This document shows, piece by piece, positions 1 to 64,000 of a stretch of 64,000 nucleotides of DNA. Both the position numbers and the translations under genes were made by a program. The notes under the pieces are model-generated. The model did no database searches, was not told the DNA's origin, and saw only the letters and a list, made by a program, of their open reading frames with translations. Each line of letters opens with the position of its first letter. Position 1 is the first letter of the stretch. This DNA is from an uncultured Ruminiclostridium sp. (GTDB lineage Bacteria > Bacillota > Clostridia > Oscillospirales > Ruminococcaceae): assembly GCA_947623915.1 (NCBI GenBank), contig CANQIB010000013.1, positions 1 through 64,000 of the forward strand. The letters run 5' to 3'.

Positions 1-36
1 TTCATCACCGCCCTTTTTATTATACCATATTTATTT

Positions 37-67
37 GAAAAAGCCAAGCATTCGCTTGGCTTTTTCG
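37..67. terminator. Intergenic hairpin (aaaagccaag-cattcg-cttggcttttt), probable bidirectional terminator
   Basis: Perfect inverted repeat flanked by A and T runs. Confidence 0.6.
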
Positions 68-77
68 ACAGTCTGAA

Positions 78-115
78 ATCGGCAATACCATTATAAGGTA
101 TTGCCGATTTTTGCC
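78..115. terminator. Hairpin atcggcaatacc-attata-aggtattgccgat followed by T-run
   Basis: Perfect 12-bp inverted repeat plus ttttt. Confidence 0.5.
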
Positions 116-266
116 GCGCTTTGCGCGGCTCTTATCAAACTTGAGGGTGAAACCCCTGATGGTTTTCCCCGTGAACTTTCCGCCGAACGGCGGACAGTTT
201 TAAACTCAACTCTTTCCTTCCGCTTTATATTGACCTTTTCTACATACACAGCAGCTTGTGATAAAT

Positions 267-737
267 TTATTCTATGGTGACTTTTTTCATTATCTGCGGG
301 GTAGTGGGGCGGTCGTTGTAATCCACATTCACCGAGGCTATCTCATCGACAACGTCCATTCCCTCTGTCACCATGCCGAATGCCGCATAATTTCCGTCTA
401 AGTGCGGAGCGTCGGCGTGCATGATGAAAAACTGCGAGCTTGCCGAATTCGGCATCATGGAACGCGCCATCGACAACACTCCGCGAGTGTGCTTTAAATC
501 GTTTTTAACGCCGTTTGCGGCAAATTCACCCTTGATATTCGTTCCCGAACCGCCGGTCCCCGTACCCAAAGGGCATCCGCCCTGTATCATAAATCCTTTT
601 ATTACTCTGTGAAAGGAAAGACCGTCATAAAACCCGTCCTTTACGAGCTTTTCAAAATTTGCGCAGGTTATCGGCGCAATATCGGGATAAAGCTCCGCTT
701 TTATTTTCTTCCCGTTTTCCATTTCTATAACTACCAT
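267..737 (-). CDS. Peptidyl-prolyl cis-trans isomerase, cyclophilin type
   Basis: [13 protein letters not shown] / SQFFI / DGNYAAFG cyclophilin motifs. Confidence 0.95.
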
Positions 738-764
738 TTGAAATATCCTTTCCTTTTTATCAAA

Positions 765-1973
765 CTATTTTCCGCGTTTGCGGATACGGTTCAGTATCAA
801 AGCTCCGACTGTTATGACTGCCGCCATGATCAAAACGGAGATGACTGTTCTAAATATAAGCTCCGTTTGGGTATCTCTTACCGTCACGCTGCCGACGCCC
901 TCTAAGCCTTCATAGGAAAACTCCTCTTTACTGTCCGCGTCGAAATATTCCAACGCTCTGAAATAGTGCCTTACCTCCGCACGGTCGGCGCGATGGTCAA
1001 ACGACAGGGCAAAGGGCGTTATGTCGCTGTACTGGTCATCGACCTTTCCTTGATGATATTCTCCGTTTGCATAGAAATTTCCGGTATTCCATACCACGTC
1101 CATGTATATCCATCTGCCGTCCAGCCATACCGCCGCCCATTCGTGATTTTGCGGGCTGTCGTGCAATCCCTCGTATGTGTATCCGCCGGAAGCGACCGAG
1201 CCTTTGATATTTACGGCTTTTATCCCCTGTGCTTCGAGCAGGGCGCAATAGAGGTTAGCAAATCCTCCGCATACCGTTCTGTGATCCCGCAGCACGTTTT
1301 TAAGGCATATTGTGGAGATAGTGACCGAATTATCCCGCGCGTCCTCGTCGTAATAAATATTTTCGGAGGTCCAGCGAGCCAGTGCCATCATTTTTTGATA
1401 ATCGTCGGTCATGCCGTCGGTGATCTCGTCGGACAGCGCTTGTATCTGCTCCAACGTGTCGGCGACCGTCTGCCTGTCAAGCTCGTCGGAAACATAGCTT
1501 GCCCATGCGGCGCTGACGGTTTCATAAGCGTTTTGCGGTACTGAGGCGTTCTGTTCCTTTATCCCGTTATCGGGAAAGTACCAGCCCTCGTCGTATTGTA
1601 CGCGGTATCTCATCTGTGCGCCGGAGCTTAAAGCTATTATAATATAGCTTTCGTCAAAAAGCGTCGGTATGCTGTCAAGCGGCAGCTTTGCGGTAAATTC
1701 ACCATTGTCGCTCACAGACAGCGTCGCGTCGGTGCTGCTGTCGGTCGTTAGGAAAATGCGTTCTACCGTGTCGCTCGTATATTTTCCCGCAACGGTAAGC
1801 GTACCGTCGGAAATCTCCATCGTACAGCTGTTATCGGGGTTATACGATGTGACAAGCTCGTGTGCCTTACTCACCGACGGTGGAGTGCTTTCCTCCGAAA
1901 AAGCGGGATATGTGCCGGTCAGCATAAAAGCACAGACCGACACCGCCGAAAAAATTTTAATCAATAACTTCAT
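765..1973 (-). CDS. Secreted/membrane transglutaminase-like domain protein
   Basis: Signal peptide; TVCGGFANLYCALLEAQGI...HEWAAVWLDGRWIYMDVVWN transglutaminase-core Cys/His/Asp; C-terminal TM. Confidence 0.85.
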   Translation of the reverse strand: MKLLIKIFSAVSVCAFMLTGTYPAFSEESTPPSVSKAHELVTSYNPDNSCTMEISDGTLTVAGKYTSDTVERIFLTTDSSTDATLSVSDNGEFTAKLPLDSIPTLFDESYIIIALSSGAQMRYRVQYDEGWYFPDNGIKEQNASVPQNAYETVSAAWASYVSDELDRQTVADTLEQIQALSDEITDGMTDDYQKMMALARWTSENIYYDEDARDNSVTISTICLKNVLRDHRTVCGGFANLYCALLEAQGIKAVNIKGSVASGGYTYEGLHDSPQNHEWAAVWLDGRWIYMDVVWNTGNFYANGEYHQGKVDDQYSDITPFALSFDHRADRAEVRHYFRALEYFDADSKEEFSYEGLEGVGSVTVRDTQTELIFRTVISVLIMAAVITVGALILNRIRKRGK

Positions 1974-4470
1974 ATCCGGCGTCTGTTACCGCTTTTTTGA
2001 GCTGCTCCACGTCGATACCGTCAGGATAAGTGACGGACGCCTGCTTTTTCTCAAGATCCACCTCGGCGTTTACTCCGGGAATGGAGTTGAGCGCTTTTTC
2101 AACGGTCGCCTTGCAATGACCGCAGCTCATGCCCTCGATCTTCAATACTGTCTGCATGGTGTGTTCCTCCTTTTCGGCAGGTATGACGGCAGTCGGTGCG
2201 CTGTTCGCCGAGCCGCTCTGTGCCGTGATTTTCGGTTTGTAAAATCTGAGTCTAAGCGCGTTTGTCACAACGGATACCGAACTGAAGCTCATAGCCGCCG
2301 CGGCGATCATCGGATTGAGCATTATGCCGAAAGCGGGGAACAGCGCTCCCGCCGCTATCGGGATACCGATGATGTTATATATAAACGCCCAAAACAGATT
2401 TTCCTTTATGTTGGTCATGACCCTGCGGCTGAGCACTATCGCTGCCGCGGCGTCGGTAAGCTCGCTTCCGATAAGGACTACATCGGCGGAGTCTATCGCA
2501 ATATCCGTACCCGCTCCGACCGCTATCCCGACGCTTGCCGCGGTAAGAGCGGGCGCGTCGTTTATGCCGTCGCCGGTCATGGCTACGGTATGTCCCTCTT
2601 TCATCAGCCGCGTTACTATCTCGGCTTTGTTTTCCGGCATGAGCGAGCTGTAAACGGTGTCGATGCCCGCCTGCCTGCATATCGCCGTGGCGGTTTGTTC
2701 ATTATCTCCCGTAAGCATGATCGTTTTTATCTTCATCGAGCGGAGCTGCTCCACGGCTGCGCGGCTGGTCTCTTTTATGGTATCCGCCGCGGCGATAACG
2801 CCTATCGCCTTATCGTCCTCCGAGAGTATCAGAGCGGTTTTTCCGCCGTTTTCGTATTCGTCTATGGCGGTTCTTACCGATGAACAGTCTATGCCGTTTT
2901 CCGACATCATTTTTTCATTTCCCAGACAGCAAAGCCGCCCGTCTATGATGCCGCTGATACCCTTGCCGATAACTACCTTAAAATCGCTTACCTGCTTTGT
3001 GGAAAGTCCCATTTCCGCGCATTTTTCGGTGACGGCAAATGCCAGCGGGTGGTTTGACGAATTTTCGAGCGACGCCGCCAAAGACATCAGCTTTTCTTTG
3101 TCGCTTGAATACATATCGGTTACAACGGGCATGCCGTTGGTGACGGTGCCGGTTTTATCAAAGGCGATTATATCGGTTTTTCCCGCCGTTTCAAGCGCAG
3201 CGGCGGATTTTATAAGTATTCCGTTTCTTGCCGCCGTACCCGTACCTACCGTTACCGCTACGGGAGTGGCAAGCCCCAGCGCGCAGGGGCAGGAGATGAC
3301 CAGCACCGTTATCGCTGCGGACAGCGCAAATTCAAATCCCATGCCCGCAAGCATCCAGATAATGAACACTAACAGCGCTATCCCCATAACTACCGGCACA
3401 AACACGCCGCTTATCTTGTTTGCCAAACGGGCGATGGGGGCTTTGGTCGCCGACGCTTCCTCCACCAGCTTTATTATCTGCGACAGGGCGGTGTCCTCTC
3501 CGACCTTTTCCGCACGCATTTCAAAATAGCCGCTCATATTTATGGTAGCGCCTATGACGCTGTCGCCGACCGTTTTTTCGGCAGGTATGCTTTCGCCGGT
3601 TATCGCGGATTCGTTTATACTGCCGCTGCCGCTGATTATCACTCCGTCGGCTGCGACGGCTTCTCCCGCTTTTACCGCGATAATATCGCCCTTTACTATT
3701 TCCTCGGCGGGTACGGTGACCTTTTCTCCGTTGCGTATGACTACGGCATATTTCGGCGCAAGGTCCATAAGACCCGCCACCGCGTCGTTAGTTTTCTTTT
3801 TGGAGCGCGCCTCCAGCGCCTTTCCGAGCGTTATCAGCGTGAGTATCATGCCGGCGCTTTCAAAATAAAGGTCCATCATGTATTTTGAAACCGTTTCATG
3901 CTCGCCGTGCCCTAAGCCCCAGCCTATGCGGTATATCGCAAATATACCGTAAATAAGCGAGGCGGACGCTCCCACGGCGATAAGTGTATCCATGTTCGGG
4001 GAAAGGTGGAACAGCGACTTATAGCCGTTTATAAAATAATTTCGGTTGATATATGCTATAGGCAGACACAGCAAAAGCTGCGTGAACGCAAAGGTCATGG
4101 CGTTTTCTTCTCCGACCATAAAGCCGGGGAGCGGCAGACCTATCATATGTCCCATCGAAATATAGAACAGCACGAGCATAAAGCCAAGCGAGATAAAAAA
4201 CCGTTTCAGCATGGCGGAATCTTCCGAGCCTGCGGCTTTGGGAGCTTCGGTCTTTTGTCCCGCGACGGCGGCGCCGTAGCCCGCTTTTTCCACCGCGGAT
4301 ATAATATCCCGTTCGCTGACGGTTTTTTCGTCATATTCGGCGGTCATGGTGTTTTGCAAAAGGTTTACCGAGGCGGAGGTGACCCCCTCCAGCTTTCCCG
4401 CCGCTTTTTCGACATGAGCCTGACAGGATGCACAGGTCATGCCGGTAATATTGAATTTGGTCGTTTTCAT
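1957..4470 (-). CDS. copA: Copper-translocating P1B-type ATPase with N- and C-terminal HMA domains
   Basis: GMTCASCQ (N-HMA), CPCALGLATP, DKTGTVTNG, GDGINDAPAL, C-terminal GMSCGHC HMA. Confidence 0.95.
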   Translation of the reverse strand: MKTTKFNITGMTCASCQAHVEKAAGKLEGVTSASVNLLQNTMTAEYDEKTVSERDIISAVEKAGYGAAVAGQKTEAPKAAGSEDSAMLKRFFISLGFMLVLFYISMGHMIGLPLPGFMVGEENAMTFAFTQLLLCLPIAYINRNYFINGYKSLFHLSPNMDTLIAVGASASLIYGIFAIYRIGWGLGHGEHETVSKYMMDLYFESAGMILTLITLGKALEARSKKKTNDAVAGLMDLAPKYAVVIRNGEKVTVPAEEIVKGDIIAVKAGEAVAADGVIISGSGSINESAITGESIPAEKTVGDSVIGATINMSGYFEMRAEKVGEDTALSQIIKLVEEASATKAPIARLANKISGVFVPVVMGIALLVFIIWMLAGMGFEFALSAAITVLVISCPCALGLATPVAVTVGTGTAARNGILIKSAAALETAGKTDIIAFDKTGTVTNGMPVVTDMYSSDKEKLMSLAASLENSSNHPLAFAVTEKCAEMGLSTKQVSDFKVVIGKGISGIIDGRLCCLGNEKMMSENGIDCSSVRTAIDEYENGGKTALILSEDDKAIGVIAAADTIKETSRAAVEQLRSMKIKTIMLTGDNEQTATAICRQAGIDTVYSSLMPENKAEIVTRLMKEGHTVAMTGDGINDAPALTAASVGIAVGAGTDIAIDSADVVLIGSELTDAAAAIVLSRRVMTNIKENLFWAFIYNIIGIPIAAGALFPAFGIMLNPMIAAAAMSFSSVSVVTNALRLRFYKPKITAQSGSANSAPTAVIPAEKEEHTMQTVLKIEGMSCGHCKATVEKALNSIPGVNAEVDLEKKQASVTYPDGIDVEQLKKAVTDAGYEVID

Positions 4471-4494
4471 CGCTTTTTCCTTCTTTGCTTACGG

Positions 4495-4992
4495 TCAGAC
4501 TATATCCGCTCTCATTATGTAATCGTCCATAACAAATCCGCCGCCTATATCGGCGCATTTTTCTTCGGCGACATAAAAACCCTTTTTGCGGTAAATGCTT
4601 ATAGTGGGTTCGTTATGCCTGTTTACGGTGAGATAGATATATGACAGACCGTTGGTCTTGCAGTATTTAGTAAGGAATTTAAACGCCTCGGACGCATACC
4701 CCTTGGAGCGTTCCTCTTTTTTGACATACAGCTTGCTTAAAAAAAGCGCGCCGTTATCTTTTTCGGGGTGTATGCCGGTATATCCGATGAGCTTTTCGTC
4801 GTTATAGAAAAGATAATATTTATAGCCGTTTTTTATCTGTTCGCACAGCGCGTCAAAGGACTGGAATTTATCAAGCATATAATCTATCTGCTCCTGCGAT
4901 ATGATAACGCCGAAGTATTCATGCCATATCTCATCGGCAGTCTCGGCTAAAAGCCGAAGCTGTTCATCGGTATTCGCCTTTATTATTTCCAT
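4495..4992 (-). CDS. GNAT family N-acetyltransferase
   Basis: LSKLYVKKEERSKGYASEAFKFL acetyl-CoA loop; start reassigned to MEIIKANTDEQ, downstream of its own promoter, instead of the longer ORF-track start. Confidence 0.85.
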   Translation of the reverse strand: MEIIKANTDEQLRLLAETADEIWHEYFGVIISQEQIDYMLDKFQSFDALCEQIKNGYKYYLFYNDEKLIGYTGIHPEKDNGALFLSKLYVKKEERSKGYASEAFKFLTKYCKTNGLSYIYLTVNRHNEPTISIYRKKGFYVAEEKCADIGGGFVMDDYIMRADIV

Positions 4993-5025
4993 TTTTCCCT
5001 CCGAAAAACACAGATTCATAAGACT

Positions 5026-5054
5026 AGTATACCATATTTTATAACCTATGTCAA
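5026..5054 (-). promoter_or_regulatory. Sigma-A promoter for the GNAT gene (TTGACA-17-TATACT)
   Basis: Minus strand TTGACAtaggttataaaatatggTATACT. Confidence 0.7.
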
Positions 5055-5069
5055 CTATCGGTTTTGTTG

Positions 5070-5276
5070 CTATTTTTTTGTACTGTCGGGATTTGACAGC
5101 CGCAGGAGTTTGAAAAAGTCGTATTCGGCGTATGCCGCTTTGTGCAGCTGATAAGCGTTCCTTATGCTGTCTTTCCTTTCGTGCAGCCTGCATTGTATAT
5201 TTACCGGTAGCGACAGAAAAAATTCTCTTGAGCTGTGGCTGAAATTTATAAGCTCGTGTAAGTTCTTGTATTCCAT
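5070..5276 (-). CDS. Small hypothetical protein (68 aa)
   Basis: ORF with Shine-Dalgarno ggaggggatagttATG. Confidence 0.5.
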   Translation of the reverse strand: MEYKNLHELINFSHSSREFFLSLPVNIQCRLHERKDSIRNAYQLHKAAYAEYDFFKLLRLSNPDSTKK

Positions 5277-5366
5277 AACTATCCCCTCCGTTCAATTTAT
5301 TTGCAAAAAACGAAAAAAAATACCGCTGTGAACAGTTTAATATAAAAGAGGGGATTATGTGAAAAA

Positions 5367-5397
5367 TTCCCGCCTCGCTGGCTGCGGGCGGGAATTA
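5367..5397 (-). terminator. Rho-independent terminator of pfk
   Basis: aattcccgcc...ggcgggaatt stem, T-rich on the minus strand. Confidence 0.65.
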
Positions 5398-5403
5398 CGT
5401 TTG

Positions 5404-6489
5404 TCAGTCGCCGAACGAAACTCCGATGTTTCTTCCGGTGATAATAAGCTCGTCGTCCTCCGGCACGAATTTTGTTTTCATAGTAACGTCGGAGAGCTTG
5501 TTTTCGGTTATATCGTTTCCGATTTTTGCAACGGTATAACCGTATTTTTCGTCTTTTATGAGAGTAGCCGCGCGAGCGCCGAATTTAGTTGCAAGGACGC
5601 GGTCGTATGCCGACGGACTGCCGCCGCGCAGGATATGCCCCGGAACTACCGACCTTGTTTCAACTCCCGTGGCGCTTTCTATCTGTTTTGCTATGCGGTT
5701 CGTCACGGTAGTTTCGCCCGCCTCGGCACGCTTTTTGGCGCGCTCCTTTTTCTTCATGGCGGCCTCCTGCTTGTCCATTGCGCCCTCGGCTACCGCGATT
5801 ATCGAGAATTTCTTGCCTGCTCTTGCACGTTTTTCGCACGCGTCGATCACTTTATCTATACTGTAGGGTATTTCGGGGATAAGCACTATATCCGCTCCTC
5901 CCGCGATGCCGGTATATAAAGTCAGCCAGCCCGCTTTATTTCCCATTATCTCTATCACCATTATCCTGCGGTGGGAAGTAGCCGTGGTGTGCAGACGGTC
6001 CAGCACTTCCGTTCCTATATCGACGGCGGTATGAAATCCGAATGTAACGTCCGTTCCCCAAATGTCGTTATCAATGGTTTTGGGCAGTCCTATTATGTTG
6101 AGCCCCTCCTCCGAAAGCAGGTTAGCGGTCTTGTGGGTGCCGTTTCCTCCTAACGTGAGAATGCAGTCCAGCTTTTGCTCTTTATAGGTGGCTTTCATTT
6201 CGGCGACCTTATCGATGTTGTCCTCTTCGATGACCTGCATCATTTTATAGGGAGTTCTTTTTGTGCCGAGTATCGTGCCGCCCTGCGTAAGTATGCCGGA
6301 AAAATCCTCCGGCTTCATAAGACGGCAGTCGTTGTGTATAAGCCCGTGAAAACCGTTTGAGATGCCGACTATCTCGACATTATCCTCGCCGAAAAGCGTA
6401 TAGCAAGCCTTTGCCGCGCCCCTTATCGTAGCGTTGAGTCCGGGACAGTCCCCTCCGCTGGTAAGAATACCTATTCTGCGTTTTGCCAT
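5404..6489 (-). CDS. 6-phosphofructokinase family protein
   Basis: GILTSGGDCPGLNATIRG, LGGNGTHKTA, LPKTIDNDIWGTD; start set at MAKRRIG with gaaagga SD. Confidence 0.9.
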   Translation of the reverse strand: MAKRRIGILTSGGDCPGLNATIRGAAKACYTLFGEDNVEIVGISNGFHGLIHNDCRLMKPEDFSGILTQGGTILGTKRTPYKMMQVIEEDNIDKVAEMKATYKEQKLDCILTLGGNGTHKTANLLSEEGLNIIGLPKTIDNDIWGTDVTFGFHTAVDIGTEVLDRLHTTATSHRRIMVIEIMGNKAGWLTLYTGIAGGADIVLIPEIPYSIDKVIDACEKRARAGKKFSIIAVAEGAMDKQEAAMKKKERAKKRAEAGETTVTNRIAKQIESATGVETRSVVPGHILRGGSPSAYDRVLATKFGARAATLIKDEKYGYTVAKIGNDITENKLSDVTMKTKFVPEDDELIITGRNIGVSFGD

Positions 6490-6682
6490 TTTTAACATTC
6501 CTTTCGTTTTGGGATAGAACATGATATTTCCATTTAATATTATCACAAATCCTTTTCCGTGTCAAGAAAAACAGCTTGAAGCCGGAAAAGCTGCGGTAAA
6601 CAAAACGGCGCAAAAAGGTCGGGATTGCATTTTTGCGGGAAATGTAATATAATTGAGTTACAACGTCGGACTTTCGGCATAA

Positions 6683-7429
6683 ATGCATAAGCCGACGGTA
6701 AGCAGAGGTATAATGATGGAAAACAACGGTTTTGCTTTAAAAGTCAAAGGATTGTTACGGCGAGCAGCCGACGTGGTTTATCCGGCTCGCTGTCCTGTCT
6801 GCGGTGAGATCATCTCGCTCGGAAAATACATATGTGAGGAATGTAGCAAGGATTTTTGCGGCGGCGGATGTCAAACGTCGGTGGCGGGCTTTCCGCTCTA
6901 TTATGTGTGCGAGTATGACGAAATATCGAAACCGATAGTGCTTGGCGCTAAAAACGACCGCGACGGGGATAAACTGGATTTTATGGCAAAATCGGTTTAC
7001 GATATGATGAACGGATTTAACCTTACTGACCGTATCGACGGTATCGTGCCTATACCCATGACCGCGGCGGCCAGAATAAAACGCGGATACAGTCAGACGG
7101 ATAAAATAGCTCAAAAGCTGTCGGAGCTTAGCGGTATAAGGACGGTCCGCGCCGTTGTGAAGATACGAAAGACCGCTCAGCAAAAAACGCTGTCGAGGGA
7201 AGAAAGACAGAAAAATCTTGTCGGCGCGTTTGCACTCGGAAAGAATATAAATGTGCGCGGTATGAGGTTGGCGGTAATTGATGACGTTTGTACTACGGGA
7301 GCGACGCTGAAAACCGTATCCGCTTTGCTGAAAAGCTGCGGGTGCGAAAGCGTGATATGCTTATGCTTTGCAAAGGCGGTATCCGACAGAGAGCGCGTGG
7401 ATACGCGTATCTTTGACGACCTGTTTTGA
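6683..7429 (+). CDS. ComF family protein / phosphoribosyltransferase
   Basis: CPVCGEIIS...CEEC zinc ribbon; AVIDDVCTTGATL PRTase motif; true start may be one of the internal Met codons. Confidence 0.88.
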   Translation: MHKPTVSRGIMMENNGFALKVKGLLRRAADVVYPARCPVCGEIISLGKYICEECSKDFCGGGCQTSVAGFPLYYVCEYDEISKPIVLGAKNDRDGDKLDFMAKSVYDMMNGFNLTDRIDGIVPIPMTAAARIKRGYSQTDKIAQKLSELSGIRTVRAVVKIRKTAQQKTLSREERQKNLVGAFALGKNINVRGMRLAVIDDVCTTGATLKTVSALLKSCGCESVICLCFAKAVSDRERVDTRIFDDLF

Positions 7430-7597
7430 CAGGGAAAAATTTTTATGCCTTAATAAAGGCAAAAACAGGGATCGGGGGAGAGTTCTGCCGATTTTGCTAT
7501 TGACAAACCCTCTGAAAATATATTATAATTTATTGTAGTTGCGGCGACGTGACTTGGCGCCGCTATGACGTTATTTTATGAAAAGAGGTATATCTGT

Positions 7598-9127
7598 ATG
7601 GCTTATTTGCTTGGCGTTGATATAGGCACGTCCGGTACAAAGACCGTTCTTTTCGGCGAGGACGGCACTCCTGTTGTTTCAGTGCTGTATGAGTACCCGC
7701 TGTATACACCGCAGAACGGTTATGCGGAGCAGGATCCCGCCGACTGGTGGAATGCCTGCGTAAACAGTATACGGGACGTTGTTGCAAAGAGCGGCGTGCC
7801 CGCCGAGGAGATAAAGGGCATAGGACTTTCCGGCCAGATGCACGGCTTGGTCATGCTGGACGGCGACAACAACGTGATAAGAAACAGCATCATCTGGTGC
7901 GATCAGCGTACCTCGAAAGAAGTCGTTGAGATAACCGAGAAGGTCGGTCATGACAGGCTGCTTTCCATTACGGCAAATCCAGCCATAACCGGCTTTACCG
8001 CGGCTAAGATAATGTGGGTAAAAAACAACGAGCCGCAGAATTACGAAAAATGCCGCCATATCCTCCTCCCGAAGGATTATATCAGATTTATGCTGACGGG
8101 AGAATATGCCACCGAGGTGTCCGACGCTTCGGGAATGCAGCTTTTGGACATTCCCAAGCGCGACTGGTCCGACGAGGTTTTGGAAAAGCTCGGAATAGAC
8201 AAGTCTTTGCTTGCCAAAGTATACGAAAGTCCGGAGATAACCGGAACGGTAACAAAGGCGGTAGCGCAGGCAACCGGGCTGAAAGAGGGAACGCCGGTCG
8301 TAGGCGGCGCGGGAGATAACGCTGCCGCGGCGGTAGGTACGGGAGTCGTGGAAAACGGCAAGGCGTTTACCACGATAGGCTCAAGCGGAGTGGTATTCGC
8401 ACATACTTCCGATATTTCCATCGACCTTAAAGGCAGAGTCCACACTTTCTGCTGCGCTGTACCCGGCTGTTGGCACGTTATGGGCGTCACCCAGTCGGCG
8501 GGGCTTTCTCTGAAATGGTTCAGGGACAATTTTGCCTGGGGCGAAATGGAAACGGCGCTGTCTATGGGAGTAGACCCCTATTATCTTATGGATAAAGAAG
8601 CGGACAGCGTTCCCATCGGCGCTAACAAGCTGCTTTATATGCCTTATCTCAACGGCGAAAGGACGCCGCACCTTGACTCGAACGTCAGAGGCGCGTTCGT
8701 CGGTCTGTCGTCCATGCACAAGAAAAAAGACCTGCTCAGGGCGGTCATGGAGGGCGTTTCTTATTCGCTCCGCGATTGTGTTGAGGTCATTCGTGAAATG
8801 GGTATAGACGTCAGCGATATGATGGCTTGCGGCGGCGGCGGTTCTTCTCCGCTGTGGCGTCAGATGCTCGCGGACCTTTACGGCTGCGAGGTAAAGACCA
8901 CGGCAAACAAAGAAGGCCCCGCTTTGGGAGTGGCTTTGCTTGCGGCGGTCGGAGCGGGGATATATTCCTCCGTGCCGGAGGCTTGCGGCGCTGTTATAAA
9001 GCCTGATAAGGTGCAAAAGCCCATCGAGGAAAACAGCAGGCAGTACGAAAAGGTATACGCGCTTTATAAAAAGCTGTATCCCGCTATGAAAGCTAATTAC
9101 GACGAGCTTGCCGCTCTGGATATCTGA
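7598..9127 (+). CDS. xylB: Xylulokinase
   Basis: FGGY kinase; LLGVDIGTSGTKTVLF, GLSGQMHGLV, ACGGGGSSPLWRQMLAD; SD aaaagagg. Confidence 0.92.
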   Translation: MAYLLGVDIGTSGTKTVLFGEDGTPVVSVLYEYPLYTPQNGYAEQDPADWWNACVNSIRDVVAKSGVPAEEIKGIGLSGQMHGLVMLDGDNNVIRNSIIWCDQRTSKEVVEITEKVGHDRLLSITANPAITGFTAAKIMWVKNNEPQNYEKCRHILLPKDYIRFMLTGEYATEVSDASGMQLLDIPKRDWSDEVLEKLGIDKSLLAKVYESPEITGTVTKAVAQATGLKEGTPVVGGAGDNAAAAVGTGVVENGKAFTTIGSSGVVFAHTSDISIDLKGRVHTFCCAVPGCWHVMGVTQSAGLSLKWFRDNFAWGEMETALSMGVDPYYLMDKEADSVPIGANKLLYMPYLNGERTPHLDSNVRGAFVGLSSMHKKKDLLRAVMEGVSYSLRDCVEVIREMGIDVSDMMACGGGGSSPLWRQMLADLYGCEVKTTANKEGPALGVALLAAVGAGIYSSVPEACGAVIKPDKVQKPIEENSRQYEKVYALYKKLYPAMKANYDELAALDI

Positions 9128-9201
9128 CGGCAGGGACAAAAAGGTAAATTATCGGTAAAACGATAAAATAAATGATCGGGTATACCCGAAAAGGAGAAAA
9201 T

Positions 9202-9852
9202 ATGAAACTGTTTATTGATACTGCGAATGTAGCGGATATAAGACGCGCAAACGACATGGGCGTTATCTGCGGAGTTACCACAAACCCTTCTCTTATCGCT
9301 AAAGAGGGCAGAGATTTTAAGGAGGTCGTAAAGGAGATAACCGAGATAGTAGACGGCCCTATCTCTGCGGAGGTCATTTCGCTTGAGGCGGATAAGATGG
9401 TGGAGGAAGCTCTTCCGCTTGCGGCTATCCATAAAAACATCGTTATCAAGCTCCCCATGTGCGAAGAGGGCTTAAAGGCGTGCAAGGAGCTTACCAAGCG
9501 CGGCATAAAGACGAACGTTACCCTTATTTTCTCGGCTGCTCAGGCACTGCTTGCCGCAAGAGCGGGCGCGACCTTTGTAAGTCCTTTCCTCGGCAGACTT
9601 GACGACGTAGGAATGGAGGGCATGGCGCTTATCGAGGAGATAGTTGATATTTTCAGCGTTCAGGGTATCCAGACCGAGATAATTGCGGCGTCTATCCGCA
9701 ATCCTATCCATGTTACCGCCGCCGCAAGAGCGGGCTGCGATATAGCTACCGTGCCTATGAACGTTATCTTGCAGATGCTCAAGCATCCGCTGACCGATAA
9801 CGGTATCGAACGGTTCCTTAAAGACTGGGAAGGCTTTACCGCAAAGCATTGA
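9202..9852 (+). CDS. Transaldolase / fructose-6-phosphate aldolase family
   Basis: [61 protein letters not shown]. Confidence 0.93.
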
Positions 9853-9894
9853 TCGTGTTTGTGACGCGATTTGTATTTAAGAAAGGGAAAATAA

Positions 9895-11151
9895 ATGTAT
9901 AATGACCTTATAGACAGCATCGGTTTTCTTAACGGCACAGATCCCGATGTTTCGTCGGCAATGGCAAAGGAGCTTGCGCGTCAAAGGCGTAACCTTGAGC
10001 TTATCGCAAGTGAAAATATAGTATCTCCCGCAGTCATGGCAGCTATGGGCAGCGTGCTTACCAACAAATACGCCGAGGGCTACCCCGCAAAGCGGTATTA
10101 CGGAGGCTGCGAGGCGGTGGATATTGTAGAGAATATAGCGATAGAGCGCGCCTGCAAGCTGTTCGGCGCAAAATACGCAAACGTTCAGCCCCATTCCGGC
10201 GCACAGGCAAATACCGCCGTTTACTTCGCGCTTTTAGAGCCGGGCGATACGGTGCTGGGAATGAGCCTTGCGCACGGCGGACATCTGACTCACGGCTCAC
10301 CCGTGAACATTTCGGGAAAATATTTCAATTTCGTTTCATACGGTCTTGACGAAAAGACGGGAATGATAAATTACGATACTCTCGCAGAGCTGGCAAAGGA
10401 GCATAAGCCTAAGCTGATAGTTGCGGGAGCGAGCGCGTACCCCAGAGCCATTGATTTTGAGAAAATGTCGCAGATAGCAAAGAGCGTCGGCGCTTATCTT
10501 ATGGTCGATATGGCGCATATAGCGGGGCTGGTAGCAGGCGGACAGCATATGTCGCCCGTACCTTATGCGGATATAGTTACCTCTACCACGCATAAAACGC
10601 TTCGCGGACCGAGAGGCGGTCTTATCCTCACCAACGACGAGGAGTTGGCAAAAAAGATAAACAAGGCTATTTTCCCCGGAACGCAGGGAGGACCGCTCAT
10701 GCACATCATCGCCGCAAAGGCGGTGTGCTTCGGCGAGGCGCTTAAACCTGAATTTAAGGATTACGCCAAGCAGACGGTAAAAAATGCGGCGGTGCTTGCC
10801 GATTCTCTGCTCGAAAAGGGCTTTGACCTTGTGTCGGGAGGCACGGACAATCATCTCATGCTGGTAGACCTTCAGCCGTTCAAAATAACCGGCAAGGAGC
10901 TTGAAAAGAAGTTGGACGAGGTATATATCACGGTAAACAAAAACGCCGTGCCCAACGACCCGCAAAGTCCGTTTATAACGAGCGGCGTAAGAATAGGTAC
11001 TCCCGCCGTAACCACGAGAGGACTTAAAGAAGACGATATGAAAGCTATCGCCGAATGTATTTATCTTACCGCGTCCGATTTTGAAAACAACGCAGACAAG
11101 GTAAGGGAAACCGTTACGGGTATTTGTAAAAAATATCCTCTTTACGAATAA
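9895..11151 (+). CDS. glyA: Serine hydroxymethyltransferase
   Basis: [45 protein letters not shown]. Confidence 0.97.
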
Positions 11152-11160
11152 AAAGATCCG

Positions 11161-11200
11161 CAAAACGAGAGAGCATATCCCTCGTTTTGTTGGCTTTTAA
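11161..11200 (+). terminator. glyA terminator
   Basis: caaaacgag...ctcgttttg stem followed by T-rich sequence. Confidence 0.6.
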
Positions 11201-11241
11201 AAAAGGTTTCGTTAATTTTAAATTTTGAGAGGGAAGTAGAA

Positions 11242-12399
11242 ATGGCAAAAGAAGCAAATGAAAGCGAGATCATTTTCACACAGTCGAACAGGGTAGCTCC
11301 TTTGGCGCTTATTGCGCTGAGCGGCGCGCAGACTTTGGCGGAAAAGATCAACAATTATCTGGTGGAATGGTCGAACGACGCCGGATATAAGTATGATAAT
11401 TTCCTTATCGAAAACGAGTGTCCGCGTTTTTCCAGCGGCGACGGAAAGGGAATACTTAAAAGCACGGTAAGAGGCGACGACATCTATCTGATAGTTGACG
11501 TCGGAAACTACAGCTGCACCTATAATATGTTCGGTAAAGACAACGCCATGTCCCCAGACGACCATTTCCAGGACTTAAAGCGTATTATCCAGGCGATAAG
11601 CGGAAAAGCGCACAGGATAAACGTTATAATGCCGATACTCTACGGAGGCAGGCAGCACAGAAGAAATTACCGCGAATCTCTTGACTGCGCGGTAGCTCTT
11701 CAGGAGCTGGAAGCTATGGGCGTTTCCAACATCATAACCTTTGACGCGCATGACCCCAGAGTGTGCAATGCCGTTCCGCTGATGGGCTTTGATAATGTAA
11801 TACCTACATATCAGGTGCTGAAAGCAATGTTCAAGAACATCAAGGACCTTACCATAAACAAAGATAATTTCATGGTGGTAAGTCCCGATGAGGGCGCTTT
11901 GAACAGAAATATGTACTATGCCTCCGTGCTTGAGGTGGAAATGGGAATGTTTTACAAACGCCGCGATTATTCGCAGGTGGTGAACGGCAGGAACCCGATA
12001 GTCGCTCATGAATATCTGGGAAATTCCGTTGAGGGCAAAGATATATTTGTCGCCGACGATATTATTTCTTCGGGAGAATCCATGCTGGATATAGCAATAG
12101 GACTAAAGAAACGCAACGCAAGAAGAATATTTGCCTATGCTACTTATCCTATTTTCACCAACGGTTTGGACAAATTCGACCAGGCGTACAAGGACGGAAT
12201 GATAGATTATGTGTTCGGAACGAATTTGACATATCGCACGCCTGAGCTGCTCAGCCGCGAGTGGTTCTGCGACGTGGACGTTTCCAAATACATCGCGTAT
12301 CTCATAATGGCGCTCAATCACGACGTATCGACCGGCAAGGTAATAGATCCGCACAAGAAGATAAGCAATCTGCTTGCGCAGCACAAGCCGAAAGCGTGA
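11242..12399 (+). CDS. Ribose-phosphate pyrophosphokinase-like protein (divergent, 385 aa)
   Basis: MPILYGGRQHRR, FDAHDPRV, VADDIISSGESMLDIA PRPP loop. Confidence 0.85.
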   Translation: MAKEANESEIIFTQSNRVAPLALIALSGAQTLAEKINNYLVEWSNDAGYKYDNFLIENECPRFSSGDGKGILKSTVRGDDIYLIVDVGNYSCTYNMFGKDNAMSPDDHFQDLKRIIQAISGKAHRINVIMPILYGGRQHRRNYRESLDCAVALQELEAMGVSNIITFDAHDPRVCNAVPLMGFDNVIPTYQVLKAMFKNIKDLTINKDNFMVVSPDEGALNRNMYYASVLEVEMGMFYKRRDYSQVVNGRNPIVAHEYLGNSVEGKDIFVADDIISSGESMLDIAIGLKKRNARRIFAYATYPIFTNGLDKFDQAYKDGMIDYVFGTNLTYRTPELLSREWFCDVDVSKYIAYLIMALNHDVSTGKVIDPHKKISNLLAQHKPKA

Positions 12400-12468
12400 G
12401 CAAGTCCTTCCGTTTTGGGAAAACGCCTTTAGTACGGTGAACAGCGAATACATGAAAGGAATGATAAT

Positions 12469-13725
12469 ATGCCGTTAGCTGACAGGATACGTCCGCAGAC
12501 CTTGGACGAAATGGTGGGGCAAAGTCATATTCTGGCAAAAGGCAAGCCCTTGTATAATATAATCACCAAGGGCAAGATACCGAATATGATTTTTTACGGC
12601 ACATCGGGAGTCGGCAAAACAACGGTGGCAAATATCATCGCCAAACAGACCAGCATGAGCCTTTACCGTTTAAACGGCACACAGGCGTCTACCTCCGACA
12701 TAAAGGATATAGTATCAAATCTCGGTACGTTCGCCGCGGCAAACGGGATACTGCTTTTTCTGGACGAGATACAGTATCTTAACAAAAAACAGCAGCAAAC
12801 GTTGCTGGAGTATATCGAAACGGGAGAGATCACTTTGATCGCTTCCACTACCGAAAATCCGTACTTTTATGTGTATAATGCGGTGCTGTCGAGATGTACG
12901 GTATTTGAGTTCAAACCGGTCACGCCGAAAGAAACCGAACCTGCGGTTCGCCGCGCTCTTGACTTGATAGGAAAAGAGCTTGGCTGCGAGTTCAAAGCGG
13001 ACGACGAGGTGATAGAGCATATCGCGTACGGCTGCGGGGGAGACGTCCGCAAAGCGGTAAACACGGTCGAATTATGCGCGCTTTCCTGTGAAAACAACAC
13101 CATAACAATGGAGACCGCGCGGATTTTGACCCAAAAAAGCAGCATGAGCTATGACCGCGACGGCGATAAGCATTATGATATACTTTCCGCGTTCCAAAAG
13201 TCTATACGCGGTTCCGACGAAAACGCCGCTTTGCATTATATGGCGCGACTTATCGCGGCAGGCGATATTACGTCGCTGTGCAGACGGCTGCTTGTCACGG
13301 CAAGCGAGGATATAGGACTGGCTTATCCTATGGCGATACCCATTGTAAAAGCGTGCGTGGACAGCGCGTTACAGCTCGGACTTCCCGAAGCAAAGATACC
13401 TCTTGCCGACGCGGTGATATTACTTTGTACCTCACCGAAATCAAACAGCGGCGTTATGGCTATATCTGCGGCGCTGGAGGACGTGGAAAAGGGAAATACC
13501 GGAGATTTTCCGCGGCATCTTCAAAATGTACACTATGACGGAGAGGGCGCCGAGGTCAAAGGTCAGCATTATCTCTATCCGCACAACTATCCGAATCATT
13601 ATGTCGAGCAGCAGTATCTGCCCGATGAAATAAAGGACAGAGTGTACTATCAATTTGGCGAGAACAAGCTGGAACAGCAGGCAAAGGCATATCGTGACAG
13701 CATAAAAGGCAAAAGCGGCAAATAG
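12469..13725 (+). CDS. rarA: Replication-associated recombination protein A (MgsA/RarA AAA ATPase)
   Basis: PLADRIRPQTLDEMVGQSHIL, GTSGVGKTTVANIIA, HNYPNHYVEQQYLP. Confidence 0.95.
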   Translation: MPLADRIRPQTLDEMVGQSHILAKGKPLYNIITKGKIPNMIFYGTSGVGKTTVANIIAKQTSMSLYRLNGTQASTSDIKDIVSNLGTFAAANGILLFLDEIQYLNKKQQQTLLEYIETGEITLIASTTENPYFYVYNAVLSRCTVFEFKPVTPKETEPAVRRALDLIGKELGCEFKADDEVIEHIAYGCGGDVRKAVNTVELCALSCENNTITMETARILTQKSSMSYDRDGDKHYDILSAFQKSIRGSDENAALHYMARLIAAGDITSLCRRLLVTASEDIGLAYPMAIPIVKACVDSALQLGLPEAKIPLADAVILLCTSPKSNSGVMAISAALEDVEKGNTGDFPRHLQNVHYDGEGAEVKGQHYLYPHNYPNHYVEQQYLPDEIKDRVYYQFGENKLEQQAKAYRDSIKGKSGK

Positions 13726-13738
13726 CCGTATAATACAA

Positions 13739-13775
13739 ATTCCCGACGGTCATTTTTCTCCGTCGGGATTTTTTT
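13739..13775. terminator. Terminator between convergent rarA and TSUP gene
   Basis: tcccgacgg-tcatttttct-ccgtcggga followed by ttttttt. Confidence 0.75.
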
Positions 13776-14124
13776 GTCTGTCGGCTCTGTGGAACAGCTC
13801 TTTTGCTCCTACCGCCGCCAACAGTACGGCAAACAGCTTTCTGAGCAGGGTATTGTCGATGTACATTCCCGCCGCGCAGCCTGCCGCCGCTCCCAGCAGG
13901 CCGAAAAATCCGTAAGTCTTTATTGCCGAAAAAGCTATCAGTTTGTTTTTGGCATGAAATATAAGCGACAGAAGCGCTATGGGCAGAAAAAACATAAGGT
14001 TAGCGCCCTGTGCGATGCTTTGCGGGGTGTCGGTAAATACGGAAAGATAGACAAGAAAGATAAACCCTCCGCCAAGTCCCATTGAGGCGGCGGCGCCGGC
14101 GAGAAATCCGATAAAAACATTCAT
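13750..14124 (-). CDS. TSUP (TauE/SafE) permease, C-terminal half-like
   Basis: MNVFIGFLAGAAASMGLGGGFIF..., hydrophobic; overlaps upstream partner by 4 nt (ATGA). Confidence 0.8.
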   Translation of the reverse strand: MNVFIGFLAGAAASMGLGGGFIFLVYLSVFTDTPQSIAQGANLMFFLPIALLSLIFHAKNKLIAFSAIKTYGFFGLLGAAAGCAAGMYIDNTLLRKLFAVLLAAVGAKELFHRADRQKNPDGEK

Positions 14125-14474
14125 GTCAGCAGTATCCTTACGGAGCTTATCAGTATTATTATCCCGAACAGCCTCCTCAGCAGGTCGTCGGGTATCTTTT
14201 TGAGCAGCAGCGCTCCCGCTGCCGCTCCGGCAAGTCCCCACGGAATGTACTGCCATGCCAAAGAAAAGTCCAGCTTTCCTTGAATGTAATAAACGGCGGT
14301 AGTAAAAAGGCTGAGCGTAAATATCAGCGCTACCGAGGTGGCGTGCGCTTTTTTAGCGTCAATGCCGCTTTTTTCAAGGCAGGGAACTGCCGCGATCCCT
14401 CCTCCCGACCCGAAAAGCCCGTTTAGTATACCGCACAGCGTCCCCAGAAGATAATCGACGTGTTTTTTCATCAT
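14121..14474 (-). CDS. TSUP (TauE/SafE) permease, N-terminal half-like
   Basis: GILNGLFGSGGGIAAVPCLEKSGIDAKKAHATSVALIF TSUP signature. Confidence 0.82.
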   Translation of the reverse strand: MMKKHVDYLLGTLCGILNGLFGSGGGIAAVPCLEKSGIDAKKAHATSVALIFTLSLFTTAVYYIQGKLDFSLAWQYIPWGLAGAAAGALLLKKIPDDLLRRLFGIIILISSVRILLT

Positions 14475-14531
14475 ATCACCCGTTTATAGTTTCTGAAAAA
14501 GTCGCGCGATTATGCAAAACGAATGCCCGTG

Positions 14532-14570
14532 TAAAATAAAACGGGCTGCCGCTTAGAGCAACAGCCCGAT
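14532..14570 (-). terminator. Terminator downstream of the 6S-like RNA
   Basis: Minus strand cgggctgttgctctaagcggcagcccgttttatttt. Confidence 0.8.
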
Positions 14571-14582
14571 ATTTTTAAAAGA

Positions 14583-14765
14583 ACCGCCTTGCCGTGGTAT
14601 GAAGATAAAACCCGCACAACAGTACGGTGGGTTAATTTCTCCCGAACGGTTCACGCTCCCTTCGTCCGCAAAAGCGGGAGGTCTGCAATCCGCGTTCGGA
14701 GGCGAAATCCCTATTATTTTTTGTTGGATCATATACATTCATACTTAAACGCACAAGGCAGTAAA
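14583..14765 (-). ncRNA. ssrS: 6S RNA-like ncRNA
   Basis: Closing stem actgccttg...gtatgaa / ttcatac...caaggcggt, large central bubble with small 3' hairpin (aaccc..gggtt), terminal stem ctccgaacg...cgttcgggag with ctccc/gggag; terminator; neighbourhood of rarA as for B. subtilis 6S-1. Confidence 0.7.
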
Positions 14766-14772
14766 CAAGTCC

Positions 14773-15093
14773 TTATTCGTTTTCCTCGTAGTCGAACATT
14801 TGGGAGAAAAGCTCGAAAAAAGCATTTCCGACGCGCTTATATTCTTCGTCGTTGTCGATGGAATCAAGATACTTTTCTCCGTTGTTTTCCATTTCCTTGA
14901 GGAAAACTATCTCGTCCTCGTCGGATTCGTTATTTTCATCCTCGGAGTAGGGAGTAAGCGCGTAGTAAAAAGAACCGTCCACCTCAAGCCGATAAAACAC
15001 CTCGAAAGTTACCGTGTTGCCTTCCTCGTCCTCAAGGTCGATAAGCTCATAATCGTATTCTTCGTCGTTGTTCATCTTCTCGGTATCGGACAT
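14773..15093 (-). CDS. DUF1292-like acidic protein (YrzB family)
   Basis: YELIDLEDEEGNTVTFEVFYRLEVDGSFYYALTP...DEDEIVFLKE. Confidence 0.85.
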   Translation of the reverse strand: MSDTEKMNNDEEYDYELIDLEDEEGNTVTFEVFYRLEVDGSFYYALTPYSEDENNESDEDEIVFLKEMENNGEKYLDSIDNDEEYKRVGNAFFELFSQMFDYEENE

Positions 15094-15141
15094 TTCGGTC
15101 TTCCTTTCATATCATATTCCTTTCGGCTCTTTTCGGTTATT

Positions 15142-15170
15142 ATTTTACACGAAAATGAACACCTTGTCAA
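15142..15170 (-). promoter_or_regulatory. Sigma-A promoter of the DUF1292 gene (TTGACA-17-TAAAAT)
   Basis: Minus strand TTGACAaggtgttcattttcgtgTAAAAT. Confidence 0.7.
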
Positions 15171-15297
15171 GTGGTATTTTATGTTTTTGACCGCTTAAAA
15201 CGCCGTTCGGCGCTTTCTGTCGTGTAACGTGTGAAACTTTATTCATATTATCCAAAAATTTATTGTGTATTTTGTACAATAATTTTCAACATTGTTA

Positions 15298-15326
15298 TTG
15301 ACTTTTATTTCTGTTTGTGCTATCAT
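15298..15326 (+). promoter_or_regulatory. Sigma-A promoter of the orphan ncRNA (TTGACT-17-TATCAT)
   Basis: TTGACTtttatttctgtttgtgcTATCATataat. Confidence 0.7.
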
Positions 15327-15332
15327 ATAATC

Positions 15333-15895
15333 AAGGGAAAGAGAATATCCCCAGACAGAGCAGGAGGCTTGGTGCATAACTCTTTACTCAAATAAAGCAC
15401 AAAATGCTCGGTGTATATATTATGGAAACTGTATACAAATAACAGTCGGCAAGGAGGCGAGTCCGATGGCACAGGATACAGTATCCGCATCACAGTCCGT
15501 CGGAACTCGGACTGAATAGGAAATAAAATTGCAGCTTGCTCATACGGCATTTGCAAATGATTTCAAGGACGGGATTTACCCGATATGATGAGTCCGACGG
15601 TTTGTGATAAGGATAAACAGCAAAAATTACATAAGCAGAAATATCTGCACTTTACCGCGAGAGCGTTTATATACACTACCCGATGTTGTAAAGGCAGGGT
15701 GATTGAAATGATCAGTGAAGTTTCAGCGAAAAGGGGCAGCGGATAAGCGGCTGCCTTATCGGCGGATAACACCGCAAATAAATTGTGAGGTATACTCCGA
15801 TGTACTGATTACTTCGGTCGGCGTTAAGCGGACAAATAAAAATTAAATATGTTGCCGGGCTTTGAAGCTAAAACTTCAAAGCCTGTTGTTTTGTG
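15333..15895 (+). ncRNA. Large (~560 nt) structured noncoding RNA, family unassigned
   Basis: No + strand ORF; promoter at 5' end; many nested hairpins (ggatacagtatcc, gtccga..tcggac, cggg..cccg, gcagaaatatctgc, ggcagc..gctgcc); perfect 10-bp terminator stem at 3' end. Confidence 0.65.
15858..15893 (+). terminator. Terminator of the orphan ncRNA
   Basis: ggctttgaag-ctaaaa-cttcaaagcc followed by tgttgtttt. Confidence 0.75.
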
Positions 15896-16031
15896 AAAAG
15901 AGTCGAGATATACTATCCCGATTTTGATTGACATATCGGACGATTTATGATAAAATAACAAATAAAGGTATCCGAAATAACGGAAATTTCGGATTTATGG
16001 TCAAAGCCTTAAAAGATAAGACGGTGAACAG

Positions 16032-17027
16032 ATGGGGTACAGGATAAATCTCGGAAACTGGGGCAGCGTGTTTGCCGTTCCGTCCGATGTTGTAGATAAA
16101 TACATAAAAATTGCCGGCGGGAGCGCCGTCAAGGTTTTACTCTATTTTCTCAGAAACAGCGGAAGAGAAACGGATACTCTTCGGGCGTCACAGGACCTCT
16201 GCATAAAAGAGGAGGACATCACCGACGCTCTGATTTTTTGGGAACAGCAGGGTATCCTGAAAAGCAGCGGGAACGAGTTTTCGCCGGCGGACGGTCCTTT
16301 ATCGAGAAATGCCGAAAAAACAGACGCGGCTTTTTCTCAAACGGACGATGCCGCTAAAAAAAACGCGGAGCTTATACGTTCCGCCGCGCTGCGCACTCCC
16401 GATTTTTCCCCCTCGCAGATAGCCGATACGGTTAGGGGCGACGACAAGGTAAGCTATCTGTTCAAGGTTTGTGAAAAGCTGTACGGCAGACCACTAAAGC
16501 ACGCGGAGCAAAACGCTCTGGTGGCGATCACCGAGCATATAGGGCTTCCCGCCGAGGTGGCGCTTATGCTGGTGGATTATTGCTTTTCCATAGGCAAGAC
16601 CTCGCCCGCGTATATGAAAGCAGCCGCGATGGACTGGGCGGAAAAGGAAGTAGTTACGCTTTCTTCCGCGGAGGAATATGTGATAAAACTGCAATCGGCG
16701 CATAACGCGGAAAACACGGTAAAATCGCTTTTCGGGCTTGACAGGGCGATGTCGCAAAAGGAAAAGGATTTTTCGACCGTTTGGGTAAACGAGTGGGGCT
16801 TTTCGCCGGAGATGATAAAAGCCGCGTATGATATAAATATCAATGCGAAAGGAAAAAGCTCCTTTCCGTATATAAATAAGATCTTGGAAAACTGGCATGA
16901 AAAAGGCATAACTTCGCCGCAGCAGATAAATGACGGGCAAAGCGCGGCAAAAGCGGCGCAAAACTCGTCGCTCGACACTTCGACGATATATCAGAGAATA
17001 CTTGACGATTACAAAAAAGGAGAATGA
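16032..17027 (+). CDS. DnaD-domain replication initiation/primosome protein
   Basis: N-terminal winged-helix-like region, DnaD-like C-terminal (WAEKEVVTLSSAEEYV); overlaps the DnaC-like gene by 4 nt. Confidence 0.8.
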   Translation: MGYRINLGNWGSVFAVPSDVVDKYIKIAGGSAVKVLLYFLRNSGRETDTLRASQDLCIKEEDITDALIFWEQQGILKSSGNEFSPADGPLSRNAEKTDAAFSQTDDAAKKNAELIRSAALRTPDFSPSQIADTVRGDDKVSYLFKVCEKLYGRPLKHAEQNALVAITEHIGLPAEVALMLVDYCFSIGKTSPAYMKAAAMDWAEKEVVTLSSAEEYVIKLQSAHNAENTVKSLFGLDRAMSQKEKDFSTVWVNEWGFSPEMIKAAYDININAKGKSSFPYINKILENWHEKGITSPQQINDGQSAAKAAQNSSLDTSTIYQRILDDYKKGE

Positions 17028-18010
17028 CCATGGCTTATCCTTCCGCTTACTATCAGCAGGCAGAGCAAATATTAGAGCAGCGGCGGTTTGAAAACAGCGT
17101 CGTGGAATCCGAACGGGAAAAGGAAATATCCGAGAAAGTATCGGGCGCTGCCGAGCTGCTTAAACAGCTTGCGGGTACGGTCGATAAGCTGGCGGGAATA
17201 ATCCTTTCGCACGACCCCGATATCGGGCAGAAGGTGGAAAAGCTGAAAGACGAAAACCTGTCGATGCAGGATAAACTGAGCGAATTGCTGAAAGCAAACG
17301 GCTACCCATGCGATTATCTCGATAAAATATACACCTGCAAAAAATGTCATGATACCGGAGTATACGGCGATGTACGCTGCGAATGTTTTCACGCGGTCTT
17401 AAAACAGATAGCCTCAAAGGAACTTAGCAAAAGCCTGCCTATCGGTTCCTGCGGATTTGAGAATTTCGACCTTAAATATTACAGCGACGCGCCTTCTCCC
17501 GCGCTTGGCGGACTTTCTCCCAGAGAGATAATGGAAACAAATCTGCGTTACTGTGAAAAATACGCGGAAAATTTTCATGTCCCCTGCGAATCGGTCTTTA
17601 TGAGCGGTGGTACGGGCTTAGGGAAAACGCACCTCTCCCTTGCGATAGCGAGAAAAGTCATCGACATGGAATATTCCGTCGTGTACGGTTCCGCACCCGA
17701 TTTGCTCAGGCAGATAGAAACGGAGCATTTCGACCGAAAAGAGGGCTCGGACGGTGTTATATCAACGGTCAAGGAGTGCGACCTGCTTGTTTTGGACGAC
17801 CTCGGCGCGGAATTCAACACGCAGTTTTATGTTTCCTGTATCTATGATATTATAAATACAAGACTGAATTTCGGCAGACCGACGATAGTAAATTCTAATC
17901 TTGCGTTTCAGGAGCTTGCGGGGAGGTATACCGACCGTATAGCCAGCAGGCTGCAATCAATGAAAAACCTTATTTTCAGCGGAGTTGATATAAGAACGTT
18001 AAAACGATGA
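17024..18010 (+). CDS. DnaC/DnaI-like ATP-binding helicase loader
   Basis: CKKCHDTGVYGDVRCECF zinc-binding; FMSGGTGLGKTHLSLAIA Walker A; LLVLDDLGAE Walker B. Confidence 0.88.
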   Translation: MTMAYPSAYYQQAEQILEQRRFENSVVESEREKEISEKVSGAAELLKQLAGTVDKLAGIILSHDPDIGQKVEKLKDENLSMQDKLSELLKANGYPCDYLDKIYTCKKCHDTGVYGDVRCECFHAVLKQIASKELSKSLPIGSCGFENFDLKYYSDAPSPALGGLSPREIMETNLRYCEKYAENFHVPCESVFMSGGTGLGKTHLSLAIARKVIDMEYSVVYGSAPDLLRQIETEHFDRKEGSDGVISTVKECDLLVLDDLGAEFNTQFYVSCIYDIINTRLNFGRPTIVNSNLAFQELAGRYTDRIASRLQSMKNLIFSGVDIRTLKR

Positions 18011-18029
18011 ACGAAAGGGTGTGAGCTGC

Positions 18030-19322
18030 ATGAAAATATCGGCGTTTGGCTCGCTTATTTTGATATTTGCCGTGATAGCCGTATTTTTTATTCCGGCTCA
18101 CGAAACGCTGCTTGCGGACAACGCCGGCATTTTGGCGGCTGCCTCTCATGAAAAAGCCAAATACGAAGACGTAAGAGCGGAGGTGGACGTTCCGCCGGAG
18201 CTGCCGTTTGATTTTTCGTTTGACATAAACCAAACAACTGGGGATTTTACCTGCGATGTAAAGTCGAATGTTTCTTCGGGTTATTACAGCAAGCCGCAGC
18301 TGCTGAAGCTCACCAGCAGCTATGAACTGTATTATACTACCGACGGTACGCTTCCCGATGAAAACAGCTTAAAATATGACCCCGACGTGGGAATAAATAT
18401 AGATTCAAATATGCTTATTTGTGTTCGTGCAAAGGATAATGACAAGTTTTCGGACGTCATGGCGGGGTCTTATGTGATTTTCAAAGACGCTACCTCCTAC
18501 AAATACGCATACGGGTATAATTCCCTTGACTCTTTGGAGCAATATGTTTATGAAAAATTGTATGATACAGTTGTAAATTTCGACCCTGTTTTTGAAGTCG
18601 GCAATCTCGGAATAAATTACTCCCAACTATGCAAGATAATGTTTTGTGTAAACTATGACAATCCCATGCTGTTCCAGATGAGCGATTTTCCCGCTATCCA
18701 AAAGGGAACGAAAGACAACGTAAAAGAAGTATATATGTATTATCTGTTCGATGAGGACGAATGTAAAACATTGCGTGAGAGCTGTCAAAAAAGAGTAGAC
18801 GAGATAATGAGCGAGGCGGACGGCAGTATTTCGCTTATGGATTATATTTACAACGTGCATTACAGCATACTTGACAATGCGGTATATTTGGACGATCCTG
18901 ACGACGAGAATATATATGACGCTTACGGAGTTTTGGTAAAAGGAACGGGAGTTTGCGAGTCCTATTCGCGCGCTTTTGAGTATATATGTCAGCGAATGGG
19001 CGTGGATAATATTTTAGTAAACGGAGTAAGCGATGATGTGCCGCATATGTGGAATATGATAAAATTCGGAGATGAATGGTATCATATCGACCTTACATGG
19101 GACGACGGCGACGACGGAAATATTTACTACGATTATTTCAACGTAAGCGACGATATTATTGAGCAGTACGGCTACCGCGAGATCTCTCCTCCGATAGGGG
19201 ACGGGGAGATGCGCGATTCGGAAAACGTATATAATTATTACGAGCTTCCCGTAGCGGACAGTATGGAGTACAATTATTCATATTATTATTACGGGGAAAC
19301 CTACGACGAGGTTTATTACTGA
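18030..19322 (+). CDS. Secreted transglutaminase-domain protein with chitobiase/CHB_HEX_C-like domain
   Basis: YYTTDGTLPDENSLKY; GVCESYSRAFEYICQRMGVDNILVNG...HMWNMIKFGDEWYHIDLTWDD. Confidence 0.82.
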   Translation: MKISAFGSLILIFAVIAVFFIPAHETLLADNAGILAAASHEKAKYEDVRAEVDVPPELPFDFSFDINQTTGDFTCDVKSNVSSGYYSKPQLLKLTSSYELYYTTDGTLPDENSLKYDPDVGINIDSNMLICVRAKDNDKFSDVMAGSYVIFKDATSYKYAYGYNSLDSLEQYVYEKLYDTVVNFDPVFEVGNLGINYSQLCKIMFCVNYDNPMLFQMSDFPAIQKGTKDNVKEVYMYYLFDEDECKTLRESCQKRVDEIMSEADGSISLMDYIYNVHYSILDNAVYLDDPDDENIYDAYGVLVKGTGVCESYSRAFEYICQRMGVDNILVNGVSDDVPHMWNMIKFGDEWYHIDLTWDDGDDGNIYYDYFNVSDDIIEQYGYREISPPIGDGEMRDSENVYNYYELPVADSMEYNYSYYYYGETYDEVYY

Positions 19323-19358
19323 GCATAATTCCTATGACTTATCGAAAGGAGGAAGAAC

Positions 19359-21974
19359 TTGTTTTTTAAAAAAATAACAAAAACGGCGGTCGCGGCTGTG
19401 TTATGCGCGTCGCTGTTTTTCGGCGCCGTCGGCTGTTCTTCTTCCGACGGCGGACGAGTTAAGGCGGAGGACAAATTTGAGGCTGTCCGCACCGATACCA
19501 CGCTGTTTTATAATTCACGGGGAGAGTTTTCGTTAAACGTTCTGTCCGATACGGTGGATTTTAACGAACAGATAGGCATCGACGATGTTTTGGTGTGCTA
19601 TGCTACGATAAACGATTCGGTACTTCCCGAAATAGATTCGGAAAAGGGCATAAGTTTGACCGACGAAGAATTTAAGGTGAACAGCATAAAACCGACCAAC
19701 ATCACCAGAAATTCCGCAAAATCGGTCACGGTGGACTTTTCCGACCCGAATTTCAATACTAACCGTCCGTCGGATTATATAATTGTTTTTAAGAAAAACA
19801 CCAACTCCAAGAATAAATTCCTTTGCGCGGGAGCGGGGGTAAGGTATCCGTCGTTTTCGCTGGTATCCGACGTTTCACAGATAAATTCGGACGCGGTTCC
19901 CGTGCGGATAAGGCTTACTTTGGATTCCAGCACCTTTACGGAAAATATCAGCGCCGATGATATTATACTGTCCGGCAGCTTTGAGGACAGCGGCGTCGGA
20001 AATTTTGAACGTATAGGCGAAAATACGCTGTCTTTCGTTATTGATAAGATAAAATCGGATTATATCAAGACCGGCAGGATAACGGTCAAGGCTTCTGCGG
20101 TAAACGACGCTCCGCAGGATATATTTACGAATATCCGCGTTATCTATCCATCCGCGGGCTTTGCGCAGGATTCGCTGAGGATAAACGGAAACTCCGTTGA
20201 TTTTACGGTGAATTTGCAGGACTGCCAGTTTAACGAGAGAATAACGCCGGATATGCTGACCACCCCAAACAGCGATATTACCGTTACCAAATTTGAGCGT
20301 GTATCCCAGTCGCAGGCGAATGTTACCTTGTTGTACGGCGCTCAAAATGCGATGAATTTGTCCGATATTATCGCAGCCACGGGATTTACTATCGCCCCGT
20401 CTGCGCTCAATATTTCCGACCCCGTGCAATTCAGGGTAGATCCCGACGAGCCGGATGTAAACGTTCAGATAGATTCGCTGACGCATACCGACGGCGGAAC
20501 GACCGCCGTACTGAATTTCGACGTGTCTAACGGAACGTTCAATTCCGTCAGCAGGACCAGCTTGGTATTTACGGGAGATTTCTCCTCTGCCGAGGTAACG
20601 TCGGTAACATCTCAAAACGACAGAGCCGAGGTGCGTATAGATATACCGAACGCGGCGGACAAAACCGAATTTTTCGGTTCGATAGCGCTTAAAGCCGGCA
20701 GCGTTGCCGACCGTTGGGGAGTAAATCGGTCGGTGGCGGCCGTACCGTTATATTACAGCCTTGAGGAGGCTCAGGCGGGCTCAGACAGATATACCGTCAA
20801 AAGCCTGACCTCGGAAGAGCTTATAGCGGCGCTGAACGAGGTGGTCTCGCAAAGTGATATCCCTAATGTTTCACATATCACGGATTTTATGAACGCAAGC
20901 TCGCTTGACCGCGAGGCTTTGGTTGCGGATTTTCAGAGCCTGACGGCCGATAATGTATATATTGACGATATTTTGGCTCTTTCCGCTGATTGCGTAAAGG
21001 GGGAGCATATTTCCCAGACAGGTGAACATATAAACAGGGACAGGGCGGAGCTTTCCGCGTTTTTATCGGATATAAGAGCGCTTTGGGCGGCGTCAAGGAG
21101 AGCCTCCGAGCGTCTGCCGCAGCTTGCGGAGTTAGAGGAACAGATAGCCTCCTGCACGGATAAAAATGAGCTTGATACTTTAAATGCGCAATATGAAGAA
21201 TACGCCGATACGGTAAGGTCCACGGGAAATTCTACCGTGGAGGGAACGAATTATTCAGAGTTTTTAGACGGGGTAATAAGTGAATATATAGGCTATAACG
21301 GTGAAAAAAGCGCTTTGGAATGTTTTGACGATTTGACCGACTGTATGTATAACTGGAAGATACAGACGCTTGAGCGTAAGAACAATTTCAGATATGCGGT
21401 AAATTCGGTGATTTTGCAGGCGTGCTATATATCTTTGTACAGTATGTCTTTCGGTCAGGACGCGTCGGAAGAGTACGACGCGGCGTCCTCTCTGATATGG
21501 CATTTAGCCGATCATATAGAGCATTTCAGTATGAACGACGCCGACGGCAATGCCGAAATGTGCAGCACCTTGGGCAAAAACGTTTCACTTAAATATTTCA
21601 GCTTTTCCGCGCTGAACGGGGAAGTCACCTCGGATGAGATAACGCAGCTTTTGAGTATGCTGCCCACCGATACCACGTTAAGAGAGGAACTGGAATCCGT
21701 AGGATTTGACGTTTCAAGGATAAGGTACCTTGTATGCTCGGATTCCGCCGTCAGCAGCACATTGTCGTTTTCGACCAAAACTATCGACGGTAAGGCGTGT
21801 ATGCTTTACACGCTCAGCTCAAAAGCCTCCGTGTACGACCTTATAAGGAACGAATTTATAAACGAATTTGAGTATGAGAATATAACAACGGTGCTTTCCG
21901 TTGACGACACGTCCTCCGTACCGAGTGTTTCACAGACTGTAAATACCGCGCTCAAGCTGTATTCAATGAAATAA
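19359..21974 (+). CDS. Large lipoprotein of unknown function (871 aa)
   Basis: TTG start after aaggagg SD; lipobox FFGAVGCSSSDGG; repetitive beta-type N-terminal region. Confidence 0.75.
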   Translation: MFFKKITKTAVAAVLCASLFFGAVGCSSSDGGRVKAEDKFEAVRTDTTLFYNSRGEFSLNVLSDTVDFNEQIGIDDVLVCYATINDSVLPEIDSEKGISLTDEEFKVNSIKPTNITRNSAKSVTVDFSDPNFNTNRPSDYIIVFKKNTNSKNKFLCAGAGVRYPSFSLVSDVSQINSDAVPVRIRLTLDSSTFTENISADDIILSGSFEDSGVGNFERIGENTLSFVIDKIKSDYIKTGRITVKASAVNDAPQDIFTNIRVIYPSAGFAQDSLRINGNSVDFTVNLQDCQFNERITPDMLTTPNSDITVTKFERVSQSQANVTLLYGAQNAMNLSDIIAATGFTIAPSALNISDPVQFRVDPDEPDVNVQIDSLTHTDGGTTAVLNFDVSNGTFNSVSRTSLVFTGDFSSAEVTSVTSQNDRAEVRIDIPNAADKTEFFGSIALKAGSVADRWGVNRSVAAVPLYYSLEEAQAGSDRYTVKSLTSEELIAALNEVVSQSDIPNVSHITDFMNASSLDREALVADFQSLTADNVYIDDILALSADCVKGEHISQTGEHINRDRAELSAFLSDIRALWAASRRASERLPQLAELEEQIASCTDKNELDTLNAQYEEYADTVRSTGNSTVEGTNYSEFLDGVISEYIGYNGEKSALECFDDLTDCMYNWKIQTLERKNNFRYAVNSVILQACYISLYSMSFGQDASEEYDAASSLIWHLADHIEHFSMNDADGNAEMCSTLGKNVSLKYFSFSALNGEVTSDEITQLLSMLPTDTTLREELESVGFDVSRIRYLVCSDSAVSSTLSFSTKTIDGKACMLYTLSSKASVYDLIRNEFINEFEYENITTVLSVDDTSSVPSVSQTVNTALKLYSMK

Positions 21975-21988
21975 CGGGCGATTTATTC

Positions 21989-22017
21989 TTGACAGTAATG
22001 CCGTTTTATGGTATACT
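21989..22017 (+). promoter_or_regulatory. Sigma-A promoter of fba (TTGACA-17-TATACT)
   Basis: TTGACAgtaatgccgttttatggTATACT. Confidence 0.75.
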
Positions 22018-22101
22018 TACTTTAGTACAGAACGCACCGACAGCGTTAGTGCGGTGCGGACTTGGGTCGTTCACGACTAAATAATTTTAAAGGAGAAAAA
22101 A

Positions 22102-22965
22102 ATGTTAGTTTCAGCAAAAGAAATGTTAAACAAAGCCCGTGAAGGCAAATATGCCGTTGGACAGTTTAACATAAACAATCTCGAATGGACAAAGGCTATA
22201 CTTCTTACCGCACAGGAACTCAGCTCGCCCGTAATTCTCGGCGTATCCGAGGGCGCGGGAAAATATATGTGCGGTTATAAGACGGTCGTCGGAATGGTAA
22301 AAGGAATGATCGAGGAGCTCGGCATTACCGTGCCTGTTGCTCTGCATTTGGATCACGGTACTTTTGAGGGCGCAAAGGCTTGCATCAACGCCGGATTTTC
22401 TTCTATAATGTTTGACGGTTCTCATTATCCTATCCAGGAGAACATAGAAAAGACTACCGCGCTTGTAAACGCCTGCGATGTTCTGGGACTTTCGCTGGAG
22501 GCAGAGGTCGGAGCGATAGGCGGAGAAGAGGACGGAGTTATCGGCGCAGGCGAGTGTGCCGACCCCAATGAGTGCAAGATGATAGCGGATCTCGGCGTTA
22601 CCATGCTGGCGGCAGGTATCGGAAACATTCACGGTAAGTATCCCGAAAACTGGCCCGGTCTTTCGTTTGAAACGCTTGCTGCCGTTAAGGAAAAGGTCGG
22701 CGATATGCCGTTGGTACTCCACGGCGGTACGGGAATTCCTGAGGACATGATAAAGAAAGCTATCTCGCTCGGAGTTGCCAAGATAAATGTAAATACGGAA
22801 TGTCAGCTTTCTTTCCAGGCTGCCACCAGAAAGTACATAGAAGAAGGCAAGGATCTCCAGGGCAAGGGCTTTGACCCCAGAAAGCTGCTTGCGCCCGGTT
22901 TTGAGGCGATAAAGGCTACCGTTAAAGAGAAGATGGAGCTTTTCGGCTCGGTCGGCAAGGCATAA
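22102..22965 (+). CDS. fba: Class II fructose-bisphosphate aldolase
   Basis: VALHLDHGTFEGAKACINAGFSSIMFDGSHYP, LVLHGGTGIPEDMIKKAI. Confidence 0.96.
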   Translation: MLVSAKEMLNKAREGKYAVGQFNINNLEWTKAILLTAQELSSPVILGVSEGAGKYMCGYKTVVGMVKGMIEELGITVPVALHLDHGTFEGAKACINAGFSSIMFDGSHYPIQENIEKTTALVNACDVLGLSLEAEVGAIGGEEDGVIGAGECADPNECKMIADLGVTMLAAGIGNIHGKYPENWPGLSFETLAAVKEKVGDMPLVLHGGTGIPEDMIKKAISLGVAKINVNTECQLSFQAATRKYIEEGKDLQGKGFDPRKLLAPGFEAIKATVKEKMELFGSVGKA

Positions 22966-22970
22966 ATAAT

Positions 22971-23002
22971 AAAAAAAGGGCGCTTACCGCGCCCTTTTTT
23001 TG
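22971..23002 (+). terminator. fba terminator
   Basis: aaaaaaagggcgc-ttacc-gcgcccttttttt. Confidence 0.85.
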
Positions 23003-23086
23003 TGACCTGAACGTCAGGTTTTCCGTCTATATTTATAAGCATACCGAGAATCATTTTTTAGTTTTTGGTATGCTAAACCCCTATAA

Positions 23087-23200
23087 GGAAATTCACACGA
23101 CCTAAAAAAATAATATCGCAGCAATATCCGAAAGATAATAGTAACCTGTTTTTTGTAATGCTTTGCCAATATATTTATATTCGGGTCGTGTGATATTTCC
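23087..23200. repeat. Near-perfect 16/17-bp inverted repeat pair upstream of sigma factor
   Basis: ggaaattcacacgacc (23087-23102) and ggtcgtgtgatatttcc (23184-23200). Confidence 0.7.
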
Positions 23201-23222
23201 GACTTCCGAAGGAGTTGACCGT

Positions 23223-23774
23223 ATGGAGGACAGAGAAATAGTCGATTTGTATTTTGAACGTTCGGAATCGGCTATTATTGAAACCGAAAACAAATACGGG
23301 AAATATTGCCGTTATATCGCTTATAATATACTCAGGTCAGAAAGCGACGCGGAGGAATGTGTAAACGACGCTTATCTTAAAGTATGGGATTCCGTTCCGC
23401 CGAAACGGCCGGAGCGGCTTTCGGCATATGTCGGAAAAATCACCAGAAATGTGGCGTTGGACAGATATGAAAAGAACCGCGCCCAAAAGAGAGGAGGTGG
23501 GGAAGTAGCGCTGTCGTTTGAGGAGCTGCGCGAGTGCATACCGTCCGATGAAAAATGCGGCGAGTCGCTTATCCTTAAAGACGCGCTTAACCGATTTTTG
23601 GTGTCCTTATCTTCGGAAAAGCGAAAGATATTTGTACGAAGATACTGGTATTTTTCTTCGGTGAAAGATATATCGGCAGAGTACCATATCAGCCAAAGCA
23701 AAGTTAAAATGACATTATTGCGTTTAAGAAATGAACTTAAAGAATTTTTACAGCAGGAGGATATAAGCATATGA
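23223..23774 (+). CDS. Sigma-70 family RNA polymerase sigma factor (ECF-like)
   Basis: ESDAEECVNDAYLKVWDSVPP (region 2), DISAEYHISQSKVKMTLLRLRNEL (region 4). Confidence 0.9.
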   Translation: MEDREIVDLYFERSESAIIETENKYGKYCRYIAYNILRSESDAEECVNDAYLKVWDSVPPKRPERLSAYVGKITRNVALDRYEKNRAQKRGGGEVALSFEELRECIPSDEKCGESLILKDALNRFLVSLSSEKRKIFVRRYWYFSSVKDISAEYHISQSKVKMTLLRLRNELKEFLQQEDISI

Positions 23775-24865
23775 CACAACACGATATTTTTAATGCCATA
23801 GGGGAAATAAGCGATGAATTTATTTATGAGGCCGCGCCGAAAACTTCCAAAAAGAAAAGCGGGATAATATTGCGGTTTACCGCCGCGGCGGCTTGTATTG
23901 CGGCGGTGGCAGGCGGTGTATTTATGCTGAACGCTTTGAAAAACGGTAAACCTGTGGTTTATACTCCTCAGGCGGATAATAACGTTTTGACGGAAAATAT
24001 CGGTTCGGAAGGTGAAGATTTGGCGATCGGATCGGAAAGCGATACACAGAACGTTTCACATATCGGTATCGGTGAGGTAGAGGATATAACGGAAATAGAG
24101 CCTGCAAATTACTATAACCGTATCAGTAAAAATTTTTATAAGTCTTCCGCTCCCGTTTTTACCGAAAGTGACACTTTACCCGATTATTTTCCGACAATAG
24201 GAATAACCGAACTTGACGAAAATTACGCCGGCTTGGTGCAGCCCATCGAGGATACGGCGAATATTGACCGAGATGTACTGTATATCGCTACGGCGAAGGG
24301 ATTTGACCGCAATACCGATGAAATGTGCGATAAAAAAGTTTTCTTACACAAGATAAACGGATTTTCGCCGGAATTCGCGGTAGCCGCACAATTTGAAAAC
24401 GACGATGATTATTACGCATATATAAATTTCTCCTCACAATATATAAATGATTTTTTGGGTGAAATTTCAGGAAATATAACTTTTTCGGGACAGCTCGACA
24501 CCTATGATAACGAGAATGTGAATGATAACGGAGATGAAAGCTCCGGCGTATACAGCAAAAGCATATACAGCTGCTATCCGTCGACGGTATCCGATGTGGT
24601 TCGCGATATCATTTTCCCTCAAGTAAACGAAAACAAATTGACAAACGAAAGTTTTATGGATAATGACCCGCGTGTTAGTTTTTATGATAACAAATACTAT
24701 TCTGTATGTTTTTGTTTGGATGATATAAATATGCCGGTCGAATTGTTGTTTAACGACAACGGCGTTGTGATTTTGGATCTGCAAAGCGCGAAATATTTCG
24801 CATATATAAGGCCGGAAAGCATTGAGAAGTGTCTTGACATTCTTTATAACGACGAACGGCAGTAA
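23771..24865 (+). CDS. Probable anti-sigma factor (single-TM membrane protein)
   Basis: 4-nt overlap with sigma gene; N-terminal cytoplasmic region then TM FTAAAACIAAVAGGVFML. Confidence 0.7.
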   Translation: MTQHDIFNAIGEISDEFIYEAAPKTSKKKSGIILRFTAAAACIAAVAGGVFMLNALKNGKPVVYTPQADNNVLTENIGSEGEDLAIGSESDTQNVSHIGIGEVEDITEIEPANYYNRISKNFYKSSAPVFTESDTLPDYFPTIGITELDENYAGLVQPIEDTANIDRDVLYIATAKGFDRNTDEMCDKKVFLHKINGFSPEFAVAAQFENDDDYYAYINFSSQYINDFLGEISGNITFSGQLDTYDNENVNDNGDESSGVYSKSIYSCYPSTVSDVVRDIIFPQVNENKLTNESFMDNDPRVSFYDNKYYSVCFCLDDINMPVELLFNDNGVVILDLQSAKYFAYIRPESIEKCLDILYNDERQ

Positions 24866-24870
24866 AATAA

Positions 24871-25211
24871 AACGCCCCGCTCCCGATAGGTAAAAAGGAG
24901 CGGAGCGTTAAAAGGGGAGCGGTAAACCGCTCCCTCAGACTGTCGATAAACCCACGCACCGAAAAATGCAAAAAATTTTGATTTGAATTATGAATTAAAA
25001 TTTAGAAATATTATTTCTTTGCTTTAATTTTCTCCGCACGATTTTCAATCGTGCGGAGAACGCATTTTTCTTCCTGCGTCAAGAGCCGCTCGACGTACAC
25101 TTGTACGCCTATCGCGGCTCTTTCCTTGTCTGCGCGTGTTTCTCGAAGTCCCCCAGCTTGTCGAAAAATAACTTTTCGACAAGCTGAGGGGAGCGGTAAA
25201 ACCGCTCCCCC
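24871..25211. repeat. Cluster of six intergenic palindromes
   Basis: Stems at 24871-24909, 24915-24934, 25030-25060, 25081-25122, 25154-25186, 25188-25210. Confidence 0.75.
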
Positions 25212-25219
25212 AGTATTTT

Positions 25220-26971
25220 TTATTTGCTCAAGCTGCTTGCTTTATATGTGGTGTGCAAGGTTTCATGTGCAATGTGACTTCCGGGCTCTCCGAGGAAGTT
25301 TTCGTATACTTCCTTAATGTCGGGGCTTTCGTGGGATTTCCTAACCGCACGCTTGGAATCCAGCGAGTAAAGAGCTTTTGCACGCTCGGCACGCAAATCG
25401 GTAAAATTGCGTACCTCGGCAGGCTGAATGACCTGACCGCCGCCGTTTACACAGCCGCCGGGGCAAGCCATGACTTCAATGAACTGAACGTCTACTTCGC
25501 CGTTCTTTACCTGATTGAGCAGCTTCTTAGCGTTTGCCAGGCCGGAAACTACAGCTACCTTAACGGTCTTATCTCCGACTTTGTAATCGGCAAACTTGAT
25601 ACCCTCAACGCCTCTTACCTCGTTAAATTCAACTGGGCTGTCGGGAGCTTCGCCGGTGAGCTTCCATACCGCGGTTCTGAGAGCCGCCTCCATAACGCCG
25701 CCGGTAGCGCCGAATATTACGGCTGCGCCGGAGCCTTCGCTGAGCGGAGAATCAAACTTCTCATCGGGGAGCTCGGTAAAGCGTAAGCCTGCTTTGTTTA
25801 TCATCTTGACCAGCTCTCTGGTGGTGATCGAAATATCAACGTCGGGAACTCCCGCTGCCGATTGGTCATCACGGCCTATTTCAAACTTCTTGGCGGTGCA
25901 GGGCATTACCGATACCGATACGATGTTCTTCGGGTCGATATTTTTCTTCTTTGCCCAGTAGGTCTTGATTATAGCGCCTGCCATCTGCTGCGGAGATTTG
26001 CAGCTTGACAGGTTAGGCAGAAATTCGGGGAAGTAAGCCTCGCAGAAACGTATCCAGCCGGGTGAGCAGGAGGTTATCATCGGCAGTACTCCGCCGTTTT
26101 GCATTCTGTCGATAAATTCATTGGATTCTTCCATAATGGTAAGGTCTGCGCCGAAATTGGTATCAAATACGGCGTCAAAGCCCAAACGTCTGAGCGACGC
26201 GGCGAGCTTGCCCTCTACCGATGTTCCGATAGGATAGCCGAACGCCTCGCCGAGAGAAGCTCTTACCGCGGGAGCGGCCTGTACTACAACGACCTTTTCG
26301 GGATCCGCAAGCGCTTCCCATACCTTGTCGGTATCATCTCTTTCGGATAGAGCGCCTGTAGGACAAGCGGTTATGCACTGTCCGCAGGATACGCAGGCAG
26401 TATCGGCAAGATCCATTCCGAAAGCACAGCTTATTTCGGTGTTGAAACCGCGCTCATTTGCGCCTATTACGCCAACTCCCTGATTCTTTTCGCATACCGC
26501 AACGCAGCGGCGGCAGTTGATGCACTTGTTGTCATCGCGATACATATGCTTTGAGCTGCGGTCGATGTCAAAGCTGTTCTTCGCGCCCTCAAAGTAAGAG
26601 GAATCGTCAACGCCGAGCTCTTTACAAAGAGCCTGTAATTCGCAGTTTCCGCTTCTTGCGCAAGCAAGACAGTCCATGTTATGATTTGAAAGCAAAAGCT
26701 GTAATGTCATCTTTCTGCTTTCCAGAACTGCGGGTGAATGAGTAAGAATATTCTTTCCTTCGTCAAACTTGGATAAGGGATATACACACGCCGCTGTCAG
26801 GCTGCGCGCGCCGCTCATTTCAACAACACAGATACGGCAGGCGCCTATAGCATTGATATCCTTGAGCCAGCAAAGGGTAGGTATTCTTATACCGTTTTGG
26901 CGGCAAGCCTCAAGTATCGTTGTACCCTCTTCTACAGAATATTCTATGCCGTTAATTTTAATATTAACCAT
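25220..26971 (-). CDS. hydA: NAD-linked [FeFe]-hydrogenase catalytic subunit (HydA/HndD type)
   Basis: 2Fe-2S N-domain, HNMDCLACARSGNCELQ, two CxxCxxCxxxC clusters, H-cluster motifs TSCSPGW / MPCTAKKFE / EVMACPGGCVNGGGQ. Confidence 0.93.
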   Translation of the reverse strand: MVNIKINGIEYSVEEGTTILEACRQNGIRIPTLCWLKDINAIGACRICVVEMSGARSLTAACVYPLSKFDEGKNILTHSPAVLESRKMTLQLLLSNHNMDCLACARSGNCELQALCKELGVDDSSYFEGAKNSFDIDRSSKHMYRDDNKCINCRRCVAVCEKNQGVGVIGANERGFNTEISCAFGMDLADTACVSCGQCITACPTGALSERDDTDKVWEALADPEKVVVVQAAPAVRASLGEAFGYPIGTSVEGKLAASLRRLGFDAVFDTNFGADLTIMEESNEFIDRMQNGGVLPMITSCSPGWIRFCEAYFPEFLPNLSSCKSPQQMAGAIIKTYWAKKKNIDPKNIVSVSVMPCTAKKFEIGRDDQSAAGVPDVDISITTRELVKMINKAGLRFTELPDEKFDSPLSEGSGAAVIFGATGGVMEAALRTAVWKLTGEAPDSPVEFNEVRGVEGIKFADYKVGDKTVKVAVVSGLANAKKLLNQVKNGEVDVQFIEVMACPGGCVNGGGQVIQPAEVRNFTDLRAERAKALYSLDSKRAVRKSHESPDIKEVYENFLGEPGSHIAHETLHTTYKASSLSK

Positions 26972-27002
26972 AGTATAATTTTATCCTTTCACTGATCCGA
27001 TT

Positions 27003-28916
27003 TTATTCCTTTACGATAGCGCCGAACTTGCAGGTTGCCATGCAAGCGCCGCATTTGATACATTTGGAGGTATCAATGCTGTGAGGCTCTTTGACTGTGC
27101 CGGAAATAGCGCCCACAGGACATTTTCTTGCACAGGCGGTGCAGCCCTTACATTTATCGGGATCTATCTTGTATGTGAGCAGATCCTGACATACGCCGGC
27201 AGGACACTTCTTGTCAACAACATGGGCAAGATACTCGTCCTTGAAGTAACGCAGGGTGGAAAGCACAGGGTTCGGTGCAGTCTGACCGAGTCCGCACAAA
27301 GAATTATTCTTTATGTAGTAGCACAGCTTTTCCATCTTGTCGAGATCCTCAAGCGTAGCGTTGCCGGAGGTTATTTTTTCCAACATCTCGTAAAGACGTT
27401 TTGTACCTATACGGCAGGGAGTGCACTTTCCGCAGGACTCGTCAACGGTAAACTCAAGGAAGAACTTCGCAATATCTACCATGCAGTTGTTTTCGTCCAT
27501 TACGATAAGTCCGCCGGAGCCCATCATCGAGCCTATTGAGATAAGGTTATCGTAATCTATCGGGATATCAAGATGTTCAGCCGGAATACAGCCGCCGGAA
27601 GGTCCGCCGGTCTGAGCCGCCTTGAACGCCTTGCCGTTGGGGATACCGCCGCCTATCTCGTATATAACTTCACGCAGCGTCGTGCCCATCGGTATCTCTA
27701 CAAGTCCCGTGTTGTGTATTTTTCCGCCGAGCGCGAATACCTTTGTACCCTTGGATTTTTCGGTACCCATGGAGGCGAACCAGTCGGCGCCGTTAAGTAT
27801 GATCTGGGGGATATTCGCATAGGTCTCAACGTTGTTGAGGATAGTGGGCTTTTGGAACAGTCCGCTTTCGGCAGGGAAAGGAGGACGGGGTCTGGGTTCG
27901 CCTCTGTTGCCTTCGATAGAGGTCATCAGCGCGGTTTCTTCGCCGCAGACGAACGCTCCCGCACCAAGACGGAGGTCAAGATCAAATTTGAAGCCTGTAC
28001 CCAGTATATTTTCACCGAGCAGTCCGTATTCTCTTGCCTGTCCTATTGCTATGCGCAGACGCTCAACGGCGATGGGATATTCCGCACGAACATAAATATA
28101 GCCCTGTGTAGCGCCGATAGCGTAGCCGGCTATCGCCATAGCCTCTATAACGACATGGGGGTCGCCTTCAAGCACCGAACGGTCCATGAATGCGCCGGGG
28201 TCGCCCTCGTCGGCGTTGCAGCATACATATTTCTGATCCGCGTCCTTGACAAGATTTCTGGCAAGCTGCCATTTCTTACCGGTGGGGAATCCGCCGCCGC
28301 CGCGTCCTCTCAGACCTGAATCCAAAACCGTCTGGATAACCTCGTCGGGGGTCATCTGGGTAAGTACCTTTGCCAACGCCTGATAACCGTCAAGCGCGAT
28401 GTATTCTTCGATGTTTTCCGGGCTTATAACGCCGCAGTTTCTTAAAGCAACACGGTGCTGCTTTTTGTAGAAGTTGGTCTCGTTAAGGGACTTGATACCG
28501 TTTTCGGTAACCGTTTCGGAATAAAGCAGTCTTTCAACGACGTTTCCCTTTACCAAATGCTCGGATACTATTTCGGGAATGTTTTCTTCCTTTACCATCG
28601 AATAAAACGAACCTTCGGGATATACGATCATTATGGGACCGAGTGCGCAAAGACCGAAACAGCCCGTCTTAACTACCTTTACTTCGTTTTCGATACCGTT
28701 TTTCTTTAATTCTTCTTCCAGCTTTTTGATAATGCCCATGCTTCCGGAAGAAGTACAACCCGTACCGCCGCAAACCAAAACGTGTTTACGGTATGTACCG
28801 TTCCCCTCGGTTTCAGCGGTGCCGCTTTCTTCCTTGCGGAGCATCATTTGACTGTGCAATTTAGCTTTAATTGCGTCAAGCTCTGCCAGAGTCATCATAA
28901 ATAAATTTCCTTTCAA
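27003..28916 (-). CDS. hydB: NuoF-like NADH-binding hydrogenase subunit (HydB/HndC type)
   Basis: GLRGRGGGGFPTGKKW, GAGAYVCGEETAL-like, ESCGKCTPCRIGT, C-terminal 2x[4Fe-4S]. Confidence 0.93.
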   Translation of the reverse strand: MKGNLFMMTLAELDAIKAKLHSQMMLRKEESGTAETEGNGTYRKHVLVCGGTGCTSSGSMGIIKKLEEELKKNGIENEVKVVKTGCFGLCALGPIMIVYPEGSFYSMVKEENIPEIVSEHLVKGNVVERLLYSETVTENGIKSLNETNFYKKQHRVALRNCGVISPENIEEYIALDGYQALAKVLTQMTPDEVIQTVLDSGLRGRGGGGFPTGKKWQLARNLVKDADQKYVCCNADEGDPGAFMDRSVLEGDPHVVIEAMAIAGYAIGATQGYIYVRAEYPIAVERLRIAIGQAREYGLLGENILGTGFKFDLDLRLGAGAFVCGEETALMTSIEGNRGEPRPRPPFPAESGLFQKPTILNNVETYANIPQIILNGADWFASMGTEKSKGTKVFALGGKIHNTGLVEIPMGTTLREVIYEIGGGIPNGKAFKAAQTGGPSGGCIPAEHLDIPIDYDNLISIGSMMGSGGLIVMDENNCMVDIAKFFLEFTVDESCGKCTPCRIGTKRLYEMLEKITSGNATLEDLDKMEKLCYYIKNNSLCGLGQTAPNPVLSTLRYFKDEYLAHVVDKKCPAGVCQDLLTYKIDPDKCKGCTACARKCPVGAISGTVKEPHSIDTSKCIKCGACMATCKFGAIVKE

Positions 28917-28990
28917 TATGTATTTTTTGAATCAAAGCCGATCTTCCTTTCCGTAAACCGTATGTCGGAAAGAAAAGTCAAACCGAACCG

Positions 28991-29488
28991 TTATTCCTTA
29001 TATTTAGCGAGGATACCTTCGACTTCGTCTACCTTGAGTCTGCCGTATACGTCGTCGTTGATAGTCATAACGGGAGCAAGACCGCACGCGCCTATACATC
29101 TGCACGCATCAAGCGAGAAAAGTCCGTCGGGAGTAAGCTCTCCGCCGTTTATGCCGAGCACTTCCTGCAGCTTATTATACACATCTCCGGAACCTTTGAC
29201 GTAGCAGGCGGTACCAAGACATACGGAAATTTTGTATTTGCCCTTGGGATTTATGGAGAACTGTGCATAGAAAGTCACAACTCCGTATACCTTTTCCAAA
29301 GGAATACCCATTTCCTCCGCGATGATCGTCTGCACCTCTATGGGCAGATAACCGTAAATTTCCTGAGCCTGCTGTAGCACCGGCATCAGGGCACCTTTGT
29401 GTCCTTTTTCCTTGTTGATAACTTCCATGAGCTTTTGCTCCTGCTCAGGCGTCTGGGAAAAAGCGACAACGCTTTTCTTAAAAGCCAT
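28991..29488 (-). CDS. hydC: NuoE-like 2Fe-2S hydrogenase subunit (HydC/HndA type)
   Basis: VVTFYAQFSINPKGKYKISVCLGTACYVKGS, LDACRCIGACGLAPVM. Confidence 0.93.
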   Translation of the reverse strand: MAFKKSVVAFSQTPEQEQKLMEVINKEKGHKGALMPVLQQAQEIYGYLPIEVQTIIAEEMGIPLEKVYGVVTFYAQFSINPKGKYKISVCLGTACYVKGSGDVYNKLQEVLGINGGELTPDGLFSLDACRCIGACGLAPVMTINDDVYGRLKVDEVEGILAKYKE

Positions 29489-29529
29489 TGTTCAGCCTCC
29501 TTAAAATAACCTCTAGAGGTATAGATACA

Positions 29530-29716
29530 CAATCACAGCAGAAAATATCCGCTGACATAAGGCGATAGACCTCGTTTAACAACGGAAAAGCCCGTAGTTG
29601 TGCGAGGCGTGCCGATTTAGGCAGCGGTTTTTTTCTCAGTAATCCCCAAGGGACGTACCGCAGGGTCGGGACAGGGTACTTTCGGACAAACCGACACATT
29701 ACTCTGCCGCTGATTG
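29530..29716 (-). ncRNA. Structured 5' leader RNA candidate of the hydrogenase operon
   Basis: Minus strand: closing stem caatcagcggcaga / tctgctgtgattg; internal gtaat/attac, gtacc/ggtac, cctcg..cgagg; CAGCGG-CCGCTG-CAGCGG competing segments. Confidence 0.55.
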
Positions 29717-29941
29717 ATACTATAATTTTATCATAAATGCAAAAAAAAATCCATAGTGTTTTAGCGTTTTGTTCAAAAAAACACGAAAAACGGATATAGA
29801 AAATTCGGTCGATTTTTTATGCAATTTGACTAAAAAAAGTTTTTGGGTATAATATTTCCTTATTTTGTCGCCGTTTGGAGCAAAAATTTCCCGTAAGCAA
29901 TTTTTATCGGGAGCGATTTCGTATAAAATTTTTTCGGCAAT

Positions 29942-29970
29942 TTGACAAAACAGCCGTAAAGAGTTATAAT
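29942..29970 (+). promoter_or_regulatory. Sigma-A promoter of GH13 gene (TTGACA-17-TATAAT)
   Basis: TTGACAaaacagccgtaaagagtTATAAT. Confidence 0.85.
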
Positions 29971-30009
29971 ATTATGTAAAAAATTTAAGAACAAAAAAGG
30001 GGACACATT

Positions 30010-31323
30010 ATGTGGTTTGAGAATGCGTGTGTATATCACATTTATCCGTTGGGGTACTGCGGCTGTGAAAAGCAAAACGAATATAAAGAGCCTAAAAACA
30101 GGCTTTCCGTTATTGAGGACAACATCGGACATATCAAATCGATGGGGTTCAATACCGTCTATTTCGGACCTGTATTTCAATCGGTCGCTCACGGATACGA
30201 TACAGTGGATTATACCAAGATAGACAGCCGTTTGGGCACCAACGAGGATTTTGCGCGGCTTTGCAAAAAGCTCCATGAAAACGACATAAAGGTCGTGCTG
30301 GACGGCGTGTTCAATCATGTGGGACGCGATTTTGAAAAGTTCAAAGAGCTTAGGAACGGGAATTGGGAATACCGCGACTGGTTTCATGTTCATGACGGCA
30401 ATTCCTGCTACAACGACGGCTTTTATTACGAAGGCTGGGAGGGACATTACGAGCTGGTAAAGCTGAATTTGTACAATCCCGCTGTAAAAGAATACATAAA
30501 ACAATGTATCACCGACTGGGTAAAGGAATTTGACATCGACGGACTGCGCCTTGACGTCGCTTACTGTCTTGATCTTAATTTCCTTAAAGAGCTGCACGGT
30601 CATTGTAAATGGCTGAAAAACGATTTTTGGCTTCTCGGTGAAACGCTGCACGGGGATTACAATAAATGGATGAACGCGGAAATGTTGGACAGCGTAACAA
30701 ACTACGAGTGTTATAAGGGCTTGTTTTCCAGCTTTAACGATATGAATATGTTCGAGATAGCACATTCGCTGAACCGTCAGTTCGGAGCTGAAAACTGGTG
30801 CCTTTATACCGGCAAGCTGCTGTATTCTTTCGTTGATAATCACGATGTTTCAAGAATAGCTACCATGCTAAAAAACAAAAATCATATCCCGCTTATTTAT
30901 CCTTTGCTGTTCACCATGCCCGGCATACCCGGGGTATATTACGGAAGTGAATACGGCATAGAGGGGGACAAGCATCACGGCGACGACGCTTTGCGCACGG
31001 CATGGGACGGCGAGGCTTTCAAAAACAACGGGCTGTGCGAGCTTACCGATCTTATCTCTAAGCTGTGCGAATTAAGGAGCGGCAGCAAGGCTTTGGCTCA
31101 CGGCGGGTTTAAAAATTTGCAGCTCACCAACCGCCAGTATTCGTTCCGCCGCGACGCCGACGGGGAAACGGTGGTATTGCTGCTCAATATAGATGAAGCT
31201 CCGTTTGATATGAACATAGGCATAAGCGGGGATTTCACCGATATACTTACCGGCGAAAAGGTAGATCTGTCCGCTCCTGTTCATATGGATGGTTATAGTG
31301 TGAAAATTGCTGTAAACAAATGA
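30010..31323 (+). CDS. GH13 alpha-amylase family glycoside hydrolase
   Basis: DGVFNHVG, DGLRLDVAYCL, GETLHG, FVDNHDVSRI regions I-IV. Confidence 0.93.
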   Translation: MWFENACVYHIYPLGYCGCEKQNEYKEPKNRLSVIEDNIGHIKSMGFNTVYFGPVFQSVAHGYDTVDYTKIDSRLGTNEDFARLCKKLHENDIKVVLDGVFNHVGRDFEKFKELRNGNWEYRDWFHVHDGNSCYNDGFYYEGWEGHYELVKLNLYNPAVKEYIKQCITDWVKEFDIDGLRLDVAYCLDLNFLKELHGHCKWLKNDFWLLGETLHGDYNKWMNAEMLDSVTNYECYKGLFSSFNDMNMFEIAHSLNRQFGAENWCLYTGKLLYSFVDNHDVSRIATMLKNKNHIPLIYPLLFTMPGIPGVYYGSEYGIEGDKHHGDDALRTAWDGEAFKNNGLCELTDLISKLCELRSGSKALAHGGFKNLQLTNRQYSFRRDADGETVVLLLNIDEAPFDMNIGISGDFTDILTGEKVDLSAPVHMDGYSVKIAVNK

Positions 31324-31982
31324 TAAAATGCGTTATCTTTGATATGGACGGGACGCTGCTGGACACCGAAACGGTCGCCCTTATCGCATGGCAAAAGGTG
31401 ATAGATACCTACGGGCTGGACATGGATCTCACTTTGCCGATAATGTCGATAGGGCTGAATTACAACTCCATGGAAAAGCTGTTCATCGAGCATATGGGAT
31501 CGGATTTCCCGTTTCACAAATACTGGGAAGAGTCAAGGCGGTTTGTCGCCGAATACATTCAGGAACACGGCGTAGCGGTGAAAAAAGGCTTTGCCGAGCT
31601 GTCTGATTATCTTCATAAAAAGGGTATAAAGTCGCTGGTCGCTACCTCGTCGTTTCGTGAGTCAGCGGTAAAAAAGCTGACGCGCACGGGTATATCGGAA
31701 CGTTTTGACGGTATTGTAGGCGGCGACGAGATAGTAAACGGCAAGCCAGATCCTGAAATATTCCTTAAAGCGGCGGAGCTTTCCGGCTGTTCAAAGCAGG
31801 AGCTGATAATAGTCGAGGACAGCGAAAACGGCGTAAAATCCGCGTTGGCTTCCGGCATACGGTGCGTTTATATAAAAGATATAAAGGATATAGATCCGCA
31901 GACGGAAAGCCGTGTTTTCGCGCGTGCGGAGGACCTATCGGGGATCATTGATATAATAGGATCTTTGAACCGTCAAGAGTAA
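31320..31982 (+). CDS. HAD-superfamily hydrolase (beta-phosphoglucomutase-like)
   Basis: [57 protein letters not shown]. Confidence 0.92.
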
Positions 31983-32001
31983 AAGAAAGGGAGAATGGGA
32001 A

Positions 32002-32925
32002 ATGCCGATAAATATACCTAACAATCTTCCGGCGTTCAGCACGTTGGTAAGCGAGAATATATTTGTTATGGCAGACGAAAAGGCGTCAAAACAGGATATA
32101 CGTCCGTTAAAGGTCGCTATCGTGAACCTTATGCCTACCAAAATAGTTACCGAAACACAACTGCTCAGGCTGCTCAGTAATACGCCCTTGCAGGTGGATA
32201 TAACCTTGGTAAAGACCGAAACGCACAATCCGAAAAACACCTCGCAGGAGCATCTTATAAATTTTTATACAACCTTTAATGAGATAAAAGAACAGTATTT
32301 TGACGCGCTGATAATTACCGGCGCACCGGTAGAATTACTGAATTTTGAATCGGTGAATTATTGGAGGGAGCTTTGCGACATCATGGAATGGAGCAAAAGC
32401 CATGCTTTTAGTACCGTGCATATCTGTTGGGCGGCGTTTGCCGGATTATATTACCATTACGGTATACAAAAGCGTGTGCTGAACAAAAAGCTGTTCGGCG
32501 TTTTTCCCCATAAGATAAACGCGATAAACCACCCGCTGCTTAAAGGATTTGACGATGTGTTCATGGTGCCTCATTCCCGTTATACGGAAGTGGATATAAA
32601 CGAGATAGAGCGCCACCCCGACCTTGCGCTGCTGGCGTATTCGGACATTGCGGGAGCGTACATTATCGCGGACAGGAGCAATCGCCAGATATTTATTACC
32701 GGTCACGGCGAATACGACCGCAACACCCTCAAAGATGAATATATGAGGGACGTTGAAAAGGGCCTGCCGATAGATATTCCGTATAATTATTTTCCGAATG
32801 ACGATCCCAAACTTATGCCTATGTTTTCATGGCGCGGTCATGCAAGCCTTATGTATTCAAACTGGCTGAATTTCTGTGTATATCAGGAAACTCCGTACGA
32901 CCTCACAAAGATAAAATCGCTTTGA
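32002..32925 (+). CDS. metA: Homoserine O-acyltransferase, MetA family
   Basis: [19 protein letters not shown]-like ([12 protein letters not shown]), [38 protein letters not shown]. Confidence 0.95.
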
Positions 32926-32936
32926 GCCGAAAACCA

Positions 32937-33590
32937 ATGATGAAAAAAGAACTTATCAAACGCTACATAATGCTGACGGTCGGGCTGCTTTTCAGCGCAT
33001 TCGGTGTGGCGGCGGCAAAGCACGGCGAGCTTGGCGTTTCACCTATATCATCGGTCGCTAACATTGTCAGCATAAGGTTCGATTTTCTGACAATGGGCAC
33101 ATGGCTGATAATCTGGAACTGTGTGCTTATTCTCGGACAGATACTTATTTTGCGCAGGGAGTTTAAGCCGATACAGCTGCTGCAAGTGCCGCTGTCGTTC
33201 GTTTTCGGGTGGTTCACCGACCTTGGAATGTGGTGTTTTTCGGCGATACCGTCGGACGTTTATCCCATTCAGCTGGGTATGGTGCTGCTCGGAGTTATCC
33301 TGCTTGCGTTCGGGATAACGCTTGCGGTAGAGGCCGACGTTATCATGAACTCCGGCGAGGCTTTTGTAAAAGACGTCGCCGACAAGCTGCACAAAAACTT
33401 CGGCAACGTCAAGGTGGTATTTGATATAAGCTGCGTTGCGCTTTCGATATTGCTGTCGTTTATCTTTTTCGGCGAGATAAGGGGCGCAAGAGAGGGAACG
33501 GTGATCGCCGCGGTTTTCACCGGCTTTACGGTGAAATTTTTCCGCAGATACCTCGGCAAGCCTTTACAGAAGATACTTTCGGAAAGGTGA
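32937..33590 (+). CDS. YczE/YitT-like integral membrane protein
   Basis: MTVGLLFSAFGVAAAKHGELGVSPISSVANIVS; multi-TM. Confidence 0.75.
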   Translation: MMKKELIKRYIMLTVGLLFSAFGVAAAKHGELGVSPISSVANIVSIRFDFLTMGTWLIIWNCVLILGQILILRREFKPIQLLQVPLSFVFGWFTDLGMWCFSAIPSDVYPIQLGMVLLGVILLAFGITLAVEADVIMNSGEAFVKDVADKLHKNFGNVKVVFDISCVALSILLSFIFFGEIRGAREGTVIAAVFTGFTVKFFRRYLGKPLQKILSER

Positions 33591-33594
33591 AAAT

Positions 33595-33957
33595 ATGGTA
33601 AATTGTCTTTTTGTAGGACTGGGCGGATTTGTCGGCTCGGTCTGCCGATATCTTATAGGACTTATCCCGCTTCAGCCGGATAACGGTTTTCCTATAAAAA
33701 CGTTGGCTATAAATATAACAGGCTCGTTTCTGATAGGGCTTATCGCCGCTCTTGCGGCTAAATTTCCCGACGCCGACCCAAGGCTGATGCTTATGCTGAG
33801 GGTAGGGATATGCGGAGGGTTTACCACTTTTTCGACCTTTGCTTATGAATCGCTGGACTTGTTCAAGTCCGGCAGCATAGTGGTCGCGTTATCGTATGTT
33901 ATACTTAGCGCGGTGCTGAGCATATTAGCCGCTTTCGCGGCACAGCTTATCGTTTAG
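33595..33957 (+). CDS. crcB: Fluoride channel CrcB/Fluc
   Basis: GLGGFVGSVCRYLIG, NITGSFLIGL, GGFTTFSTFAYE. Confidence 0.95.
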   Translation: MVNCLFVGLGGFVGSVCRYLIGLIPLQPDNGFPIKTLAINITGSFLIGLIAALAAKFPDADPRLMLMLRVGICGGFTTFSTFAYESLDLFKSGSIVVALSYVILSAVLSILAAFAAQLIV

Positions 33958-34002
33958 GAGATCTTCCCACGGTTTGTTATTAAAGGAAATTAAAAAAATA
34001 TA

Positions 34003-34046
34003 AACGGGCTTTCGAGGCTGATAACAGCGCCGAAAGCCCGTTTTGT
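34003..34046. terminator. Bidirectional terminator
   Basis: aaacgggctttcg...cgaaagcccgttttg. Confidence 0.75.
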
Positions 34047-34073
34047 GTGCGTCAAAACTTACGAATTTGAGAA

Positions 34074-34712
34074 TTACGACTGTTTTTGCTCTTTAATAAA
34101 CCCTTTTCTTATAAGCGGGATAAAAATTCCTCCGGCGGAATTGCCGAGCGTCATTATGATAAGATACCAGAAGCTGTCGAGCGACCATACTTCACCGATA
34201 GTGTAGTAAAACATATTCGCGACGCAATGCTCGTATCCGCTTAAAATAAACACCATTACCGGCAGGATTATCACCGCGACCTGACCGAACGGGTTGCTTA
34301 TCTTTTTAAATCCGTCGGCTGCCACAAACATAAGTATACCGCAGAAAAACGCCAGTATAAAGATGCTGAGAGGGGAATCGTTCAGCTTTACCGCGCATAT
34401 CTCCGCCGCTTTTGTCCGCATGGCGTCGCTTGCGCGCGTAAGGAGCAGCAACAGTCCCGTAATTACCGTTCCCGCGAGGTTGCCGAGCCAGATGATCATA
34501 AGGTCGATAAGGTAGGAGGGCTTGTTTTCCACCGCGTAGCCTACTTTTCCCGTAAAAAGATTGAACCCGAAAAACAGCACCATAAACAGTCCCAGACCGA
34601 ATAAAAACGCGCCCATATATTTGTTGTCGCAGGAGAGGTTCACCGCTCCGCCTATGGCTATCGCAAAGCCGGTAAGAATTGCTCTGAGAAATAAATCAGC
34701 TATCCTTTTCAT
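34074..34712 (-). CDS. Formate/nitrite transporter family (FNT) protein
   Basis: FCGILMFVAADGFK, GYEHCVANMFYY, LGNSAGGIFI. Confidence 0.92.
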   Translation of the reverse strand: MKRIADLFLRAILTGFAIAIGGAVNLSCDNKYMGAFLFGLGLFMVLFFGFNLFTGKVGYAVENKPSYLIDLMIIWLGNLAGTVITGLLLLLTRASDAMRTKAAEICAVKLNDSPLSIFILAFFCGILMFVAADGFKKISNPFGQVAVIILPVMVFILSGYEHCVANMFYYTIGEVWSLDSFWYLIIMTLGNSAGGIFIPLIRKGFIKEQKQS

Positions 34713-34736
34713 CGTGTTCCTTTCGGCAAAATAAGT

Positions 34737-37127
34737 TTAAACTTCCACTTTTTCTATTTTCCAGATATTTTCGGCGTAGTCCTTTATCGTCCTGTCCGAG
34801 CTGAATTTGCCGGAATAGCACATATTAGCCCAGCATTTGCGCGCAAAGTCAAGACGCGCGTTTTTGTAGTCGGAGTTTGCTTTCAGCTTAGCCTTGACAT
34901 AGCTGTCAAGGTCGCCGATAAGGTAATAATGGTCTGGTACATGCCAGCTTGCACCGTCGGTAAGCGCAAAATAAAGCTCTCTGAAATCTCCCGTTTCGCC
35001 GTCGCTGACCGTGCCGTCTATAAGCGTGTTCAGCACGCGGGCTATCTTGGGGTCGTCCGCTGCCAGCTTTCTGGGATCATAATTTTTCATGATCTCACCA
35101 AGCTCCTCCACCCGCGCGCCGAAGATGTAGTTGTTCTCTTCGCCGGCTTCCTGCACTATCTCAACGTTCGCGCCGTCGTATGTGCCGAGCGTTACCGTAC
35201 CGTTGAGCATGAATTTCATGTTTCCCGTGCCGGACGCTTCGGTACCCGCGGTGGAAATTTGCTCGGAGATGTCGGCGGCTGTTACCAGCTTTTCGGCGTA
35301 TGAAACGTTATAATTCTGTACAAACACCACTTTTATAAGGTCTTTTACCTGTTCGTCGGCGTTTATCAGCTTTCCTATCTCGTTTATATATTTGATTATC
35401 GCCTTTGCGCGTTTGTAGCCCGGCGCGGATTTAGCGCCGAAGATAAAGGTAGTGGGGTAAAAATCCTTTATGCTGCCGTCTTTTATTCCGAAATAAATAT
35501 ACAGTATACTGAAAGCGTTCAAAAGCTGACGCTTGTATTCGTGCAGTCGTTTTATCTGAATGTCAAAAATGCTTTGCGGGTCGACGGATATTCCTTCGTT
35601 TTTAAGTATGTGTTCGGCAAGCGCGCGCTTTTTGAGCTGCTTTATATCCAGAAAACGCTGCATCATGCCGTTGTCGCCGCGCAGCTTTTCCAACTTCTCC
35701 AGGCGGGAAAGGTCGTTTATCCAGCCGTCGTCGCCGAGCTGTTCGGTGATAAGCGCGGAAAGCTCTTTGTTGCATAAAGCTATCCATCTTCTCGGAGTTA
35801 TGCCGTTGGTCTTGTTCTGAAATCTTTCGGGATACAGCCTGTACCAATCGTTTAAGGTATCGTTTTTAAGTATTTCCGTATGCAGCGCCGCAACGCCGTT
35901 TGTGTAGCTTGAGCAGTATATCGCCATTTTTGCCATGTGGACCACTCCGCCGGAGATGAGCTTCATGCTGTCGATACAGGAGCGGGACATTCCTTTGCGG
36001 TACATATCCGCGATAAATACTTCGTTTAACTGTAAAATTATCTCGTATATCCTAGGCAGTATCTGCTGCACTATACCTGTGTCCCATTTCTCCATAGCTT
36101 CCGCCATGATGGTGTGATTTGTATAATTGAATATCTTTTTTGCCGTTTCGAGCGCATCTTCAAAGCTCAGTCCCTCGTTGTCGGTCAATATCCTTATAAG
36201 TTCGGGTATTGAGATAACAGGGTGGGTATCGTTCAGCTGTACGGTCACTTTATCGGCGAGCGTGCGTATATCGTTCCCGTTTTCCTTGTGCTTTTTTACT
36301 ATATCGGCAAGCGACGCCGCACAGAAGAAATACTGCTGCTTTAAGCGGAGTATCTTGCCTTCTCTTGTATCGTCGTTGGGGTAAAGTACGCGTGAGATGT
36401 CCTCGGCGCGAATTTGCTCTATACTTGCGTTTATGTAATCCTGAGCGTTGAACTTAGCAAAGTCGAAAGCCTTGACAGGCTCTGCCTGCCAGAGCCGCAG
36501 AGTGCCGATGTTACGGGTCTTAAAGCCTATTATCGGCATATCGTACGGAACCGCGCGTACCTGTTGGTCGGCAAAGCAAACGGTCACCGTATCCTCATCG
36601 CGGCGCTTGCTCCACGGATCGCCGTATTTCGTCCAGTCGTCCGCTTCCTCTTTTTGCGCTCCGTCCTCGATCTTCTGTTTGAACAGACCGTATTTATAGC
36701 GTATGCCGTAGCCGTCCAGCGGCAGCGACATTGTTGCCGCGCTGTCCAAAAAGCATGCGGCGAGCCTGCCCAGTCCTCCGTTTCCGAGCGCCGCGTCCTC
36801 TATTTCCTCCAATGCGTTTATATCCGCGTTCACCGAACGGAAAATATCCTCGACGTCGTTTTGTATCTCAAGGCACAGCATATTGTTATATATGGCGCGT
36901 CCTACCAGAAATTCCGCCGAAAAATAACAAGCGCGTCTGGCTGCCAGATGAGCCTGACGGCTTTTTTCCCAGCTCAATGCCGTCTGTTTCATTATCGCGG
37001 CGCTTATCGCTTCGTGAAGTTGGTATGCCTGCGCTTTATGAGGCGCGATACCGTATTTTTCCGATAGCGTCGAGATAAAATCGCTTTTAAGCTGCTCTTT
37101 GTCGATGAAATGTTCCTGTGTGTTCAT
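34737..37127 (-). CDS. glgP: Glycogen/alpha-glucan phosphorylase
   Basis: EDAALGNGGLGRLAACFLDS, TNGITPRRWI, EASGTGNMKFMLNGTVTLGTYDGANVEI. Confidence 0.96.
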   Translation of the reverse strand: MNTQEHFIDKEQLKSDFISTLSEKYGIAPHKAQAYQLHEAISAAIMKQTALSWEKSRQAHLAARRACYFSAEFLVGRAIYNNMLCLEIQNDVEDIFRSVNADINALEEIEDAALGNGGLGRLAACFLDSAATMSLPLDGYGIRYKYGLFKQKIEDGAQKEEADDWTKYGDPWSKRRDEDTVTVCFADQQVRAVPYDMPIIGFKTRNIGTLRLWQAEPVKAFDFAKFNAQDYINASIEQIRAEDISRVLYPNDDTREGKILRLKQQYFFCAASLADIVKKHKENGNDIRTLADKVTVQLNDTHPVISIPELIRILTDNEGLSFEDALETAKKIFNYTNHTIMAEAMEKWDTGIVQQILPRIYEIILQLNEVFIADMYRKGMSRSCIDSMKLISGGVVHMAKMAIYCSSYTNGVAALHTEILKNDTLNDWYRLYPERFQNKTNGITPRRWIALCNKELSALITEQLGDDGWINDLSRLEKLEKLRGDNGMMQRFLDIKQLKKRALAEHILKNEGISVDPQSIFDIQIKRLHEYKRQLLNAFSILYIYFGIKDGSIKDFYPTTFIFGAKSAPGYKRAKAIIKYINEIGKLINADEQVKDLIKVVFVQNYNVSYAEKLVTAADISEQISTAGTEASGTGNMKFMLNGTVTLGTYDGANVEIVQEAGEENNYIFGARVEELGEIMKNYDPRKLAADDPKIARVLNTLIDGTVSDGETGDFRELYFALTDGASWHVPDHYYLIGDLDSYVKAKLKANSDYKNARLDFARKCWANMCYSGKFSSDRTIKDYAENIWKIEKVEV

Positions 37128-37141
37128 ATTTCCTCCTTAAA

Positions 37142-38230
37142 TCAGGTTATATCCGTTAAAATACCTATCACGGCATTTGAAACCAAAAATCCTTTAGGCG
37201 TGAGAGCGACGGTGCCGTTTTCATAGCGATAAAGGTCGTTCGGCAGTTCTTTCAGCTTTCTCTCAATATCCCGCTTTGCGACGCTGTAAACGGCTTGCAC
37301 CTTGTCAAGGTCAACTCCCTCGCTGAGACGGAGTTTAAGCATCATATATTCCTCAAATCCGCCCGGCTGCCCGTCGGTAACGCGGGTCTGCTGCGGAAAG
37401 CATTTGATGAATTTTTCCAAATCGTTCGGCACGGCGAACCGTTTTCCGCCGAAATAGGAATGTGCCGCAGGGCCGACGCCTATATACTGTTCACATCGCC
37501 AATATTTAAGATTATGGCGACATTCGCCGCCCGACTTGGCAAAATTGCTTATCTCGTACTGATCAAAGCCGTTTTCCTCAAGAAGCCTTACCGTTTCAAG
37601 ATAAATATCGGCATATCCGTCCTCGTCGGGGAGGCTTAGCTTTTGCTTTGCAAAAGGAGTGTTCGGCTCGATTTTAAGCATATATGCCGAAATATGCGTA
37701 AGCGGCAGGGAAGTGAACCGACGGACGGTCTCGGCGGCGCTGTTCGGCGTCTGTTCGGGGATACCCAGCATTATATCCGCCGATATATTTTTTATCCCGA
37801 CGCTGTACGCAAGCTCGACGGCTTTTTCTCCCGTAAAGGCGTCATGCCGCCTGCCAAGCGCTTTAAGCTCACGGTCAACGGAGCTTTGAAGTCCGAACGA
37901 AACGCGGTTTAAACCTGCCGCTTTGAGCGAGGAAAGCGCCTCGCGGTCGGTGCAGCAGGGGTTAGCCTCCGCGGTGATCTCCGCGCCGTCGACGATTTTG
38001 TCCGATATATCCGAAAGAATATCACAGATCTCTCTCCATAAGAGGATGGGAGTTCCTCCGCCGAAATAAATCGAGTCAAATTTTACGTCTTTATACAGCG
38101 CGATATTTTTCTTTACCGCTATGGCGTAGCTTTTTGCAAGTTCGGTTTCGTACCTGACCGAGTAAAAGTCGCAGTACGGGCATTTTGACAGGCAAAAAGG
38201 AACATGGATATAAAGACCGACCTTATTCAT
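37142..38230 (-). CDS. hemW: Radical SAM HemW (heme chaperone family)
   Basis: [44 protein letters not shown]. Confidence 0.93.
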
Positions 38231-40037
38231 CGAGCTTCAGCACCGCCATAAACGCTTCCTGCGGGACTTCGACGCTGCCGAGCTTTCTCATGCGTTTTTT
38301 GCCCTCTTTTTGCTTTTCAAGCAGCTTTTTCTTACGCGTTATATCGCCGCCGTAGCATTTTGCCAAAACGTCCTTGCGCATGGCTTTTACGGTTTCTCTG
38401 GCAATTATTTTCCCGCCTACCGCCGCCTGTACCGGCACTTCAAACAGCTGACGGGGGATATTGTCCTTCAGCTTTTCGGCTATCTTTCTGGCGCGCGGGT
38501 ATGCGCTGTCCGCGTGAACAATAAAGGAAAGCGCGTCAACTATCTCGCCGTTCAGCAATATGTCCAGCTTGACCAGCTTTGAGGGGACAAATCCGCTTAT
38601 CTCGTAATCGTAGCTCGCATATCCCTTGGTGCGGGATTTGAGCGAATCGAAAAAGTCGTAGACTATTTCGTTCAGCGGCAGGTCATAGTGCAGCTCAACA
38701 CGGGTCTGGTCGAGATATTTCATATCTTTGAAAGTGCCGCGCCGCTGCTGGCAAAGCTCCATTATATTTCCCACATAATCGGCGGGAGCGTATATATTCG
38801 CTTTTACTATGGGCTCTTCCGCGACCTCTATCTCCGACGGGTCGGGATAGTTTGTAGGGTTGTCTATATAGCATACGCTGCCGTCGGTCTTTGTTATCTT
38901 ATAAACGACTGACGGAGCGGTAGTGACCAAGTCAAGATTATATTCCCTTTCAAGCCGCTCCTGTATTATTTCCATATGGAGCAGACCCAAAAATCCGCAG
39001 CGGAACCCAAATCCCAAAGCTATGGAGGTCTCCGGCTCGAATGACAAAGACGCGTCGTTCAGCCTCAGTTTTTCCAGTGCCTCCCTCAGATCCGCGTACT
39101 TTGCTCCGTCGGCGGGGTAAATACCGCTGAATACCATCGGGTTTACGTTTCGGTAGCCCGCGAGCGGCTGCTCGGCGGGACGCTCGGCGGAAGTGACCGT
39201 ATCGCCGACTTTGGTGTCGCCTATGGACTTTATCGACGCGGCGATATATCCTACCTCGCCCGCCAAAAGCGTGTCGGTGTTAAGCAGCTGGGTCGCTCCC
39301 ATATATCCGAGTTCCGTTACGGTAAACTCCGCGTCGGTCGCCATCATGCGTATCCTGTCGCCGACATGTATCGTTCCTTCTTTTATGCGAACATGAACGA
39401 TAACGCCCTTATATGAATCGTAATAGCTGTCAAATATCAGCGCTTTGAGCGGAGCGGAGCAATTTCCGACAGGCGGCGGTATCTTGTTTACCACGTCCTC
39501 CAGCACGGCCTTGATATTTATTCCCATTTTCGCCGATATTAAAGGGGCGTCGTCGGCGGGTATGCCGATAACGTTCTCTATTTCCTCTTTTACTTCGTCG
39601 GGGTGAGCGGACGGCAGGTCTATCTTGTTTATGACCGGCATTACCTCAAGGTCCTGGTCGATGGCAAGATATGTGTTTGCGAGAGTCTGCGCCTCGATGC
39701 CCTGCGACGCGTCCACTACCAGTACCGCGCCCTCGCAGGCGTTGAGCGAACGGGATACTTCGTAATTGAAATCCACATGGCCTGGAGTATCTATCAGATT
39801 AAAGATATAGTCCTCTCCGTCGTCGGCGGTGTATTTTAAGCGTACCGCGCGGGCTTTTATGGTTATCCCGCGTTCTCTTTCCAGCTCCATATCGTCCAAA
39901 AGCTGTTCTTCCATGTCACGCTTTTCGACCGTTTGGGTAAGCTCAAGTATGCGGTCTGCCAAGGTGGATTTTCCATGGTCTATATGTGCGATAATGCAGA
40001 AATTCCTTATTTTAGAAAGATAATCGTTGTCTGACAA
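38223..40037 (-). CDS. lepA: Elongation factor 4
   Basis: [47 protein letters not shown]. Confidence 0.98.
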
Positions 40038-40161
40038 TTTACTCGTCCTTTCCGAATAAACGCGCTTATGCGTTAAACTTTTCTAATTATAGCATATTAC
40101 TCCGAAAAAATCAAATAATAATTGCTGAAAAAACCAAATCTTCAGTAAAGGAATGATTTTT

Positions 40162-40353
40162 ATGCTTCAATGTTCATTGACCGAGCTTATCAATCTGGCG
40201 GACATCATTCGCACGGAACGATTTTTGAGCGAAAAATACAGGAATTGCAGCAGCGGGTGCAGCGACCCGCAGCTTAAAGAAAAGCTGCAAAAATGCGCCG
40301 CGGACCATATCGACCATTGCAATACGCTTGAAAAGCTGCTGTCGGAAGATTAG
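40162..40353 (+). CDS. Small CotF-like/ferritin-like hypothetical protein
   Basis: Helical ORF; aaagga SD; adjacent to CotF-like gene. Confidence 0.5.
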   Translation: MLQCSLTELINLADIIRTERFLSEKYRNCSSGCSDPQLKEKLQKCAADHIDHCNTLEKLLSED

Positions 40354-40368
40354 AAAGGGGGTATATAT

Positions 40369-40626
40369 ATGAATACGGACGCTGAACGGCAGATGATAAA
40401 GGACGTGCTTTTCGGTGAGGAAATGCTCAGTATAAAATACAATCACGCCGTAAGCCTGAGCGGTACTGCCGATCTGCGCAACAAGCTCATCTTTGCACAC
40501 GACGAGATACAGCAGACAGCCGGCACGATAATCGACGAGGCGGTAAATCGCGGGTGGTTCGACAATGTAAAGGCGGATAAGCAGCTTATCAAGGAAGTAA
40601 GAGAAAAACTCGAAAAAGAAAAATGA
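40369..40626 (+). CDS. Spore-coat CotF-like protein
   Basis: AERQMIKDVLFGEEMLSIKYNHAVSLS...AHDEIQQTAGTIIDEAVNRGWF. Confidence 0.6.
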   Translation: MNTDAERQMIKDVLFGEEMLSIKYNHAVSLSGTADLRNKLIFAHDEIQQTAGTIIDEAVNRGWFDNVKADKQLIKEVREKLEKEK

Positions 40627-40648
40627 CGGCCGTCTGCCGTTATGTAAA

Positions 40649-40682
40649 AGCCGAAACGTTATTGACGTTTCGGCTTTTTTTG
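40649..40682 (+). terminator. Terminator
   Basis: aaagccgaaacgt-tatt-gacgtttcggctttttttt. Confidence 0.85.
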
Positions 40683-40748
40683 TGAACGTTCTTGCGGGGC
40701 GGACAGGAACATATAAATTTAATATTCGGATAGTTTACGGAGGATGAC

Positions 40749-41339
40749 ATGAAAGAGAAATTCAAATTCAGCATTAAATTCAATTTTACATTTTTTCTTG
40801 TCTGCGCTTTGCTGCTTTTTGCGGATACCGACGGGACCGCTATGTTAAGCCTTATCGCCTGTATGCTGCACGAGGGCGGACATCTTCTCGCAATGGCGTT
40901 TTTTTCCGTAAGACCTGAGCGTATAACCTTTTACGGAGGGGGCATATCCATCGCTAAAAATCTTGACGCTTGTACATTCGCTCAAAAAATGCTCATTCTT
41001 TCGGCGGGGTGCGTCACCAACGCTTTGATAGCGCTTTCCTGTATGCTGTTTATGCCGGACAACGGATATGCCGAGGTGTTTGCCGCCGTAAATATACTTA
41101 TTTTGACGTTTAATCTTTTGCCGCTGGGATATTTTGACGGAGCGCAGATGTTGGATACGGTGCTTGATCGCTTTGTCGGATATAAAACGGCTTTGACCGT
41201 GAAGAAAGCCGCGGGAGTTATAATTAGCGCGCTTATCATAGCAGGCGTAACGGCGTATTCGTTCTGCTACAACGAAACGGTCAGCCTTTCGCTGGGATTT
41301 GCGGTTTTATATCTGCTTATTTCACAATTTATTGAATAA
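40749..41339 (+). CDS. M50/site-2 protease family membrane metallopeptidase (SpoIVFB-like)
   Basis: ACMLHEGGHLLAM (HExxH-like), LNLLPLGYFDGAQML. Confidence 0.82.
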   Translation: MKEKFKFSIKFNFTFFLVCALLLFADTDGTAMLSLIACMLHEGGHLLAMAFFSVRPERITFYGGGISIAKNLDACTFAQKMLILSAGCVTNALIALSCMLFMPDNGYAEVFAAVNILILTFNLLPLGYFDGAQMLDTVLDRFVGYKTALTVKKAAGVIISALIIAGVTAYSFCYNETVSLSLGFAVLYLLISQFIE

Positions 41340-41482
41340 CGCTTGCCTTTATCAAAAAAATGTAGTAAAATATTAAATGCAGGCAGCATACTGAATAAAG
41401 AGGAACCGCGCCGATACGGCGGCGAGGTTTTCCGCCGCCTGTTAAAAAGGCAACACCCTAACGGGAAAAGGAAAGATAAGGA

Positions 41483-43342
41483 ATGTTGAAAGATAAACTT
41501 GACAGGATACTGCTAAGCGTACAAAAGCCGGCAAGATATATCGGCGGCGAAGTCGGCTCGGTAGTCAAAGACAAAAGCAAAGTGGATATAAGATACGCGT
41601 TTTGCTTTCCAGATACATACGACATAGGTATGTCTCATCTCGGCATGAAGATACTGTACGCGCTGAAAAACAGCGTACCGAACTACTGGTGTGAGCGGGT
41701 GTTCATGCCTTTGCCGGATATGGAACAAAAAATGAGAGAAAACGATATACCGCTGTACGGGTTAGAGAGCCTTGAGCCGATAAAGGATTTTGAGTTTATA
41801 GGGTTTACTCTGCAATACGAGCTGTGTTATACAAATATTCCCGCGATGCTGGATCTTGCGGGAGTACCTGTTTTTTCAAAGGACCGCCGCTCGCTTTTCC
41901 CCATAGTTATGGGAGGAGGTCCCTGCGTATGCAACGCCGAGCCCGTAGCGGACTTTTTTGATTTGTTCGTGCTGGGAGAGGGCGAGGAAGTCAATCTTGA
42001 GCTGATGGCGTTGGCGGAGAGATACAAGAAAAACGGCGGCACTAAAGAGGATTTCTTGAATGAAGCGGCACGCATAGAGGGAATATACGTCCCGTCGCTT
42101 TACGATATAAGCTACAACGTCGACGGTACGGTCAAAGCCATAACGCCCAAAGGCTCAGCTCCCGCAAAGGTTAGAAAACGAATAATCGACGATTTTGACA
42201 AGGCGTTTTCTCCCGATTATTTTGTCGTTCCGTTTACGGAGATAGTGCATGACCGTTCTGTGGTTGAAGTGCTGAGAGGCTGTATAAGAGGCTGCCGTTT
42301 TTGTCAGGCGGGATTTATCTATCGACCGTTCAGAGAAAAATCCAAGAAGACCATAATCGACCAGGTAAAGGCGCTCGCCGACTCCACAGGGTATGACGAG
42401 GTATCGCTTTCGTCGCTTTCAACCAGCGATTACAGCGATATTGAGGGATTGCTGTGCGATCTTACCGAGTACACCGACGCCAAAGGGATAAATCTTTCGC
42501 TGCCGTCGCTGAGGATAGATAAATTCAGCGAGGAAGTGGTGAACAGGATAAAAAGCGTAAGAGCCAGCGGGCTTACATTCGCGCCGGAGGCGGGTTCGCA
42601 GCGGCTGCGCGACGTCATAAACAAAAACATCACCGAAGAAAACGTCATGAAAAGCTGCCGTATAGCTTTTGAGAGCGGATACAGCTCCGTAAAGCTGTAT
42701 TTTATGATGGGACTGCCTACCGAAACGTCGGAGGACATAGCGGCGATAAAAACGCTTGCCGATAAAATAACGGAGCTTTATTACAGCATACCCGAAAGGA
42801 GCAAGCGCGGTATAAGTATTTCGGTGTCTTTGTCCACGTTTATCCCCAAACCCTTCACTCCGTTTGAGTTTGAACCTTTGGCGGACGAGGAGACGGTGAA
42901 CGAGCGTCAGAAATATCTGCTGGAGCTTACCGGAGCAAAGGGCAGAAAGAAAATAGACGTAAGCTGGAGCCATTATGACACCACTTTGATAGAAGCCGCC
43001 TTGGCACGCGGCGACAGACGGCTGTCCGCCGTGATATACGAGGCGTGGAAAAGCGGCTGCAAGCTGGACAGCTGGGGCGAATATTTTAAGCCGGAGCTTT
43101 GGGCAAAGGCGTTCGAAAAGTGCGGACTGGATATATCCTTTTATACTCACAGGACTCGCTCTTATGACGAAGTCATGCCGTGGTCGCATATGGATATGCT
43201 GTTTTCGAGGGATTTTCTTATCAAGGAAAATAAAAAGGCGCATCAGGGCATAACTACGCCGAATTGCCGCGAAAAATGCGCGGGCTGTGCGATAAACAAA
43301 ACGTTGGGCAGACCGTGTTTTCACTACGGCGAGGGTAAATGA
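41483..43342 (+). CDS. B12-binding-type radical SAM protein (TIGR03960-like)
   Basis: CIRGCRFCQAGFIYRP radical SAM CxxxCxxC; paired with TIGR03936-like gene. Confidence 0.9.
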   Translation: MLKDKLDRILLSVQKPARYIGGEVGSVVKDKSKVDIRYAFCFPDTYDIGMSHLGMKILYALKNSVPNYWCERVFMPLPDMEQKMRENDIPLYGLESLEPIKDFEFIGFTLQYELCYTNIPAMLDLAGVPVFSKDRRSLFPIVMGGGPCVCNAEPVADFFDLFVLGEGEEVNLELMALAERYKKNGGTKEDFLNEAARIEGIYVPSLYDISYNVDGTVKAITPKGSAPAKVRKRIIDDFDKAFSPDYFVVPFTEIVHDRSVVEVLRGCIRGCRFCQAGFIYRPFREKSKKTIIDQVKALADSTGYDEVSLSSLSTSDYSDIEGLLCDLTEYTDAKGINLSLPSLRIDKFSEEVVNRIKSVRASGLTFAPEAGSQRLRDVINKNITEENVMKSCRIAFESGYSSVKLYFMMGLPTETSEDIAAIKTLADKITELYYSIPERSKRGISISVSLSTFIPKPFTPFEFEPLADEETVNERQKYLLELTGAKGRKKIDVSWSHYDTTLIEAALARGDRRLSAVIYEAWKSGCKLDSWGEYFKPELWAKAFEKCGLDISFYTHRTRSYDEVMPWSHMDMLFSRDFLIKENKKAHQGITTPNCREKCAGCAINKTLGRPCFHYGEGK

Positions 43343-43370
43343 CCGAAAATACCGACAGGGAGTGTTGTCT

Positions 43371-44009
43371 ATGAACAATGTTACTTTTCCCGTAAGGCTG
43401 TTTTTCAGCAAAACGGGACGCGCAAAATATATTTCCGCTTTGGATCTGATAAACTGCATACAACGCGCTTTGCGGCGTACCGATCTTCCCGTATGGCATA
43501 CGCAGGGCTTTAATCCGCACACCTATGTAAATATAAATCTTCCGTTGGCGCTTGGCACGGAGGGCTTTTGCGAGTCTATGGACATAAAACTCAACGAGCC
43601 GGTCGATTACGATATTGCGGCAAAAAAGCTGGACGCCGTGCTTCCCGACGATATACATATTTATAAAGCTGCCGCGCCGATAAAAAAGCATACCGAGATA
43701 GCAAGCTCGGTATACAAAGTCACGGCGGAATGTGATAAGGACAAGCTGAAAGAATTTTTCGGCAGGGAAAGTATGATCGCGGAGAAAAAGACTAAAAAGG
43801 GAACGGTTGAGTTGGACCTCAAGCCGTATATCAACATCACGGATACAGACGGCGCGGCTCTTACGATGACGCTGCCGTCCGGCTGCGATTTTACGATAAA
43901 TCCGTCGCTTGTTTTTGACACCTATGAAAGGCTGACGGGAGATACCGTAGGGTCGCTGGGCATACAAAGGATAAGGATTTTGTGTAAAGACGGAGAAGAT
44001 TTTGTATAA
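43371..44009 (+). CDS. Radical SAM-associated DUF2344/TIGR03936-like protein
   Basis: FSKTGRAKYISALDLINCIQRALRRTDLPVWHTQGFNPH. Confidence 0.9.
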   Translation: MNNVTFPVRLFFSKTGRAKYISALDLINCIQRALRRTDLPVWHTQGFNPHTYVNINLPLALGTEGFCESMDIKLNEPVDYDIAAKKLDAVLPDDIHIYKAAAPIKKHTEIASSVYKVTAECDKDKLKEFFGRESMIAEKKTKKGTVELDLKPYINITDTDGAALTMTLPSGCDFTINPSLVFDTYERLTGDTVGSLGIQRIRILCKDGEDFV

Positions 44010-44065
44010 ATTTCACGTTTTGGATTTAAAAAAATAAAAAATACGGAAAATTTCACAAAAAACTA

Positions 44066-44094
44066 TTGCAAATTTCGTGTAAAGGTGCTATAAT
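44066..44094 (+). promoter_or_regulatory. Promoter of rplS (TTGCAA-17-TATAAT)
   Basis: TTGCAAatttcgtgtaaaggtgcTATAAT. Confidence 0.75.
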
Positions 44095-44259
44095 ATTAAA
44101 GCATTTGAAATCCGCCGGAAAAATTTGCTCATTTTATGACATTTTTTCGGTGTGGCTAATGCCGAGCGTGTCACAGACACAAAGACATTAAACGGGTAGT
44201 CCTCTGCATATGTACGGTTGAACGTTGTGTAAGAATATCCGAAAACACGGAGGAAAAAG

Positions 44260-44601
44260 ATGGATGCATTAAAGCTAATCGCACAGGACAGCATCAAGGC
44301 CGATATGCCTAAGATCAATGTCGGCGATACCGTAAAGGTTCACGTTAAGATACCGGAGGGCGATAAATTCCGTATCCAGATATTCGAGGGTACGGTGATC
44401 GCCAAGAAACACGGTGGAATAAACGAAACCTTTACAGTACGCAGAGTGGCTCACGGCTGCGGCGTTGAAAGAGTATTCCCCATACATTCTCCCACCGTTG
44501 AAAAGGTAGAGATAGTAAGAGAGGGTAAAGTACGCAGAGCTAAGCTGTATTATCTGCGCGACAGAGTGGGTAAGGCTGCCAAGGTAAAATCCAAGATATA
44601 A
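44260..44601 (+). CDS. rplS: 50S ribosomal protein L19
   Basis: [42 protein letters not shown]. Confidence 0.98.
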
Positions 44602-44696
44602 GGCGGCACACTTCCTTGAGGAATTGAAGGGTAATAACGGGCTTGTCCCGTTATTGCTTCAATTCGTTTTTTTCTTTTAGGAAAAGGGGTGTTCAA

Positions 44697-45317
44697 ATGA
44701 AAAGTGATGATCTTACCGCAGAGCGGGCACAGGTCGGTGACGGAAAGAGCGACGGCGGCAAAGGCTCCGGCTTTTACGGCGAGATGTTCGACTGGCTGTC
44801 AAGCGTATTTTCCGCCATACTTTGTTTTATTATCATTTTTACTTTGGCCGCCCGTTTGATAACGGTTGACGGTAATTCGATGAATCCCACGTTGGAAAGC
44901 ACCGAACGGCTTATCGTGTCGGATCTGTTCTATCAGCCGGCTTATGGGGATATTGTTATCCTTTATGCCGATAAGCTGATGGATTACACCACGCAAAAGA
45001 CGGGAAAGCCTATAGTAAAACGTGTCATAGGACTGCCCGGAGATACCGTAAGGATAGATTTTGACCGAGGGATAGTTTACAGAAACGGTACTGCGCTCGA
45101 TGAGGATTATATCAACGCTCCCACCATGCTGGCGCAGGATTTCCCGAATAACACCGACGTTGTTATAGAAGAGGGAAAGGTGTTCGTTATGGGGGATAAC
45201 CGCAACGAATCCAAAGACAGCCGCAGCAGCGATATAGGTCAGGTAGATATGAGATATATCATGGGCAAGGCATATCTGAGAGTATGGCCGCTGTCAAAAT
45301 TCGGAAGTATTTACTGA
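44697..45317 (+). CDS. lepB: Signal peptidase I
   Basis: VDGNSMNPTL, KRVIGLPGDTV, VMGDNRNESKDSR. Confidence 0.95.
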   Translation: MKSDDLTAERAQVGDGKSDGGKGSGFYGEMFDWLSSVFSAILCFIIIFTLAARLITVDGNSMNPTLESTERLIVSDLFYQPAYGDIVILYADKLMDYTTQKTGKPIVKRVIGLPGDTVRIDFDRGIVYRNGTALDEDYINAPTMLAQDFPNNTDVVIEEGKVFVMGDNRNESKDSRSSDIGQVDMRYIMGKAYLRVWPLSKFGSIY

Positions 45318-45318
45318 T

Positions 45319-46167
45319 ATGGACCGAATATCCGATATACAGTGGTTTCCGGGGCATATGACCAAAACGCGCCGCATGATAGAGGCGGATATAAATTCCG
45401 TAGACGCGGTCGCGGAGATAGTCGATGCCAGAATACCCGAATCCAGCAGGAACCCGATAATAAACGAGCTTGCCGGAAAAAAACCGAGAATACTTATTTT
45501 GAATAAAAGCGACTATGCCGATGAGAAGATAACCTCCGAATGGGTCAGATTTTATACCGAAAAAGGATATAAGACCATCGTGTGCGATTGCCGCAGCGGT
45601 AAAAACGTAAAGATGTTTGTCCCTGCGGTACGTTCGGTGCTGTCGGACGTGCTTGCAAAACGCAGGGCTAAGGGTTTTGTGGGCGGAACGCTCAGGGTAA
45701 TGGTAGTAGGCATACCTAACGTCGGCAAATCGTCGTTTATAAACCGCCTTTGCGGTTCGGGGAAAACCAAAACCGCCGATCGCCCAGGAGTCACACGGGG
45801 AAAACAATGGGTGGTACTCGATAAAGATATAGAGCTTTTGGATACCCCCGGAATACTTTGGCCTAAGTTTGAAGACCGACAGGCAGCGTTAAGGCTCGCG
45901 TATACGGGGGCGGTAAAGGACGACGTACTGGATGTTTGTGAAATAGCGGCGCTTTTGGCGGAGTACCTTGATTTAAATTACCCGAATTCGGTAAGACAAA
46001 GATATAAAATTTCCGATAGTGAAAAGGTCGATCTGGAAACCGTGGCAAAAAAGCGCGGAATGCTTATCACCGGCGGTGAGCCGGATATAGAACGTGCCGC
46101 CGCGACGGTGCTGGACGAATTTAGGAGTGGTAGGCTTGGCAGGATCTCACTTGAACGACCGATATGA
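45319..46167 (+). CDS. rbgA: Ribosome biogenesis GTPase RbgA/YlqF
   Basis: [37 protein letters not shown] circularly permuted GTPase. Confidence 0.96.
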
Positions 46168-46768
46168 TCTGTATGAGTTCGACCGACTTATGCGCGAACG
46201 GTTCGGCGTTATATGCGGTTTGGACGAAGCGGGCAGAGGACCGTTGGCGGGAGACGTATACGCCGCGGCGGTAATACTTCCGGCAGAGCTGCGAATAGAC
46301 GGGATAAACGACAGTAAAAAGCTGACCGAAAAAAAGCGGGAAATGCTTTACGACGAAATAACCGAAAAAGCCGTTGCTTGGAGCGTAGCTACCGCTTCCG
46401 TGGAGGAAATAGACAGCCTTAATATCCTGAACGCCGCCATGCTGGCGATGAAACGTGCATATGAAGGCTTGAAGGTCGGAGCGGATATGGCGTTTGCCGA
46501 TGGGAATAAAACTCCCGCGCTCCCGATAAAATGCGAGGCTGTTGTAAAAGGCGACGCGCTTTCCGCGTCGATAGCGGCCGCCTCGATACTTGCAAAAGTA
46601 TCGCGTGACCGTTATATGAAAGAACTCAGCGAAAAATATCCGATGTATCGGTTTGAAAAACATAAAGGATACGGCACGAAGCTGCATTACCAAATGCTGG
46701 ACGAATACGGCGCGTCCGATGTTCACAGAAAGAGTTTTTTGGTAAAATATTACGATTCAAAAAAATGA
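46136..46768 (+). CDS. rnhB: Ribonuclease HII
   Basis: [26 protein letters not shown] start with aggag SD inside the end of rbgA. Confidence 0.92.
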
Positions 46769-47154
46769 ACGATAAGGAACTGAAAGGAAAGCTCGGTGAG
46801 GATTACACCGCGGATTTCCTTGTAAAAAAGGGTTGCCGTATAATTGCGAGAAATTATCGCAAGCCCTGTGGAGAGATAGATATTATTGCCGGCAGCGGCG
46901 ATAAGCTGCTTATCGTCGAGGTCAAAACACGGCGGGCGGGCAGTCTTGTAAGCGGGCTGGAGGCTGTAAACGACAGGAAAAAGGGCAGGATAATAGCCGC
47001 CGCGGAATGTTATTTTGCGGAGAACGGTCTTACGCTGCAGCCGAGGTACGACATCGCCGAGGTAACGGTCACACCGTCCGATACGCCGCGAGTGATAGGC
47101 TTTAAATATTATAAGGACGCGTTTGACACAACGGGATACGATACACAGTTTTGA
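46765..47154 (+). CDS. YraN/UPF0102 family endonuclease-like protein
   Basis: [32 protein letters not shown]...LLIVEVKTR. Confidence 0.93.
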
Positions 47155-47179
47155 TACGGAAAAAGGAGATGTAACATCG

Positions 47180-48682
47180 ATGGATTATAAAAGCACACGG
47201 GATATAAACGTAAAGGTCACCGCCGCGGGAGCTATTTCAAAGGGGTTATCCGCTGACGGCGGTTTGTTTGTTCCCGAAAGTATTCCTCAGCTTTCAAAGG
47301 AAGCTCTGCTCTCAATGTGCGACATGACTTACGCTCAAAGAGCGTTTGAAGTGTTCAGACTGTTTTTGACGGATTTTACCGACGATGAGATAAAGAACTG
47401 CGTAAACAGCGCTTACAGCGATAAAAACTTTGCGACGGAGAATATCGCGGAGCTTGCGCATCTTATGAGCGGGACTTATATGCTGGAGCTGTGGCACGGT
47501 CCTACCTGTGCTTTTAAGGATATGGCGCTTCAGATACTTCCGTTTTTGCTGACATATTCTGCGAAAAAGACCGTTGACGGCAAAAAAATAATGATACTGG
47601 TCGCAACCAGCGGCGATACCGGCAAGGCGGCGCTTGAGGGATTTAAGGACGTTGACGGCACTTCTATCATGGTGTTTTATCCTGAGGACGGCGTAAGCAA
47701 TATGCAAAAGCGTCAGATGACCACTCAGGAGGGCAAAAACGTAAACGTTTGTGCCGTTGTAGGGAATTTTGACGACTGCCAAAACGGTGTAAAGGCTATC
47801 TTCACCGACGATGAAATACTTAAAAAACTGGAAAAAGAGAATACCGTTTTTTCAAGCGCAAATTCCATCAACTGGGGTCGTCTTGCTCCTCAGATAGTTT
47901 ATTATGTATCTTCTTATGTTCAGCTTTTAAAGGATAAGGAGATAGAGTACGGCGAAAAGGTAAACGTGTGTGTTCCTACCGGCAATTTCGGCAATATTCT
48001 GGCTGCGTATTATGCAAAACGCATGGGTGTTCCGATAGGAAAGCTCATCTGCGCGTCCAACGCAAACAACATACTGACCGATTTTATCAATACCGGCGTT
48101 TACGACAGGAACAGACCGTTTTATACCACCGTTTCTCCGTCGATGGATATTCTTATTTCGAGTAATCTTGAAAGGCTGCTTTATCATCTTACCGACGAGG
48201 ACGACAAGCTGATAAAAGAATGGTTCGATTCGCTCAAAGCTACCGGCAGATACGAGGTAAACGATACGGTAAAGAGCAGGATATCCGAGCTGTTTTACGC
48301 GGGATACTGCAATGACGACGAAACCAAAGCCGCCATCAAAAAGGTGTTTGAGGAGTACGGCTACCTTTGCGATACTCATACCGCTGTCGCTTACAAGGTT
48401 TACGATGATTATAAAAAGGCTACCGGCGACAATACCAAGACGATAGTCGTATCTACCGCAAATCCCTACAAATTCGGCTACGCGGTTTACGATGCGCTGG
48501 GCGGAAAGAAAAGCTGCGGCGATGAATTTGAGCTTATATCCGAGCTTGAACGGCTCACCGGCACGACTTGCCCGAAGGCTCTGGCGGATACGAAAAACAA
48601 GAGCATACGCTTTACCGGCTCGGTCAAAGCGGAGGATATGTCGGGAGCGGTGTTGGACTTTTTGAAAAATCAGGAGGAATGA
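47180..48682 (+). CDS. thrC: Threonine synthase
   Basis: GPTCAFKDMALQILP, VATSGDTGKAALEGF, SANSINWGRLAPQIVYY. Confidence 0.96.
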   Translation: MDYKSTRDINVKVTAAGAISKGLSADGGLFVPESIPQLSKEALLSMCDMTYAQRAFEVFRLFLTDFTDDEIKNCVNSAYSDKNFATENIAELAHLMSGTYMLELWHGPTCAFKDMALQILPFLLTYSAKKTVDGKKIMILVATSGDTGKAALEGFKDVDGTSIMVFYPEDGVSNMQKRQMTTQEGKNVNVCAVVGNFDDCQNGVKAIFTDDEILKKLEKENTVFSSANSINWGRLAPQIVYYVSSYVQLLKDKEIEYGEKVNVCVPTGNFGNILAAYYAKRMGVPIGKLICASNANNILTDFINTGVYDRNRPFYTTVSPSMDILISSNLERLLYHLTDEDDKLIKEWFDSLKATGRYEVNDTVKSRISELFYAGYCNDDETKAAIKKVFEEYGYLCDTHTAVAYKVYDDYKKATGDNTKTIVVSTANPYKFGYAVYDALGGKKSCGDEFELISELERLTGTTCPKALADTKNKSIRFTGSVKAEDMSGAVLDFLKNQEE

Positions 48683-49378
48683 TTGAGCGTTTTCGCTATA
48701 GGAGATCTTCACCTGCCGTTTGGCGGAGGTAAGCCGATGAATATTTTTTCGGGCTGGGACAATTACACGGACAGGCTCGAAGAAAACTGGAATCGGCTGG
48801 TGTCGGACAACGACCTTATCGTTATACCGGGAGATCTGTGCTGGGCCATGAAGCTGGAGGACGCCGCTGCGGATTTTGAATTTGTCAGCCGCAGGCTGAA
48901 AGGCAGAAAGGTCATACTTAAAGGCAATCATGATTATTGGTGGACTACGCGCAGTAAAATGGAAAACTTCCTTTCTCTGCACGGGTTCGACAATATAACT
49001 ATCCTTAACGGCAATGCGTTGTCGGAGTGCGGGATAGCCGTGTGCGGCACTCGCGGTTGGATAAACGACGACGGACAGCCGCAGGATATGAAGCTGCTGA
49101 AACGTGAGGCGGGACGCCTTGAAACCTCGGTAAAAGCCGCGTTGGAGCTTGGCGGAGAGCCGGTCGTGTTTCTTCATTATCCGCCGATATACGCGGGAGA
49201 GGAAAACGCATATGTCCTCGACGTGCTGAACAGGTACGGTATAAAGCGGTGCTATTACGGTCATGTACACGGTCGAATGTGCTTTGCAAACGCTTTTCAG
49301 GGCGAGCGTAACGGAATATCATATACTATGGTATCCGCCGATTATATCAAATTTACACCTGTACTCGTACAGGAATAA
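48683..49378 (+). CDS. Metallophosphoesterase
   Basis: GDLHLP, PGDLCWA, KGNHDYWW, YYGHVHG. Confidence 0.92.
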   Translation: MSVFAIGDLHLPFGGGKPMNIFSGWDNYTDRLEENWNRLVSDNDLIVIPGDLCWAMKLEDAAADFEFVSRRLKGRKVILKGNHDYWWTTRSKMENFLSLHGFDNITILNGNALSECGIAVCGTRGWINDDGQPQDMKLLKREAGRLETSVKAALELGGEPVVFLHYPPIYAGEENAYVLDVLNRYGIKRCYYGHVHGRMCFANAFQGERNGISYTMVSADYIKFTPVLVQE

Positions 49379-49470
49379 AATACAATCATAAAATGCCGTA
49401 TTGATTTTCATAGCTGCATTTGCGGTTAATACAGAAATGACATAAAAGGCAAAAACGGAGGAATAACAAA

Positions 49471-50763
49471 ATGGAAATCATTTCTAACAAGAAAACAGCA
49501 GTCAATACTGTTGAGGTCGAATTTAAGGCAAACGCCGAGGAATTTGAACAAGCCGTGCAGGCCGCTTTTCTCAAGCAGAGAAAGAATATTACCGTGCCCG
49601 GTTTCAGAAAGGGCAAGGCTACCCGTAAAATGATCGAAACACAGTACGGCGAGGGCGTTTTCTATCAGGAAGCCGTAAACGGTATGTATCAAAAAACCGT
49701 ATCCGACGTTATAGACGAGCTGAGCCTTGAAGTGGTGGATATGCCCAAGGTAGAGGTAGTTGACGTAAATAAGGAAAACGGAGTTTCTTTCAAGGCTGAA
49801 TTTACCGTAAAGCCCGAAGTAGAAATATCCGATTATAAAGGATTAAAGGCGACCAAAACAGTCAAGACTGTTAAGGACGAGGACATCGACAGGGAGATAG
49901 ATAAGCTCCGCGAAAGAGACGCAAGGATAATCGACGTTTCCGACAGACCTTTGGAAAAAGGCGATACCGCCGTATTCGATTTTGAGGGATTTGTCGACGG
50001 CAAGCCTTTTGAGGGCGGAAAAGCCGAGAAGTTTTCGCTTGAGATAGGTTCGGGACACTTTATCCCCGGCTTTGAGGACGGAATGATAGGTAAAAGCATC
50101 GGCGAAGATTTTGACGTAAACGTTACTTTCCCTGAGGATTACAGCGCCGAGGAGCTTAAAGGCAAGCCCGCCGTGTTCAAGTGCAAAATACATGAGATAA
50201 AAGCAAAAGAGTATGCCGATGTGGACGATGAGTTTGCAAAGGACGTCAGCGAGTTCGATACACTGGACGAGTTGAAAGCCGACATCAGGAAAAAGCTGGA
50301 GGAAAGCGCCGAGGAAGCGGCAGCCAACAGCCTTGACAACGACTTAAACGAGCAGGTCATAGGACTTTTGAAAGCCGAGATACCCGACGCAATGATAAAT
50401 AACCGCGTCGACGATCTTGTACGCGATTGGGAGTACAGAAACAGGTATCAGGGTATAACCGTGAACGATTATCTGAAGTTTACCGGTATGACCATCGAGC
50501 AGTTCAAGGAGGAATTCAAAGTCCCCGCCGAAAAGCAGGTCAAGCTGCGTCTTGCGTTGGAAAAGGTAGCGGAGCTTGAAAACATCACGGTGTCCGATGA
50601 GGATATAGAAAAAGAATATAACGAAATGGCAGAAAATTACAAGATGGACGTTGAAAAGGTGAAGTCCGTTATTGCAAAAAGCAATCTTGAAAAGGATATT
50701 GCAGTTGAAAAGGCGTTTGAGCTTATCCGCGACAGCGCCGAAGTTACGGAAAAGGCGGAATGA
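49471..50763 (+). CDS. tig: Trigger factor
   Basis: [43 protein letters not shown]-type central domain. Confidence 0.97.
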
Positions 50764-50812
50764 CCGTCCTGACCGTACAGCCGTCATGAATTTTCAGAAA
50801 GGAAGGATCGTT

Positions 50813-51400
50813 ATGAGTTTAGTACCTACCGTCATTGAGCAGACCGGAAGAGGTGAACGCGCATATGATATTTTTTCCCGTTTGCTGAACGACCGAATAA
50901 TCATGCTCAACGAAGACGTGAACGATGTTACCGCGGGGCTTGTTGTGGCGCAGCTTCTTTTCCTGGAGGGACAGGATCCCGATAAGGACATCAGCTTTTA
51001 TATCAACAGTCCGGGCGGTTCTATCTCCGCGGGAATGGCGATATATGACACCATGAACTATATCAAATGCGACGTGTCCACCATATGTGTGGGTATGGCG
51101 GCTTCAATGGGAGCGTTTTTGCTTTCCAGCGGAGCAAAGGGCAAAAGGTTCTGCCTGCCGAATTCTCAGGTGCTTATCCATCAGCCGCTTATCGGCGGCG
51201 GATTACAAGGTCAGGAGACCGATATAATGATCCACGCCAAAAATCTTGAGAACACCCGCCGCAAGCTGGAAGAGATACTGGCGGCGAATTGCGGAAAAGA
51301 TTACGAGACCTTGCATAAGGATTGCGAGAGAGATAATTATATGTCCGCCGACGAGGCTTGCGCATACGGTCTTGTCGATAAGGTCATAGCCAAACGTTAA
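50813..51400 (+). CDS. clpP: ATP-dependent Clp protease proteolytic subunit
   Basis: [42 protein letters not shown]. Confidence 0.98.
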
Positions 51401-51419
51401 GCATTGAAAGGAAATATTT

Positions 51420-52697
51420 ATGCTCAGGTGTAGTTTTTGCGAACGAACCGAGGAACAGGTAGATAAGATAATATACGGCGCCAGCGGTTGTATTTGCAGC
51501 GACTGTATCCTTACGACCTATCAAATGCTCATGGGGCAGGAGGACGGCAAAAAAGACGATAAGAAGGAAAAGCAGTCCGAGCAGATGAAGCTGATAAAGC
51601 CCGCCGACCTTAAAGCGGTTTTGGATAACTACGTTATCGGACAGGAAGAGGCAAAAAAGACGATATGCGTTTCCGTTTACAACCACTACAAACGGAATTT
51701 CTACGGTAACGAGACCGAAAACGAGGTCGAACTGCAAAAAAGCAACGTGCTTTTGTTGGGTCCTACCGGCGTGGGTAAGACGATGATAGCGCAGACCCTT
51801 GCCAGAATACTGAATGTACCGTTTGCCATAGCGGACGCTACGACGCTTACTCAGGCGGGATATGTGGGAGAGGATGTTGAGAATGTCCTGCTCAGGCTTA
51901 TCCAAGCGGCGGATTACGATATAGAGGCTGCGCAGCACGGTATAATTTATATTGACGAGATAGATAAGATAACGAGAAAATCGGAAAACACTTCCATCAC
52001 TCGCGACGTCAGCGGAGAAGGCGTTCAGCAGGCGCTGCTTAAAATAATCGAGGGAACGGTTTCAAATGTTCCTCCGCAGGGAGGAAGAAAGCACCCGCAT
52101 CAGGAATTTATACAGATAGACACGAAAAACATCCTGTTTATCTGCGGCGGTGCGTTCGAGGGCATTGAAAAGACGATACTTTCCCGCACAAACTCGTCAT
52201 CTTTGGGATTTGGCGCAGAGATAAAGGGAAAATCCGACGGGATAAACGAGGCTTTGCATAGTGTTGAGCCGGAGGATCTTGTAAAATTCGGCATAATTCC
52301 GGAGCTGGTCGGACGTTTGCCGGTCATCGCGGTACTGGACGACCTCGACGAGGAAGCGCTCGTCAGAATACTTGTCGAGCCGAAAAATGCGGTGGTAAAG
52401 CAGTACAAGTATCTTTTCAGCCTTGACGACATCGAGCTTGAATTTACCGATGACGCTTTAAGGGCGATAGCAAGGAAAACGTCGGAGAGAAAGACGGGAG
52501 CAAGAGGACTCAGAACGGTCATAGAAGATATTTTGTCCGATGTGATGTTCAACGCGCCTGCCGATGAAACTATCGAAAAGGTCATTGTTGGAGCAAACTG
52601 CGTTGAAAAAGGAGAACCTCCGAAAATAATCAGAAACGAAAACAAGAAGACCGCCAAAAAAACGGTAGAAAAAAAGACGATGAAGAAAATAAGCTGA
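51420..52697 (+). CDS. clpX: ATP-dependent Clp protease ATP-binding subunit ClpX
   Basis: N-terminal zinc finger [43 protein letters not shown]. Confidence 0.98.
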
Positions 52698-52768
52698 ATT
52701 TTTGACTTTCGTTCATGCTCGCTCGGTTTTATGTACGCATAAAACCGATATTTCGGATAAAAAAAGTC

Positions 52769-52797
52769 TTTACAAATCCGTTTTGATGTGGTATAAT
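52769..52797 (+). promoter_or_regulatory. Promoter upstream of rpsO, copy 1 (TTTACA-17-TATAAT)
   Basis: TTTACAaatccgttttgatgtggTATAAT. Confidence 0.8.
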
Positions 52798-52930
52798 ATC
52801 CTAGACCGTAAATTTAGGCGCGCTGTGCTCGACGGCTTGCGCCGTCCCGCGGCTGACTTGTCAGCCGCAATTCACGGTATAATAACCTAGACCGTAAATT
52901 TAGGCGCGCTGCGCCCGACGGCTTATGCCG
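52790..52930 (+). repeat. Tandem direct duplication (~55 bp unit, 86-bp offset) containing TATAAT box and cctagaccgtaaatttagg element
   Basis: ggtataata[t/a]cctagaccgtaaatttaggcgcgctg...cgacggctt..gccgt at 52790 and 52876. Confidence 0.85.
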
Positions 52931-53034
52931 TATTTATGTATACAACCGTTTCTTGGCGCTGCGGCGAATGCTCGTTAAGAGAAACACCGATGCCCTCCGC
53001 TATGAAACGGAATAAAATAAAAAGAGGTGTAAAT

Positions 53035-53301
53035 ATGCTTTTAAAGGAAGAAAAGACTGCTATTATCGAGGCAAACCGCACTCATGAAAATGATACCGGC
53101 TCGCCTGAGGTACAGATAGCTATTCTCACAAAGAGAATAAACGATCTTACCGAGCATCTCAAGACCCACAAGAAGGATCATCATTCCCGTCGCGGTCTGC
53201 TCAAAATGGTCGGTCACAGACGTAACCTGCTCAACTACCTTATGAAAAAAGATATAGAGCGTTACCGTGCCGTGATCGCAAAGCTCGGTATCCGTAAGTA
53301 A
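53035..53301 (+). CDS. rpsO: 30S ribosomal protein S15
   Basis: [48 protein letters not shown]. Confidence 0.98.
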
Positions 53302-53354
53302 AAGCGTAAAAGGGTGGAGCGTTCGTTCCGCCCTTTAACCCTGTTTAAAAAATG

Positions 53355-53429
53355 CGAGAAGCAGGTTTTAGCATTAAATTGAACGGATCCTGAAAAGTCC
53401 GCTGAATTTATTGCTAACGCTGTTTCTCG
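53355..53429 (+). promoter_or_regulatory. Long imperfect hairpin in pnp leader
   Basis: cgagaagcag..ttagca..aaatt..cgga / tccg..aattt..tgctaa..ctgtttctcg. Confidence 0.7.
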
Positions 53430-53447
53430 TAAGAAGGAGGAACAAAA

Positions 53448-55571
53448 ATGTTTGAAAATTACAAAGTATTCAAAACGATGTTTGCAGGCAGAGAACTGAC
53501 CGTTGAAACGGGTAAGGTCTGTGGACTTGCAAACGGTTCATGCTGGATACGCTACGGCGAATCGGTAGTTATGGTAAACGCTACCGCAAGCCCCAAGCCG
53601 CGTGACGGTATCGACTTTTTCCCGCTGGCGGTAGATTACGAAGAGAAGCTGTATTCGGTAGGAAAGATCCCCGGAGGATTTTTAAAGAGAGAGGGAAGAC
53701 CCAGCGAGAAGGCTATTCTTTATTCCCGCGTGGTGGACAGACCTATGCGTCCGCTTTTCCCCAAGGATATGAGAAATGACGTCGCTATCGTTATGACTGT
53801 GCTTGCGGTCGATCCCGACACTCAGCCGGAGATACTGTCCATGATAGGCGCGTCGGTGGCGGTTTCGATTTCGGATATCCCGTGGAACGGTCCTATAGGC
53901 GGTATTTCGGTCGGACTGGTCGACGGCGAGATCGTACTTATGCCGAATGCGGAGCAAAGAGCAAAATCGGATCTTCAGCTTACCGTTGCTTCCAGCGAGA
54001 AAAAGGTCGTAATGATAGAAGCCGGCGCAAATGAGGTAGACGACGATACAATGCTCAAGGCTATAATGGCGGGGCATGAGGAGATAAACAAGTCGCTCAT
54101 ACCTTTCATAAAGGATATTCAGGCTCAAATAGGCAAGCCTAAGTTCTCTTTCCCCTCTATGGATGTAGATCACGATTTGTTTGAGGCTATCAAGGAGCAG
54201 TACACCGAAAAGGTCAAATACGCGCTTGATACCGATGACAAGAATATCCGCGAGGAGCGTTTACAGCCCATAAAGGACGAGATACACGCTCAGTATGACG
54301 AACAGTATCCCGAACAGGGCGCTATGATAGACGAATGTATCTACAAGCTGCAAAAGTTTATTGTAAGACGTTGGCTGTTGGACGAACAGAAGCGTGTGGA
54401 CGGCAGAGGCATGGACGAGATGCGTCCTCTTGCCGCAGAGGTAGGATTTTTGCCGCGTGTTCACGGTTCGGGTCTGTTTACCAGAGGACAGACTCAGGTA
54501 ATGACAGTAACGACGCTCGGTCCGGTCAGCGACAGCCAGAAGCTCGACGGCCTGGACGACGAGGATATGAAGAGATATATGCACCATTACAATTTCCCGG
54601 CATATTCCGTCGGCGAAACAAAGGCAAGCAGAGGTCCCGGACGCCGCGAAATAGGTCACGGCGCGTTGGCTCAGCGTGCTTTGGAGCCGGTAATTCCGTC
54701 AGTCGAGGAATTTCCGTATGCCATAAGACTGGTATCCGAGGTGCTTTCCTCTAACGGCTCGACCTCTCAGGCATCTATCTGCGGTTCTACTTTGTCGCTT
54801 ATGGACGCCGGTGTTCCGATAAAAGCACCCGTTGCGGGTATTTCCTGCGGACTTATAACCGAGGGCGACCGTTGGATGACAATGGTGGATATACAGGGAC
54901 TTGAGGACTTCTTCGGAGATATGGACTTTAAGGTAGGCGGTACTCATAAGGGTATAACCGCTATACAGATGGACCTTAAAATAGACGGTCTTACTCCCGA
55001 AATAATCAAGGACGCTTTTGCGAAGACTCACAAGGCAAGGGATTATATCCTTGACGAGATAATACTCAAGGCTATCCCCGCACCCAGACCTACCGTCAAT
55101 AAATACGCGCCCAAAATGCTCAACACCAAAGTTCCCGTTGATAAGATACGCGATGTTATCGGTACGGGCGGCAAGGTCATCCAGAAGCTGTGCGCTGATT
55201 TTGAAGTGAAGATAGATGTAGATGAGGACGGAAACGTATTCGTTTGCGGACAGGATCTCGAAAAGGCAAATAACTGCATAGCGATGATAAAGGCGATAAC
55301 TTCTCCCCCTGAGATAGGCGCTATCTATAAGGGCAAGGTCGTTCGTATAATGAGCTTTGGCGCTTTTGTTGAGATAGCTCCCGGCAAGGACGGAATGGTA
55401 CACGTTTCAGAACTGGAAAACCGCAGAGTTGAAAAGGTCGAGGACGTAGTGTCTATAGGCGATGAAATAATCGTAAAGGTTTTGGATATCGACAACCAAG
55501 GCAAGATAAGACTTTCCAGAAAGGCTGCGCTTGCCGATATAGAAGCAAAGAAAAAATCGGATAATGCTTAA
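53448..55571 (+). CDS. pnp: Polyribonucleotide nucleotidyltransferase
   Basis: RNase PH domains, KH (KIRDVIGTGGKVIQKL) and S1 (GAIYKGKVVRIMSFGAFVEIAPGKDGMVHVSEL) domains. Confidence 0.98.
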   Translation: MFENYKVFKTMFAGRELTVETGKVCGLANGSCWIRYGESVVMVNATASPKPRDGIDFFPLAVDYEEKLYSVGKIPGGFLKREGRPSEKAILYSRVVDRPMRPLFPKDMRNDVAIVMTVLAVDPDTQPEILSMIGASVAVSISDIPWNGPIGGISVGLVDGEIVLMPNAEQRAKSDLQLTVASSEKKVVMIEAGANEVDDDTMLKAIMAGHEEINKSLIPFIKDIQAQIGKPKFSFPSMDVDHDLFEAIKEQYTEKVKYALDTDDKNIREERLQPIKDEIHAQYDEQYPEQGAMIDECIYKLQKFIVRRWLLDEQKRVDGRGMDEMRPLAAEVGFLPRVHGSGLFTRGQTQVMTVTTLGPVSDSQKLDGLDDEDMKRYMHHYNFPAYSVGETKASRGPGRREIGHGALAQRALEPVIPSVEEFPYAIRLVSEVLSSNGSTSQASICGSTLSLMDAGVPIKAPVAGISCGLITEGDRWMTMVDIQGLEDFFGDMDFKVGGTHKGITAIQMDLKIDGLTPEIIKDAFAKTHKARDYILDEIILKAIPAPRPTVNKYAPKMLNTKVPVDKIRDVIGTGGKVIQKLCADFEVKIDVDEDGNVFVCGQDLEKANNCIAMIKAITSPPEIGAIYKGKVVRIMSFGAFVEIAPGKDGMVHVSELENRRVEKVEDVVSIGDEIIVKVLDIDNQGKIRLSRKAALADIEAKKKSDNA

Positions 55572-55583
55572 TTAAACAGACTG

Positions 55584-55620
55584 ACGCCCGCGTTATGACA
55601 TTAGCGCGGGTGTTTTTTTA
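55584..55620 (+). terminator. pnp terminator
   Basis: acgcccgcgttatgacattagcgcgggtgttttttta. Confidence 0.75.
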
Positions 55621-55649
55621 TTGACATTTGAATTTGACGATGTTACAAT
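55621..55649 (+). promoter_or_regulatory. Sigma-A promoter of first BspA-like gene (TTGACA-17-TACAAT)
   Basis: TTGACAtttgaatttgacgatgtTACAAT. Confidence 0.8.
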
Positions 55650-55696
55650 TTAAATATAATTGCATTATCATCCCGTTTTTTGAGAGAGGGGAAAGT

Positions 55697-58033
55697 ATGT
55701 TAAAAACGATATTATCTTTTTCGGCGCTGCTTTTTTGCGCTTTTGTCTGCTGTATAACGGCTTCGGCGGAAACAAGCGGAGAGTGGGAATATAAGATACT
55801 TAGCAGCGGGAACATATACATAACAGGCTACAGCGGAAATTCTTCGATAGTAGATGTACCTGAGCAGTTAGACGGGCGCACGGTGGTGGAGGTTTATATA
55901 GAATGTTTTGACGGTCACAAGGAAATTGACACGGTAAATTTTTCCTCTTACATTGACAGTATCTATACGGCTTCCGATAATGACTACCAAGTTTATATAA
56001 AGAATTATAACGTTGCGGAGGATAACCCAAAATTTTGTTCTGTAGACGGAGTCGTATTTACCGAGGATATGACGTCGCTCAAGCTGTATCCGTCAGGACG
56101 GACCGACGAGGAATATGTTATACCCGACAAGGTCGACCAAATAATGAGCTATGCGTTTTATAAAACCTCTTTAAAACAAATCAAATTCCCGTCCGGCTTA
56201 TCATATTTATCGGAAAATGCAATATGCTTTTGCCCCAAGCTGACTTCCGTCACCATTCCGGCGGAATACGGGGACGACAATTTTGAAACGATGTTTGAGG
56301 GTTGCAGCGCCTTGACGGATATTTATGTTGAGGAGGGCAACAGCGACTTTAAAAGTATAGACGGAGTATTGTACAGCCGCTACGGTGTAACGCTGATAAA
56401 ATATCCGAACGGGCGCAAAGACGAAAAATATACTGTGCCTAATTCGACGGAAAGCATAGAACAAGGCGCTTTTAACGCCTGTGAATTTCTGAAAGAAGTA
56501 TATATACCTGACAGCGTGACGAATATCATGAACGCTGTATTTGAAAATTGTACCTCTCTGGAAAAAGTAAGATTATCCGAAAACGTTAATACTATATCGT
56601 ATAAATTGTTCAGCGGCTGTTCAAATCTGAAAAATATTACTTTGCCGGACAGCGTAGTTGATATCGAGAGTTATGCGTTTTACCAAAGCGGGCTGACAGA
56701 GATGTTTATAGGCGATAATATCGAATATATCTACGAGGGAGCGTTCGCCGAGTGCGGTTCTCTTTGTAAGTTTACCACATCCGACGACCAAAAGTATTAT
56801 TATGCCGATGAAGACGGTGTGTTAAAAACTTACGACTGGCTCGTTTGCTATCCGGCAGGTAAGACCGATGAAAAATACAAAGCCGACTGTCCTAGGATAC
56901 ATTCTTATGCTTTCTGCGGCTGTGAAAATTTAAAAGAGGTCACGTTATGCGACGGGACGGGGACCATACCGTTAAGTTGTTTTGAAAACTGTACCAATCT
57001 GCAAAAATTAAACGGAACAGACAGCGTAATAAAGGTAGAAACTGACGCTTTTTTAAACACAGCGCTGATAAACGACAGTTCCGATGATATAGTATATTTG
57101 GGCAATATAGCGATAAGCTGCTCGCCGGATATAACCGAGGCTGTGCTGAAGGAAGGAACTACCGTTATGGCTGATTCTTTGTTTTCGTTCTGCAAAGACT
57201 TGGTATATGCGTCTGTTCCCGAAGGGGTAACAAGTATAAGCGACCACGCTTTTTCAAATTGCTATTCGCTGTCGGCGGTTACGCTGCCCGAAAGCCTTAC
57301 CGAGATAGAAATGTCTGCTTTTACCGACTGTTGGTCATTAAAGAATATTACCTTGCCTAAAAATTTGGAAACAATTTACGGATTTGCATTTTACGGCTGC
57401 AAAGCGCTCAAAGAAATAATTTTGCCGGAAAAAATTACACGGTTGGATATAGGGACATTTGAACATTGTAATTCGCTTGAACATATTTTTCTCCCGCAGA
57501 GCATAAGCGAAATAGATTCCTACGCCTTCTCAAACTGTGATTCGTTAAAAAATATAACTCTACCAAAAAATTTGGAGATACTGAATATGGGCATTTTTTA
57601 CGGTTGTGAAGGCTTACAAACTATCGAAATACCAGAAAAAGTAAACTCTATAGAAGTGAATGCTTTTGAAGACTGCGTAAATCTGAAAAGTGTGTATTTT
57701 CACAAAAACATTTCGGAGATAGGAGACAGCTCGTTTAACGGTTGTGTGTCTTTGGACGGGATATATTACGAGGGGACCGACGCACAATGGAAAAAAGTCA
57801 TGCTTGGAGAAGAAAACGAGCCGCTGGAAAACTCCGTTTTATATCCCGAAGCCGAGCCGGTAGACGCTTGGTCGGCACAGTTGTCCGACAGCACGTCAAC
57901 GACCGTCGTAACGGGGAGCGGGGGAGTGCGCAGCACAAATATTTTGTCTTATATTATAGGCATACCGTCCGCCGTTTTATTGGTCATAGGATCAACAATA
58001 ATGATCATAAGAAAGATAAAAAATAAGTCTTAA
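55697..58033 (+). CDS. BspA-type leucine-rich repeat (LRR_5) surface protein with C-terminal TM
   Basis: Signal peptide; repeated SIxxxAFxxCxSLxxITLPxxL; C-terminal ILSYIIGIPSAVLLVIGSTIMIIRKIKNKS. Confidence 0.9.
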   Translation: MLKTILSFSALLFCAFVCCITASAETSGEWEYKILSSGNIYITGYSGNSSIVDVPEQLDGRTVVEVYIECFDGHKEIDTVNFSSYIDSIYTASDNDYQVYIKNYNVAEDNPKFCSVDGVVFTEDMTSLKLYPSGRTDEEYVIPDKVDQIMSYAFYKTSLKQIKFPSGLSYLSENAICFCPKLTSVTIPAEYGDDNFETMFEGCSALTDIYVEEGNSDFKSIDGVLYSRYGVTLIKYPNGRKDEKYTVPNSTESIEQGAFNACEFLKEVYIPDSVTNIMNAVFENCTSLEKVRLSENVNTISYKLFSGCSNLKNITLPDSVVDIESYAFYQSGLTEMFIGDNIEYIYEGAFAECGSLCKFTTSDDQKYYYADEDGVLKTYDWLVCYPAGKTDEKYKADCPRIHSYAFCGCENLKEVTLCDGTGTIPLSCFENCTNLQKLNGTDSVIKVETDAFLNTALINDSSDDIVYLGNIAISCSPDITEAVLKEGTTVMADSLFSFCKDLVYASVPEGVTSISDHAFSNCYSLSAVTLPESLTEIEMSAFTDCWSLKNITLPKNLETIYGFAFYGCKALKEIILPEKITRLDIGTFEHCNSLEHIFLPQSISEIDSYAFSNCDSLKNITLPKNLEILNMGIFYGCEGLQTIEIPEKVNSIEVNAFEDCVNLKSVYFHKNISEIGDSSFNGCVSLDGIYYEGTDAQWKKVMLGEENEPLENSVLYPEAEPVDAWSAQLSDSTSTTVVTGSGGVRSTNILSYIIGIPSAVLLVIGSTIMIIRKIKNKS

Positions 58034-58063
58034 CATTTAAATGCTGTTTTACTATATTTAATC

Positions 58064-58097
58064 AAAAAAAGCACTAATTTTAGGTTAGTGCTTTTTA
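58064..58097. terminator. Bidirectional terminator between first LRR gene and invertible segment
   Basis: aaaaaaagcactaattttaggttagtgctttttat; on the minus strand gcactaacctaaaattagtgcttttttt. Confidence 0.85.
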
Positions 58098-58133
58098 TGA
58101 TTATCTTAAACAGATTAAAGAATATAAAATAAA

Positions 58134-58155
58134 GTTTCATTTATCATACACATAA
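58134..58155 (+). repeat. Left inverted repeat (IR-L) of putative invertible segment
   Basis: GTTTCATTTATCATACACATAA; exact reverse complement at 59510-59531. Confidence 0.95.
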
Positions 58156-58178
58156 AGTAAATAAATTTCTATGTTTTT

Positions 58179-58207
58179 ATTCTATAACATTTAAAACAAA
58201 TTGTCAA
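58179..58207 (-). promoter_or_regulatory. Outward-facing sigma-A promoter inside the invertible segment (TTGACA-17-TAGAAT)
   Basis: Minus strand TTGACAatttgttttaaatgttaTAGAAT. Confidence 0.85.
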
Positions 58208-58306
58208 TACTTTATTAAAATTATTTTTTAGGCTTTTGGTGTTCTCTTTCTGTTTTTTTACCGGAAAAAGTATTATAATTGAAATAAAAAGATGGAGTGA
58301 TTTGAT

Positions 58307-59362
58307 TTGAAAAGGTCAACAATATGTAGGTCAACATTGAATTTGCGTGAAGAAAGCACTTTTCAGAAGCCTTTGTACAAACGAAAACATTTTAACGTAT
58401 ACTCAATAAAATGCAAAGAAAAGGAAGCTCTGCTGAATAATACGATAAATTTAGTAAATTCAAGACTTAATTATATTACGGTTTCCTCTTTAATGTTTGA
58501 ATGGCTCAACAGTATCTCTCTTACGGTAAAACAGTCTACTTATCAAAAATATGAATGTCTTATCAGGAACCACATATATCTGACCGAGTTTGGCAATATA
58601 GGTATTCATGATTTAAATTGCAAGATGATTAACGAATTTGCCTCTAAACTTATGAAAAAACTGTCTGCAAAGAGTGTAAACGATATTCTGGTTATATTGA
58701 ATTTAGGTCTGGCATATGCCGAGGATGTGTATAATACGCAAAAGCCAAAATTCCATTTTGTAAAAGAACCGTTAAAAGACATGAGAGTTTTATCGTTGGA
58801 AGAGCAAAGATGTCTTGAAACGTATTTATGCAAGGATATGGATATTTGTAAACTGGGCGTCTTGCTGGCACTTTATACAGGTATTCGTGTGGGAGAATTA
58901 TGTGCATTACAATGGGAAGATATAAAAAACGACGGTATCGTTATTTCAAAAACCATGCACAGGATCAAAAAAGGTAATAGTACGGTTTTAGAGATAACCG
59001 AACCTAAAACCAAGAAATCCAACAGGATAATTCCGATGCCGGAATTTCTTTCAGGCTATATTGAGCAATACCGAGCAAGCGGCTCTTTTTTGCAGTTGGA
59101 AAACGGCAAAGTGGTAGAACCGCGTTTAATGCAGTATAAATTTGACAAATATATAATGAAATGCGGACTACCGCATACAAATTTTCATGCGCTTAGGCAT
59201 ACTTTTGCAACACGTTGCGTGGAAGCAGGCTTTGATATAAAATCGCTTTCCGAAATTTTGGGTCACACCGACGTAAGGACGACTCTCAACAAATATGTAC
59301 ATTCATCATTTGAACAAAAAAGAAAAAATATGTCGCTTTTATCTCCGGCAACGGATATTTAA
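58307..59362 (+). CDS. Tyrosine recombinase / site-specific integrase (putative DNA invertase of this switch)
   Basis: TGIRVGELCALQWEDI (Arg I), HALRHTFATR (HxxR), LGHTDVRTTLNKYVHSS (His..Tyr); TTG start. Confidence 0.95.
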   Translation: MKRSTICRSTLNLREESTFQKPLYKRKHFNVYSIKCKEKEALLNNTINLVNSRLNYITVSSLMFEWLNSISLTVKQSTYQKYECLIRNHIYLTEFGNIGIHDLNCKMINEFASKLMKKLSAKSVNDILVILNLGLAYAEDVYNTQKPKFHFVKEPLKDMRVLSLEEQRCLETYLCKDMDICKLGVLLALYTGIRVGELCALQWEDIKNDGIVISKTMHRIKKGNSTVLEITEPKTKKSNRIIPMPEFLSGYIEQYRASGSFLQLENGKVVEPRLMQYKFDKYIMKCGLPHTNFHALRHTFATRCVEAGFDIKSLSEILGHTDVRTTLNKYVHSSFEQKRKNMSLLSPATDI

Positions 59363-59442
59363 CTCTTCCTAAAACCGGCTCTCCCATACCGTATTTATCT
59401 CAAGCTGCGATGTGCGGATATTCAAGAAATATTTAAATGTAA

Positions 59443-59487
59443 ACAGCATAACATTCGATGTTTTTGGCATTAGGATGTTATGCTGTT
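59443..59487. terminator. Hairpin downstream of recombinase
   Basis: aacagcataacat...atgttatgctgtt perfect 13-bp stem. Confidence 0.7.
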
Positions 59488-59509
59488 TCGCTTTGTCGCG
59501 CCGTTTCGC

Positions 59510-59531
59510 TTATGTGTATGATAAATGAAAC
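59510..59531 (-). repeat. Right inverted repeat (IR-R) of putative invertible segment
   Basis: TTATGTGTATGATAAATGAAAC, exact reverse complement of 58134-58155. Confidence 0.95.
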
Positions 59532-59663
59532 CGCGCTCTGCATATATTATTCCCTCTGCCGATAAGCGCTATTCAACCGTTTATCATCATTTTTATCAAG
59601 GTAGTTTTGAATCAAAAAGGGATTTTATCACCTTTAAATATTTATCTATGAGGAGATGTTTTA

Positions 59664-62600
59664 ATGAAAGCTAAGAAGATTATAGCAGATGTTTTGGCGA
59701 TTTCCATGACGGTAACCGCAATATCCTCGGCTTTACCGACATATGCAGAAAGCCGGCCGACTTTCGGATCATCATCAAACGCGGGTGTACAGGAAACTGC
59801 TGGGCAGTCGCATATTGATAAAGATTCTGAAAAAACCGACATCGTTTCCAACGACAAAACGGTAGAGAAAAACAGCAACGCATCCGTTCAGGTGAACAAT
59901 AATTTTGAATTAGCCGACCCCCAGCCTGCTCCCATTCCCGTGAAATCGGAAACATACGGGGCATATGAATATGATGTGCTTAGCAATGGTACTATAGAGA
60001 TCACTTCTTTTAGCGGTACTTCTGCTAATGTATATATTCCTTCGTCGATTGATAATAAGGATGTTTCGTCGATCGGATACGGCTGTTTTGAGGATAATGC
60101 ATATCTGCAAACTGTAACAATACCTGATTCTGTCGTACAGATTGAAAATAACGCTTTTTCGGGCTGCACTTCGCTTAACAGCGTGACACTTTCTAAAAAT
60201 TTAACTACGTTAGGATATAGTGCTTTTGATGGTTGCACAGCTCTTTCATCGATAGAAATACCAAAATCTCTTACCAACGTTTATACAAGTGGGCGGAACG
60301 GAGCGTTTTCTAATTCCGGACTTAAATCCGTTACATTTGAAGACGGAATAACAAATATACCCGATTGTCTGTTTTACTATTGTGCTTCAATAGAAAAGAT
60401 AATCATACCCGATACCGTTTTAACAATCGGATCAAGTGCATTTGAAAGCTGTACTGGACTTACTAAGATAGATATTCCTGACAATGTGCTGGAAATCGGC
60501 AGTAACGCTTTTTCGGGCTGCACTTCGCTTAACAGCGTGACACTTTCCAAAAATTTAAAAACGTTATATAGTGCTTTTAATGGTTGTACCGCTCTTTCAT
60601 CGATAGAAATACCAAAATCTCTTACTAACGTTTATACAAGTGGGCGGGACGGAGCGTTTTCTGATTCCGGACTTAAATCCGTTACATTTGAAGACGGAAT
60701 AACAAATATACCCGATTGTCTGTTTTACTATTGTGCTTCAATAGAAAAGATAATCATACCCGATACCGTTTTAACAATCGGATCAAGTGCATTTGAAAGC
60801 TGTACTGGACTTACTAAGATAGACATTCCTGACAATGTGTTGGAAATCGGCAGTAGCGCTTTTTCGGGCTGCTCTTCGCTTAACAGTGTGAAACTTTCCA
60901 AAAATTTAACTACGTTAGAAAATAGTGCTTTTAATGGTTGTACCGCTCTTACATCAATAGAGATACCGAAATCTCTTATCAATGTTGGCGATGACTGGTA
61001 CGGCGGAGTATTTGCCAACACAGGACTTAAATCCGTTACCTTTGAAACGGGCACGACACAGATACCGAATAATCTGCTCTATAACTGCACGACTTTAGAT
61101 AAGATCACTATACCCGATACCGTTTTAAAAATCGGAGATTCCGCATTTGAAAACTGTACAGGACTTACAAATATAATTATTCCCGGTAATGTTACCGAAA
61201 TAGGTTCCAACGCGTTTAGTGACTGTGTCGGTCTTACTAAAATTGATATGTCTGGCGGAGTTACCAAGATTGGCAATTATGCGTTTAATAATTGCAGCGC
61301 GCTGGATTTCGTTGTACTGCCAAAAACCGTTAAAGAAATAGGCTTCGGTGTATTTAACGGTTGTAAAACGATAAAAAAGATCGAGATACCCGAAGGCATA
61401 AATACTCTACCGTCGCAATTATTTGAAGGATGTACTTCGCTTACAGATGTAACTATTCCCGAAACTGTTACCGTAATAGAGGATGAAGTATTCAAAAATT
61501 GTGACGCATTAACAGAAATATCTATTCCGGATAGTGTTACCGATATACAATGGTATGCGTTTTACGATTGTGACGGATTAGTATCTGTAATTTTGCCTAA
61601 ATCGCTTAAAGCTGTAACTTATGAATGTTTTTATGACTGTGATAAATTGGCTGAGGTAACTATACAGGATTCCGTTACGGAAATACAAATCGAAGCATTT
61701 TATTCTTGTGATGTTCTTAAATCCGTGAAAATAGGAAATAATGTAACTAAAATTGAGGAAAATGCGTTTCGTGCATGTCATGCTCTTACCGATATAGTAC
61801 TGCCTAAATCGGTTACTGAGATTGATGAAAATGCTTTTGCCGAATGTGTCAATTTGACAGATGTCACCGTTTATCCCAGTGTATCATCTATTCCTACAAG
61901 CGTTTTTTCCTATCCCACAAAGATGACAATGCACGGATATGCCGGAACATATGCTGAACAGTATGCTAAGGACAGAAATATGAAGTTTGCAGCTCTGCCC
62001 AAAATCAGCGCGGATAAAATAACTGTTGATATTCCGGATTGCAGATATATCGGAGAACAAATAAAGCCTGAATTTAAACTTATTGACAGTGATGGATATG
62101 TTTTAAAGGACGGAAGTGATTTTACTGTCGTTTCATATGGCGATAACTTAAAAGTAGGCAAGGGAAGCGTATCAATAATGCTGACCGGCATAATGTATGA
62201 GGGCACTATTGATACTAGCTTTAACATTATTCCTGCTTATATAGGTGACGGAAACTGTGACTCTGACGGTCGTGTTTACTTTAACGGTTGGTATCTTAAC
62301 GAAGGCACCGACTACACGGTAGAGCGCAGATATGATCTTGACACAATGGGTTATGAATTTACCTTTACAGGCTTGGGTAGTTTTACCGGAACGTATATTT
62401 TAAGCGAAAATGCAAACCCGTTGTTTACTTACAATAATGACCAATATGAAGACATTAACAATTTAAACATAAACTGGGATCTTGATTTTTCGCTTGCCGA
62501 TGATTCTGTATGGGCGTCTGTCGATAAGGTGGAGGCTGTATGGTATCAAGACGGGCGTACCGCGTGCGGTCTCGGTGTTCAGACGGTTAATTCCGGCTGG

Positions 62601-64000
62601 GTTCAGATATATAATGATCAAGAGATATACGGCTTACAGTCCATAGTTATTGACGATGCAGGCGGTCTTGATGTAGGAAAGGACGCCAGGGTAAACTTCG
62701 GCCTTTGGTGGTCAAACAGACAAACAGAATCGGCACTTCAATCCATAATTATGTACGATAAAGACGATAATGTTGTAATGAGATTCCCAAAATCGGAACA
62801 TTATCTTGATTATGAATTTAATGATAACGACAATGTGGTGATTACCGGTGGAAATCCTGTCGGTGTTTTTGAAATTCCTCAGTATATAAACTTTGATTAC
62901 GTTGATGAAGTTGCAGCCAATGCCTTTGAAGGCAACGAGGATATAACCGCATTAAATATAAATATGAGCGTATATTTTGGCGATAACGCATTTAAGAATT
63001 GCAAAAACCTTAAAGAAGTGCATTTTGATCGCGCTACTAATTATTGCTATTTTAGTGATACGGCTTTTGACGGGTGTTCTGAGGATCTGACGTTCTACGC
63101 ATATTATAATAATTCAAGCGCAAAAGACTACGCTGAGTATAACGGAATAAAATTTGTTCCCGAATTTGATTATGTAGATGAACAAACCGGAGTGATCATT
63201 GGCGATCCGTTCTATGATATATATGATGATAATGCAAAACTGATTGTTGAAAAGACAGAAAATGAGGATAAGAGCATCGATTACGATGTTTCGTTTGAAA
63301 ACTCACACGGTACTGTCCTTGTTCCTAGTGATGAGGTCGAAGTCATGATCCCGATACCGGAGGGTTGGGAAGTGTCTGATGATACACAAAACGACGATAA
63401 TGTTATTATACCTGAATCGAGCGGTCGGATAAGATATGATGGAGATTGGCGCGTAAATATTATAATGCCTTGGCTCAATGAGGAGCAAGCTACAATAATA
63501 GATCATTCTTCACTCAATGGCTCACTTGCGGTCGGTGTAACATTTACCGTATCAAATTACGATAATCTGGGGGAGCCGTTTACCGTTGATATCAATATGT
63601 CCGAAAATAATTATTCTGACACAGAACAATCATACTATGGCGATGGCGTTTATTCGGGTATAATGACAGAGCCGGTAACAGTCGATGCAGATGGAGAATA
63701 TACGGCTTGGGCATATTTTGACAGACCGCTTGACAGTACAAGCGAGATATTTTACATGGCTATATTTACCGATATATACAAAAAATACGGAGTTTTAGCG
63801 CCTGATGATATTTATGGCGTTAACCATGCTGTACCTTTAATTTCTGTTGAGAATGTAATTGCGAGTCAGCGTGGCAAACAGTTAAAACTTTACTCTTACA
63901 ATAGTGAAGGCAATACGGAACAGCTTGTTTATACTATCGTCACATATAACGATGTTGATTATATTAAATTTTCCTCAAGAATGCTAGGCAAATTTAAACT
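59664..64000 (+). CDS. Large BspA-type LRR_5 surface protein, open at the window end (partial)
   Basis: SD gaggagatgtttta ATG; signal peptide MKAKKIIADVLAISMTVTAISSALPTYA; repeated IPDSVxxIxxxAFSGCTSL; same frame reads through to DVDYIKFSSRMLGKFK at 64000. Missing from the ORF track because no stop lies in the window. Confidence 0.93.
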   Translation, partial: MKAKKIIADVLAISMTVTAISSALPTYAESRPTFGSSSNAGVQETAGQSHIDKDSEKTDIVSNDKTVEKNSNASVQVNNNFELADPQPAPIPVKSETYGAYEYDVLSNGTIEITSFSGTSANVYIPSSIDNKDVSSIGYGCFEDNAYLQTVTIPDSVVQIENNAFSGCTSLNSVTLSKNLTTLGYSAFDGCTALSSIEIPKSLTNVYTSGRNGAFSNSGLKSVTFEDGITNIPDCLFYYCASIEKIIIPDTVLTIGSSAFESCTGLTKIDIPDNVLEIGSNAFSGCTSLNSVTLSKNLKTLYSAFNGCTALSSIEIPKSLTNVYTSGRDGAFSDSGLKSVTFEDGITNIPDCLFYYCASIEKIIIPDTVLTIGSSAFESCTGLTKIDIPDNVLEIGSSAFSGCSSLNSVKLSKNLTTLENSAFNGCTALTSIEIPKSLINVGDDWYGGVFANTGLKSVTFETGTTQIPNNLLYNCTTLDKITIPDTVLKIGDSAFENCTGLTNIIIPGNVTEIGSNAFSDCVGLTKIDMSGGVTKIGNYAFNNCSALDFVVLPKTVKEIGFGVFNGCKTIKKIEIPEGINTLPSQLFEGCTSLTDVTIPETVTVIEDEVFKNCDALTEISIPDSVTDIQWYAFYDCDGLVSVILPKSLKAVTYECFYDCDKLAEVTIQDSVTEIQIEAFYSCDVLKSVKIGNNVTKIEENAFRACHALTDIVLPKSVTEIDENAFAECVNLTDVTVYPSVSSIPTSVFSYPTKMTMHGYAGTYAEQYAKDRNMKFAALPKISADKITVDIPDCRYIGEQIKPEFKLIDSDGYVLKDGSDFTVVSYGDNLKVGKGSVSIMLTGIMYEGTIDTSFNIIPAYIGDGNCDSDGRVYFNGWYLNEGTDYTVERRYDLDTMGYEFTFTGLGSFTGTYILSENANPLFTYNNDQYEDINNLNINWDLDFSLADDSVWASVDKVEAVWYQDGRTACGLGVQTVNSGWVQIYNDQEIYGLQSIVIDDAGGLDVGKDARVNFGLWWSNRQTESALQSIIMYDKDDNVVMRFPKSEHYLDYEFNDNDNVVITGGNPVGVFEIPQYINFDYVDEVAANAFEGNEDITALNINMSVYFGDNAFKNCKNLKEVHFDRATNYCYFSDTAFDGCSEDLTFYAYYNNSSAKDYAEYNGIKFVPEFDYVDEQTGVIIGDPFYDIYDDNAKLIVEKTENEDKSIDYDVSFENSHGTVLVPSDEVEVMIPIPEGWEVSDDTQNDDNVIIPESSGRIRYDGDWRVNIIMPWLNEEQATIIDHSSLNGSLAVGVTFTVSNYDNLGEPFTVDINMSENNYSDTEQSYYGDGVYSGIMTEPVTVDADGEYTAWAYFDRPLDSTSEIFYMAIFTDIYKKYGVLAPDDIYGVNHAVPLISVENVIASQRGKQLKLYSYNSEGNTEQLVYTIVTYNDVDYIKFSSRMLGKFK
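60150..60857 (+). repeat. Near-identical tandem duplication (~354 nt and ~351 nt units) inside the LRR gene
   Basis: aacgctttttcgggctgcacttcgcttaacagcgtgacactttc recurs at 60150, 60504 and (diverged) 60855. Confidence 0.9.

Follow-up and report, generated by a model that had tools for sequence, protein, structure and literature searches.

Two-codon minigenes, such as bar of phage lambda and mg2 of axe-txe (PMC8708949), combine a strong Shine-Dalgarno (SD) sequence with an ATG, one sense codon and a stop codon; the LEE1 leader minigene, in the terms in which it is cited in the same paper, belongs to this two-codon type as well. Known minigenes of this kind are translated, and ribosome loading alters the behavior of the RNA; in the case treated in PMC8708949, a two-codon ORF exerts its effect in cis when translated, possibly via mRNA stability. 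They sit in leaders or operons beside a regulated gene. A short ORF is also found in the dual-function sRNAs RNAIII, SgrS and VcdRP (PMC8672173), stand-alone, structured and terminated RNAs that join this ORF to a base-pairing region. In eukaryotes, the tal/pri and ENOD40 transcripts carry several very short ORFs on one RNA that is otherwise deemed noncoding. The tal/pri peptides share a conserved core. Among large structured bacterial RNAs, we know of no micro-ORF arrays in the ROOL, GOLLD and OLE classes. 6S RNA occupies a core machine of the cell in its own way, since it binds RNA polymerase by open-promoter mimicry.

The locus considered here lies in a window of 64,000 nucleotides (the whole stretch of DNA that was analyzed) from an uncultured Ruminiclostridium sp. 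and encodes a putative structured micro-ORF RNA of about 560 nt on the + strand (15332–15895; 5′ start placed from the −10 box). A preliminary description had placed an independent structured RNA, equipped with a promoter and a terminator of its own, between a DUF1292 gene and a dnaD-like gene, and this outline has held. The promoter TTGACT-N17-TATCAT is found at 15298–15326 (+) and possesses an extended −10 TG in addition; the intrinsic terminator (15856–15895, +; stem and T-rich tail at 15856–15885) has a stem of 12 pairs, where 10 bp had been counted; and the flanking genes match PF06949 (DUF1292, divergent and conserved; 14773–15093, −; E 1.6e-15) and PF07261 (dnaD-like; 16032–17027). Promoter and terminator bracket a strongly folding strand, and since both signals and the fold recur in relatives, the arrangement is not due to chance. 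Beside the DUF1292 gene lies a 6S RNA gene with its own terminator (14577–14767, −; RF00013, 54.7 bits). A second promoter at 15928, downstream of the RNA terminator, presumably serves dnaD.

The ornate folding noted at the outset is borne out by a folding energy of −175.6 kcal/mol for the RNA strand, against −139.3 ± 5.9 kcal/mol for 100 dinucleotide shuffles, none of which reached so low a value (z = −6.1). The covariation check proposed along with it also came out in favor of a conserved structure: in an RNAalifold alignment of eight close homologs, 16 of 50 tested pairs carried double-sided changes, and the covariation score was 0.348, against 0.205 ± 0.014 after shuffling and at most 0.097 after sliding, with 94% of cells paired; the structure was derived from the same alignment on which it was tested, and the eight sequences largely amount to two clades, so that few independent events lie behind these figures. 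The helices comprise a hairpin spanning the ORF1 start codon (helix 4; 15459–15508, +), in which 15459–15469 (GAGTCCGATGG) pairs with 15497–15508, and the covarying hairpins TGC-TCATACG-GCA (helix 5; 15537–15549, +) and CGGG-ATTTA-CCCG (helix 6; 15570–15582, +), the latter with double-sided changes in three of four pairs. Throughout the genus, a hairpin with the loop CUCNAACGG keeps its pairing through compensating stem changes (UGC/GCA, UAC/GUA, CAGC/GCUG, AAAC/GUUU, GGAC/GUCU). Between the first SD sequence and the start codon lies a stretch that can be paired to the 3′ portion of ORF1 (GCGAGUCC with GGCUCGC or GACUCGC; in L053, UUGAGUCC with GGGCUCAG), and pairing of the start region surpassed that with shuffled downstream sequence in 30 of 55 RNAs (p <= 0.05; p 0.25 for the window copy).

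A cmscan search of 15300–15900 yielded no Rfam family at gathering score, with ROOL, GOLLD, OLE, RNase P, tmRNA, SRP and 6S RNA among the models; at a relaxed threshold only chance matches appeared (SpF39 at 26.6 versus 60 bits, SpF25 and CsrB). The suggested resemblance to ROOL, GOLLD or OLE, which would be confined to their being large structured bacterial RNAs, found no cmscan match even at this relaxed threshold, while the reported lack of RNase P, tmRNA and SRP motifs agrees with the search. Membership in a known large class, one of the two options left by the preliminary description, thus finds no Rfam match, and on the side of the other option no described Rfam class fits. We considered and rejected a divergent RNase P RNA, given that a 269-bit RNase P is encoded elsewhere in the genome (G000:C6). 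With its adjacent 6S RNA the micro-ORF RNA has no sequence or structural relation that we found, and cmscan separates the two.

On the + strand there is indeed no plausible ORF of ordinary length, as had been stated, but three SD-led ORFs of 17, 12 and 2 codons had been missed, and as these are conserved the label "noncoding" is not supported. The first SD sequence, AAGGAGG (15451–15457, +; anti-SD dG about −13 kcal/mol in orthologs), leads via the block AAGGAGGCGAGTCCG-ATG into ORF1 (MAQDTVSASQSVGTRTE, 17 codons; 15466–15519, +). The second, GGGTGATT (15697–15704, +; dG −11.6 in orthologs), leads via GGGTGATTGAA-ATG into ORF2 (MISEVSAKRGSG, 12 codons; 15708–15746, +), and the third, GAGGT (15787–15791, +), is part of the block GAGGTATACTCCG-ATG TAC TGA, which contains a two-codon ORF encoding MY (15800–15808, +). 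The segment 15787–15808 has the SD sequence, ATG, single sense codon and stop of a two-codon minigene; unlike the known minigenes, it is one of a series carried by a separate RNA that has its own terminator and no conserved gene downstream. The window copy consists of these three modules only. When homologs are aligned, SD plus ATG form the most conserved blocks. ORF2 has 12 codons in the close clade, where its stop keeps the same position as TAA, TGA or TAG, and the MY ORF is kept across the clade with Y, T or C as second codon and TGA or TAA as stop.

Of 41 genomes searched by blastn, 8 have homologs, with the window's own counted among these, and the true homologs inspected lay upstream of the DUF1292 gene and divergent from that same gene. 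DUF1292 was located in 56 of 71 genomes of the genus, and the upstream regions of 40 such loci were taken blind to the RNA. Almost all members of the genus that were examined have a homolog, and homologs are present in further genera of the family. A promoter (5–6 of 6 matches to TTGACA plus a TANNNT box, 16–18 nt spacing) is present at 61 of 64 homologous loci, other genera counted, and terminators at most of them delimit RNAs of about 430–1150 nt, with a few mis-called by the simple scan that we used. The block AAGGNNGCGAGTCCRATGG (up to 1 mismatch) was detected in 67 of 398 family genomes, representing 31 of 126 genera, against about nine genomes for the reversed pattern; matches in a scan of genomes of all species fell mostly in Ruminococcus, Ruminiclostridium and Oscillospiraceae MAGs. 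We rejected a spread beyond the family: the sole order-level match beyond its bounds falls by chance within an ABC-transporter operon, and scattered matches in other phyla were judged to be chance from their record titles, apart from L141, which was inspected and whose frame was unlike the others. A phage origin was likewise discarded, as a distant blastn search against phages gave no real match and the single IMG/VR match (L178) is a chance one within an ordinary long ORF. At all 19 of 19 loci from other genera a DUF1292-like ORF lies upstream and divergent, and 6S RNA adjoins the RNA at 10 of 18 checked. The conserved neighborhood is therefore 6S/DUF1292/micro-ORF RNA; downstream genes differ between relatives, so that dnaD, which lies far off in G014, is incidental and was rejected as a partner. 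Adjacency to 6S RNA is no evidence of shared function.

SD-led ATGs were counted at an anti-SD energy cut of −8 kcal/mol, for which the anti-SD tail was of Bacillus type instead of being taken from the 16S of this genome. Sixty-one RNAs contain 184 of them, where dinucleotide shuffles gave 38.9 ± 5.9 (49 at most) and the reverse strand 2; the relatedness of the homologs inflates these counts, which are not fully independent. Two-codon ORFs number 20 in the same RNAs, against 2.1 ± 1.4, and neither SD-led GTG (29 versus 26) nor TTG (24 versus 39) is enriched. In the 40 genus RNAs, which were chosen by synteny and not by motif, the sum of SD-led ATGs is 101 against about 23, so that motif-based retrieval is not the cause. 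Strong anti-SD sites taken without regard to a start codon are in moderate excess (150 versus 97 ± 7 shuffled); the case therefore rests on the combination of SD, ATG and stop.

These numbers bear on two readings of the RNA that dispense with translation. If it were a purely structural large RNA of the ROOL, GOLLD or OLE type, as the strong fold, the covariation and the lack of an Rfam match would allow, the SD-AUG combinations would be by-products of purine-rich sequence; the dinucleotide shuffles keep this purine bias and yield a fifth of the SD-ATGs, GTG and TTG at equal SD strength are not enriched, and stops swap in place, all of which makes this explanation very unlikely. A CsrB-like sponge that exposes GGA motifs to a protein, to which the weak CsrB alignment might point (10 bits versus a gathering score of 71), is hardly credible: no CsrA was found in the genome, which already contradicts it, and CsrA would need neither the start codon nor the conserved in-frame stop that the motif requires.

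Because relatedness inflates counts, retention was followed in 17 non-overlapping species pairs. Starts were retained for 62 of 72 SD-led ATGs and 70 of 125 other ATGs (p = 1e-5). The stops of SD-led ORFs were identical in 35 cases, swapped in place in 13 and moved in 14; with other ATGs, the corresponding numbers were 30, 1 and 39 (p = 8e-6 for swapped versus moved). Divergence was 0.11 at SD sites, 0.10 at starts, 0.19 in ORF bodies and 0.24 in the rest. Substitutions in ORF bodies fell 80/74/97 on the three codon positions, 60 being synonymous and 141 non-synonymous, a synonymous share slightly above the control (27/80). The comparison of DUF1292 between the window and L002, one of these species pairs, gave 10/6/50, with 38 synonymous and 19 non-synonymous changes. 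This suggests that the ORF bodies, unlike DUF1292, are under little amino-acid constraint. With starts and stops retained and bodies devoid of the codon signature that an ordinary gene has, initiation and termination rather than peptide sequence would be the main object of selection. A conserved protein-coding frame, which the preliminary description had named as evidence against it, is thus there by half: position, start and stop are conserved, the amino-acid sequence barely.

The RNA might nevertheless be read as a polycistronic message of the insect tal/pri kind, whose products would be functional micropeptides, short and basic or acidic, and it does carry several short ORFs that have separate start signals. 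In ORF1 the M-[ED/G]-x-x-E beginning is preserved and individual clades have cores of their own (for example ESQSVETR and CELRLAIV), ORF2 has 12 amino acids throughout the close clade, and some peptides are conserved between relatives (MRIVFRIGPSE and MRVIRIGPSE, with synonymous changes in RIGPSE between L065 and L068). L060 has three tandem, near-identical ORFs (MEGEYLPL, MESEYLPL and MEGEYLLL, each followed by a stop). Peptides of the RIGPSE and EYLPL kind may be exceptions that matter. Set against this are the codon-position bias, weak beside that of DUF1292; the two-codon ORFs, too short for a meaningful peptide, yet conserved and enriched; and a frame-changing indel in ORF1 of L003 that alters the C-terminus and spares the RNA hairpin. 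The RNA also departs from tal/pri in its variable ORF bodies, its two-codon ORFs, its bacterial origin and its SD-driven modules. We regard the micropeptide interpretation as unlikely.

The arrays of relatives reach about 10 modules at a spacing of ~50–60 nt (51–60 nt in Ruminococcus-type loci). L133 has a run at 51–59 nt spacing in which ORFs of ~10 amino acids alternate with MY ORFs, and in both L133 and L160 (RNA +531 to +796) the MY ORF alternates with basic ORFs of ~10–11 amino acids that share RFT motifs (MKVHMRFTDIK, MRVTRRFTNK), a pattern that suggests tandem duplication of a two-module unit. The arrays of L112, L136 and L154 end in MR and MA two-codon ORFs. Ruminococcus-type RNAs (L112, L136, L154, L150, L164) also contain, in the same arrays and at ~54-nt spacing, start-less modules GGGGTGAGTCC-RAAGG with anti-SD energies of −11 to −13 (for instance at +495, +548, +602 and +970 of the L136 RNA). 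Modules that lack a start codon are difficult to reconcile with a peptide function; ribosome docking accounts for them more readily.

A stand-alone, terminated, structured and presumably expressed RNA with an SD-led ORF also fits the description of a trans-acting dual-function sRNA that would pair with target mRNAs and carry one or more incidental ORFs. Its covarying helices and terminator, and the presence of an hfq gene product encoded in the genome, are compatible with such a role. The conserved blocks, however, are SD-AUG modules that are complementary to the anti-SD sequence rather than to mRNAs. To our knowledge, dual-function sRNAs such as RNAIII and SgrS carry one ORF, in contrast to the present RNA with its 3 to about 10 modules, whose peptides are weakly conserved, and we judge this role distinctly unlikely.

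We give about an even chance to the reading that the RNA represents a class working by ribosome engagement, with the peptides secondary. Ribosomes or 30S subunits would dock simultaneously at several modules in series, each of which has a strong SD and usually, behind it, a start codon with a tiny ORF of 2 to about 25 codons. What selection would maintain is that translation initiates and terminates on the micro-ORFs, rather than which peptides result. Possible consequences are titration of initiating ribosomes, ribosome-dependent refolding, and protection or stabilization of the RNA. The conserved locus, promoter, structure, SD sites, starts and stops, the micro-ORF enrichment and the weak peptide constraint are drawn from comparison; from these we infer transcription, translation, a function in ribosome engagement and any downstream effects. 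A more specific proposal, possible but doubtful, is a ribosome sponge whose tandem SD modules bind several 30S subunits or ribosomes and whose minimal ORFs dump them again, tuning global translation as 6S RNA tunes transcription; in that event, the neighbors would share an analogous logic of an RNA occupying a core machine. Titration would need high abundance, because the window copy has only three modules. In Rfam 15 and the open-access literature, outside of which most subscription journals fall, we found no described bacterial RNA class in which ribosome-binding sites with micro-ORFs, two-codon ones among them, form a free-standing series and in which the starts and stops of these ORFs are conserved but their peptides largely are not. 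If confirmed, such an RNA would blur the boundary between coding and noncoding RNA in bacteria and offer a natural case in which translation itself is under selection; it would also suggest that, in abundant gut bacteria, 6S RNA has a neighboring counterpart on the translation side.

Two observations concern the genomic surroundings. The window's own genome encodes a second, more distant DUF1292 homolog (G000:C7:26686-26967, E 5e-11). At 13750–14474 (−) of the window there are two adjacent, overlapping ORFs, of which the downstream ORF matches TauE/SafE (PF01925), while its upstream neighbor looks like the other half; relatives likewise have two ORFs, so that the pair may be a real transporter in two parts and not the result of a frameshift.
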